The translations under genes were made by a program, and so were the position numbers. The notes beneath the pieces are model-generated. The model was not told the origin of the DNA, ran no database searches, and worked only from the letters and a program-made list of their open reading frames with translations. Positions 1-37,380 of a stretch of 37,380 nucleotides of DNA are shown here, in pieces; position 1 is the stretch's first letter; the number at the start of each line of letters is the position of its first letter. This DNA comes from a virus. The DNA lies in IMG/VR virus record IMGVR_UViG_3300037246_001497, positions 1 through 37,380 of that record. The stretch is one strand, 5' to 3'.

Positions 1-129
1 GATTTAAAATAAACCTCTTTACCGTTGCCGACAGAAGTATCCAAAACAATCACCTCGGTAGAGGTTTCCGAAGAAAGGGATAGTACACCGACAAAAGAAG
101 AAAAAACTACATCATAAGTGAATTTACAC
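1..129. repeat. terminal direct repeat, left copy (genome closure)
   Basis: Bases 1-129 recur at 37252-37380. The match is perfect for the first 126 bases, then C at 127 is T at 37378, and the last two bases agree. Because one open reading frame crosses the junction, this is most simply a circular or circularly permuted genome assembled with an overlap, giving a unit length of 37,251 bp. The repeat lies inside the fibre gene. Confidence 0.9.
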
Positions 130-695
130 CATGTATTCGGGTACATTCTTTCAGGTTTATTATTTTCTGAAATCTGCGAAGCCTCAGAGGATCCGGCAAA
201 AAAATTATAACCCAACTGTGAGCCAGACCCAATGGTAAAACCGCCAACAAGAACCCAAAGAGAACTAGAGTCAAAACCACCGTCATTGATAAAATTACCG
301 CCTACAGGGCTTGAGCGGTCTTGAACGTGGAAATTACCACTAAATATTGATAGCAATTCCTCTGAAGTGTAACCGCCGAAAGCTGTGTCATCTGGTGAAA
401 TTGTTATTTTCTCACCATCTACTAAACGAATACCGCCGACGCTATCAAGTGAAAGAAGTTTTCCAGAACTCATTAGAATATTCAAAAGAAAGGTTTTTGA
501 ACCGTTTATTGTCTGGGTACCCTCGATCAATACCTGTTTGGTGTCATCGGACCAATGTTTAAGGGCGCCGCCAGGTAGCTTTAAGCTTATTCTATCGTTT
601 ACATTATCATAGCCTTTCTGCTTCTCTTTGAGATTGGCCGCCAAAGCCGCCGGAGTATCGAAATACCTGATTAAATCTTTAAAATCGTTTGCCAT
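1..695 (-). CDS. tail fibre / receptor-binding protein, N-terminal part (continues at 37251)
   Basis: This is the 5' part of a gene cut by the window edge. It starts with ATG at 693-695 after a GAGG ribosome site (in TTGAGGTACTATT) and stays open to base 1. Joined through the terminal repeat to the segment ending at 36516 it gives 1431 bp, about 476 residues. The product begins MANDFKDLIRYFDTPAALAA and has glycine- and serine-rich beta segments (for example around GGNFINDGGFDSSSLWVLVGG), as in phage fibre proteins. It lies directly downstream of the large tail hub gene (25 bp gap) and upstream of a glycosyltransferase. The fibre role is inferred from position and composition; no receptor-binding domain was recognised. 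Confidence 0.6.
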   Translation of the reverse strand, partial: MANDFKDLIRYFDTPAALAANLKEKQKGYDNVNDRISLKLPGGALKHWSDDTKQVLIEGTQTINGSKTFLLNILMSSGKLLSLDSVGGIRLVDGEKITISPDDTAFGGYTSEELLSIFSGNFHVQDRSSPVGGNFINDGGFDSSSLWVLVGGFTIGSGSQLGYNFFAGSSEASQISENNKPERMYPNTWCKFTYDVVFSSFVGVLSLSSETSTEVIVLDTSVGNGKEVYFK

Positions 696-717
696 AATAG
701 TACCTCAATATATGTTT

Positions 718-3700
718 TTAACAATCCGATGGTTCTGTAATTGTATCGGGATTGGTTCCAAGTTCTGTTATCGTGTCTGGGCTCGTTCCTGTTTCAATTA
801 TTAAGCAGCCCCTAATATCTTCAATATCAGACGGTATAAGCGTCAATTCTAAAATAATAGTATCAGTGGGGGGGTTGATCTTAATTTTGCTTATATACCC
901 CTCTTTCTGTTCGCCTGCTGTGTGTTTCTTATCTCTGAAGGTCACGAAATCCAGTAATTCTAATTCCGCGTGTTCTGGTGTTATCGGAATGTGAAAATTG
1001 GCTATTTCTTTTTGTCTGGTGGACCATTCGGCTATGTGTTCAAGCAGCATTACCGGGCTAGAATACATTCCAGGGTCGGCTTTGAAATTTGACTCATCCA
1101 CAAACCATCTGCAATCGCCTAATCTTTTAGGTAACGGATTAACAACCAAAGTCTTTAAATAAGCTTGGTGGCAAGCGTTCCACATCTCAGAGGATCGGTT
1201 GTAGTCAGTCATTCCACCGGCGAAAGTAGTCCACAATTTAACCCTAGTTGAGTGAATCCTCATTGTGATAGGTCCAGTTTCCTCATCGCCATCCATAAAG
1301 CCAGATAAGTTTTCAAATGAAACTTGAATTTCGGCGGCTTGAACTGAAACGATTTCACCATAATCTATAATACCGTTTTCAGCTTCATAAGATACGATTA
1401 AACCCACAATAGCAAACTCAGAAGGCAAAGCGGCCCACTGGACAAGTACCTCAGAATTTCCGCTTGTATCTATCGAAAATACAGCTTTTATGGCTGCCGA
1501 ATCTTCAAAATCGTTAGCGCCATCTGTTGAAAGGTGTCTTTCTGGGAAAACTGGTTCATCTACTTTTTTAATAAAAACTGATTTATCAAATCTTTTTGCC
1601 GGTTCAATCCATTCATAATTTATTTCAAATTCATTATATACTTGATTTATATCTGATAGAATTATAGGGCTGATTGTACCTTGAACGACATTACCACTAG
1701 TATCGGAAAATTCAGCCACCGGTTCTGAGAAATCTCTAAATGCTTTGAATTTCCTTTTACCGTTTCGGCCTGGAAAAACACCCACAAAAGATTGTTGAGC
1801 CATTTCTTTTAAATAATTAAAACTTTTAGCCCTCTCGGTTATTTGTCTACCCGCGCCCCAGTTTTTTCTAGAATTAATACCAGTTAAATCGAAATCATCC
1901 CCATCTGTTAAGCCGTCATAAGTTTCTAGTATCTTGAGAAATATGTTATAAATATTAGTTGTTGGTTCGTTGCTTATATCAGTCTTTTCGCCAATTGTTT
2001 TAATAAAAATATCATCATTTTTTATTTTTATTAACTTTTCGCCCACAAAGCAAAGTTCTTTTATATCAAACGTGATATTATTATTTATTACTTTTAGTTC
2101 ATTTCCTCCAGTAAATGTAATCCTAACAGTAGGAAAGGCGCTAAACGCTATCGATGATCCATAAACCGCCGATAAATCCAGAATATCTTTTTTCGTTCCA
2201 AATAAAATATTGTCATCTTCAGGAATTGGCGGATCAAAGTATCCTTTTGGTATAAGATCCATTTTTTTAGTTTCACCAGAAGAAAAAACGACTTCTATTA
2301 ACGCCCCACCCTGCGCATCGGATGATTTAGCTGTTCTATTGTTTATATTTACAAAGCTATAATTTAACGATTGATTAGTTTCTTTGACATTGGCGGCCTG
2401 ACTTTTAACGCTCCAATCGGCCAATAAATAAAACTTATCATACTTAGTATTTATTAGATCAATTGGGAGTTCAACCTCAATAAAAAAAGAGAACCTACTC
2501 GATAAATGTGGCGGGGTCCACTGAAAAACTGCTTGATAGCCAGTGTCTTGGTCTTTGTCAATCAAATCAGGCAAAGGATGATTAACAAGAGGGAAAGTGT
2601 CAGATACAAGCTGATCACCATTTAACTGAGAGAAACTAGCTATTCTCACCGCATTTTTTGGAGTGAAAGGGAATAATTTTGAAAAAACACCCTCATTATC
2701 ATTTACATCTGTTAGCGCCGTTATGCCAGGGAACCCAAAAGATTTTATATTTTCAACGTCAGTCTCTTCTACAATTGAAGAAACATCCACATAGTCAAAA
2801 GCATCTTTATCGAAATGAGTCACTTGCTTTGTTCCGCCAAAATTATCGTTAGGGAACTCTGATATTTTATCATTAGACGATATATATATATTTTCAAAGT
2901 CGAATATTTCGACCCATGTACCGATCTGAAACTTAAATTCAAAATCACCTAATTGCGGAAGAGGTACTATTTCAGATTCTCCCGCATTAGAATCAATCTC
3001 TAATTTTAAATATTTATTCCCGTCACTAACAAATGAAACCTCCGCTATTTTTTTGATTTTAAATGAATCTTCAGAACCGCCTTCTAGAACGAACTTAAGG
3101 AACTTCCCGACAAAATTTTCTTCTCCCTTAAGAGAGCCTATATTAATTTGCACTTCAATTGAGGTTACATTACCGTCACTATCCTTAATCTGCTCATAAT
3201 CAGTGACATAAGTCGTTTTCCTCTCTTGTCCATTTATTATAGCTACCGTTAGGTTATTACTTTTTGATTGAATGTTAATTAATTTCGCGTTGTTTTGATA
3301 TCCAAGAGTAATAGGTATCGGCTGACCAATAGATTTTTTGATTACATCAGGAAAAGAGGTTTCGTTAACCGTATTAGGCGGCAAAACCTTATGAGCATTT
3401 TGGAAGTTATCCTGACAAATAAGGTCGATTTTAGTTTCATTATAAGAATATTTTTGAACTATTCCCGTCCAAACATTATAAAAAACATTGTCTATCACCA
3501 CATAATAACGAATAGTACGGTTTAACATAAAGAATTTTTCATCGTCAATTATATCAAAAAGCGGTTGCCCCTCGAAAGTACCGGATTCAATCTTTATGTT
3601 GTCCAGTGAGAAATTTACACCAGACAAAGAGCCATAGTCACCCGAGGTAAGTACGTTTATAATCCTCACTGGGCTACCTAGAGAGCCTCTAGAAGAGATA

Positions 3701-4023
3701 ACACCCTCGCCCCACTTGATTGCATTAGCCGTACTTAGTTCGCCGGTAGGGACCACTGTAGACCCATCGTAATTAGGCCGACCTGTTATTATACGAAAAG
3801 CAGAACCACCGGCCCCGCCATTAAGCAGAACATCGTTAAATAAGCCAATTACTGGTTCGTCGGGAATATCGGTATTGTCAGATATGTCAATTTCAATTGC
3901 ATAATTGATTACGTGTGAGGTAGATATCGTCGGGGGATCGCCTGATATCATCGACTCAATTATCTGAGGGTCGAAATATTCGTTAGGATTAGCTTTTAAG
4001 CCGGACGGTTCTATTTCTGGCAT
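718..4023 (-). CDS. large tail hub / tail-tip protein (1101 aa)
   Basis: This is the largest gene of the genome. Its place at the end of the tail cluster, just before the fibre, and its size fit a central tail hub or host-specificity protein. Residues roughly 100-260 hold a beta-rich segment followed by VLPPNTVNETSFPDVIKKSI and IGQPIPITLGYQ, a pattern common in hub proteins of environmental siphophages. The last third (from about KRKFKAFRDFSEPVAEFSD to GYISKIKINPPTDTIILELT) looks like the baseplate-hub beta domains that end such proteins. The extreme C-terminus carries a tandem decapeptide, GTSPDTITEL then GTNPDTITEP. The stop codon of the preceding gene abuts its ATG (TAAATG). The hub assignment rests on context and general resemblance. 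Confidence 0.6.
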   Translation of the reverse strand: MPEIEPSGLKANPNEYFDPQIIESMISGDPPTISTSHVINYAIEIDISDNTDIPDEPVIGLFNDVLLNGGAGGSAFRIITGRPNYDGSTVVPTGELSTANAIKWGEGVISSRGSLGSPVRIINVLTSGDYGSLSGVNFSLDNIKIESGTFEGQPLFDIIDDEKFFMLNRTIRYYVVIDNVFYNVWTGIVQKYSYNETKIDLICQDNFQNAHKVLPPNTVNETSFPDVIKKSIGQPIPITLGYQNNAKLINIQSKSNNLTVAIINGQERKTTYVTDYEQIKDSDGNVTSIEVQINIGSLKGEENFVGKFLKFVLEGGSEDSFKIKKIAEVSFVSDGNKYLKLEIDSNAGESEIVPLPQLGDFEFKFQIGTWVEIFDFENIYISSNDKISEFPNDNFGGTKQVTHFDKDAFDYVDVSSIVEETDVENIKSFGFPGITALTDVNDNEGVFSKLFPFTPKNAVRIASFSQLNGDQLVSDTFPLVNHPLPDLIDKDQDTGYQAVFQWTPPHLSSRFSFFIEVELPIDLINTKYDKFYLLADWSVKSQAANVKETNQSLNYSFVNINNRTAKSSDAQGGALIEVVFSSGETKKMDLIPKGYFDPPIPEDDNILFGTKKDILDLSAVYGSSIAFSAFPTVRITFTGGNELKVINNNITFDIKELCFVGEKLIKIKNDDIFIKTIGEKTDISNEPTTNIYNIFLKILETYDGLTDGDDFDLTGINSRKNWGAGRQITERAKSFNYLKEMAQQSFVGVFPGRNGKRKFKAFRDFSEPVAEFSDTSGNVVQGTISPIILSDINQVYNEFEINYEWIEPAKRFDKSVFIKKVDEPVFPERHLSTDGANDFEDSAAIKAVFSIDTSGNSEVLVQWAALPSEFAIVGLIVSYEAENGIIDYGEIVSVQAAEIQVSFENLSGFMDGDEETGPITMRIHSTRVKLWTTFAGGMTDYNRSSEMWNACHQAYLKTLVVNPLPKRLGDCRWFVDESNFKADPGMYSSPVMLLEHIAEWSTRQKEIANFHIPITPEHAELELLDFVTFRDKKHTAGEQKEGYISKIKINPPTDTIILELTLIPSDIEDIRGCLIIETGTSPDTITELGTNPDTITEPSDC

Positions 4024-4818
4024 TTAATCCGCCATTCGTAATCGTATTTTCTTAGTCCTAGAGCCTGGGGCGCTAAATTTATAAATAATCATAGTCCCAT
4101 TCGTGTCGGCTGCCGATAAATCGATCTTATAATCACCGTCGCTTATTTCTGTCGCGGGTGTATTAGTCATTGAAACAAAAGCACCACCATCAATTGACCT
4201 TTCGCAAAGAGGCGTTTTTAACAAAGCCGGTGAAACATCGTCCGAATCTAGCACCAATCCAAAAGAAAAATCTGGAGAGGCTGTATTTTTCTGGAACAAT
4301 CCGGGTAATGCGTCAGTTTTGATTTTAATATCATCCAATTTGGTGCTAGATGTTGCCTGGTTTCCTATTATAGTATCTTGTTTTGCCTCGGTAGCGTCAC
4401 CGAATCCAGTGGCTGTTTGCCATGAACCGGCCCCGTGAGCTGATTCTAATTCTGATAAAATTGTAGCTACTATTGTAGATGTATCAATAAAGGCTGGTAT
4501 TGTTCCGTCCTCTCTAGAGTTTGTATTTACCGCCTGATTGCCTACAATCACCTTATGGATCTCGTAAGTTTCCTCTGTAAGGTCGGCCCCACCGTTAGAT
4601 GTGAAACGCCAAAGACCGTCGGCGATATGCACTAAATTCACAAAAAGCTCACCAACAGAAGTGAAAGTCCCGGGGCCATTATCTAAATATCTATTGTTCG
4701 ATACTTTCCTGATAGACACTTGAGCCGTTGATAAACCCGAAGTAATACCAACCTTTTGATTGTTTTGTAGCTCCAGGCTTACGGCGACATTTGATCCGCT
4801 TCTCTTGATAACACTCAT
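4024..4818 (-). CDS. putative tail/baseplate structural protein (264 aa)
   Basis: The protein has an N-terminal beta domain (about residues 1-115), a middle stretch with HGAGSWQTATGFGDATEAKQ, a motif often seen in phage fibre and baseplate proteins, and a C-terminal beta domain ending in basic residues (KKIRLRMAD). It has no membrane segment or catalytic motif. Translation starts at an ATG after AAAAAGGTTTAATT. It lies between the hub gene and a DUF4376-like gene in the late operon, so a virion role is likely. The exact structure it joins is not shown. Confidence 0.5.
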   Translation of the reverse strand: MSVIKRSGSNVAVSLELQNNQKVGITSGLSTAQVSIRKVSNNRYLDNGPGTFTSVGELFVNLVHIADGLWRFTSNGGADLTEETYEIHKVIVGNQAVNTNSREDGTIPAFIDTSTIVATILSELESAHGAGSWQTATGFGDATEAKQDTIIGNQATSSTKLDDIKIKTDALPGLFQKNTASPDFSFGLVLDSDDVSPALLKTPLCERSIDGGAFVSMTNTPATEISDGDYKIDLSAADTNGTMIIYKFSAPGSRTKKIRLRMAD

Positions 4819-4830
4819 AATTAAACCTTT

Positions 4831-5397
4831 TTACCTGTCGTCAGTTATTGCGTCCACTGCAGCTTCATCGACAGCATCATTAACTTGAATCTTTATATCT
4901 CTGCCAGTATCTAAATGGGATTTTTTAGTGCCTAGCCCGTCTAAATGGTAAGCGTTTAGTTCTGACGTACTATTTACATCGTACCCATAATCGTCATCTT
5001 GAGTTATTGTAAGCGGATAATTAATAGCACCCACCTCAGAACTAGCGGATTTAGCCCCAGTACCATTTATTTGGGCCTCTGGAGAAAGAGAGAATTTTTT
5101 TCCATTATGCGTAAAACCATTGGAAATTAACTTACTTGTTTTAACATCAATTTTTTTCTTTCTCTTCTTCTTGTATCCGACAAGTTTTTCAGGTGCCGTT
5201 TCTACAACAGTTTCCCAAGACACTCCGTTCCATTTTTCATGGTCGGCAGTATCGTCATTTTTTTTGCAAGCTGCCGTGTAAGTAACATCAACTCTTTCGG
5301 TTTCATTAGCTGAATCGAACGATCCATCATTAGTAAAATCACAAAACCCTTTTCTTAAAAGAACCCCAGTCGCAGTTTCAATTACTCCATTCATCAT
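4831..5397 (-). CDS. DUF4376-like fibre-associated protein (188 aa)
   Basis: The first half is unrecognised and contains a lysine-rich run (VGYKKKRKKKIDVKTSKL). The second half follows the DUF4376 pattern found in tail-fibre assembly or fibre-attached proteins: NGFTHNGKKFSLSPEAQ, a dipping YPLTITQDDDYGYDV segment, and a helical end with DIKIQVNDAVDEAAVDAI. It overlaps the end of the upstream cysteine-cluster gene by 4 bp (ATGA), showing translational coupling. A fibre chaperone or fibre component are both possible. Confidence 0.45.
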   Translation of the reverse strand: MMNGVIETATGVLLRKGFCDFTNDGSFDSANETERVDVTYTAACKKNDDTADHEKWNGVSWETVVETAPEKLVGYKKKRKKKIDVKTSKLISNGFTHNGKKFSLSPEAQINGTGAKSASSEVGAINYPLTITQDDDYGYDVNSTSELNAYHLDGLGTKKSHLDTGRDIKIQVNDAVDEAAVDAITDDR

Positions 5398-5723
5398 AAA
5401 AACCCCACCATGTTATTTTCTCTCATTTCTAAACATCGAGCAGAACCTTTTTCAAATTGCTTACATTTGTCTGGTCTAGTCGAATAAATTTCACACTTAA
5501 CACTTTCGCCTATAACTCCGCTAAGAGCCTTACAACAAAATCCACCATTACAAGGTTTAAATCCCATGTGGTTTTTTTGCCATTCAAATTTAGATTTATA
5601 TACATCAGGTATCTTGCCCCACTCATCATTAGTTGCGTAGACTCTTAAATTAATATCAGTCTTGTCAGTGCAGCAAATACCGCATGTAACACAATCAAGC
5701 TCTTCTAAGTTAGAGATTGTCAT
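5394..5723 (-). CDS. YkgJ-like cysteine-cluster (Zn/Fe-binding) protein (109 aa)
   Basis: Ten cysteines are arranged as in the YkgJ / CxxCxxCC family (PF03692): C11, C14, C17 and C18 in CVTCGICC, C58, C63 and C64 in CNGGFCC, C77, then RPDKC87 and C97. The motif EIYSTRPDKCKQFEKG is the family signature 'IY..RP..C..F'. Members are thought to chelate zinc or an iron-sulphur cluster; biochemical roles are poorly known. The gene overlaps both neighbours (14 bp upstream, 4 bp downstream), so it is a genuine part of the tail operon and not a passenger in an intergenic gap. It could mature or cap a metal-containing tail protein, but that is speculation. Confidence 0.7.
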   Translation of the reverse strand: MTISNLEELDCVTCGICCTDKTDINLRVYATNDEWGKIPDVYKSKFEWQKNHMGFKPCNGGFCCKALSGVIGESVKCEIYSTRPDKCKQFEKGSARCLEMRENNMVGFL

Positions 5724-6453
5724 GATACCCTATTACTGATAAATCTAATTCATCATCATTATCCTCAACTTGATAATCTAAACTTTGAGCTGCATTTGTT
5801 ATCGGCTCTATGACCCCATACCCTTCTCTATTTTTATCTCCTTGCAGGTGTATTTTAAATCCAAGATCCGTAAGAGAAGATCCTGTTGGCCGTAATGTTG
5901 CAAAATCATTTTTATCGTCTGCTTCATAATTAAAAGCTAATATCGGAGCTGTGGAAGTAACAGGCATAAACGCTGACAGGCTTACAGCAGTATAAGACGT
6001 TGCTGACCCATTTGTTAGCACTCGTAATGTAGTTTCGTTAGTCAAATAAACCATGCGCCTATTGTTAGCGTTACCTTCTTGCGTAAAGTTTAATATATTA
6101 CTACTACTGTTATTTCTTACAGCTCCCACTCTTCTAAAATACTGGTAGCCTGCCGGCAATGTAGGGGTTGTTTGGTTTGTTGATAGTATGCCTGCGACCC
6201 CAGAAGAACCAGAAATAATATAACATGTGTAAAGCGTGTTTGCTGCTTCTGATCCTGTATCTAAGCCCCCTGCTCCTGAAGTGGAAATATCTACCGTTAG
6301 AGGGCTGGGATTTATAACATTGACAGAATCAGTGCTATCTCTACATTCTCCGACCCCTATAGATATTTGCCCGCTATTTATCCTCGTCAGTTTTAAATAG
6401 TTAAAGTTTCCTGGGGGAAGTATTAAAGGATCGCCACCAATTCTAGTACTCAT
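5710..6453 (-). CDS. putative tail fibre/appendage protein (247 aa)
   Basis: The protein contains GAGGLDTGSEAANTLYTCYI followed by LSTNQTTPTLPAGYQYFRRV, a pair of motifs recurrent in phage tail-fibre proteins ('GLDTGs.aa.T.Y..Y.I ... P.LP.GY...R.VG'). It is rich in Ser, Thr and Asn, with predicted beta structure and no cysteine network or membrane segment. The ATG follows TTGAGGTCCGTAA, and the 3' end overlaps the YkgJ-like gene by 14 bp. The fibre role is inferred from the motifs and from the operon. Confidence 0.55.
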   Translation of the reverse strand: MSTRIGGDPLILPPGNFNYLKLTRINSGQISIGVGECRDSTDSVNVINPSPLTVDISTSGAGGLDTGSEAANTLYTCYIISGSSGVAGILSTNQTTPTLPAGYQYFRRVGAVRNNSSSNILNFTQEGNANNRRMVYLTNETTLRVLTNGSATSYTAVSLSAFMPVTSTAPILAFNYEADDKNDFATLRPTGSSLTDLGFKIHLQGDKNREGYGVIEPITNAAQSLDYQVEDNDDELDLSVIGYHDNL

Positions 6454-6764
6454 TTACGGACCTCAATTTTTAAAGAATCTATCTGGCTTTGTAAAAAGTC
6501 TAGTTTCTCGAAATGAACTGAATCAATTTTTTTCACAATCGGCTTACCTTGGTTAATCACAATCTCTTTGACCGGGCCTCTAATTATTGGTAAAATAGTT
6601 TTTTGGCCTATAGGTATGATAACTAAAGTTGTAATAGTAGAACCGAAAAATAAGAAAGTACCCCCAACAGACACGACAACGCTCCAATTTTTCAGTAAAA
6701 GAGTAAAAAGCGACCAGATATAGGTAAACGCTTCTCTGTGTCCGATTTTCTTTTGATTAGTCAT
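6450..6764 (-). CDS. small membrane protein, holin or signalling partner candidate (104 aa)
   Basis: A hydrophobic segment spans about residues 30-53 (WSVVVSVGGTFLFFGSTITT and on), possibly with an earlier weaker one around 14-25. A soluble C-terminal tail follows, ending in an amphipathic helix (FEKLDFLQSQIDSLKIEVRK). It overlaps the genes on both sides by 4 bp and forms a tight trio with the membrane-anchored coiled-coil protein and the CheY-like receiver upstream. A holin is one reading, but the endolysin lies far away in another operon, so a membrane partner of the receiver is equally open. Confidence 0.45.
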   Translation of the reverse strand: MTNQKKIGHREAFTYIWSLFTLLLKNWSVVVSVGGTFLFFGSTITTLVIIPIGQKTILPIIRGPVKEIVINQGKPIVKKIDSVHFEKLDFLQSQIDSLKIEVRK

Positions 6765-7105
6765 TCCATTAATCCCGGTATTTTGTAAGGGTCAGTCCCG
6801 TCTTTTTGGATCAAGTAAATTAAACAGTTATTTATTCTAGTGAACCTTTTATCACCAACAGTTAAATTTTCTTGTATCTCTTTTACATCGTTTTTAACGC
6901 CTTGAACCTCATCTCCTATTCTGGTTTTAAAATCGACCATATCTTTTTTGTCAACTTTTAGATTTAAAGCTTTGATTAAGTTTGTATGATTTAGTGTGTT
7001 CTTGTTGAATAAATAATTCCAACCCCAAGAAAAAGCTTTTTGAAAAACGGTCAAAGCAAATAAAATGAGCGCCACGGTCAAAGGGCTTATTGTTATTTCT
7101 TTCAT
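6761..7105 (-). CDS. membrane-anchored coiled-coil protein (114 aa)
   Basis: An N-terminal membrane segment (about residues 8-22, PLTVALILFALTVFQ) is followed by an amphipathic region with heptad character (about 45-85, including DFKTRIGDEVQGVKNDVKEI). There is no cleavage site or lipobox. The start ATG overlaps the stop of the CheY-like gene (ATGA), and the 3' end overlaps the next membrane gene by 4 bp, so the three are probably made together. The pattern resembles phage spanin/holin-region proteins, but no family was recognised. Confidence 0.5.
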   Translation of the reverse strand: MKEITISPLTVALILFALTVFQKAFSWGWNYLFNKNTLNHTNLIKALNLKVDKKDMVDFKTRIGDEVQGVKNDVKEIQENLTVGDKRFTRINNCLIYLIQKDGTDPYKIPGLME

Positions 7106-7464
7106 TCATTTACCTCTAGCACTCCCATTTCAAATAATACTCGCTCGATCTCAACTTTATCCGCTCCACCATCCAAAAAGTGCTTGCAGCCCCGCTGCTT
7201 TGTCCCAACCTCTGCCCCTGGGTCTAATAAATACGACATCACGACAGTTTTTTCCTTTTGCTCATCAGTCATTCTTTCGAGAACCCCAAAACCGTCTAGT
7301 ATCGGCATTTGGAGGTCAAGAAATATTAGTTCATAATCATTTTCTAAAAGCTTCAATCCTTGTACGCCATCATAGGCAGAGTCAAAGCTTATTTTGTTTT
7401 TAAATTTGTGCTTTAATACAGTATGATAATCCTTTTGGTCATTTATGATCAGAGCTTTCAACAT
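7102..7464 (-). CDS. CheY-like response-regulator receiver domain (120 aa)
   Basis: This single-domain protein has the receiver fold pattern. A hydrophobic strand ends in N8-D9 of the acidic pocket, the phospho-acceptor is D50 in LIFLDLQMPILDGFGVLERM, and S77 sits at the switch Thr/Ser position in VVMSY. The usual Lys-Pro after the fifth strand is not clear: the region reads GCKHFLDGGADK, so K94 or K103 may replace it, or the site may be degenerate. Length is normal for a receiver without an output domain. It lies inside the late tail operon, 3 bp after the beta-helix gene and overlapping the next membrane gene. No histidine kinase is encoded in the genome, so any phosphodonor would come from the host. 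Confidence 0.8.
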   Translation of the reverse strand: MLKALIINDQKDYHTVLKHKFKNKISFDSAYDGVQGLKLLENDYELIFLDLQMPILDGFGVLERMTDEQKEKTVVMSYLLDPGAEVGTKQRGCKHFLDGGADKVEIERVLFEMGVLEVNE

Positions 7465-7467
7465 TTA

Positions 7468-8394
7468 TCATATCCCTATGAAAATACCTGTATGAATAGA
7501 TCCGCCGCCAACGCCACCCGCTGAAGGAGGGGGAAAGGGTTCTGGTTGATGAATTCCCATTGGGAAGATATCGCCCATAGGGTTCTGATCCACGTCCTCA
7601 GTGAAAAAAGCTGATAAATCTAAACCAACATTCCACAGGACAGAGCTTGAATCTATATGAAAATCCACTCCGTCATTTACAAAATTCATGCTCGCTAGCG
7701 TTTGGTTTATAAGAGAGCCTGCACCCGGAGCGGTGGCATCTGTCGAACAGTTATTACTTCCTGTAACTACACCATTAAAATCATTGAAAACAGTATTAAT
7801 AGCCACGCAATTATTGCATATAAGAGTCGTAAAAGCATCATGTGTAAACCCATTATCATCGCAACCATACGCAATACAATTATAAGCATAAAAAGTATTA
7901 TTAGCATTGAATCCTTGGAATCCGTTTCCATTAGGGGCGTTTGCAATGCAATTTATAGCTCGACCATGTCCTGTAAACACAAAAGCACCTTTTGAGTTAA
8001 ATAATCCTTTAGATCTACATCTTAAGAAAAGAGTGTTGTTCGCATTAGCGTCTATCCTAAACCCTCTCTGTACGGTAGCAGTATATGTAAGTTGAATATC
8101 TCTTATCTGGCAATAATCAGAAGTTATCTTAAACCCATCTCCATTAAATAAATTGTTAATCACTATAACTCCACCATCCATAATACCAGCGGACTCGGCA
8201 CCACTTGCGGCTCTCACGATAATATGATCGTCTGCCGACTCGTTCGCAAACCCATCAATATTGACTATTTCGTTATAGCTACCCGCTTCCATAACAACCT
8301 CATGTACCCCTTGTCCGGACAAATTGGGAGGGATAGCGGCTATAGCAGCCCCTAAGGTTGCATAAACACTAGGTACATCATAGATAGTGGACAT
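7468..8394 (-). CDS. right-handed beta-helix tail appendage / depolymerase-like protein (308 aa)
   Basis: Repeated short strands with Asn and Cys ladders (for example CRSKGLFNSKGAFVFTGHGR, YNCIAYGCDDNGFTHDAF, CNNCVAINTVFNDFNGVV) are typical of parallel beta-helix proteins such as pectate-lyase-like tailspikes. The N-terminus has the YATLGAAIAAIP motif often found before such helices, and the C-terminus is a glycine/proline-rich linker (PFPPPSAGGVGGG). No catalytic residues can be assigned. The gene is in the tail operon, starting at an ATG after GAGGTTTAA. A polysaccharide-binding or degrading appendage is the best guess. Confidence 0.65.
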   Translation of the reverse strand: MSTIYDVPSVYATLGAAIAAIPPNLSGQGVHEVVMEAGSYNEIVNIDGFANESADDHIIVRAASGAESAGIMDGGVIVINNLFNGDGFKITSDYCQIRDIQLTYTATVQRGFRIDANANNTLFLRCRSKGLFNSKGAFVFTGHGRAINCIANAPNGNGFQGFNANNTFYAYNCIAYGCDDNGFTHDAFTTLICNNCVAINTVFNDFNGVVTGSNNCSTDATAPGAGSLINQTLASMNFVNDGVDFHIDSSSVLWNVGLDLSAFFTEDVDQNPMGDIFPMGIHQPEPFPPPSAGGVGGGSIHTGIFIGI

Positions 8395-8763
8395 TTAAAC
8401 CTCAGTGAAAATAAAATTGGAAAAAGTTAACTGACCACCAAGGCCAGGATCAACGGGTCCACGTTCTGAAAGGGCTTCTAATTCACCTGAAGAAAAACAA
8501 TTTAGATCTACATTTGTTCTAGGTGTAAGTACAACGTCTTGCTCATCTTTGATTGGAGAGTTTAAATATTTTTCTATTTCTTCATGTTGTTCGGTTGTAA
8601 TGTCTACATCTTTCCAATAAAAAATTTCTTTCATTTTATCAGCAAGATCCCAATCACCACAGCAGTCACCACTGCATATCTGAACAACTCTTCCCACAAG
8701 TTTACCATTGGGTACGCCTTCAACAGAAGATAGGTTCCTAGAAATTAAAACAGTGTATATCAC
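8395..8763 (-). CDS. hypothetical late-operon protein (122 aa)
   Basis: I do not recognise the family. A cysteine patch (CSGDCCGDWDLADKMKEIFY, about residues 30-50) is followed by an acidic helical stretch. The ATG overlaps the last base of the upstream gene's stop (TAATG-type junction), and the 3' end abuts the beta-helix gene. Its position between small tail genes suggests a structural or assembly role. Confidence 0.5.
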   Translation of the reverse strand: MIYTVLISRNLSSVEGVPNGKLVGRVVQICSGDCCGDWDLADKMKEIFYWKDVDITTEQHEEIEKYLNSPIKDEQDVVLTPRTNVDLNCFSSGELEALSERGPVDPGLGGQLTFSNFIFTEV

Positions 8764-9029
8764 TAAGCTAGTCCCGTTACACTAGTTACGCCTGATGTGC
8801 CTATAATGGTGTACTTTTTCACTGTGATGGCGTAAATTGCCCCACCTTTTACAGGTATTGTTTGCGGCGTGTCATCTAAAGCAACCACACCCAAAACACC
8901 ATCAACGTCAGGTATAAACGCCCTTGGGTAATCCTCTTTGTTCGTGGTAGGGTCTACGATTGTTCTTTCTAAAGTATCATCTAGAGCAAAAGTTTGTGGC
9001 TTTGGTGATGATTTGGTACGATTCGACAT
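8763..9029 (-). CDS. small structural protein candidate (88 aa)
   Basis: The sequence begins basic and disordered (MSNRTKSSPKPQTFALDD) and then has a compact beta-like part (VLGVVALDDTPQTIPVKGGA, IYAITVKKYTIIGTSG). It starts after a GAGGTTTAA ribosome site like its neighbours. No family was recognised. The beta content and late-operon position fit a small virion decoration or tail-tip accessory. Confidence 0.45.
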   Translation of the reverse strand: MSNRTKSSPKPQTFALDDTLERTIVDPTTNKEDYPRAFIPDVDGVLGVVALDDTPQTIPVKGGAIYAITVKKYTIIGTSGVTSVTGLA

Positions 9030-9047
9030 TTTTAAACCTCAATTTTA

Positions 9048-9815
9048 TTATTCATTCCAGTAAGCAAGATCTCTTGCAAACGTGATACTTAAATTCCAAT
9101 CACAAAAGCCCTGTCGACCCAAATCATCCCATCGAATAACTCGACAATTAAATGGACCTAAACCGGCTCTCGTACCAAATGGATATAAAATATTTCCGAA
9201 CGTAGGGAAAGGTATTTTCTTTGCTCTTGCTGTAGTTGATAGGTAACGGCGAATAGCGGCCATTTCGTCACGGTCTTGATTGAACCTAGCCTGGTAGGTA
9301 CCGGCTTCAGTACCGTCTTGAGCGAGATGATCCTGAATATAGATATCCTGATCATAAGTGAATAATTTATTCATTTCAAAAACCGTTTCTCTTGTATCTA
9401 CATGACCCAAAGTTCTTAAGGTATCAAGCGAGGTGACCACGTTAATAAAACTGGGGTCAACCATTCTCAAGCTTAAGCTCATCTCGTAAACTTTAAATGA
9501 AACGTGCCTTATTTTACCGTAACCAGTGACAATCACCTTAACGTCGCCAGTGTGGTCCACATCGGCCCCGAATATTTCTTCACCAGAGTTACAATTTATG
9601 ATAAAATTCGCTCGCCTTTGAGCCAAAACTAGCTCTAAATCGGTTAATTCATCAATCGGCCCTCGAAAAGTCACGTCTGCGCTGTAAATATCCTCATCAG
9701 CGGACCTATCACAGCCTCGCCAGTTTGAATCGGCCCGTTGAGCCCATTTAAGAGATAATTTAGTCTGCGGCTTATATTTCCAAAGCACTAGAACTGATCG
9801 ACCATCCCAGATCAT
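9048..9815 (-). CDS. putative distal tail protein (255 aa)
   Basis: The gene directly follows the tape measure and overlaps it by 4 bp, the usual place for the distal tail protein (Dit) in siphophages. The product is beta-rich with many aromatic residues (IWDGRSVLVLWKYKPQTKLS and DWNLSITFARDLAYWNE at the two ends). No specific Dit signature could be confirmed by eye, so the name rests on synteny and size. Confidence 0.5.
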   Translation of the reverse strand: MIWDGRSVLVLWKYKPQTKLSLKWAQRADSNWRGCDRSADEDIYSADVTFRGPIDELTDLELVLAQRRANFIINCNSGEEIFGADVDHTGDVKVIVTGYGKIRHVSFKVYEMSLSLRMVDPSFINVVTSLDTLRTLGHVDTRETVFEMNKLFTYDQDIYIQDHLAQDGTEAGTYQARFNQDRDEMAAIRRYLSTTARAKKIPFPTFGNILYPFGTRAGLGPFNCRVIRWDDLGRQGFCDWNLSITFARDLAYWNE

Positions 9816-12367
9816 ATTAGCTCATGAACCTCAGAATCACGCTGTAATTCGGAAAAACTTTGTATTTGCTCTTGCATGGTTTCTTGAACCATTGAGGCAA
9901 TTTTAACAGGATCGCCGTTTTGTACATTAATCACTGGGGCCTGAAAGGTAATTGTGTTTCCACCTCCACCGCCTGCCAGAACACGCTCAAATTCTCTGTT
10001 TTGCCTAGCCGTGAGAACCCTTTCGCCACCATTCGCTAAAATTGGTACTGAATCACCAGATCTTGGGCCCTCAACTACACCGCCCTGGGCGAATTTTTGT
10101 GCGTTTATCGCTGCGATTTGAACAGCGCCGGCAGCAAGAGCAGAGGTACCCGCAATAAGACCTAATGGTACAAATGGTTGTGTCGCATATCCACTGGTCG
10201 CCGCTTGAGCTGTATTCAACACAGCCGATGCAAGAGAAAATTTCTTTTGTTTTTCAAACCCTTTTCGCCTGATTGACTCCTGTTGAGCAATCGCATTTTC
10301 CCTAATTGATTTGAGTTTAGCCTCACTAGCGCCCGCATCTTCAGCAGCCTTGAACTCGGCCTCTGAGCGCCTCCTAGCGTCTTTTAGATCATTCTGAGTG
10401 CGTACATTAGATAATTCACCTAGAGAGTTAGCAAGGTTACTGGCAGCGGCGAGAGATACTTGAGCAAGAGCTAAGTTTTCGGCGGTTTCTTGCTGCCTTG
10501 CCTGCTTTCTGATTTCAGCGATTTCATTAGCTTTTGATCGTTCTAGCTCGACTAAAATATCTTTGTTGTCTTTATTTGCCTGTAATTCTTTAGCGAAGTT
10601 AGCTTCAATTAAAGCAATTTCTTTCTCGGTACCTTCGGGTAAGTTCTGTGCCTTTAGGGTAGCTAATAAGTTTCTATTTTCTTGCTCTTTTTTCTGGATT
10701 TCGGTTTTCTCTTCCTCAGCTTTTTTCAGTAGGTCGATCTCTTGATCTAAGAACTTTTTATCAATAGCAAGGGCTTTTTTAGATACTACCGCCCTGAGAT
10801 TTGCCTGGGCCTCGGCATTGTCACCGAGAATTTTCTCTTTTTCTTTTTGAAAGTCAGCTAATTGAGCTAGTTCTTGGCCTTGAGCGCTTAGAGTGGCTAT
10901 CTGTAGATCACGAATTAACTTTTTACGGTCATCAATTTGTTTTTTCGTTTCAATCTCAGGGGCTTCAATCTTTTGTTTTTTTGCTGATTTAGCCGCTGCC
11001 GCTGCGACCTTTTCAAATCCCTTTTCAGCTACAGTTAACCCTAAAACCATTTTCTCTAGATTGGCTCTCGCTGGGTCAAAAGATGATCCTATAATTTCTT
11101 TTGAAGCGGTTACTGCATTAGTAAAATCATTGAATTTTTTTAATTCATCCTCAGACAAAAGACCTAATTTAACGCCTCTGGAAGTCTTAACTTTTTTCTG
11201 CAGAACTCCGAATTCATCTTGGAGCTCAATAATAGTCTCAAGAGATTCTTTTAGCCTTTTGTTATTCTCGGCATCAGTTAACTCAAGACCACCCAACGCT
11301 TTAACCCGTTTATCCATCTGGCCAAGCGCAACATCAATTGCCAGAACAGAGGCAGCCAAAGCCGCCATTACGGGATTAATTGAAACTATACCTTTGTTAA
11401 ATCCACCTAGGCCAGTTACAAGACTACTCAGTTTTTTAGCCGACCAAACAGCAAAAAAGGCTTTTCCTATTGTAGTCAATTCTTCAATATTGTTTCCAAG
11501 AAACTCTACCGCCGTAGATGCTCCCTCAAATGATTGCTTGAGGATATCGCCTAATCCACCATCTAATAATTGCCTTTGTAGCTTAAAAATACTGTTTTGA
11601 AGGGCATTAATTTTACCGTTTAGAGTCTCTGGCCCTTTCGCCGCCGTGGCCCCAAATGTTGATCTTAATTCTTTCGCTAAATTAGGGAGTAATTGCGCGG
11701 CTGTGACTTTGCCAGTTTCTAGAAGCTTGTTTAATTCCTTTTCGGTGACATTCATTGCCTTAGCAGCAAGAGAGAACGCGCCTGGGATTCTTTCACCTAA
11801 TTGACCTCTTAATTCTTCAGCTTGTACATTGCCTTTAGAGATCATTTGCTGAACAGCTCTGAGAGCCCCTTCCATATCGGCAGCTGATAACCCTAGGGCC
11901 GCGCCTGCCTCTGAGACACCTATAAAGATCTCTCTTTGTTCCATCATTGTCAGGTTACTGTTTTTAGCAGCGGCAGTTAATTGAGCATAACTTAAAGCCG
12001 TTGACTGAAGCTCCAAACCAAGTCGATTAGACTGTTTCTCTAAGAAAGCAAATTCTTTTTTAGCACCTTCTACGCTTCCAGTACCAACTTTCAAAGCGTT
12101 ATTTATTCGATCAACATTCTTTTGAGCAGATATAAATGACTGAGTAAATTTACCAGTAACGAAACCGGCTAGACCAACAAAAGCGGCCTTTTGTGCGCTT
12201 ATGCCACTAACTATTGATTTTGTTGCTTTCTGAGATGTTTGAGCGACCGCAATCGATGATTTGGCTATTTTTTTATTTGACTTAGATATCTCATCGGCGG
12301 TTTTTTTATACTTACTAATCGCGCCTTTATTATTGACTTCAATTCCTATTTCAACTTTTCTAGCCAT
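9812..12367 (-). CDS. tail tape measure protein (851 aa)
   Basis: The N-terminal 230 residues carry the tape-measure domain seen in Mu-like and lambdoid siphophages: SALSYAQ-type helices, GVSEAGAALGLSAADMEGAL, AVQQMISKGNVQAEELRGQL and GERIPGAF. A hydrophobic segment lies near 320-345, long charged coiled coil at about 470-690, and a second hydrophobic stretch (FVPLGLIAGTSALAAGAVQI) precedes the usual C-terminal GGVVEGPRSGDSVPILANGG and ERVLTARQ motif. It sets tail length and is expelled at infection. The ATG overlaps the end of the T frame of the chaperone gene (ATGGCTAG), standard gene order for G-T-H. Confidence 0.9.
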   Translation of the reverse strand: MARKVEIGIEVNNKGAISKYKKTADEISKSNKKIAKSSIAVAQTSQKATKSIVSGISAQKAAFVGLAGFVTGKFTQSFISAQKNVDRINNALKVGTGSVEGAKKEFAFLEKQSNRLGLELQSTALSYAQLTAAAKNSNLTMMEQREIFIGVSEAGAALGLSAADMEGALRAVQQMISKGNVQAEELRGQLGERIPGAFSLAAKAMNVTEKELNKLLETGKVTAAQLLPNLAKELRSTFGATAAKGPETLNGKINALQNSIFKLQRQLLDGGLGDILKQSFEGASTAVEFLGNNIEELTTIGKAFFAVWSAKKLSSLVTGLGGFNKGIVSINPVMAALAASVLAIDVALGQMDKRVKALGGLELTDAENNKRLKESLETIIELQDEFGVLQKKVKTSRGVKLGLLSEDELKKFNDFTNAVTASKEIIGSSFDPARANLEKMVLGLTVAEKGFEKVAAAAAKSAKKQKIEAPEIETKKQIDDRKKLIRDLQIATLSAQGQELAQLADFQKEKEKILGDNAEAQANLRAVVSKKALAIDKKFLDQEIDLLKKAEEEKTEIQKKEQENRNLLATLKAQNLPEGTEKEIALIEANFAKELQANKDNKDILVELERSKANEIAEIRKQARQQETAENLALAQVSLAAASNLANSLGELSNVRTQNDLKDARRRSEAEFKAAEDAGASEAKLKSIRENAIAQQESIRRKGFEKQKKFSLASAVLNTAQAATSGYATQPFVPLGLIAGTSALAAGAVQIAAINAQKFAQGGVVEGPRSGDSVPILANGGERVLTARQNREFERVLAGGGGGNTITFQAPVINVQNGDPVKIASMVQETMQEQIQSFSELQRDSEVHELI

Positions 12368-12740
12368 TTTTTTGTTTTGCCTTTAGTGCCGCGTTGGTTT
12401 TTTCGTGTTCTCTCATTATATCGTCTAATTTCGCAAGGATTCGCTCGCAATAATCATGAACTTTTATGAGCTTTGAATTCTGTCGATATAATCCACCGTC
12501 AACGGGCCAAAGTTTATGAGACTTAATATACGTGTACAAATTAAAATATAAACGGGCCTCAGTGTTAATTAAATCACCTAGCCTTTCTTTATGTTCTATA
12601 GTGCCAAATCCCTTACATTTTTGACAACCTTCGCCTTTGGAAATCTTACCGCTACCGGTACAAAACCAACACAAAAGCTTATAGCCCCCAGATTCCTCCA
12701 CGGTATATTCACCGTGATAAATGGAAGTGAGGGCAACTAG
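12360..12740 (-). CDS. tail assembly chaperone T extension (reached by -1 frameshift; GT fusion)
   Basis: This frame has no good independent start. It is open, without a stop, from immediately after the slippery heptamer at 12740-12746, so a -1 shift in the upstream gene yields a 254-residue GT-type fusion. The part after the shift begins LVALTSIYHGEYTVEESGGY and then has two DnaJ-like zinc knuckles, CWFCTGSG and CQKCKGFG, followed by helices (LYFNLYTYIKSHKLWPVDGG). The 3' end overlaps the tape measure start by 8 bp. This is the layout of lambda G/GT: the fusion binds the tape measure during tail assembly. A GTG at 12699-12701 could allow separate initiation but is a poor candidate. Confidence 0.8.
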   Translation of the reverse strand, partial: LVALTSIYHGEYTVEESGGYKLLCWFCTGSGKISKGEGCQKCKGFGTIEHKERLGDLINTEARLYFNLYTYIKSHKLWPVDGGLYRQNSKLIKVHDYCERILAKLDDIMREHEKTNAALKAKQKNG

Positions 12741-12746
12741 TTTTTT
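12699..12746 (-). promoter_or_regulatory. programmed -1 ribosomal frameshift signal
   Basis: On the minus strand the heptamer A AAA AAC (12746-12740) is in the correct phase (GC-A AAA AAC TAG) and is followed at once by the zero-frame TAG. About 23 nt downstream, CACGGT and ACCGTG (12716-12711 and 12704-12699) can pair around a six-base loop. The spacing is longer than the usual 5-9 nt, so the hairpin may be only a weak stimulator. The heptamer itself is among the most efficient known in bacteria. Confidence 0.85.
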
Positions 12747-13123
12747 GCTTCTTTCTCTGAGATTTCCTTGCCAAATCTAATTTGAAGCGTAAGCTGTGAC
12801 CTCTGAACATTGGAAATTTTTGATAAACAATCATTTGTTAAGGGCTTGATATTGCCTGGGTAGGTTGTTTCTGACTTTTCATCCCTTTTAATGACAATAT
12901 CCTTGCCTTTTGAGTTCTTGAAATTCTCAAATCGTTTAAGGCCCATACTCAAGATAGGCAAAATCAAATCACCCTCTTTTGTATTATCGGCGATTAAGTT
13001 TTCAACATAGGTGTCTTGCTCAAAGTCTAGGGTAGACATCCAAATAATAGTCTGGTCTTTTTTCTTGAGCTTTTTATCTGATTCTGGTATAAACGGGTAA
13101 TCCGTTAATTCAATCGCTTCCAT
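12737..13123 (-). CDS. tail assembly chaperone G (128 aa)
   Basis: This gene lies between the tail tube and the tape measure, where tail chaperones sit. It is a small, charged, mostly helical protein (LKKKDQTIIWMSTLDFEQDT; CLSKISNVQRSQLTLQIRFG). Its last codons are GCA AAA AAC TAG, so the stop directly follows a -1 slippery heptamer. The start ATG has AAGGGA seven bases upstream. Most ribosomes should terminate here, giving excess G over GT as in lambda. Confidence 0.8.
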   Translation of the reverse strand: MEAIELTDYPFIPESDKKLKKKDQTIIWMSTLDFEQDTYVENLIADNTKEGDLILPILSMGLKRFENFKNSKGKDIVIKRDEKSETTYPGNIKPLTNDCLSKISNVQRSQLTLQIRFGKEISEKEAKN

Positions 13124-13246
13124 AGTGTATCCCTTGTTAAAAAGGGAAATATAGAACTATTTGGCGCTAGTAGCTATAAGAAAGGGGCCTAATCAAAGAA
13201 CCCCCCTCCCAACCTCTAGCGAAGGGATACGCTTTCGGAGTGAAAA
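13124..13246 (-). other. intergenic gap between tail tube and chaperone, possible weak attenuator
   Basis: On the minus strand an AGGGG and a CCCCT (in the stretch ~13175-13210) can pair around a loop of about 15 bases and are followed by the U-rich TTTCTTAT. That would be a weak terminator lowering expression of chaperone and tape measure relative to the tube. The evidence is thin. Confidence 0.25.
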
Positions 13247-14677
13247 CTATATAAAAAGCATTTCCCATTCATCGTCATCAGTGCCAGTACACATAGCCTC
13301 GACCTCAAGGCTAGTAATACCGTCTTTTTCACCTACGGGCAATGCTGCGAACTCAAGAGAATCAGCAAAGAACCAGACTAATTTGTCCAAAACTGTACCG
13401 ACGCTCATTTGTAGTGCAACCTTAGTTCCTTGATCTAATTTATCAAAGAAATCAAAGGTAGCGGCCAGTTCATGCTCACAGCTAAGAGTGATTTTAGGCT
13501 CTCTTGAGGTAAGTTTGGCCCCTTCGATACCAGAATCACCAGTGGCGTTTCCGTTTTCACGTTGAACGATATTGTTTCCCATATCGAAATTAATACCAGA
13601 GAAAACAGGCTCAAAAGCATCTAGTTTAAGCTGTGAATTTTTAACAATAGGGGGTGCCTCAGTTTCTTTTATGGTCACGGTCATTGTTTTATCGCCGATA
13701 TCTTCTTTAGGGCCCTCAAATGCGAAATCAAGAAACATCGCTTTATTTGCGGCAGCCTCAAAACTCATGTTAGCCATTGCGGAGCGAGAGCCCCAGTGGA
13801 AGCCATCGTTTTCAAAATCAACAGTCGCAACTTCATGGCAGCCTGAGAATGGTTTAACCGCAAAACCTTTTACGGTAGGGGCAAGAGCTGAAGTTGTAGT
13901 CGCCCCGCTTATACTACCCGTTAAAACCTCACCAGAAACAAAAGTACCGGAAATTATATCAAAATGAATTTTTAACTCACCATTTAGAACAGGTTTCAAT
14001 ACTCGCCCAGTGGCTCCACTTGTCGTACCGGTTATGATATCACCTCTTACAAATTTGTTTCCTGTTATGGCTCCAATCGTAATACATGATAAAGCCCTAT
14101 AACCACAACCAGAGGCAATCAATGACCAAGCGAATTCAAGATCTCTTTGAATGTAACCTACAGCGGTAGAGTCAGACAAATCATCACCAGTGTCTGAATC
14201 TTTGTTTGGGTTAATGATTTCGATTACGTCAGAACCGTCATCAACATTTGTTATCAAAAAAGTACCGTTATTTATTGGATTTACGGCATTTATTACAGTG
14301 TAATACATACCTGGCAAAACATTGGCGAAATCTTCGCTACCGTCATGAGCAATATTGTGAATGAAACCCGCGTCCCATCTAATTTGATCAATACCCATGC
14401 CCTCAAGGCTAGCTGCTACCCCATAGAAATCATCTGGCGTATTAGCCTCTACCCTAAAAGTAGTGTTTATGGCTTTTGTTGATTCTAGTGATCCGATATT
14501 AGATAAAGAAGCAAGGGCAACATCTCTTTTTTCTCTAGGTGCGTTATATTCGGGTGTTGCGCCGGCATAAACGCGCGCTCTGCCATCATTAGGAATTAAT
14601 GTTACCGCTGTACCCGGTATATCTTCAATTCGACCTAAAATATTTATTTTTCTTGATAACAATGGGCAATTTGACAT
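13247..14677 (-). CDS. major tail tube protein with inserted domains (476 aa)
   Basis: This gene sits upstream of the chaperones and codes for a late, abundant-type beta protein. The N-terminus (NILGRIEDIPGTAVTLIPND) and C-terminus (LKLDAFEPVFSGINFDMGNN ... TKVALQMSVGTV ... DGITSLEVEAMCTG) look like a phage tail tube protein. Two extra beta modules seem to be inserted: about residues 103-177 (AVNPINNGTFLITNVDDGSD) and 200-270, the latter holding two copies of a 'GD/GE-x-TG-x-SGAT' motif at 211-226 and 248-263. These would make it longer than ordinary tube proteins (typically 150-350 aa). Assignment is by position and fold pattern. Confidence 0.7.
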   Translation of the reverse strand: MSNCPLLSRKINILGRIEDIPGTAVTLIPNDGRARVYAGATPEYNAPREKRDVALASLSNIGSLESTKAINTTFRVEANTPDDFYGVAASLEGMGIDQIRWDAGFIHNIAHDGSEDFANVLPGMYYTVINAVNPINNGTFLITNVDDGSDVIEIINPNKDSDTGDDLSDSTAVGYIQRDLEFAWSLIASGCGYRALSCITIGAITGNKFVRGDIITGTTSGATGRVLKPVLNGELKIHFDIISGTFVSGEVLTGSISGATTTSALAPTVKGFAVKPFSGCHEVATVDFENDGFHWGSRSAMANMSFEAAANKAMFLDFAFEGPKEDIGDKTMTVTIKETEAPPIVKNSQLKLDAFEPVFSGINFDMGNNIVQRENGNATGDSGIEGAKLTSREPKITLSCEHELAATFDFFDKLDQGTKVALQMSVGTVLDKLVWFFADSLEFAALPVGEKDGITSLEVEAMCTGTDDDEWEMLFI

Positions 14678-14692
14678 TATGCACCCCTCTGA

Positions 14693-15151
14693 TTAAATGG
14701 TTTCACTTGGTTCACTTCTTTTAACTCTGTAGTGGATTTCCCATTCCATTTCAATACGACCTGGACGGGCGACAATATTTGTAAAAAATCTTTGGTCACT
14801 GATAAGATCCGCTTTGATCCAACCTTTATCTTGTAAATCGGCGTGACCTGCCTCAAGTACTCTTTGAAAGTCTTGTAATACCTTTGACAAAGCGAGCCTA
14901 GTATCTGTCTCTGTAACATTATCCACGGTGACCGTAAACCTAGCTGTGAGATTGGCTGAATATGAATCGACCATTTGCTCATCTGGATCGAGAAAATCCT
15001 CTTCTGTATAGTCTGATTTAACATTGGGATAAGTTTTTGAATTAGGTTTAAACTCATTGATATTATCATAATCAAAATTAAACCCCGTCCCAATAGACAT
15101 GGCATCAATTTTTGAATCAATTTCGGCTGTAAAATCATTTTTAATTGTCAT
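14693..15151 (-). CDS. tail completion / terminator-like protein (152 aa)
   Basis: This gene is between the gp37-like protein and the tail tube, where a tail terminator is expected. The middle of the protein has beta strands (ANLTARFTVTVDNVTETDTR) and an alternating helix (LALSKVLQDFQRVLEAGHAD), with a C-terminal strand EMEWEIHYRVKR, fitting a tail terminator fold. Its ATG overlaps the preceding stop by 4 bp. A longer frame overlapping it on the same strand is a shadow: it starts further in and has unlikely composition. No named family was recognised. Confidence 0.55.
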   Translation of the reverse strand: MTIKNDFTAEIDSKIDAMSIGTGFNFDYDNINEFKPNSKTYPNVKSDYTEEDFLDPDEQMVDSYSANLTARFTVTVDNVTETDTRLALSKVLQDFQRVLEAGHADLQDKGWIKADLISDQRFFTNIVARPGRIEMEWEIHYRVKRSEPSETI

Positions 15152-15594
15152 GCTTGAGACTCTTCAATAGTGTTACCCATTGTAATCTGATAAATATAAT
15201 ACTGGGCTTCTCGCCCTAAAAAACTGCGGTCAATTGGAAACATGTAACTGGAATCTTCAAAGCCATCTGGTGTAAAGCCTGATAGGACTCTGAGAATTTC
15301 CTGGGATACATCGTAAATCCCCTCTTGATTCGATTGTTTCCTTAAATTTTTCTTAATAATGTTGAATTGCCATGTATAAGCGGCTTGCTGAGTAAGTACC
15401 GTTTGGTTATTACCTTCGGGTGGTTCCCAGAAACTAGATTGAAACGCAACTAAAATAGCCCCGCCTTTGTGCTTCATTTGTCCGATATAGTTATCAAAAC
15501 TTTCTGGATACGATCTAATTTCAATGCTCTTATTGGGTAATAGATCGGCCTGAAGCTTTGCTATGATCTTTTCTTCGTAGTCGTTTAAATCCAT
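15148..15594 (-). CDS. Mu gp37-like protein, DUF1834 (148 aa)
   Basis: The N-terminus MDLNDYEEKIIAKLQADLLP and the central GGAILVAFQSSFWEPPEG pattern match the Mu gp37 / DUF1834 family, a small protein encoded just after gp36 in Mu-like heads and thought to act at the head-tail joint or tail terminator. The C-terminal part (LGREAQYYIYQITM) completes the fold. It overlaps the genes on either side by 1 and 4 bp. Confidence 0.7.
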   Translation of the reverse strand: MDLNDYEEKIIAKLQADLLPNKSIEIRSYPESFDNYIGQMKHKGGAILVAFQSSFWEPPEGNNQTVLTQQAAYTWQFNIIKKNLRKQSNQEGIYDVSQEILRVLSGFTPDGFEDSSYMFPIDRSFLGREAQYYIYQITMGNTIEESQA

Positions 15595-16073
15595 TAGCAG
15601 AGCCCGTTATAATAACCGTCTAAGAAGCCTTTACCATCCGGTTGGCTTACGAATATCTGAGATTTACCGGCTGTGCTGCCTTGACCAGATCCTTTATAAA
15701 TACCGGCTGTGTTAGCTGTGCTAGTTGGATCATCAATTAAAAGAGTACCGGCCTGGACCATACCAAGCTTTTTGCGAACATCCTCAATATCATCTCTAAG
15801 AACATCAGGGATCTCAAGGTTTATTCTTCTTCGATATAATTGGTAAATGGCCAGTGAAACCGACCAATCCTTAACCGCTAGAGCAACGGTAGAAGTTACG
15901 GGCAAATCATGTTTGCCTCGTAAGTATGTATTAATTTCGTTATCTGCGCGTTCTATAGCGGAGGTAATCTTTGCGTCGTCTACGGTATCAACAGGATCAG
16001 AATCATCAGTCAGTTGAATTAAATCATCGTCTGAAAGAATCTCCTGAATATCCGATTTAGTACTGTAAGCCAC
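15594..16073 (-). CDS. Mu gp36-like head-tail connector, DUF1320 (159 aa)
   Basis: MAYSTKSDIQEILSDDDLIQ, then AKITSAIERADNEINTYLRG and KHDLPV, are the hallmark of DUF1320 (Mu gp36), a helical adaptor placed right after the major capsid gene. Helices continue through KDWSVSLAIYQLYRRR. The C-terminal 40 residues are a Gly/Ser-rich tail (ANTAGIYKGSGQGSTAGKSQ) that is looser than usual. It lies 21 bp after the capsid gene. Confidence 0.8.
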   Translation of the reverse strand: MAYSTKSDIQEILSDDDLIQLTDDSDPVDTVDDAKITSAIERADNEINTYLRGKHDLPVTSTVALAVKDWSVSLAIYQLYRRRINLEIPDVLRDDIEDVRKKLGMVQAGTLLIDDPTSTANTAGIYKGSGQGSTAGKSQIFVSQPDGKGFLDGYYNGLC

Positions 16074-16094
16074 AAAGCATTTACCTCAGTTATA

Positions 16095-17075
16095 CTATGT
16101 TAATATTGTGTCGATCCAAAGATAACCGGCAGAATTGGCAGTAACTACTGTGCCAGTTTCTTCCATTGAATCATATACATGGCCTTTCTTTTCGTTATGC
16201 CAATAGCTCTCAGTGATACGAACTTGTTTGTTATCAAGTTTTGATCTAGTCTGAACACCGGCGTTAAGTTTTTTACGGCCAGGACCTTGAAAGGCGTATA
16301 AGAAAGCAGAACCCTTAGTATCGTTCTTTTCCCAAATGTATTGACCTGCATAAGCATCGGTTGAACCGGCATCGGCTGTATTCATAACAGCTCCACCAAC
16401 TACAACACTACCAATTTGGAGAATGTTTGCTAATGAATCGGCTGTAAGTGAATCACGGCCTACATATTTAAGCTGTTCTCTCATATCGTCAATTCGTTTG
16501 ATTGCTTGCATAGTGCCGAAATCAAGCATTAATCTAAGAGATTTAGGGTTTACACCTTCTCTTTTAAGTTTAGAAAGGGCTACATCAAAATCAGCTAAGA
16601 AAGTAGATGTAGAAGGGGCGAGCCATGAACCGGCCTGATCTTTTCCACCGGCTACACCGTCGGACCAAGTATCAGCAAAAATCGCTTCAGCAACCCTGAT
16701 CTCACGACCAAGATCAAGATCTTTTGCGTTCTTTTCAATTGAATCAGTGGCTAATTCGATAGGGGGTGATTGTCCGTTAGGAATACCCGCATCTCGAAGA
16801 TCTTCACGTGTGATCATATCAGAAGCCGCATATTGTTTGGTATTGGCATCGACGGTATCACGTTCAACCTGAGTGGTTTTGATTCTATCCCCTGGCGCAC
16901 GTTCTGAGGCTCCGCTTTGGAACTGTTCACCCTTGTTATAACGTGTAATTTTTTGTTTTGGGCTCATGAGTTCAATCATGGGGAAAACTTCTTTATTGAT
17001 CAATTCGCTGTCATGAAACTTGACAGAAATATCTTGTTCATGCCCTGTGAGAACTTCTACATTTTGACCACTCAT
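16095..17075 (-). CDS. major capsid protein (326 aa)
   Basis: Size, position after protease and decoration genes, and sequence pattern fit an HK97-fold capsid protein. The N-terminal part (SELINKEVFPMIELMSPKQK, ITRYNKGEQFQSGASERAPG) is followed by DMITREDLRDAGIP and long helices, then the typical late motif KSLRLMLDFGTMQAIKRIDD and a P-loop-like GPGRKKLNAGVQTRSK. It starts after AAGAGGTTATCAAA, a strong ribosome site suited to high expression. Confidence 0.8.
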   Translation of the reverse strand: MSGQNVEVLTGHEQDISVKFHDSELINKEVFPMIELMSPKQKITRYNKGEQFQSGASERAPGDRIKTTQVERDTVDANTKQYAASDMITREDLRDAGIPNGQSPPIELATDSIEKNAKDLDLGREIRVAEAIFADTWSDGVAGGKDQAGSWLAPSTSTFLADFDVALSKLKREGVNPKSLRLMLDFGTMQAIKRIDDMREQLKYVGRDSLTADSLANILQIGSVVVGGAVMNTADAGSTDAYAGQYIWEKNDTKGSAFLYAFQGPGRKKLNAGVQTRSKLDNKQVRITESYWHNEKKGHVYDSMEETGTVVTANSAGYLWIDTILT

Positions 17076-17135
17076 TTTGATAACCTCTTGTTTTTGTTGT
17101 TAAAACCGTTTAATTAAATAATTTAAAAGACTTGA

Positions 17136-17519
17136 TTAAGCTGTTGTGCCGCCTCTAGTTAGGTGAATAATAGAATACTTATCCGTTGCGCTTCCACCTT
17201 CGTCAGCTTGGCCTATTTCACGCTTGCCAGAGGCAGAGGTGATCGCTTTACCGGCTGCGTCAGAAGCAACTACGGCCCCGTTAGCAATTGTGGTACTAGA
17301 AAGAACCCTTACAACATTACCAGAATTTTGAAGAGAAACTTCTACGTTTTCGCCTTGAGCAGTAGCGGCATTTAAAGCCACGCCTTTTGCTTCTTCGCCA
17401 TCTCCACAGGTAACGACTTCGCCATTTGAATCTAATTTAACGAAGGTATTAGCTACAATAGCCGCGCCTGATACGTAAGTGAGTGATTTTTCTTCTGATA
17501 CTTTTCTGCCTCGTCCCAT
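17136..17519 (-). CDS. head decoration protein, DUF2190-like (127 aa)
   Basis: The pattern YVSGAAIVANTFVKLDSNGE, VKGVALNA-like segments, and GAVVASDAAGKAITSASGKR resembles small beta-barrel decoration proteins (DUF2190 group) that are encoded between protease/scaffold and capsid genes in Mu-like phages. It has no catalytic motif. It starts at an ATG after AAAGAGGCTCTTATC. Confidence 0.65.
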   Translation of the reverse strand: MGRGRKVSEEKSLTYVSGAAIVANTFVKLDSNGEVVTCGDGEEAKGVALNAATAQGENVEVSLQNSGNVVRVLSSTTIANGAVVASDAAGKAITSASGKREIGQADEGGSATDKYSIIHLTRGGTTA

Positions 17520-17582
17520 GATAAGAGCCTCTTTTTAAATTGTAAATTCGTTATTTGTTAATAATTTGTTCTAATCTCTTGA

Positions 17583-18758
17583 TTAAACTGAAGCTTTGAA
17601 AAGTCCAGGTTCTTTTTCTTGTAATTTCTTGATTGATTCGCCGTAAGTTCCACCGTCTTTTTCTTGGATAGCTTCGGCTTTTTGTTTGATCTGCGCTTCT
17701 ACTGATGCAGCGGCTTCACTTACTTCGCCAAATGCTGTGCCTGGTGTTACGCTTGATTTTTTGTTCTCAAGGCTTAATTTGTAATTTTCTAGAGGCGTTC
17801 TTTTAACGGTTTCGTCACCTTCTTTAAATTCTTGAGCGTCTTGACCATCTAAAGCCTTAACAGTCATAAGAATAGATTGCTTTTCAGCAGGGTCGATTTT
17901 ACCATCAGAAACTAATTTTTCAGCAAAAGCGTTGTGTTCTGCGTCTTTTTTCTCAGATTCAATAGTGTTAATGCTTGTTTGAAGCTCTTTATTCTTAGCT
18001 TCTGAGGCCACAAGTTTTTCAGAAAACTCGCCTGATTCAATAGTTTTGGCTTCTAAGTCAGCTTTTAGTGTAGTGACTTCAATTTCTTGTAATTTAAATG
18101 CTGCTTCGTAATCCATTTTTTGATCCTCATTTGGGGTTTCTTTGAAAGTTTCTATTACTTTTGGTTCGGTAATTCTGGTTTGCTTAAGGTCATCTATTGA
18201 GAACTGAGATATAATACTGTCAGCCGTTTCGAGCCCTTTTTCACCTATCATGAAATCACGCATGCTTTGAAACATTCTTCCAACCGTTCTAAGGCCGAAA
18301 GCCGCGTCCATTTCAGCAAATTCAACGTCAATTTCAGCAAATTCGATAGTCTGAATATCTTCGCTTTCTGAATACGCGAAATCTGGCATACCTTTAACGG
18401 CAACCGGAGCACCACCAAAAAACCCAACATGCTTTAAGGATTTGTTTCCTCTAAGAGCAATTGATCGATGTTTAAAATTCTTTCTTTTTAGAGCTTCGCC
18501 AAATTCCTCTGTAATATCTGACATCCTAGCGAAAAGCTTCTTACCCTTGCGAAATAATTCGTTTGGTTCAAACCACGCGTAAGCGGGTGAGTTTTCTTTA
18601 GGGTGACCGATTACAGCCGGAACCGAATCTTTCATTTCGTTCGTGGCTTCGATTATTTGATCTAGATCCGCTTCAGTCCACGTTTGAGTATTCCCAGCGC
18701 CATCCGTTTGCTTACCGGCTCTGAATATTTCCATTGTGACTGTTTTGGTCTTGCTCAT
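17583..18758 (-). CDS. Mu gpI-like capsid maturation protease with C-terminal scaffold (391 aa)
   Basis: The first 160 residues follow the Mu gpI protease pattern: TVTMEIFRAGKQTDGAGNTQ, VPAVIGHPKENSPAYAW, then NFKHRSIALRGNKSLKHVGF with FGGAPVAVKGMPDFAYSE. This matches the family motif '..RS....L.hV...g..PpavkGm'. From about 215 on the protein is a long charged coiled coil (EAAFKLQEIEVTTLKADLEA to KELQTSINTIESEKKDAE), typical of the fused scaffold. It is the first gene of the leftward late unit and faces the rightward unit across the divergent promoter region. Confidence 0.85.
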   Translation of the reverse strand: MSKTKTVTMEIFRAGKQTDGAGNTQTWTEADLDQIIEATNEMKDSVPAVIGHPKENSPAYAWFEPNELFRKGKKLFARMSDITEEFGEALKRKNFKHRSIALRGNKSLKHVGFFGGAPVAVKGMPDFAYSESEDIQTIEFAEIDVEFAEMDAAFGLRTVGRMFQSMRDFMIGEKGLETADSIISQFSIDDLKQTRITEPKVIETFKETPNEDQKMDYEAAFKLQEIEVTTLKADLEAKTIESGEFSEKLVASEAKNKELQTSINTIESEKKDAEHNAFAEKLVSDGKIDPAEKQSILMTVKALDGQDAQEFKEGDETVKRTPLENYKLSLENKKSSVTPGTAFGEVSEAAASVEAQIKQKAEAIQEKDGGTYGESIKKLQEKEPGLFKASV

Positions 18759-18899
18759 TATGAAGATTAAATTAAAACAAGTTTTTTTGCGCTCCTACGA
18801 CAAAACGCTAGTCAATGGCACTGAATAATTGTATACTGTAGTTAAGATTAATAACTGCTATGAAAATCGAAAACATTTAAAGAGAGAAAGGGCTTAAGC
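18759..18899. promoter_or_regulatory. divergent intergenic region, promoter(s) for rightward and late units
   Basis: This 141-bp AT-rich gap separates the protease gene (leftward) from the DUF1353 gene (rightward). On the plus strand TATACT at 18832-18837 is a candidate -10, without a good -35. Leftward, TATACA (overlapping on the other strand) and TTGACT further on are weak candidates. A Mor-dependent late promoter would lack a -35, which would fit. GAGAGAAAGGG precedes the ATG at 18900. No operator could be firmly identified. Confidence 0.35.
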
Positions 18900-19304
18900 A
18901 TGGACTATAAGAAAGGTTATAAATACCAATTATATAAAGCGGAAATATTCATCCTAGGCCCCGCGTTTAGGTTTGACAAACCTATTTCAACCGAATTAAT
19001 AGAGCTTAAGGATGGGGTTTTGTTAGTTAAGAAGTATTACGCCTGGGACGGTGCAAGTGGACCAACTAAGGATACGAAAAACTCCATGCGCGCCTCACTG
19101 GGTCACGATGCAATCGCTCAACTAATGAGGATGGGTTTTATTAGCCCATCGCTTTGGAGGGCTGCCGATAGTGAGTTTTATAAGTGGCTCAAGCAAGATG
19201 GAATGAGTTCATTTCGCCTATGGTTCTGGATTCGCGGGTTGAAATCGGTGAAAGGCGCTTATGGCCTAGCAGATAATAAAAAAAAAGTAATCACGGCGCC
19301 GTAA
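18900..19304 (+). CDS. DUF1353 family protein (134 aa)
   Basis: The sequence follows DUF1353: FRFDKPISTELIELKDG, then VKKYYAWDGASGPTKDTKNS and MRASLGHDAIAQLMRMGFIS, with AADSEFYKWLKQDGMS. The family is frequent in phages next to lysis or early genes; its function is unknown, though conserved W-D and H-D residues suggest an enzyme-like fold. It is the first gene of the rightward unit and starts after GAGAGAAAGGG. Confidence 0.8.
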   Translation: MDYKKGYKYQLYKAEIFILGPAFRFDKPISTELIELKDGVLLVKKYYAWDGASGPTKDTKNSMRASLGHDAIAQLMRMGFISPSLWRAADSEFYKWLKQDGMSSFRLWFWIRGLKSVKGAYGLADNKKKVITAP

Positions 19305-19322
19305 TGGGCATAAGGGGGTAGG

Positions 19323-19496
19323 ATGCTAGATCCGTTCACAATGCAAGAGGCCACGCCAGAGCGCGAGGCTGAAATCAGACAGAACCAGAAAGATTTTTTA
19401 TTCGGTAGTGAGAATAACAATGATATGTACAAGTTCAAAGACGATAACACGCACCAGGGCAAGAATATAAAGCCTAGACGGTATAGGAGGGGGTAG
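19323..19496 (+). CDS. hypothetical small protein (57 aa)
   Basis: The ATG at 19323 follows AAGGGGGTAGG, and TAG is at 19494. The product begins MLDPFTMQEATPEREAEIRQ and ends in a basic RRYRRG. It is strongly charged with no membrane segment. Spacing (18 bp before, 3 bp after) fits the run of small coupled genes. No family was recognised. Confidence 0.6.
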   Translation: MLDPFTMQEATPEREAEIRQNQKDFLFGSENNNDMYKFKDDNTHQGKNIKPRRYRRG

Positions 19497-19499
19497 GGT

Positions 19500-19748
19500 A
19501 TGGAAGAAATAAAAGAAATAATTATGAGTCACTGCCAAGGGATAGCTTATCCAGAATTTGAACTTGAAGATTTGAACGTGATGGTAAAAGAAATCAATGA
19601 ACATTATACTAATGTAAAGAGCCAAGAGCTAACCAAAGCAAAGGAAGAAATCGAGAGGTTGAAAGGTTTCGCTAAACATAATGATGAGTGGACTTGTAGT
19701 ATAAATTGCTCTTGTGGCCTTGACGAACTACTAAAAGAGGTGAAGTGA
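19500..19748 (+). CDS. hypothetical small coiled-coil protein (82 aa)
   Basis: The product has a coiled-coil stretch (ELTKAKEEIERLKGFAKHND) and a C-terminal cysteine pair (CSINCSCG). The ribosome site GGAGGGGGTAGGGT lies immediately upstream. It shares the 'K-E-I-E-x-L' heptad pattern with the next two genes, suggesting descent by duplication. Function unknown. Confidence 0.6.
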   Translation: MEEIKEIIMSHCQGIAYPEFELEDLNVMVKEINEHYTNVKSQELTKAKEEIERLKGFAKHNDEWTCSINCSCGLDELLKEVK

Positions 19749-20014
19749 TGGCTTTAAAGTTAGATGAAAAAACAGGTGTTTATCATTACACTACTGACAG
19801 TGGGTTTCATTTAGCCTTAGTTGCAGAAGGTGCGATGGATTACGCCTGTAAAATAAAAGATGAAAAAATCGAATCCCAAGCCAAGGAAATAGAAGGGTTG
19901 AGGGAGTTTAAGCAAATGGTTAAGGATTATCACACGACATTTCCCGCAAAAGAACAGTTTAGGGCGATAGAACTACTAAAAGGCACTACACAGCCAGACA
20001 AGGGAGGGGGGTGA
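19748..20014 (+). CDS. hypothetical small protein, paralogous cluster member (88 aa)
   Basis: I choose the ATG at 19748, which overlaps the previous stop (GTGATG), over the GTG one codon earlier. The product starts MALKLDEKTGVYHYTTDSGF. Its middle, SQAKEIEGLREF, and its end, GTTQPDKG, recur in the next gene, and the DNA shows this as perfect 34-bp and 23-bp repeats. No family was recognised. Confidence 0.6.
   Translation: MALKLDEKTGVYHYTTDSGFHLALVAEGAMDYACKIKDEKIESQAKEIEGLREFKQMVKDYHTTFPAKEQFRAIELLKGTTQPDKGGG
19872..19905 (+). repeat. 34-bp direct repeat, copy 1
   Basis: A perfect 34-bp match to 20147-20180, encoding the SQAKEIEGLR block in both genes. Identity without silent changes implies a recent duplication or conversion. 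Confidence 0.9.
19984..20006 (+). repeat. 23-bp direct repeat, copy 1
   Basis: Identical to 20298-20320; both lie at the 3' ends of adjacent genes and encode TTQPDKG. Confidence 0.9.
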
Positions 20015-20328
20015 TGTATAAAGTATGTACAGGTTGTGGTAGGCTTGAATCTGATAGCCCAATTGGAAATACGTTTTTATCTTGCTGCCCAGATAGCGAT
20101 TATCAAGAAATAAACGTGAACATGAAAGATTTGATCGTGTTTTACAAATCCCAAGCCAAGGAAATAGAAGGGTTGAGGGATATTCTAAGAAGGGTTGATA
20201 ATGAATTTGAAAACCTTAGTAACTTGGATAGCCCTGAGATAGTATCCCCTAATGATAAATTGTGGGAAGAAATTTATAAACTCCTATCCCAAGGAACCAC
20301 TACACAGCCAGACAAGGGAGTGCAGTAG
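20014..20328 (+). CDS. hypothetical small zinc-ribbon-like protein (104 aa)
   Basis: It starts at ATG 20014 within GTGATG at the end of the preceding gene. An N-terminal CTGCGRLESDSPIGNTFLSC followed by a second cysteine suggests a metal knuckle. The centre carries KSQAKEIEGLRD and the end TTTQPDKG, both shared with the upstream gene at DNA level, while the N-terminus differs: a mosaic built from shared blocks. Function unknown. Confidence 0.6.
   Translation: MYKVCTGCGRLESDSPIGNTFLSCCPDSDYQEINVNMKDLIVFYKSQAKEIEGLRDILRRVDNEFENLSNLDSPEIVSPNDKLWEEIYKLLSQGTTTQPDKGVQ
20147..20180 (+). repeat. 34-bp direct repeat, copy 2
   Basis: Second copy of the block at 19872-19905, in the same reading frame, in the neighbouring gene. 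Confidence 0.9.
20298..20320 (+). repeat. 23-bp direct repeat, copy 2
   Basis: Second copy of the block at 19984-20006. Both pairs are spaced similarly within their genes, consistent with one duplicated gene whose other parts diverged or were replaced. Confidence 0.9.
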
Positions 20329-20330
20329 AA

Positions 20331-20543
20331 ATGGAGGTGAAAAAAATAAGAACCTTAGAATCAGCCACTATAGTTATAGATAACGGTCATGGCGAGATAC
20401 ACATAAAGGAAAGCTATGATGGGATATTCAATGTTGAGTTAGTTGAAAACACTGACGATAGAATTAGGCTCGGAATTAGAGATGAGCATGGAATTGAGTT
20501 TAAATTTCTTAGATCTTTCCAATCAACCACCCCCAAAGACTAA
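20331..20543 (+). CDS. hypothetical small protein (70 aa)
   Basis: The product is beta-rich, with ATIVIDNGHGEIHIKESYDG and later IRLGIRDEHGIEFKFLRSF. It starts with ATG 2 bp after the previous stop. No family was recognised. It sits within the tightly packed small-gene run. Confidence 0.5.
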   Translation: MEVKKIRTLESATIVIDNGHGEIHIKESYDGIFNVELVENTDDRIRLGIRDEHGIEFKFLRSFQSTTPKD

Positions 20544-20549
20544 GGAGAG

Positions 20550-20912
20550 ATGAAGAGAATGGATAACCAAGACGAATTAAATTTTAGAAGATTTGAGGAG
20601 ATATATCCTGTATATAGGGATATGGGAAGAAAGGTAAAAGCTGAATTTCAGAAAGCAAAAGAGATTGATTTGTTTAACACTAAAGAAAACCAATCCCTCA
20701 AAGACAGAATTAAGGAGCTAGAGAATTTGCCACAAGGGTTATTACAACTTGAGGCTACTTTGGGTCATGTACAGGAACTAGAAGGATTAATGAGGAAGCA
20801 TGGGCACCACCTAGATTTATATAAAGATGAATTAGTGAAAATATTAGGGACTAAAAACGCTTTTGTAATGATAGATGAGCTTTTAACCACAAAGGATAGG
20901 CAACAAAAATGA
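20550..20912 (+). CDS. hypothetical helical protein (120 aa)
   Basis: A mostly helical, charged protein (NQSLKDRIKELENLPQGLLQ; LEATLGHVQELEGLMRKHGH). The AAGGAG element lies only two bases before the ATG at 20550, so the ATG at 20559 (about 11 bases away) may be the true start; this would remove three residues. The 3' end overlaps the next gene by 4 bp. Function unknown. Confidence 0.55.
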   Translation: MKRMDNQDELNFRRFEEIYPVYRDMGRKVKAEFQKAKEIDLFNTKENQSLKDRIKELENLPQGLLQLEATLGHVQELEGLMRKHGHHLDLYKDELVKILGTKNAFVMIDELLTTKDRQQK

Positions 20913-21058
20913 TCCCAACAAAAGACTTTATATGGTTTTTGACTATGTACACACTATTGATTGTTTTTCTCGCTAGTATTTGCATTGAGTCAATACCGTA
21001 TAAATACAACCAAATATTACAGACGAATTGTCCAGAACTAAAGGAGCAACAAAGATGA
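20909..21058 (+). CDS. small single-pass membrane protein (49 aa)
   Basis: The ATG at 20909 overlaps the preceding stop (ATGA) and its own TGA at 21056 overlaps the next ATG. The product has one membrane helix (FIWFLTMYTLLIVFLASICI, residues 7-26) and a short polar tail. The placement within coupled genes supports it in spite of its size. Function unknown. Confidence 0.65.
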   Translation: MIPTKDFIWFLTMYTLLIVFLASICIESIPYKYNQILQTNCPELKEQQR

Positions 21059-21348
21059 CAAATAGAATAGAAATACCTGAAGAGATTAAGATTAGATTAC
21101 AAGAGAAATTCATTAGAGTAGACCTTAAGCTCTCAGATGCGGAACAATTCCTCTACGACCTCATACAGAAACAAGACAACGAGATAGGGGTTGGGGATTG
21201 GTATTATAAACCAACAGACGATGGTGGTATATGGTTTGCAAAATGTAAATCAAGAGAAGAAGCTGATAAAGCAAACGCTTGGGCAAATTACAAAAAAGCC
21301 CCTAAAGAACTAAGAGCAGGGCTTGAGAAATTGAGGGGGGAAGGGTGA
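21055..21348 (+). CDS. hypothetical protein (97 aa)
   Basis: I place the start at ATG 21055, coupled to the previous stop and preceded by AAGGAG, not at the upstream TTG. The product has a helical N-terminal half (IPEEIKIRLQEKFIRVDLKL) and a compact second half with GVGDWYYKPTDDGGIWFAKC. No family was recognised. Confidence 0.6.
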   Translation: MTNRIEIPEEIKIRLQEKFIRVDLKLSDAEQFLYDLIQKQDNEIGVGDWYYKPTDDGGIWFAKCKSREEADKANAWANYKKAPKELRAGLEKLRGEG

Positions 21349-21491
21349 CTGATAAGCAGAATAATAAACAGAGCCTTAGAGAACAATACGAGAAGGAAAC
21401 AGGGAAAGGGGCTAATGACGAAGGTAAATTCCATCAATCTTTTAATGATGATTACGTTAAATGGTTAGAGAAGAGGCTGAAAAAGGACTAA
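21345..21491 (+). CDS. hypothetical small protein (48 aa)
   Basis: The GTG at 21345 overlaps the preceding TGA (GTGA) and has GAGGGGGGAA upstream. The product starts MTDKQNNKQSLREQYEKETG and ends DDYVKWLEKRLKKD, a pattern I know from small conserved phage proteins of unknown role. Confidence 0.65.
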   Translation: MTDKQNNKQSLREQYEKETGKGANDEGKFHQSFNDDYVKWLEKRLKKD

Positions 21492-21543
21492 AAATGCCTA
21501 TTCGACAGTATAGTGATATGATTATAAGGGAGGGTTTGAGAGT

Positions 21544-21765
21544 GTGATTAGTTGGGATGACAGTAAGGCGGACCCTATACAGGATATCAAAAATTTTATT
21601 GAAGCCTTGAAAAACTCTGAGATTAGCCCAAAATCAGAATTCGCGTGTTATATCTGTGAATCCATTTATTACGAAGATGACTTTTTTCGCGAAGAAAAAC
21701 ACGAATGTTGGAAAATAGCAATGGAACAGAAGAGGGAAAATGAAAAGCGAGCAACCAGATTTTAA
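21544..21765 (+). CDS. hypothetical zinc-knuckle-like small protein (73 aa)
   Basis: The GTG at 21544 has GGGAGGG upstream. The product has CYICESIYYEDDFFREEKHE with a following Cys, so it could bind one zinc ion through C-x2-C...H-x-C. The 3' end overlaps the next gene by 26 bp. Function unknown. Confidence 0.55.
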   Translation: MISWDDSKADPIQDIKNFIEALKNSEISPKSEFACYICESIYYEDDFFREEKHECWKIAMEQKRENEKRATRF

Positions 21766-21916
21766 TGACCGCGAAGAAATTCCACCCAGAGAGGTTGGTC
21801 CTAGTCCAGAATCAGAGAGGCAATCTAAAATAATCAATATATTTGGTTGCTTTATGATGGGGCTACTGGTTTTTTATGGCTTTATTGCGGTTTTATTAAC
21901 AATGAGGGTCAAATGA
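21740..21916 (+). CDS. small membrane protein (58 aa)
   Basis: The ATG at 21740 lies inside the end of the preceding gene and follows AGAGGGAAA. A polar, proline-containing N-terminus (MKSEQPDFNDREEIPPREVG) precedes one membrane helix (residues 34-54, with GCFMMGLLVFYGFIAVLL). The TGA at 21914 overlaps the next ATG. Function unknown. Confidence 0.65.
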   Translation: MKSEQPDFNDREEIPPREVGPSPESERQSKIINIFGCFMMGLLVFYGFIAVLLTMRVK

Positions 21917-22089
21917 ATAAGACAGGGTTAAGCGAGGCGCTAAATAAACTTATAGAACAGATGAAACACGATTTAAGCGATAAATACCTTTTCGCCCCAA
22001 CAGACAGAGAGCAAGTGCAGGCGGTTGTAAAAAAGGGGCCAAGAGCCCCCCAATATCTTTCGACATTAACCTCCAATAAATTGGATTGA
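21913..22089 (+). CDS. hypothetical protein (58 aa)
   Basis: The frame is open further upstream, but the coupled ATG at 21913 (ATGA overlap with the membrane-protein gene) is the likely start, giving MNKTGLSEALNKLIEQMKHD and on. It is helical then turns loop-like (APTDREQVQAVVKKGPRAPQ). No family was recognised. Confidence 0.55.
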   Translation: MNKTGLSEALNKLIEQMKHDLSDKYLFAPTDREQVQAVVKKGPRAPQYLSTLTSNKLD

Positions 22090-22104
22090 TAATAAGGTAC
22101 TATA

Positions 22105-22308
22105 ATGACTAAAAAAATGCCACCCAGAACAGGAACTATTTTGCAAATATACCAAGGTGAGATTATAGACGTGTTTCACTCGCAAATTGATGCTGTAAGA
22201 AAAACCGGTGTAACCGCAAATCTTTTAAGTCAGGCTCTAAACGGTATTAACGAATCCTGTGGAGGTTACGAATGGAAGTACGCTAAGGGAATAGACGGAT
22301 TGTTTTAA
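22105..22308 (+). CDS. stand-alone NUMOD1-like DNA-binding domain (67 aa)
   Basis: The protein reads ILQIYQGEIIDVFHSQIDAV, RKTGVTANLLSQALNGINES, CGGYEWKYAKG. This matches the NUMOD1-type helix-turn-helix unit ('IY...G.ii..F.S..eA...tGv....is..lnG...s.GGy.W.y') usually found at the C-terminus of homing endonucleases. Here no nuclease domain is attached, so it may be a small DNA-binding regulator or a remnant of a mobile endonuclease. The ATG follows AATAAGGTACTATA. Confidence 0.6.
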   Translation: MTKKMPPRTGTILQIYQGEIIDVFHSQIDAVRKTGVTANLLSQALNGINESCGGYEWKYAKGIDGLF

Positions 22309-22371
22309 AAAAAGTCTTAGCCCGTAAAAACGCGATAGAATCGACACTTTTAGATGATAACAAGGGGAATT

Positions 22372-22572
22372 ATGATTATCAATTCAGGCTTAAAAGACAA
22401 AAACAATCGTGAAATTTTAGACGGCCATACAATAAAAGCTACCGGCATAAAAGATAATCTGGGGCGTGAATATAAAATATCATTTGAAAAAGGGTGTTTT
22501 ACGGCTAAATGCTATAAATCTGAAACGTGCCTTGGTAATTTGAACCTTTCGGATTTCGAGATTCTTGATTAA
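22372..22572 (+). CDS. YopX-like small protein (66 aa)
   Basis: The start is ATG 22372 with AAGGGGAATT before it, not the ATG at 22354. The product begins MIINSGLKDKNNREILDGHT, which resembles the 'GlkDknG.eI..GD.v' opening of YopX-type phage proteins, but lacks the long C-terminus of that family. Function unknown. Confidence 0.5.
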   Translation: MIINSGLKDKNNREILDGHTIKATGIKDNLGREYKISFEKGCFTAKCYKSETCLGNLNLSDFEILD

Positions 22573-22623
22573 AAAACCGCTTTGAACTCCGCCAAAATAT
22601 CGTAATTTAACAGTAAAGGGAAA

Positions 22624-23130
22624 TTGAGCAAATCTATGCAAGAGCTAGATCCAAATAAAGAGATCATTTCCGAAGAGGAAAAGAAAACTCGCCTAGCGAT
22701 TTTTGATGATAATCATGTAGCTATAACTCAGGCTTATTGGGGCTTTATTGAGCAAAATAACAGGATGCCCACTTATTCATGGGTAGCCGAGGAAACGGGC
22801 CTTGCGCTTAATACCGTTCGCACTCATCTAAAAAGCTACAAAGAGAAAGACCTCAAGGATCAAGTAGAGAAATTCAAAATTTTTAGCGATGACGTAATGT
22901 TAGGCCAAATAAAGAGGGCCAGAGAGGGTGGTCACGGTTCAACGGATGCGGCTAAACTGTATTATCAAATAGTCCATAACTTCAAACCTGGATTAGAGTT
23001 AAGTATCAAGAAAGGTACGGATTACGGTAAAATGACCCTAGATGAGCTTACAGAGCTACAAAAGCAGAAGGTAGATAAATTTGAATCAAAACTCCTCCGA
23101 CTCGCAAGAGATCGCGATACTCCAAGCTGA
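22624..23130 (+). CDS. putative small terminase subunit (168 aa)
   Basis: It lies just upstream of, and overlaps by 50 bp, the large terminase gene. Residues about 45-75 form a helix-turn-helix (PTYSWVAEETGLALNTVRTH), and the rest is helical, ending in a charged coiled coil, as in DNA-recognising small terminase subunits. TTG at 22624 is used, supported by AAAGGGA about four bases upstream; an ATG at 22636 is an alternative start. The assignment depends on HTH plus synteny. Confidence 0.65.
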   Translation: MSKSMQELDPNKEIISEEEKKTRLAIFDDNHVAITQAYWGFIEQNNRMPTYSWVAEETGLALNTVRTHLKSYKEKDLKDQVEKFKIFSDDVMLGQIKRAREGGHGSTDAAKLYYQIVHNFKPGLELSIKKGTDYGKMTLDELTELQKQKVDKFESKLLRLARDRDTPS

Positions 23131-24592
23131 AACCGAGCAAATCCAGTTAGAGATTGAGCGGCGAATTTGTCGTGCTTCTTTGTACGGAACTGTTCGGACG
23201 TTTTGGGATGTGATAATCCCTGATCCATTTAGGTATAACTGGCATATTGAATATTTGTGTAATGAGATGCAAAAGGTTGGCCAATGGGTAATTGATCGTG
23301 AACCGTCGAAATATGATTTAATTATAAATGTGCCTCCTGGAACGACTAAATCGACAATTTGCTCTGTTTTCTTCCATGTTTGGCTTTGGATAAATGCGCC
23401 TTGGATACGAATGATTTCAGCTTCACACACAAATGATTTGGCTATTGAGCACTCTATTCTGGCCCGTGACGTAATGAAATCACAGAAATTTAGGACGTTA
23501 TTTCCTCATAGGGTCAATTTTAAGTCAGATCAAGATAATAAAACTTACTACCGTAATATGCGGGGCGGCTCTCGGGTAGCGACTTCTGTCGGCGGTAATA
23601 TCATGGGAAAACACGGTCATATAATTACGATAGATGATTTAATCGACCCAAAAAAGACCGCTTCAGACGTAGAACGGGAAAAGGCAAATGATTATATCTC
23701 TCGGACTTTATCGACAAGAAAAGTTGACAAAGAAAATACCCCCACAGTTTTGATAATGCAGCGTTTGCACGAATTAGACCCGACTGGGTTTTTATTGTTT
23801 AAGGCTGAAGAATCAGGCAAGAGGATCAAGCACATTTGCTTGCCTGGTGATGATGCTTTAGGGAATATTAAGCCCCATTTATTGAAATTCATGTATAAAG
23901 ACGGGCTTTTAGATCCAAATAGGCTAAATAAGAACGCTTTAAAAATAATGGAGGTTGATTTAGGCGAAAGTGATTTCACTGGCCAGGTTAGACAGTCACC
24001 TCAAGCCCCGGGCGGTAATATTCTTAAAAGGGAGTGGTTTAAGCCATACGAAGATTTACCCAAAGAAAGACCTATATCCAAAATTCAGAGTTGGGATACT
24101 GCGTTTAAAAAGACTGAGACTTCGGCTTATAATTGCGGTTTGACGTTCTATGAGTACCGAAATGGGTATTATCTCGAGGATGCAATTTTTGAAAAGATGG
24201 AATATCCAGAGCTTAAGGCTGAAATATTATCATACGAGGCAAAGCACAGCCCGAATATTGTTCTAGTGGAGGATAAGGCCACAGGTACCCCGATTATTCA
24301 AGAATTGAGCCGAGACAATAAGATTAATTTTATATCGATATTGCCCGAGGGTGATAAGGTGCAAAGGGCTCATGCAAGTTCTAGTACTGTCAAGGCCGGA
24401 AATGTTTATATTCGTAGCAATGCAACTTGGAGCCACAAATTAACAAATCAATTGATCCTTTTTCCAAATTGCCAGATTAAAGATATTATGGATGCTTTCT
24501 CACAGTACATAAATTATATCAGAGATAACCCCAGTGTGCCAATAACTAGAATGGTTGGCGGCGGGAAGTCTAAAGTCACTAGAAATTACTAA
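23081..24592 (+). CDS. terL: terminase large subunit (503 aa)
   Basis: The packaging ATPase/nuclease. A Walker A-like VPPGTTKST is at residues 84-92, and a Walker B IITIDDLID around 175-185 follows GNIMGKHG. The C-terminal RNase H-like nuclease begins with QSWDTAFKKTETSAYNCGLT (first acidic residue in 'WD') and continues to IVLVEDKATGTPIIQEL, which carries the second acidic site. This is the Mu gp28 / Terminase_6 style. It starts with TTG inside the previous gene. It pulls DNA into the prohead through the portal encoded next. Confidence 0.9.
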   Translation: MNQNSSDSQEIAILQAETEQIQLEIERRICRASLYGTVRTFWDVIIPDPFRYNWHIEYLCNEMQKVGQWVIDREPSKYDLIINVPPGTTKSTICSVFFHVWLWINAPWIRMISASHTNDLAIEHSILARDVMKSQKFRTLFPHRVNFKSDQDNKTYYRNMRGGSRVATSVGGNIMGKHGHIITIDDLIDPKKTASDVEREKANDYISRTLSTRKVDKENTPTVLIMQRLHELDPTGFLLFKAEESGKRIKHICLPGDDALGNIKPHLLKFMYKDGLLDPNRLNKNALKIMEVDLGESDFTGQVRQSPQAPGGNILKREWFKPYEDLPKERPISKIQSWDTAFKKTETSAYNCGLTFYEYRNGYYLEDAIFEKMEYPELKAEILSYEAKHSPNIVLVEDKATGTPIIQELSRDNKINFISILPEGDKVQRAHASSSTVKAGNVYIRSNATWSHKLTNQLILFPNCQIKDIMDAFSQYINYIRDNPSVPITRMVGGGKSKVTRNY

Positions 24593-24601
24593 TAGGTTAT
24601 T

Positions 24602-26074
24602 ATGACAAATCCAAGAATCCGAGATAAAGATTTTAAAGTAAGCGACTCGAAATACAGTAGGGGTAACTCAATAGATGCTTTTGCCACGGCTGACGTATTG
24701 CCCAATCCCGATCCAGTATTAAACACTCAAAACAGTTTGGCTACTTGGCAGAATTTTAGAAATATCTTTTGGGATCCACATTTGACCGCTGTTATAGCTT
24801 CAAGAAAATCGGTTACTTTATCAAAAAAATGGTATATCGAGGGAGGTAAATCACCGTCTAGAGTACGTAAATTCATTGAGAAAAATTTTGAAAACCTTGA
24901 TATTCATAGGGCCACTGAAGAAATCTTAGACGCTCCTTTTTTCGGCATGCAGGCAATGGAGCCTATTTGGGGTAGCCCTGAAGGTGTCGAAGGTGAGAAC
25001 AAGATATTTTGCAAAGAGTTCACTGGTCGCCCTGCTTGGTGGTTTCAATACGACAAAGAGAATAAGCTTAGATTCAGATCAAAAGAGAATTTCTGGCCTG
25101 GTGATCCTGTCGAAGATATGAGTTTAATCGTGGCTAGGAATAACCCAAAGTATGAGAATCCTTATGGAGAGGCTCTTTTGAGTAAAATTTACTGGTCGGT
25201 TAATTTCAAGAAAGCAGCTTTTAAGTATTGGGTTGAATTCGCTGAAAAAAATGGTTCTCCTTACGGTGTCGGGAAGGTTCCTAGAAACGCCGGTGATAAA
25301 GAATATGACGAGCTTTTAGAAAGAATTCAAGAAATGGTTAGAGGCTCGTCTGTCGTTATACCTGATGATTCTAGCCTTGAATTTATTTCATCTGGAAGCA
25401 AATCAAGCGCGGATATCTATAAAGACCTAATGAACGCTGCAAATCAAGAAATTTCAAAGGCGATCCTAGGCCAAACCCTTACAACGGAATCAGGTGAGAA
25501 AGGATCTAGGGCGCTAGGCCAGGTGCATGATAACGTAAGGCTTGATATCGCCGAAGCCGATGAAATAATGGCCGAAACTTGCTTTAATGTGCTTATCCGG
25601 TGGATTGTAGATATAAATTTTGGTCCAAATGTTGTGGCTCCTACGTTTAAATATGAGCATGAAAAGGATATTAAAAAGGATCTAGCCGAAAGGGATAAAA
25701 TATTAAGTGAATTAGGTGTTAAGTTTGATGCCGAATATTTTAAAGAAATTTATAATTTGGCCGATAATCACTTCACAATGGTTGAGCCTGTTGTAACTGA
25801 GTTACAAGATGAGCCAGAGTTTCGAGAGGCTTCTGAATTTGAAGATCAGAAAGCTGTGGATAATTTTATTAATGGTTTGACTAATAAAGAGCTTCAAAAG
25901 GATTCAGAGTTTTTAGAGCCAATAATAAAAATGATTGAGAAAGCTAGTTCATTTGAAGAGGCTCAAGGCGCTTTAATAAGCCTGTTTCCTGAAATTAGGC
26001 CAAAACGATTAGAAAAGTTATTAGGCAGGGCTCTTTTTTCAACTCAAAGTTTGACTAGAAATACAGGGGATTAA
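24602..26074 (+). CDS. Mu gp29-like portal protein, DUF935 (490 aa)
   Basis: Family pattern of the Mu portal: DPHLTAVIASRKSVTLSKKW (about residue 60), FFGMQAMEPIWGS, PYGEALLSKIYWSVNFKKAA and FKYWVEFAEKNGSPYGVGK, then AILGQTLTTESGEKGSRALG. These are well-known DUF935 signatures. The portal forms the dodecamer through which DNA is packaged. It starts 9 bp after terL and shares one base with the MuF-type gene (TAATG). Confidence 0.9.
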   Translation: MTNPRIRDKDFKVSDSKYSRGNSIDAFATADVLPNPDPVLNTQNSLATWQNFRNIFWDPHLTAVIASRKSVTLSKKWYIEGGKSPSRVRKFIEKNFENLDIHRATEEILDAPFFGMQAMEPIWGSPEGVEGENKIFCKEFTGRPAWWFQYDKENKLRFRSKENFWPGDPVEDMSLIVARNNPKYENPYGEALLSKIYWSVNFKKAAFKYWVEFAEKNGSPYGVGKVPRNAGDKEYDELLERIQEMVRGSSVVIPDDSSLEFISSGSKSSADIYKDLMNAANQEISKAILGQTLTTESGEKGSRALGQVHDNVRLDIAEADEIMAETCFNVLIRWIVDINFGPNVVAPTFKYEHEKDIKKDLAERDKILSELGVKFDAEYFKEIYNLADNHFTMVEPVVTELQDEPEFREASEFEDQKAVDNFINGLTNKELQKDSEFLEPIIKMIEKASSFEEAQGALISLFPEIRPKRLEKLLGRALFSTQSLTRNTGD

Positions 26075-26820
26075 TGGCAATTTCTGAAGATATCATTACC
26101 GACGCTTCGGCAGTATCCCCAGAGCAAGCAATCAAGATTTTTGACGCTCAAGGGATTGCTATAGCAACAACCTCCGTCGAAACAATAAAAGCGGTTCAAA
26201 AAAAGGTTTTTGCTATCACCCAAGACGTTCAAATGAGCGTGATTCAAGAGGTTCGCAATGCCCTTTCTAAAGCCTTAAAAGAGGGGCAGACTTTTGAATC
26301 ATTCCAAAAGGATTTTTTAAACACTTTATCAAAAAAAGGTTGGCTTGGACAAAGAACATCTATAGTTGGCGGCGAAGAGATTAAAGTACTTACGACCCCG
26401 TACCGTTTAAGGACCATATACAGGACTAATATTCAATCGGCGTTAAATGCCGGTAGATTTGAACGACAGGTCGCTAATGCGTCTGATAGACCCTTCTTAA
26501 TGCTAATTGACGGTATTATCGAGAACTCTAGGCGATCACACAAAACCCAATCAGGATCAATACAGCCGATCACCTCAAAATTTTGGAAAGCTCCTAATTC
26601 TTGGTATCCTCCAAACGGGTTTAATTGTACTGGCAGAACCACATCGCTTACAAGAGCTGAAGCCAAAAGCCGTGGAATTAGAATCAATAACCGAGCATTA
26701 AAGCCAGACCCAGGTTTTGGATTCAACCCCGCGACTGAATCATTTAAGCCTAAAAAAGAATATTTTGATCAAGATATTTGGGACGCGGGCCAGGATTTAG
26801 AACCGAGCGCTTTGAAATGA
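26074..26820 (+). CDS. MuF (gp30)-like minor head morphogenesis protein (248 aa)
   Basis: The middle carries TTPYRLRTIYRTNIQSALNA (residues about 108-127), and the end has NSWYPPNGFNCTGRTTSLTR, the variant of the conserved 'PP.hfNCrC' motif of MuF / SPP1 gp7 proteins. The expected second cysteine pair is reduced: one Cys only, with Thr following. It sits after the portal as in Mu and overlaps the next gene by 4 bp. Confidence 0.85.
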   Translation: MAISEDIITDASAVSPEQAIKIFDAQGIAIATTSVETIKAVQKKVFAITQDVQMSVIQEVRNALSKALKEGQTFESFQKDFLNTLSKKGWLGQRTSIVGGEEIKVLTTPYRLRTIYRTNIQSALNAGRFERQVANASDRPFLMLIDGIIENSRRSHKTQSGSIQPITSKFWKAPNSWYPPNGFNCTGRTTSLTRAEAKSRGIRINNRALKPDPGFGFNPATESFKPKKEYFDQDIWDAGQDLEPSALK

Positions 26821-27239
26821 TAAAAGTCACCACAAAGTCAACAGAGGTTCACGCTCTATTTAAGCAACTAGGGTTTAATGTTTTTAGTATTAAACCCGCT
26901 TTAGTTAAAATTGGAGGCGTTTTAGAGCGTGCAAGCGAAAACGCTTTTAATCGACATGGACCGGGTTGGAAACCGCTAAAGCCCGCAACAAAAAAGCAAA
27001 GAGCCAAAAAAGGTCATACCGGCGGTATCTTACAAAGAACAGGTGCGTTGGCAAACTCGGTTTCCTCTCAAATCAGGGGTAACTCTGTTTTTGTTGGGTC
27101 AAATCTTGAGTACGCTAGGATTCATCAAATGGGATCTAGAAAAAAGAAAATTCCAAAGCGAGAATATTTAATAATATCAGAATCAGAGATTAGAAAAGCT
27201 AGTTTTATATTGGATAGGCATATTAAAAAGGACATATGA
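26817..27239 (+). CDS. Mu gpG-like virion morphogenesis / tail completion protein (140 aa)
   Basis: The true start is the ATG at 26817 coupled to the previous stop (ATGA). The motif series NRHGPGWKPLKPATKKQRAK, GGILQRTGALANSVSSQIRG and EYARIHQMGS identifies the gpG / Phage_tail_S family (PF05069). Its usual neighbours, the MuF protein upstream and head genes, are present. It probably stabilises or completes the head-tail joint. Confidence 0.85.
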   Translation: MIKVTTKSTEVHALFKQLGFNVFSIKPALVKIGGVLERASENAFNRHGPGWKPLKPATKKQRAKKGHTGGILQRTGALANSVSSQIRGNSVFVGSNLEYARIHQMGSRKKKIPKREYLIISESEIRKASFILDRHIKKDI

Positions 27240-27502
27240 AATCATTCGTACAAAAATGGAATAGGGACGATATCCCAAATAAGGGCTTAAAAGAAGTTTC
27301 GGACGTTATCGGTATAAATGCGGTAAAAGCGATCTTAGTGAAGTGCCCTGGAATGACCTTTCACGTACCTAAAAAATATTATTCTCAATTGGATGATAGT
27401 TTTTTGAAAAAGCACAGGAAAGAAAAAGCAACCTGGCTTGCCCACAAACTAGGGTTATCAGTCAGAACGATTTATCGAAAATTACAAAAATTAGCTGATT
27501 GA
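27236..27502 (+). CDS. Mor-like transcription activator (88 aa)
   Basis: The order of motifs matches the Mor/C family (PF08765): a dimerisation part (KEVSDVIGINAVKAILVKCP), the beta strand GMTFHVPKKYY, and a C-terminal helix-turn-helix (KATWLAHKLGLSVRTIYRKL). Mu Mor and C turn on middle and late genes by recruiting RNA polymerase to promoters with poor -35 boxes. Here it closes the rightward operon, coupled to the gpG-like gene, and is the best candidate activator for the leftward late unit. Its 3' end overlaps the convergent ninG-like gene by 12 bp. Confidence 0.75.
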   Translation: MKSFVQKWNRDDIPNKGLKEVSDVIGINAVKAILVKCPGMTFHVPKKYYSQLDDSFLKKHRKEKATWLAHKLGLSVRTIYRKLQKLAD

Positions 27503-27925
27503 CTTATCTCGCTTCATGGATTCAACCCTGTTTGAGTAGAATTTTAAGTGGATCTCTAACTCTTCAACGGTAGTCCTTACAAATTGTTTAGATAATTGCC
27601 TTAATAATTCTGGGGTACCAATATCATAGGTTTTAGTTAAAAAAGCCTCGTATTGTTCTAGATTGCCCCCTAGCCTACAATTACAGTTTTCGCATTGAGG
27701 ATGACAGTTTTTTTCCATCCATCTAGTGGAAATATTCCAACGGTTTACAAAATGCCCGTTTTGCATACGGTCCCAAGAATCAATTCTATTGCAAGTGCAG
27801 CACTTAGTAAAACCCCATTCATCGGCATTGAATAGCCTAATGTACTGGGAAAAAACGGTATCTAGTCGCTTTTCTAGGGCTTTCTTGTGTATTTTAGTGA
27901 TCTTAGGGTCCATCCTCTGAGCCAC
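27491..27925 (-). CDS. ninG: NinG/Rap-like recombination protein (144 aa)
   Basis: Metal-binding knuckle CCTC at residues 42-45, then MQNGHFVNRWNISTRW and NCHPQCENCN with RLGGNLEQYEAF, are NinG (lambda Rap) signatures; Rap is a Holliday-junction endonuclease. GTG at 27925 or ATG at 27913 may be the start; neither has a good ribosome site because the region lies inside the endolysin gene. It overlaps the Mor-like gene tail to tail. Confidence 0.8.
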   Translation of the reverse strand: MAQRMDPKITKIHKKALEKRLDTVFSQYIRLFNADEWGFTKCCTCNRIDSWDRMQNGHFVNRWNISTRWMEKNCHPQCENCNCRLGGNLEQYEAFLTKTYDIGTPELLRQLSKQFVRTTVEELEIHLKFYSNRVESMKRDKSIS

Positions 27926-28437
27926 TTGAACTTAACCGGCTTTGCATAACACTTACTAAAGTATAGATTTATGCGCTCTTGTACAATGACATTTGCAAAC
28001 TGAGAACTGGCACCGTTTAATTTGCTTATTGTGGCGGGTCCAATTAAACCATCCACAACCAAACAGTTTTTGAAATACTTGTTTATGGTTTCTTGAAAGA
28101 ACCTAACAGCCGATCTTTTCCCTAGATTAATACCGCAATCAAAAAGGTGCTCGGCAAACAATGGATCTTTGATTTTATGGCATTTTAGAGGGACCCAGAA
28201 ATATTTGTAATAAAAAGCGTCAACCATTTTGTTTAATTTGAAGTCATTGAACTTTTCATTATTTTTTATTTTACGGCCCGCATTTTTCTTGATTCGGTCA
28301 ATTATCGCCCACCCTTCCCACTTAGGCCAGAATTTTCTCGCGATTCCAATATAAGTTTCCTTTCCTTCGTCATCAGGATCATTAGCGTAGCCACCCTCAG
28401 AGCGCCTCACATCATACATTGCAGTTTTAAAGCTCAC
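27874..28437 (-). CDS. GH108 endolysin with peptidoglycan-binding tail (187 aa)
   Basis: The N-terminus has the catalytic SEGGYANDPDDEGKETYIGI (E14 being the likely acid), followed by the usual helices (KLNKMVDAFYYKYFWVPLKC, LFAEHLFDCGINLGKRSAVR). A C-terminal PG_binding_3-like part has VVDGLIGPATISKLNGASSQ. It has no signal peptide, so it needs a holin. It overlaps the upstream frameshifted gene and the downstream ninG-like gene. Confidence 0.9.
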   Translation of the reverse strand: MSFKTAMYDVRRSEGGYANDPDDEGKETYIGIARKFWPKWEGWAIIDRIKKNAGRKIKNNEKFNDFKLNKMVDAFYYKYFWVPLKCHKIKDPLFAEHLFDCGINLGKRSAVRFFQETINKYFKNCLVVDGLIGPATISKLNGASSQFANVIVQERINLYFSKCYAKPVKFKWLRGWTLRSLKYTRKP

Positions 28438-28866
28438 TTAGTACCTCTTTTATTTTTACCCTTAAATCCAGGTATGGTTTTTGTTTTTCTGGTTCTGATG
28501 TGGCTGAATGGAAAATGGCAGCCCTAGTTAAACCGTTATCTATCAAAGGATTACTTAATATTTTCTTTAATCTTTTGAGTAAAAGCTTGTCTTTTGTCAC
28601 ACTCTCAAAAGGCTCTATAGGAGGAATACCATTTTTGATAGATTCCCCTTTAATTTCATATCGTTTAGCTTATCAGAGTGAACGAATGAGATAGGCCCCA
28701 TCGGGAAACCTTCGTCACCGATTTCCATAACCTGGAATTTACCCTCTTTGGGTTTTATTTCGTTTTCACTTGCATTTGACAAACCCATTACGAGAAAACA
28801 AACGCCCTCGCCTTTTTCCATTACTTCGCCGGTTTGGTCCCTTAGTATATCACCGCAATTTATCAC
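28427..28866 (-). pseudogene. frameshifted hypothetical gene (about 146 codons across two frames)
   Basis: The first frame starts at GTG 28866 (AGGGAG seven bases upstream) and ends at 28615 after MVFLL. A second frame, open from about 28669 to a TAA at 28427-28429, has no proper start but encodes a protein-like sequence (RYEIKGESIKNGIPPIEPFE, LLLKRLKKILSNPLIDNGLT). One extra A in the AAA run near 28665 would join them smoothly (DKLK-RYEIKGES). So this is either a true one-base loss, a sequencing or assembly error, or a -1 frameshift gene. Function is unrecognised. Confidence 0.6.
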
Positions 28867-28881
28867 TTTTTCACTCCCTTT

Positions 28882-28905
28882 AAAAAGGGCGATGTAAACC
28901 GCCCT
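28882..28905 (-). terminator. intrinsic terminator after the 28912-29262 gene
   Basis: On the minus strand AGGGCG and CGCCCT pair around an eight-base loop and run into TTTTT, six bases after the stop of the upstream gene. The next gene's ribosome site follows immediately. Confidence 0.75.
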
Positions 28906-28911
28906 AGTGAT

Positions 28912-29262
28912 TTATTTGTTTCTTTTAGGTGCTTTAGCGTCTGCTTTCGCCTTTTTTTCTGCTTCGATTTTCTGGTATTTTGCAACCAATTTATCAGAAT
29001 CTTGATGAAATTTCGAGTTAATTTCAGAAATTTTAGCGCGATCTTTTCGGCCTAAACCGTCTAGTGCTCGGGCTCTTGCCATTGCAAGTTCGCTTGATTC
29101 AGATTTAAGGGTTTTAGTGCTTGCCGTTTCTGATTCTACAGTTTCAACTACCGGTTCTGGCGCTTCTTCGGTGACAGTTTCTTCAGTTTCAACTACTTCG
29201 GCCACTGGTTCGATAATTTCTTCGACTTTTGTCTCTTCAGATTTCTTGCTTTTCTTTCCCAT
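28912..29262 (-). CDS. small bipartite acidic/basic protein, independently transcribed (116 aa)
   Basis: A basic start (MGKKSKKS) is followed by a strongly acidic low-complexity stretch (about residues 9-50, with repeats such as EEAPEPVVETVESE), then a basic helical half (MARARALDGLGRKDRAKISE; EKKAKADAKAPKRNK). It has its own upstream promoter-like region and its own terminator. No family was recognised. Size, charge segregation and separate control resemble a phage accessory or host-takeover gene; a scaffold-like role cannot be excluded. Confidence 0.55.
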   Translation of the reverse strand: MGKKSKKSEETKVEEIIEPVAEVVETEETVTEEAPEPVVETVESETASTKTLKSESSELAMARARALDGLGRKDRAKISEINSKFHQDSDKLVAKYQKIEAEKKAKADAKAPKRNK

Positions 29263-29400
29263 TTTATCCTCAGTTATTTAAAATTTATATTGCCAAAATA
29301 TACTTTTATTGTCAGTACCTAGTTATAAATATTATTAAGCGCGTATAGGCTCGAATAAGACGTTTTGGTTTTTTAATACACACAAACACCCTAAGCTCAT
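29263..29400 (-). promoter_or_regulatory. promoter region with half-palindrome element
   Basis: The 138-bp AT-rich gap holds, at 29321-29342, the leftward sequence GCGCTTAATA directly joined to ATATTTATAACT. Both blocks recur, 11 bases further apart, upstream of the early unit at 35735-35767. Nearer the gene, CTGACA and TATATT/TATAAA provide candidate promoter boxes. A ribosome site (TGAGGATAAA) precedes the ATG. Confidence 0.5.
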
Positions 29401-29796
29401 TTAACCGGCTTCAGCGTTCTGGTACGCTTGTTGTGGGGTTAAATTTCCATCAACCACGTGAACCAGTTGTTTCATGTAGCGAGCGACCCAATCAGCCGGA
29501 GCAACGCCTCCGGTATATTCTATTTGCTTTGCTTCAGATTGATTAGTCGAATACTCTTTGTATTTATCCCTTAAGATTTCTTTAAGCCTACCATCACTAG
29601 GGATTGTTTTTTCATTTTCCATGATATACCTGAAAAACGGCTTAATTTTGTCTGTTCTTAGTGTTTTTAAAGTTTCCTCAAGTAGTTTGACTTTCATATC
29701 AATTAACCCATTAGTGGCTGATCTGTTAAAACTGACAAATAAATTCATTAGCTGACTTTTAAATATATCCGTTCTTTCTGCGTTCCAATCATTCAT
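29401..29796 (-). CDS. putative replication-associated protein (131 aa)
   Basis: The start is ATG 29796, just after the stop of the replication initiator with AAAGGGA upstream. The product is helical (DIFKSQLMNLFVSFNRSATN; KLLEETLKTLRTDKIKPFFR), with C-terminal VAPADWVARYMKQLV. Its place directly behind the initiator suggests a helicase-loader-like role (lambda P position), but it has no Walker motif and no family was recognised. Confidence 0.5.
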   Translation of the reverse strand: MNDWNAERTDIFKSQLMNLFVSFNRSATNGLIDMKVKLLEETLKTLRTDKIKPFFRYIMENEKTIPSDGRLKEILRDKYKEYSTNQSEAKQIEYTGGVAPADWVARYMKQLVHVVDGNLTPQQAYQNAEAG

Positions 29797-29798
29797 TT

Positions 29799-30548
29799 TT
29801 AAACGTCCCTTTGTTGTTCTAGCGCCCATTGAATCATTTCCTCTTGCTCTTGCATGTGTGCAGGTACACTAGGTTTATTGAAAGTACCTGTTTGGTTTAA
29901 GTACCCCTCAAACTTTGAGCCAAATAAAGTTTCTGGCCTTAAATATTTTTCTTGATCGGTTCCTTTCCATTCTGCCGACTTTTTGAAGATCACCGTTTTG
30001 AAGTTATCAAAAGTAAACCCCTCTTTGAGTCTTGTATTTATCAATAATTTGGTTTTACCAATATTCGGTTTGTAATTTGATCCAACAATTTGATTTAAGT
30101 ATTTTACAATTCCTGTTTGTATTGTATTGTCTTGTTCTGTAGTGTTATGTACTGTAGTGTTATGTACTGTAGTCGTAGCAAGCCCAGAGCCTACTCTGGG
30201 ATCGCTCTGAGTTTGCCCAGTTTCCTCTATCCAAGCGATTTTAGGCCCTTTTAGAAAATCTATCGCCCGCTTAAATGAGTTTTGAGAAAATCCCGTCATA
30301 ATTTCAAAATCATCAAAATCGAGAGGCCCAGTTTCATTTTCTAACACCCCTCTCTTAGGCATTTTTGACGCTAATTGTATCAACAAAATCCAACAAGAAA
30401 ATATTTCATTCTTGTTTTTATGTTTGGATAATTTTAGATAAGAAAGCCCGTCCATTTTGTTTGGTAACGGTATCCACTTGTTTTTTTTATACCTTCTAGA
30501 TTCTGCAATCTCGAAGTTTTCATCCCAATTTTTTATAATAAACGTCAT
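29799..30548 (-). CDS. phage replication initiation protein, winged helix plus TIGR02220-type C-terminus (249 aa)
   Basis: The N-terminal half (about residues 20-110) looks like a winged helix, with YLKLSKHKNKNEIFSCWILL and FDDFEIMTGFSQNSFKRAID. A low-complexity Thr/His/Asn linker follows (TTTVHNTTVHNTTEQDNT, about 125-143). The C-terminus has the conserved phage pattern IVKYLNQIVGSNYKPNIGKT, LLINTRLKEGFTFDNFKTVI, EWKGTDQEKYLRPETLFGSK (TIGR02220). Such proteins act like lambda O. The linker is encoded by 15-bp iterons. Confidence 0.8.
   Translation of the reverse strand: MTFIIKNWDENFEIAESRRYKKNKWIPLPNKMDGLSYLKLSKHKNKNEIFSCWILLIQLASKMPKRGVLENETGPLDFDDFEIMTGFSQNSFKRAIDFLKGPKIAWIEETGQTQSDPRVGSGLATTTVHNTTVHNTTEQDNTIQTGIVKYLNQIVGSNYKPNIGKTKLLINTRLKEGFTFDNFKTVIFKKSAEWKGTDQEKYLRPETLFGSKFEGYLNQTGTFNKPSVPAHMQEQEEMIQWALEQQRDV
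30135..30179. repeat. three 15-bp iterons, candidate replication origin
   Basis: Three tandem units on the plus strand: ttctgtagtgttatg (30135-30149), tactgtagtgttatg (30150-30164) and the diverged tactgtagtcgtagc (30165-30179). They lie inside the initiator gene, at its interdomain linker, as lambda O iterons do. The region to the left is AT-rich. Confidence 0.6.
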
Positions 30549-30556
30549 TTTGTACC

Positions 30557-30654
30557 ACCAATCTTAAAATGAGGCTCGCGCGAAGATTGGCATAGACACG
30601 CAGACTTTCGCAGCTAGAAGCTGACCTCAAAAATTTAACAGATTACCAATCTTA
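30557..30654. promoter_or_regulatory. three copies of an ACCAATCTTA motif upstream of the initiator gene
   Basis: ACCAATCTTA occurs at 30557-30566 and 30645-30654, and CCAATCTT reads on the other strand at 30583-30590. All three lie within 110 bp upstream of the initiator start. They could be operator sites or part of an origin. The gap 30549-30691 otherwise holds only AT-rich sequence with no obvious GC-rich terminator. Confidence 0.45.
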
Positions 30655-30691
30655 TTTTTTAATATAAAAAAACTAACTCCCTATTGGACAT

Positions 30692-31255
30692 TTAATCCAC
30701 AATATTAAATCCCAATCCAAGCAAAAAATCCTTTACCTGTGATTGTCTTATTTTACCTGATCCACCCTTTCCGTAAAATTTACAGTGTTGTAATTCTATA
30801 CCGCTAAGATCCGAGCCGCGAAGATTCGAGCCGCTAAGATCCGAGTCGCGAAGATTCGAGCCGCTAAGATCCGAGCCGCTAAGATCCGAGTCGCGAAGAT
30901 CCGAGTCGCTAAGATCCGAGTCGCGAAGATTCGAGCCGCTAAGATCCGAGCCGCGAAGATTCGAGCCGCTAAGATTCGAGCAGCTAAGATCCGAGCCGCT
31001 AAGATCCGAGTCGCGAAGATCCGAGTCGCTAAGATCCGAGCCGCTAAGATCCGAGTCGCGAAGATTCGAGCCGCTATTTACCGCTTCAATCACAGCCTCT
31101 TTGAATGTGGTTTTTGAAGATGAGTAAATAATTTCGCCCAACCTATTTTTAATATGAATCTTCTTTTCGATTTTTTCTTTGACTTTCGCCTCTTCGGCTT
31201 CAATTTGATCTTTTAAATTTTTGTAAGCTTCGTCTGATATGTTTAGTGTTTTCAT
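30692..31255 (-). CDS. pentapeptide-repeat protein with coiled-coil N-terminus (187 aa)
   Basis: The ATG at 31255 (AAAAAAGGGA upstream) is chosen over a TTG-type start further up. Residues 1-45 are a charged helix (EAYKNLKDQIEAEEAKVKEK), then NRLGEIIYSS, and 18 perfect pentapeptides follow (about residues 62-151) of the form S-G/D-S-D/N-L or R-D-S-D-L. The C-terminus is a small globular part (GKGGSGKIRQSQVKDFLLGL). The family folds as a right-handed quadrilateral beta helix and can mimic DNA. The extreme Ser/Asp bias makes this copy strongly acidic. Role in the phage is unknown; gyrase or nuclease interference is one possibility. Confidence 0.8.
   Translation of the reverse strand: MKTLNISDEAYKNLKDQIEAEEAKVKEKIEKKIHIKNRLGEIIYSSSKTTFKEAVIEAVNSGSNLRDSDLSGSDLSDSDLRDSDLSGSDLSCSNLSGSNLRGSDLSGSNLRDSDLSDSDLRDSDLSGSDLSGSNLRDSDLSGSNLRGSDLSGIELQHCKFYGKGGSGKIRQSQVKDFLLGLGFNIVD
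30801..31070 (-). repeat. eighteen tandem 15-bp repeats encoding the pentapeptides
   Basis: Plus-strand unit consensus is ccgctaagatccgag; variants differ at only a few positions (c/t at 1, t/g at 5, c/t at 11, one c-to-a at 2). The period is exactly one pentapeptide, and alternation of unit types hints at larger blocks duplicated in recent expansion. Confidence 0.95.
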
Positions 31256-31413
31256 GGTTAATCCCTTTTTTAAACACTTCGCCCGACCAGTTGCAAGCAA
31301 ACTGCTACGTAAAAACTCGCGAGGTCAGCCGGACGAAGATTCTTAAATTTTAAATTCTGATTTCATAGCAGTTGAGGTTTAATATACAAAATGATTTTCA
31401 AATGGGTAGGTAC

Positions 31414-31557
31414 TTAATTAATAAACGCCTGTTTCCCGTCAGCAATCACAATCGCGGTATCAATTTTCTCGATAATTTTCTTATGTAGAGCAGAATACTT
31501 TTCGCGTTCCTCAGTTCTCGCTCTTGTAACTGCCTTTAGTTCGTAATTTTTAATCAT
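31414..31557 (-). CDS. hypothetical small protein (47 aa)
   Basis: The ATG at 31557 has AGAGGTGAAAG upstream, overlapping the end region of the next gene upstream. The product begins MIKNYELKAVTRARTEEREK and is basic-helical, then short strands (DTAIVIADGKQAFIN). Its strong ribosome site and packing support it. The 158-bp gap to the pentapeptide gene holds no further gene; it has a CAGTT...AACTG hairpin (around 31287-31303) and weak promoter-like boxes. Confidence 0.55.
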   Translation of the reverse strand: MIKNYELKAVTRARTEEREKYSALHKKIIEKIDTAIVIADGKQAFIN

Positions 31558-31561
31558 TCTT

Positions 31562-31732
31562 TCACCTCTTTGGAAAATATTCATTTATATAGATTACTGT
31601 TTTTCTCAATTCCTCTTCACAATCCGTCGGGTACTTTGACTCAATAACCGTTCTTACATTCGGGTTGATAAAGTCGTATATGTTGTACGCCAACAGAAAG
31701 CAAAAGATTAATAGGAAAAATTCAGATTTCAT
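31562..31732 (-). CDS. small membrane-anchored protein (56 aa)
   Basis: An N-terminal hydrophobic segment (FFLLIFCFLLAYNIYDFI, residues 5-22) could be an anchor or uncleaved signal. The rest is soluble and contains one Cys (YPTDCEEELRKTVIYINEYF). The ATG overlaps the upstream gene's TGA (ATGA). Function unknown. Confidence 0.6.
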   Translation of the reverse strand: MKSEFFLLIFCFLLAYNIYDFINPNVRTVIESKYPTDCEEELRKTVIYINEYFPKR

Positions 31733-31890
31733 CTAAGCAATTTTAATATGGCAGATATCCCACCCAAAAAAACTATTGCGATAACAAAACCGGCCCAGAA
31801 AGGCGCAGTTACCCACAACCACGACCATGCGATCACGCCTGTTAATTTTAACACTATGAATACTATTCCTAAAACTCCTAATATTGGCAT
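31729..31890 (-). CDS. two-helix membrane protein, 'Fragile-X-F'-type phage family (53 aa)
   Basis: Almost entirely hydrophobic: two membrane spans flank VIAWSWLWVTAPFWAG, the motif of the small phage proteins annotated as transmembrane Fragile-X-F proteins ('KLTGVI.WSWWWV..P.W'). The ATG follows CAAGGGAGTAAGT. Role unknown; it could affect the host membrane. Confidence 0.65.
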   Translation of the reverse strand: MPILGVLGIVFIVLKLTGVIAWSWLWVTAPFWAGFVIAIVFLGGISAILKLLR

Positions 31891-31916
31891 ACTTACTCCC
31901 TTGTTTGGTTGATTGA

Positions 31917-32240
31917 TTATTTTAAAACTTGATACTCATTAAGACCGCCTATAGTTCTGCGCCGCCTGTTTACTGTGAAGCCACCGAAACGGTCTTTTCT
32001 TAGGTGCCTGAGTTGTGCTGAAATTGACGTTTCTGGATAGCCTAGCTCATCGCTAATCTCTGAGCACGTTCGCCAAATTCCGTCAAGCATAAGCCGTTTA
32101 ATCTGCTCGTGTTGGTTTGTGAGTCTACTTTGGTCAATCTTTGGTATGTAGTCAGCCCCGTTGAAATGTGGTTTCGGGTTTTCAATGAACATTGACTCTT
32201 GCTCGCCAAATTCTGGTAGGATTGAATTATCTTGTTTCAT
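31917..32240 (-). CDS. winged-helix DNA-binding protein (107 aa)
   Basis: The C-terminal 70 residues form a winged helix: LTNQHEQIKRLMLDGIWRTC, SEISDELGYPETSISAQLRH, LRKDRFGGFTVNRRRR. This pattern recurs in small phage regulators of this size. The N-terminal 35 residues are disordered. It could be a repressor or replication accessory; it is the clearest soluble DNA-binding regulator of the early unit. Confidence 0.65.
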   Translation of the reverse strand: MKQDNSILPEFGEQESMFIENPKPHFNGADYIPKIDQSRLTNQHEQIKRLMLDGIWRTCSEISDELGYPETSISAQLRHLRKDRFGGFTVNRRRRTIGGLNEYQVLK

Positions 32241-32241
32241 G

Positions 32242-32511
32242 TCATCCCCTTAAAATATCGACTAATGTTTGTATGTATGACTTTTCAAAATAAGTGCTTT
32301 CTTTTAAGTCTACTTTTAGTAAATGCTCCAAAACAATCCGGTTAGCTTGTGTAACTTTTTCATACTTAGCGATCCCCACAGGGTAAAGCGTGGCGGTCCC
32401 GTCATCGTTCATGTGGAGGCCACCTGGTTCACTTCTATCGCTTTGTTTATTTTCACAAACAATCATTTGAATATCTGTACATCTACAATTAAACAGATTT
32501 TTGTTATCCAC
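32242..32511 (-). CDS. hypothetical protein (89 aa)
   Basis: The GTG at 32511 directly follows the TAG of the gene before and has the full AAAGGAGG six bases upstream. A cysteine-rich start (NLFNCRCTDIQMIVCENKQS) is followed by a strand-rich region (GTATLYPVGIAKYEKVTQAN) and helix. No family was recognised. Confidence 0.5.
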   Translation of the reverse strand: MDNKNLFNCRCTDIQMIVCENKQSDRSEPGGLHMNDDGTATLYPVGIAKYEKVTQANRIVLEHLLKVDLKESTYFEKSYIQTLVDILRG

Positions 32512-32706
32512 CTACGGCCTCCTTTGATGTTCATCAGCGTTCTTACAAGTCGCATAATGTGGCCTATGGCCGGTTACTTTGTCTCCAATAGGCAGAACGA
32601 TAGACGTTTTAACACGGTCTACCGCTATCTTACCGCCCTTGGTTGATTCGGCCCAGTATATCGGAGCTTGACAGCTTGAGCAGAAAGCTTCTCGAAAGTT
32701 ATTCAT
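32512..32706 (-). CDS. small zinc-binding protein (64 aa)
   Basis: CSSCQAPIYWAESTKGGKIA, then HYATCKNADEHQRR, gives a C-x2-C ... H-x3-C arrangement known from small phage proteins near NinB and replication genes. Single metal site likely; function unknown. Confidence 0.6.
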   Translation of the reverse strand: MNNFREAFCSSCQAPIYWAESTKGGKIAVDRVKTSIVLPIGDKVTGHRPHYATCKNADEHQRRP

Positions 32707-32730
32707 TGAATTTATCCCCTTACTTAAACA

Positions 32731-33117
32731 TTAATTCTTTTCTATCTGACTATAATCCACTTCATTAGGGGATTCTATATCGATACCCAACACTAAAGAC
32801 CCATACCTCTGAATATCTTCTAAAAACTTAATCCATTGCACAGTAGTTAGTTTTGAAGTAGGTATTATAAATGTTCCAATTTTGTCATCAAAAAACTGTA
32901 GAAACTTGAATTTAACGATCTCTTTGGCCATCTCCCTACTTACTTTCTTACCTGAAAGCCTAGTCATAGCCTCAGATAATTGACCTAAAACAGGGCCATG
33001 AAAATGGCGGTTTTGACCATTAGTTCTCTTTTTCTTGAGTTTTTCAATAGTGTAATCCCCATCTTTTAAATCAGACAGGGATTCAGCTATTTTACCGTTT
33101 TTGATTTCAATTTTCAT
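32731..33117 (-). CDS. ninB: NinB-like recombination protein (128 aa)
   Basis: The core KRTNGQNRHFHGPVLGQLSE, then MAKEIVKFKFLQFF and STTVQ-like helix (TSKLTTVQWIKFLEDIQRYG), follows NinB (lambda Orf), which helps load recombinase on single-stranded DNA. Length is close to that of NinB (about 146 aa). It sits downstream of the Sak4-like ATPase in the same operon, consistent with a recombination module. Confidence 0.65.
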   Translation of the reverse strand: MKIEIKNGKIAESLSDLKDGDYTIEKLKKKRTNGQNRHFHGPVLGQLSEAMTRLSGKKVSREMAKEIVKFKFLQFFDDKIGTFIIPTSKLTTVQWIKFLEDIQRYGSLVLGIDIESPNEVDYSQIEKN

Positions 33118-33284
33118 TCAATCTTTTCGTTTAAAAGATGAAGCATAATATTATCTATCCTATCAATATTATCATTTAAAAGTTTAATCTCTTTTCGTTG
33201 GTCTGTTAGCTCATAATATTGGTTTAATAGACAAATAACCACTAGAGACAGAATTAAGAGATCTAAAATTATAATTAATTGCAT
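33114..33284 (-). CDS. small membrane-anchored coiled-coil protein (56 aa)
   Basis: The hydrophobic N-terminus (LIIILDLLILSLVVICLL, residues 3-20) is followed by a polar coiled coil (QRKEIKLLNDNIDRIDNIML). The start lies in the end of the upstream gene, and the TGA overlaps the next ATG (ATGA). Function unknown. Confidence 0.6.
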   Translation of the reverse strand: MQLIIILDLLILSLVVICLLNQYYELTDQRKEIKLLNDNIDRIDNIMLHLLNEKIE

Positions 33285-33547
33285 TTTTGTTCCTTTCGTT
33301 TAAGGTGTTCCAACACTAATTCTTTGAGAAACTCAACAACATCTATAGAAGGATCTTCTGACTCTTTATTAAGATCAAATTCGGATGTAATATCAATATC
33401 TAAAAAAACTACTTTCTGAATAGTATAATGAACCTCCTGTGAATCTGGTTCCTCTGGGACACCAAATCGGCCCCTAGCGCCAGTATGGCACTCACCTATG
33501 TTCTCTTCATATTCTACCTTACAATCTATTTCTGGAAAATCAAACAT
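33275..33547 (-). CDS. hypothetical acidic protein (90 aa)
   Basis: The product starts MFDFPEIDCKVEYEENIGEC and has a beta-like centre (HYTIQKVVFLDIDITSEFDL) and a helical C-terminus. It overlaps the ATPase gene by 8 bp. An ssDNA-mimic or binding accessory is conceivable; nothing specific is seen. Confidence 0.5.
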   Translation of the reverse strand: MFDFPEIDCKVEYEENIGECHTGARGRFGVPEEPDSQEVHYTIQKVVFLDIDITSEFDLNKESEDPSIDVVEFLKELVLEHLKRKEQKCN

Positions 33548-34589
33548 TATCGTCCTCCGTTATACCTATCAATGATTTACTGTCATTAAGTAGCTGTTCG
33601 TTCTCTGGTGACTGAAGGTTCACTGAGTTTAAATATTCTTCATTAAGTTTATGCCATCCCTCAATTGTATCACATTTTAATATTCTCTCATCCCATCGAT
33701 CTTGTGGCTTGGTACTTTTACTTACCCGTTTCATGTGAGTACTGAAAAGTTGTTTCCAGGTTTCAGTTTTGTTAGATGGGTTTCCAGTTAGAGTATCCCA
33801 TAAATAATCACCAAATTCATTTACAAATTTGGCTACTTTAACACCCTCATATTCTTCTTTTGTTTTACAGGCTGTTAAGTGCTTGTTCCACTCTGATCTT
33901 TTAGGCTTCTCTTTTTCATCTTCAATAGGAGATTCACCTTGTTCATATTCGTTAAGCTCTGATAAAACCATGTTAAGATCATTCTCAATCAAAACGTCTT
34001 GAAATAGTCCCATTGGGCTTTTAACAGTGTTATTACCGTTATTCTTGGTTAGAAAGTAGTATTGACCATCTTTAACAACCGTCTGTAAAACCATAGTAAA
34101 CAAACCCTCTAAGGTGATAGTCTGGTCTAACATTTTACCGATAGTCTTACATTTTATTTTACCGTTCTCACCCTCTTCTGAATGACTGAAAAACACTACA
34201 TTCAAATCAGGTCTTAAGCTATTACAAGCATTTATCACACTCCAAGCGTTTGAAGCTATTTGTGTAAACTTGGTAAACCCCGTTTCAGAAGCTCTTTTCA
34301 TGTATTCATTAGCCATTAAATATTGGTAATCATCTATTATTATAGTCTTTATTTCTGGACGGTCTTTTGAAATCTTATTTAACGATTGAATTATTTGTAT
34401 AGCGTTATCAGTAACAAAAATATTTGCCGGACCCGTCTCATTCTCTGGATGAAACTTGCTTCTCCATTTTGGAAAAGGCAAAGGCTTTGATATTATTTGT
34501 ATTAAAAATGTAGATTCAGAAAGCATATTTCTAAGACTACAACTTTTACCTGTTCCCGACTCACCTATTATTAGTGTTGGATTGCTCAT
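33540..34589 (-). CDS. Sak4-like RecA-fold ATPase, candidate recombinase (349 aa)
   Basis: Walker A GESGTGKS at 9-16 and Walker B IIIDD at 83-87 (KTIIIDDYQYLMANEYM), with FSHSEEGENG as a sensor-like strand and a QTVVKDGQYYFLTKNNGNNT beta region. The first 220 residues match the short phage ATPases of the Sak4 type that promote single-strand annealing. The last 130 residues (after NEYEQGESPIEDEKEKPKRS) are an added helical domain not typical of Sak4. Close to NinB and a small protein coupled upstream. Confidence 0.7.
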   Translation of the reverse strand: MSNPTLIIGESGTGKSCSLRNMLSESTFLIQIISKPLPFPKWRSKFHPENETGPANIFVTDNAIQIIQSLNKISKDRPEIKTIIIDDYQYLMANEYMKRASETGFTKFTQIASNAWSVINACNSLRPDLNVVFFSHSEEGENGKIKCKTIGKMLDQTITLEGLFTMVLQTVVKDGQYYFLTKNNGNNTVKSPMGLFQDVLIENDLNMVLSELNEYEQGESPIEDEKEKPKRSEWNKHLTACKTKEEYEGVKVAKFVNEFGDYLWDTLTGNPSNKTETWKQLFSTHMKRVSKSTKPQDRWDERILKCDTIEGWHKLNEEYLNSVNLQSPENEQLLNDSKSLIGITEDDNV

Positions 34590-34747
34590 GTTAGTTCTCC
34601 CTTAAAATTAACTGTTGTTGTTTTACCGGTCCCTTCATGATATTCTTTTAGTACTCGTTTGATTTGCTCTGTTGCTCCGTTCCCTTTAATTCTATCACAG
34701 GACAATAGGGTACTCAAAATCAGTTCCATTTGTTGATGGTTATCCAT
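34586..34747 (-). CDS. hypothetical small protein (53 aa)
   Basis: The ATG at 34747 follows AAGGAGTGAAAACCAAA; the TGA overlaps the ATPase start (ATGA). The product begins MDNHQQMELILSTLLSCDRI and is helical and basic. The coupling to the ATPase suggests it may be a partner. No family was recognised. Confidence 0.55.
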   Translation of the reverse strand: MDNHQQMELILSTLLSCDRIKGNGATEQIKRVLKEYHEGTGKTTTVNFKGELT

Positions 34748-34773
34748 TTTGGTTTTCACTCCTTAGTTTTTGG

Positions 34774-34974
34774 TTATAAATTGTTTTCTATATCCTCTAA
34801 TATGTTGTCAATTTCGTTTATATTTCTTTGTTGATTCAATAGCAGTTTCACGCGCTCAAACATGAGTTGGTGAGATTCGGAAACTTCCCTTAATTTCCGC
34901 CTCTCTCTAATATACATATATATCAAAAAAAGGTTACTTAAAAATGAAATAGTCATCCATGTAACGACACTCAT
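34774..34974 (-). CDS. small membrane protein with coiled-coil tail (66 aa)
   Basis: A membrane helix (residues 5-22, TWMTISFLSNLFLIYMYI) is followed by a basic patch (RERRKLRE) and an acidic coiled coil (QQRNINEIDNILEDIENNL). It overlaps the HTH-like gene upstream by 4 bp. It is the third single-pass coiled-coil protein of this operon. Confidence 0.6.
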   Translation of the reverse strand: MSVVTWMTISFLSNLFLIYMYIRERRKLREVSESHQLMFERVKLLLNQQRNINEIDNILEDIENNL

Positions 34975-35156
34975 TCGACACCTATTTCAATAAGGTAATC
35001 ATTGATAGAATCTATCACCCGCTTTTGCTTTGGGCTCTCGCCTAGCTTATAACGCCTGAGTGCGTCTTGTGATATTTTCATGCCCATAGCCGCCTCTTTG
35101 TGTGAACCGGCTATGTTTTCAGCTTCGGTTAGTTTTGTTGTTAGTCTTTTGGTCAA
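34971..35156 (-). CDS. small Cro-like helix-turn-helix candidate (61 aa)
   Basis: TTG at 35156 is supported by AAGGAG seven bases upstream. The stretch HKEAAMGMKISQDALRRYKL reads as a helix-turn-helix, followed by GESPKQKRVIDSINDYLIEI. Size matches Cro-type regulators. It could act on the palindrome at 35754-35778; this is untested. Confidence 0.5.
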   Translation of the reverse strand: MTKRLTTKLTEAENIAGSHKEAAMGMKISQDALRRYKLGESPKQKRVIDSINDYLIEIGVE

Positions 35157-35325
35157 TTTCGATCTCCTTATTTTGAATTTTTAATATTGCGACTTGTATT
35201 TCAAGTGCAGCCGTAACTTTTCCCTGGGCGAAAGTCTCGTCAAAATTCTTTTTAGCCACGGAAAATTCTTTCTCGTATCCTTTTTGCATCTGGTCTAATT
35301 CCTCTAAAATATGATCATAGTTCAT
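35119..35325 (-). CDS. hypothetical coiled-coil protein (68 aa)
   Basis: An amphipathic, charged helical protein (ELDQMQKGYEKEFSVAKKNF; EIQVAILKIQNKEIEIDQKT). The ATG overlaps the upstream stop (TAATG), and the 3' end overlaps the HTH-like gene by 38 bp. Function unknown. Confidence 0.55.
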   Translation of the reverse strand: MNYDHILEELDQMQKGYEKEFSVAKKNFDETFAQGKVTAALEIQVAILKIQNKEIEIDQKTNNKTNRS

Positions 35326-35462
35326 TACGAGACCCCCTCGTTTTTAACTTTACTAAAACAGTGTTTGCAATAAACTGGGTACGTCTTTTTCAAATCGAAT
35401 ACATCGCCAGTTACCTCATGTATGCCGAAAAAACAGAATGTTTTGTTTATTAATTTTATCAT
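35325..35462 (-). CDS. hypothetical small zinc-knuckle protein (45 aa)
   Basis: The ATG at 35462 overlaps the upstream stop (TAATG-type), and TAA at 35325-35327 overlaps the next ATG. The product has C10, H15 and C32-x2-C35 (TFCFFGIHEVTGDVFDLKKT then CKHC), a plausible one-zinc fold. Function unknown. Confidence 0.6.
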   Translation of the reverse strand: MIKLINKTFCFFGIHEVTGDVFDLKKTYPVYCKHCFSKVKNEGVS

Positions 35463-35716
35463 TATTCACCCCTCAAATACTTTAAACATTCATCTGTAAT
35501 TATATCGTCTTTTGTCATTTCATAAACTAATTCTGATAATATTTCTTCTCTAAACCACACGGCCAAATCCAGTTTATTATATTTTCGCCCGTTTATTTCA
35601 ACACCCCAGAACCAGGGCTCATCTTCATCAAATAACGCTGTAACTGTCACAAGTTTTACGTCTTCTTCGCCGACTGGGATTTCCACTTCAATTTCTGTGT
35701 CTAATGAATTACTCAT
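35462..35716 (-). CDS. hypothetical acidic protein, first gene of the early unit (84 aa)
   Basis: Starts at ATG 35716 after AAAGGAAATCAAAAC, some 40 bases downstream of the palindrome-bearing promoter. The product is acidic with a beta-like N-terminal half (VEIPVGEEDVKLVTVTALFD) and helix (LDLAVWFREEILSELVYEMT). As a first early gene it may counter host functions, but no family was recognised. Confidence 0.55.
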   Translation of the reverse strand: MSNSLDTEIEVEIPVGEEDVKLVTVTALFDEDEPWFWGVEINGRKYNKLDLAVWFREEILSELVYEMTKDDIITDECLKYLRGE

Positions 35717-35800
35717 GTTTTGATTTCCTTTAGCAGTTATAAATATATACTAACACTTATTAAGCGCTTAATCAAGTGGAAAATGAAAATACTTTGAAAT
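35717..35800 (-). promoter_or_regulatory. early leftward promoter with overlapping palindromic operator
   Basis: Read leftward, TTGATT and TAGTAT are 17 bases apart and form a plausible promoter. The sequence ATTAAGCGCTTAAT (35759-35772) is a perfect 14-bp palindrome over the -35 and spacer, and outer arms CACTT/AAGTG (35754-35758, 35774-35778) extend it to 25 bp with one unpaired base. The blocks GCGCTTAATA and ATATTTATAACT recur upstream of the gene at 29262. Confidence 0.6.
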
Positions 35801-35814
35801 AAATTTTGGGCAAA

Positions 35815-35836
35815 GAAAAACCCTCATTTCTGAGGG
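35815..35836 (-). terminator. intrinsic terminator ending the late unit
   Basis: On the minus strand CCCTCA and TGAGGG pair around GAAA and run into TTTTTC. It lies 48 bp after the glycosyltransferase stop and before the early promoter, insulating early from late transcription. On the plus strand the T tract is missing, so it is one-way. Confidence 0.85.
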
Positions 35837-35883
35837 CTATCTGTGTATCGCTAATACCGTTTCGAGCTATTAATAATAATAAC

Positions 35884-36519
35884 CTATCTAGGGATATGCT
35901 CCAAGCTTAATCTACCATCTAAAACAACAGGTATTCCATAATCGCGGAGCTTTAAGCAAAAACCGATATCATCAAATACAGTATCCATATAGCGGCCCCG
36001 ATCCTCAGGTACTTTAATAGTGCGAGATTCAATCCAAGGATACTCAATTTTTTTTAACAGATCCCTACTAATTAAACAAAAGCCAAAGCCGCCGAAATAT
36101 TCGGTTCCTTCGTAAATCCTGTTTGTGCCTGGGTCTATGTGGTTATCATAATTTGAACAGCCGGGAAACCCTTCTAAATACTTACCGCCGACCATTTTAC
36201 CGCTCATCTTGTTACCTGGCTTGTATGGATAAAGCCCAAATACAACAGGTTTTTGCAATTCATACATTTTAATAAAATCGTCAAACGTGCCTACTACGTC
36301 AGAATCCCAAAACAGACAATAATCGATTGAACTATCAAAAGGCACGTTTTCAGCACTACCCCAAAGAAGATCGTTTCTAGCCCTTAATACGTCAGCGCTT
36401 TCGATAGATTGACCAATGAACTTGATACCGTTCCATTCTTTTGGGAAATTAGATATTGCTTGAATAGTCTCTTGGACCATATCATTTTTATTAAGTACGC
36501 ATATTTTAACTACGATCAT
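35884..36519 (-). CDS. GT-A fold glycosyltransferase-like protein (211 aa)
   Basis: The sequence shows the GT2-like pattern: N-terminal strand MIVVKICVLNKN, ADVLRARNDLLWGS, then the DxD-type YCLFWDSDVVGTFDDFIKMY around residue 70, FGGFGFCLISRDLLKKIEYP, and late acidic EDRGRYMDTVFDDIGFCLKL. It has no signal or membrane segment. The ATG overlaps the fibre stop by 4 bp. A role in decorating virion, host surface or DNA is possible; the acceptor cannot be read from sequence. Confidence 0.75.
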   Translation of the reverse strand: MIVVKICVLNKNDMVQETIQAISNFPKEWNGIKFIGQSIESADVLRARNDLLWGSAENVPFDSSIDYCLFWDSDVVGTFDDFIKMYELQKPVVFGLYPYKPGNKMSGKMVGGKYLEGFPGCSNYDNHIDPGTNRIYEGTEYFGGFGFCLISRDLLKKIEYPWIESRTIKVPEDRGRYMDTVFDDIGFCLKLRDYGIPVVLDGRLSLEHIPR

Positions 36520-37380
36520 ACTTTGCGATCCCCGAATTGATTTCCGTGGCCCATATATTGAAGAGTCCAGTTTACATCGTGACCGATTAAACCGGGTAAA
36601 TATGCTGTTAAATTGCCTGATCCAATAGAAAAATTAATACTACCACTAGCCCCGTCAATATCATTGAAAAATGATAATTGGGATTGACCTAAAATTGTTC
36701 TAGTACCCCCGTCCGATCGCACCGCCACATGATAAATTGCAGAAAAAGAAGCGCTTAAATCGGTTTTTAGTCCGTTAACAAAAACCAAATAAGTTGAAAC
36801 ACCATCGTCAACACTACCGCCGATATCAAAATCAACCGTGCCTGAAGTAGTAGTCCCTAGCGTTGTCGCGGTCCTAGTTGTATCAATGGATATTCTATTT
36901 GAATCAGTCCATCGTTCCTGAGTGCCTTCTGTAAAAGGATTAGGAGAAACTCCCTGGCCTCCTCCAATATCAAGCCTTTCTGTGATCCTAGCGTCTGATA
37001 AATCGTTAAATTGAAGCCCTCGAAGAAAAAGCGGGTCTGGTCCACTAAAATAACCTGATCTATCTGTTGTTACGCCTGGGGGTATTGATTTCATATCACC
37101 CCGACCCGTAACCCTAAGAGCGCCACCTGGACCAAAAGCCTCACCCTCAACAGTACCGCCAAACCTCTCTGTAACAAAGTTATCTAAAGCGAAGTTTCCA
37201 GAAACCGCGCTCGTTACTTCAATTTTGAAAGGAGCTTCACTTTCATTAGTAGATTTAAAATAAACCTCTTTACCGTTGCCGACAGAAGTATCCAAAACAA
37301 TCACCTCGGTAGAGGTTTCCGAAGAAAGGGATAGTACACCGACAAAAGAAGAAAAAACTACATCATAAGTGAATTTATAC
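36516..37380 (-). CDS. tail fibre / receptor-binding protein, C-terminal part (5' part at 1-695)
   Basis: The frame is open to the window end and joins, through the 129-bp overlap, to the segment at 1-695; an internal GTG at 37304 is not the start. The product has beta-rich fibre character (GGALRVTGRGDMKSIPPGVT, RISIDTTRTATTLGTTTSGT) and ends GHDVNWTLQYMGHGNQFGDR. The C-terminal half probably forms the tip. It overlaps the downstream glycosyltransferase by 4 bp. Confidence 0.6.
   Translation of the reverse strand, partial: YKFTYDVVFSSFVGVLSLSSETSTEVIVLDTSVGNGKEVYFKSTNESEAPFKIEVTSAVSGNFALDNFVTERFGGTVEGEAFGPGGALRVTGRGDMKSIPPGVTTDRSGYFSGPDPLFLRGLQFNDLSDARITERLDIGGGQGVSPNPFTEGTQERWTDSNRISIDTTRTATTLGTTTSGTVDFDIGGSVDDGVSTYLVFVNGLKTDLSASFSAIYHVAVRSDGGTRTILGQSQLSFFNDIDGASGSINFSIGSGNLTAYLPGLIGHDVNWTLQYMGHGNQFGDRKV
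37252..37380. repeat. terminal direct repeat, right copy (genome closure)
   Basis: Matches 1-129 except T at 37378 against C at 127. In the fibre frame this changes TGT (Cys) to TAT (Tyr) in the segment NTW[C/Y]KFTYD. Confidence 0.9.

Follow-up and report, generated by a model that had tools for sequence, protein, structure and literature searches.

CheY-like receivers in Alteromonas phages V22 and A5

Stand-alone genes encoding CheY-like receivers have already been published as parts of phage host-recognition modules. In the Alteromonas phages V22 and A5 such a gene is located behind the tail fibre gene (PMC10579305), a CheY-like module was also reported in P24, and the CheY of V22 was classed as an auxiliary metabolic gene (PMC7289586, PMC10579305). 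Two further phage proteins are relevant for comparison. These are: (i) cREC, the cyclic-phosphate-processing receiver of jumbo phages, which, like the protein described below, is a phage-encoded receiver fold outside a kinase system (PMC7824862) and (ii) PIT4 of phage LSL4, a protein that binds histidine kinases (PMC10714779). For receivers in general, Bourret et al. (2025) defined a pseudo-receiver (PsR) as a receiver by profile that is missing any one of the five active-site residues (PMC12632262).

The window (i.e. the whole stretch of viral DNA analysed here, a record of 37,380 bases) carries in its late operon three adjacent genes, which encode a receiver-fold protein and two small membrane proteins (Table 1). 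In the first-pass annotation this trio was presented as a possibly undescribed phage signalling module, which might redirect a host two-component pathway or act in the timing of lysis. A BFVD match of the window receiver model led to V22, and its locus was compared with that of A5 and with those of metagenomic relatives (contigs L122, L123 and L125/L126).

In V22 (L117, NC_048847) the CheY-like gp30 is encoded in the late operon, after the tail fibre, the fibre's chaperone and a papain-like protein. The V22 gp31 is an Rz-like spanin (phrog_4297, E = 7e-6), as is gp12 of A5 (phrog_4297, E = 3e-8), and an unannotated ORF of V22 (at about 26492-26791), overlapping the end of gp31, encodes a 99-aa lipoprotein (MLKKSAILFLLILTGCSTT...) with a lipobox. 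From their sequences, gp31 and this lipoprotein look like an Rz/Rz1 spanin pair beside gp30, the overlap being as in Rz1; the o-spanin lipoprotein was found in V22, L122 and L125/L126. The V22 gp32 is small, with two hydrophobic segments, and is of the holin type as judged by architecture only. A lysin was recognised in A5, L123 and L125/L126 (gp14 of A5 is annotated as an endolysin, and an M15 peptidase, PF08291, E = 8e-11, was found at the equivalent place in L125). The order of products, i.e. a protein with a hydrophobic N-terminus and a coil, the receiver, the Rz-like i-spanin and the holin-like protein with two transmembrane segments (TM), is the same in V22, A5 and the three contig loci, and in each of these five distinct loci the i-spanin gene starts within the receiver gene, with 26-35 nt in common. 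Since spanins, a two-TM holin-like protein and a lysin surround the CheY-like gene, the receiver sits within a lysis cassette. Neither paper uses the terms "holin" or "spanin" in its main text (PMC7289586, PMC10579305), and a literature search combining CheY-like genes with lysis cassettes found nothing; thus, the lysis-cassette reading of the V22/A5 locus may be new to the literature. By analogy with these loci, a role in lysis timing appears a sensible idea for the window, while the association is not undescribed in kind, as the host-recognition modules cited above were published before.

Comparison of the window receiver with V22 gp30 and A5 gp11 revealed several common features: each is a small stand-alone receiver, encoded in a late operon, adjoining tail-fibre genes and accompanied by small membrane or coiled-coil proteins. 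Unlike the window protein, the V22 and A5 receivers have a complete active site (D7 D8 D53 S83 K105), and the identity in the alignment is 23-24%. Their neighbours are recognisable as Rz-like spanin, o-spanin and holin-like proteins, whereas the membrane proteins of the window are not homologous to them, and the gene order differs, as the window trio has the receiver first. Homology of the window membrane proteins to gp29, gp31 and gp32 of the V22/A5 cassette was considered and rejected: the profile scores were within those of shuffled controls, and the best rank (15th of 500) was not significant over six tests.

The late operon of the window phage

Terminal redundancy is suggested by a near relative that matches the two ends of the window over about 129 common bases. 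The gene content is that of a siphovirus-like phage: a portal and an F protein of the Mu type, a protease for head maturation, a major head protein of phrog_1005 and a tape measure protein. The terminase, portal and F-like genes are located on the plus strand (22624-27239) and the protease, capsid and tail genes on the minus strand (from 18758 downward), and the same split between opposite strands was observed in the relative L135. The terminase is closest to those of Cellulophaga phages (41%), and distant matches of the major capsid protein were found in 13 of 398 Pseudomonadota genomes and in none of 395 Bacteroidota genomes; a proteobacterial host is favoured as the probable one.

The three minus-strand ORFs of the trio are present as first described, follow one another with overlaps of 4 nt, and lie, as claimed, inside the late structural/tail operon, with a tail protein/tape measure gene on one side and the tail tip on the other. 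The translational coupling proposed for them is real, but it is not peculiar to the trio: the overlaps reach on into 5710-6453, 5394-5723 and 4831-5397, which form with the trio a single overlapping run (7464-4831), and therefore coupling belongs to the whole late run. Promoters and terminators near the trio were no more numerous than in shuffled sequences. Within the same run, the product of 5394-5723 is a CxxCxxCC zinc/iron-chelating domain protein (PF03692, barely over the cut-off), flanked by two tail-fibre-like genes. The downstream gene product weakly resembles the second domain of Mtd, i.e. the major tropism determinant.

Table 1. Features of the window discussed in the text.
Feature	Position	Strand	Basis
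Stand-alone receiver-fold protein, 120 aa, pseudo-receiver (N8 D9 / D50 / S77 / G99)	7102..7464	-	PF00072; model; Foldseek and VIA matches to receivers; residue counts against 39 receivers
114-aa membrane protein, N-terminal TM and charged, probably coiled-coil tail; holin-associated/spanin-like candidate	6761..7105	-	TM at residues 3-21; no family; 4-nt overlap with receiver gene
104-aa membrane protein, holin candidate	6450..6764	-	A single clear TM at residues 32-50, preceded by a weaker hydrophobic helix; no family; overlaps of 4 nt with both adjacent genes
Upstream gene, repetitive 308-aa protein, probable beta-helix receptor-binding/tailspike protein	7468..8394	-	Appearance of the sequence; no Pfam or PHROG family match
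Downstream gene, likely receptor-binding protein	5710..6453	-	4-nt coupled; weak resemblance to Mtd second domain (PF21916, E = 0.009); phrog_17105, E = 4e-13
GH108 muramidase, endolysin of the phage	27874..28437	-	PF05838, E = 3e-19; phrog_315 (lysis), E = 9e-25; NF040573 (holin-associated muramidase) under cut-off

A receiver fold with an incomplete active site

The 120-aa product is a true receiver-fold protein, as was claimed from its sequence, and both the profile and the predicted structure agree on this. PF00072 matches it over residues 5-76 only, with 36.5 bits against a curated cut-off of 30.2 (E = 6e-9), and solved receivers were retrieved with it by sequence (E = 4e-7). Its model (pLDDT 94.5) contains all ten (beta-alpha)5 elements (E2-7 H11-20 E25-30 H33-39 E46-49 H58-71 E73-77 H82-90 E95-98 H103-112), aligns with solved receivers with a Z score of 19 (19.4 to 3gl9) and, in BFVD, matches viral receivers and kinases. 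As the alignment used for modelling consisted of 39 other receivers, the model alone is weak proof of the fold; the profile match is evidence independent of it. The last third of the protein has diverged, and the sequence matches mostly end near residue 77-92. Some apparent phage homologues were discarded: the receiver match with the top E-value among "phages", MT835718, has 255 aa and is a bacterial protein of the Spo0A type, encoded on a contig that carries bacterial genes, and the matches in "phage" records from Listeria and from fecal samples appear to stem from contaminating bacterial DNA.

Residues at the active-site positions were counted in the same 39 receivers. D9 and the phospho-acceptor D50 are kept in the window protein (Asp in 39 of 39 comparators at both positions), as is S77 (26 Thr and 13 Ser). 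The first acidic position (DD1), occupied by Asp in 25 comparators and Glu in 14, is Asn8, and the conserved Lys (38 Lys and 1 Arg) is replaced by Gly99, followed by Gly100, where 36 of the 39 have Pro. The T+1 residue is Tyr78, for which 29 comparators have Ala, three Gly and none Tyr; small residues at this position accompany access to the phosphorylation site (PMC12632262). The protein has also kept Pro54 (D+4), Gly58 (D+8) and the aromatic residue at K-3 (F96), a pattern to be expected if a receiver had recently decayed or been repurposed.

Two of the five active-site residues (two acidic, Asp, Ser/Thr and Lys) are thus missing, and the protein lacks the set that marks a phosphorylatable CheY-type receiver. 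Together with the PF00072 match, this makes it a pseudo-receiver under the published definition (PMC12632262), and phosphorylation by host kinases, on which the first-pass annotation had relied, is therefore unlikely to drive it. The statement that D9, D50 and S77 are rightly placed proved correct for these three conserved positions but not for the site as a whole, which is incomplete at N8 and G99; the original observation is real, and "phosphorylated receiver" should become "pseudo-receiver". No histidine-kinase ATPase domain was detected in the phage by a search that was positive in control genomes. With the described PsR domains (PMC12632262) the window protein shares the profile match and the loss of active-site residues; it differs from them in being stand-alone, phage-encoded and part of a late operon, and in having kept the phospho-acceptor Asp.

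Further relatives are the chromosomal CheY-like receivers of Rheinheimera, Shewanella and Leeia (L036, L043, L071 and L091), which are also stand-alone, about 120 aa long and 26-30% identical to the window receiver. The likeness runs through the C-terminal helix (FLDGGADKVEIERVLFEMGV / FLQKPLQSEQLREVLFEVGL), over which those of L036, L071 and L043 are the most alike of the chromosomal ones. Unlike the window protein, they have a complete active site and a chromosomal setting, in an operon of receiver, CheC-like protein and PAS kinase or cyclase (neighbours named by sequence inspection). In L036 (2905-5188), L071 (2857-5083) and L043 (2920-4863) the receiver gene is followed by a CheC/CheX-like gene and then by the PAS kinase or cyclase gene. 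The window receiver is probably not a cREC, the structural match being weaker (TM 0.66, rank 24 in BFVD); no NAD/ADP-ribose-processing enzyme was found among those neighbours with a family match, many neighbours having none.

Membrane proteins and the putative role of the trio

A clear TM segment was found in both small membrane proteins (KD peaks of 2.02 for the 114-aa and 1.70 for the 104-aa product). The description of the latter as a second membrane protein was thereby borne out, and of the membrane-anchored coiled coil proposed for the former the anchor is clear and the coiled coil plausible. Neither protein had a significant match in Pfam, PHROGs or NCBIfam, lysis (holin/spanin) families included. 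A single-sequence model of the 104-aa product was uninformative (pLDDT 51) and was set aside. The endolysin gene is placed in the early/middle operon, beside a NinG-like gene and with no recognised holin adjoining, while the only small TM proteins within the late operon are those of the trio; a lysis function can thus reasonably be proposed for the pair. The early operon contains four more small TM ORFs whose starts are plausible (including 31729-31890, 33114-33284 and 34774-34974), and these could include the holin. The first of them (minus strand) encodes a 53-aa hydrophobic protein of a family without known function (phrog_1374, E = 9e-16) and is another holin candidate. No embedded Rz1-like ORF or lipobox o-spanin was detected in the window with a filter by which the o-spanin of V22 is recovered.

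We tentatively favour a lysis-linked reading, in which the pseudo-receiver works with the membrane pair in a late cassette of the lysis type. In it, a protein in which Asp50 is kept while the catalytic Lys and an acidic ligand of Mg2+ are gone would most likely act through partner binding and not by phosphorylation switching. Together with two small membrane proteins, it would have been inserted where the late operon is variable, with the genes for the tail protein and the tail tip on either side, and the two membrane proteins would most likely be of the lysis type, i.e. the holin, or a partner of it, that serves the GH108 endolysin, whose gene lies elsewhere. Made late and in coupled amounts, the receiver would most likely work with this membrane-protein cassette, with either the cytosolic part of the pair or a host signalling protein as its probable docking site, and such docking may affect when, or whether, the membrane opens. 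The receiver profile and predicted fold, the losses in the active site, the gene overlaps, the accessory nature of the trio and the parallel in other phages were observed directly, and the lysis role of the membrane proteins and the partner and effect of the receiver are the conjectural parts of this proposal.

The V22/A5 parallel makes such a role more credible, and the arrangement of a receiver beside membrane proteins recurs in other phages, its function in the window phage being putative. A scan with the major capsid protein identified a syntenic relative (L135, record G798, 42.6 kb, major capsid protein 59% identical). In the interval bounded by its counterparts of window 9048-9815 and 4024-4818, it encodes a 69-aa protein with a coil and a TM, a large protein with repeats and two small soluble products, and no receiver was found in this relative. 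The interval is therefore variable and the trio accessory, and a small coil/TM protein is present in this late interval in both phages, which speaks for the lysis-linked reading. Against it stand the position of the endolysin gene, 20 kb away in another operon, the lack of detectable homology of the pair to V22/A5 cassette proteins or holin/spanin families, the early small TM ORFs, the absence of a lipobox o-spanin from the window, the complete site of the V22-type receivers and the identity of all copies of the trio.

The main rival explanation, only slightly less probable in our view, is that the pseudo-receiver serves host takeover as a decoy: it would attach to the DHp domain of at least one histidine kinase of the host, or else to some other host protein that binds receivers, and block or retune a host pathway late in infection, with the membrane proteins as independent neighbours. 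The model best matches receivers solved in complex with histidine kinases (HK853-RR468), a resemblance that is, however, common to receivers generally. F96 at K-3, Pro at D+4 and Gly at D+8 have been retained, competing for binding is a proposed role of pseudo-receivers (PMC12632262), and the auxiliary metabolic gene status given to the V22 CheY agrees with such a role. PIT4 provides a functional, not a sequence-based, precedent for kinase binding by a phage protein (PMC10714779). This explanation names neither a partner nor a host, and it leaves the recurrent placement beside small membrane proteins unexplained. If true, it would be a receiver-shaped addition to the phage proteins targeting two-component systems.

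An unlikely alternative treats the trio as a passenger (moron) block, which came with a receptor-binding gene block and has no lysis or signalling role that matters to the phage, its receiver decaying. The trio was found again in four other IMG/VR contigs, though it was found in a single phage genus only and all copies are DNA-identical through 4831-9029. Outside this block the same phages are 93-95% identical, and the neighbouring tail tip reaches 76% at the protein level; the block looks like the result of a recent exchange or sweep of a host-recognition region. This pattern, the accessory nature of the trio and the decayed active site all fit a passenger. Nevertheless, the receiver ORF is intact and overlaps the downstream gene by 4 nt, its predicted core is high-confidence throughout, and dead genes are seldom retained in small phage genomes. 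Since all copies are identical in DNA, they say nothing on selection, and calculation of dN/dS is impossible. No homologues of the membrane proteins were found beyond this genus in viral contigs, phages, genome contigs and 398 Pseudomonadota genomes (two of the searches were run without a positive control).

Least probable, and in our view very unlikely, is the original proposal of an Asp50 phosphorylated by a host kinase, with signalling from this form of the receiver to the membrane proteins, for although D9, D50 and S77 and the predicted fold are intact, the changes of Lys to Gly99 and of an acidic residue to Asn8, and a bulky Tyr at T+1, accompany loss of phosphorylation-dependent function (PMC12632262).

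A broader generalisation of the lysis-linked reading, which we consider improbable at present, is that receiver-fold proteins have come to lie in the late membrane/lysis cassettes of phages time and again, where a protein of the two-component type would tune the timing of lysis, phosphorylatable in the Alteromonas phage lineage and phosphorylation-independent here. Should holins or spanins be the targets of receivers encoded in lysis cassettes, the timing of phage lysis would be tied to host two-component signalling, a link for which no report was found in the literature searched. As V22 and A5 have cultured hosts, the idea of a receiver in a lysis cassette is directly testable there.

In the early region of the window, the product of 30692-31300 (minus strand) is 38% identical to a protein encoded at 8926-9597 of contig L138 that contains ADLTGAYLRGADL-type repeats, which points to a pentapeptide-repeat protein.
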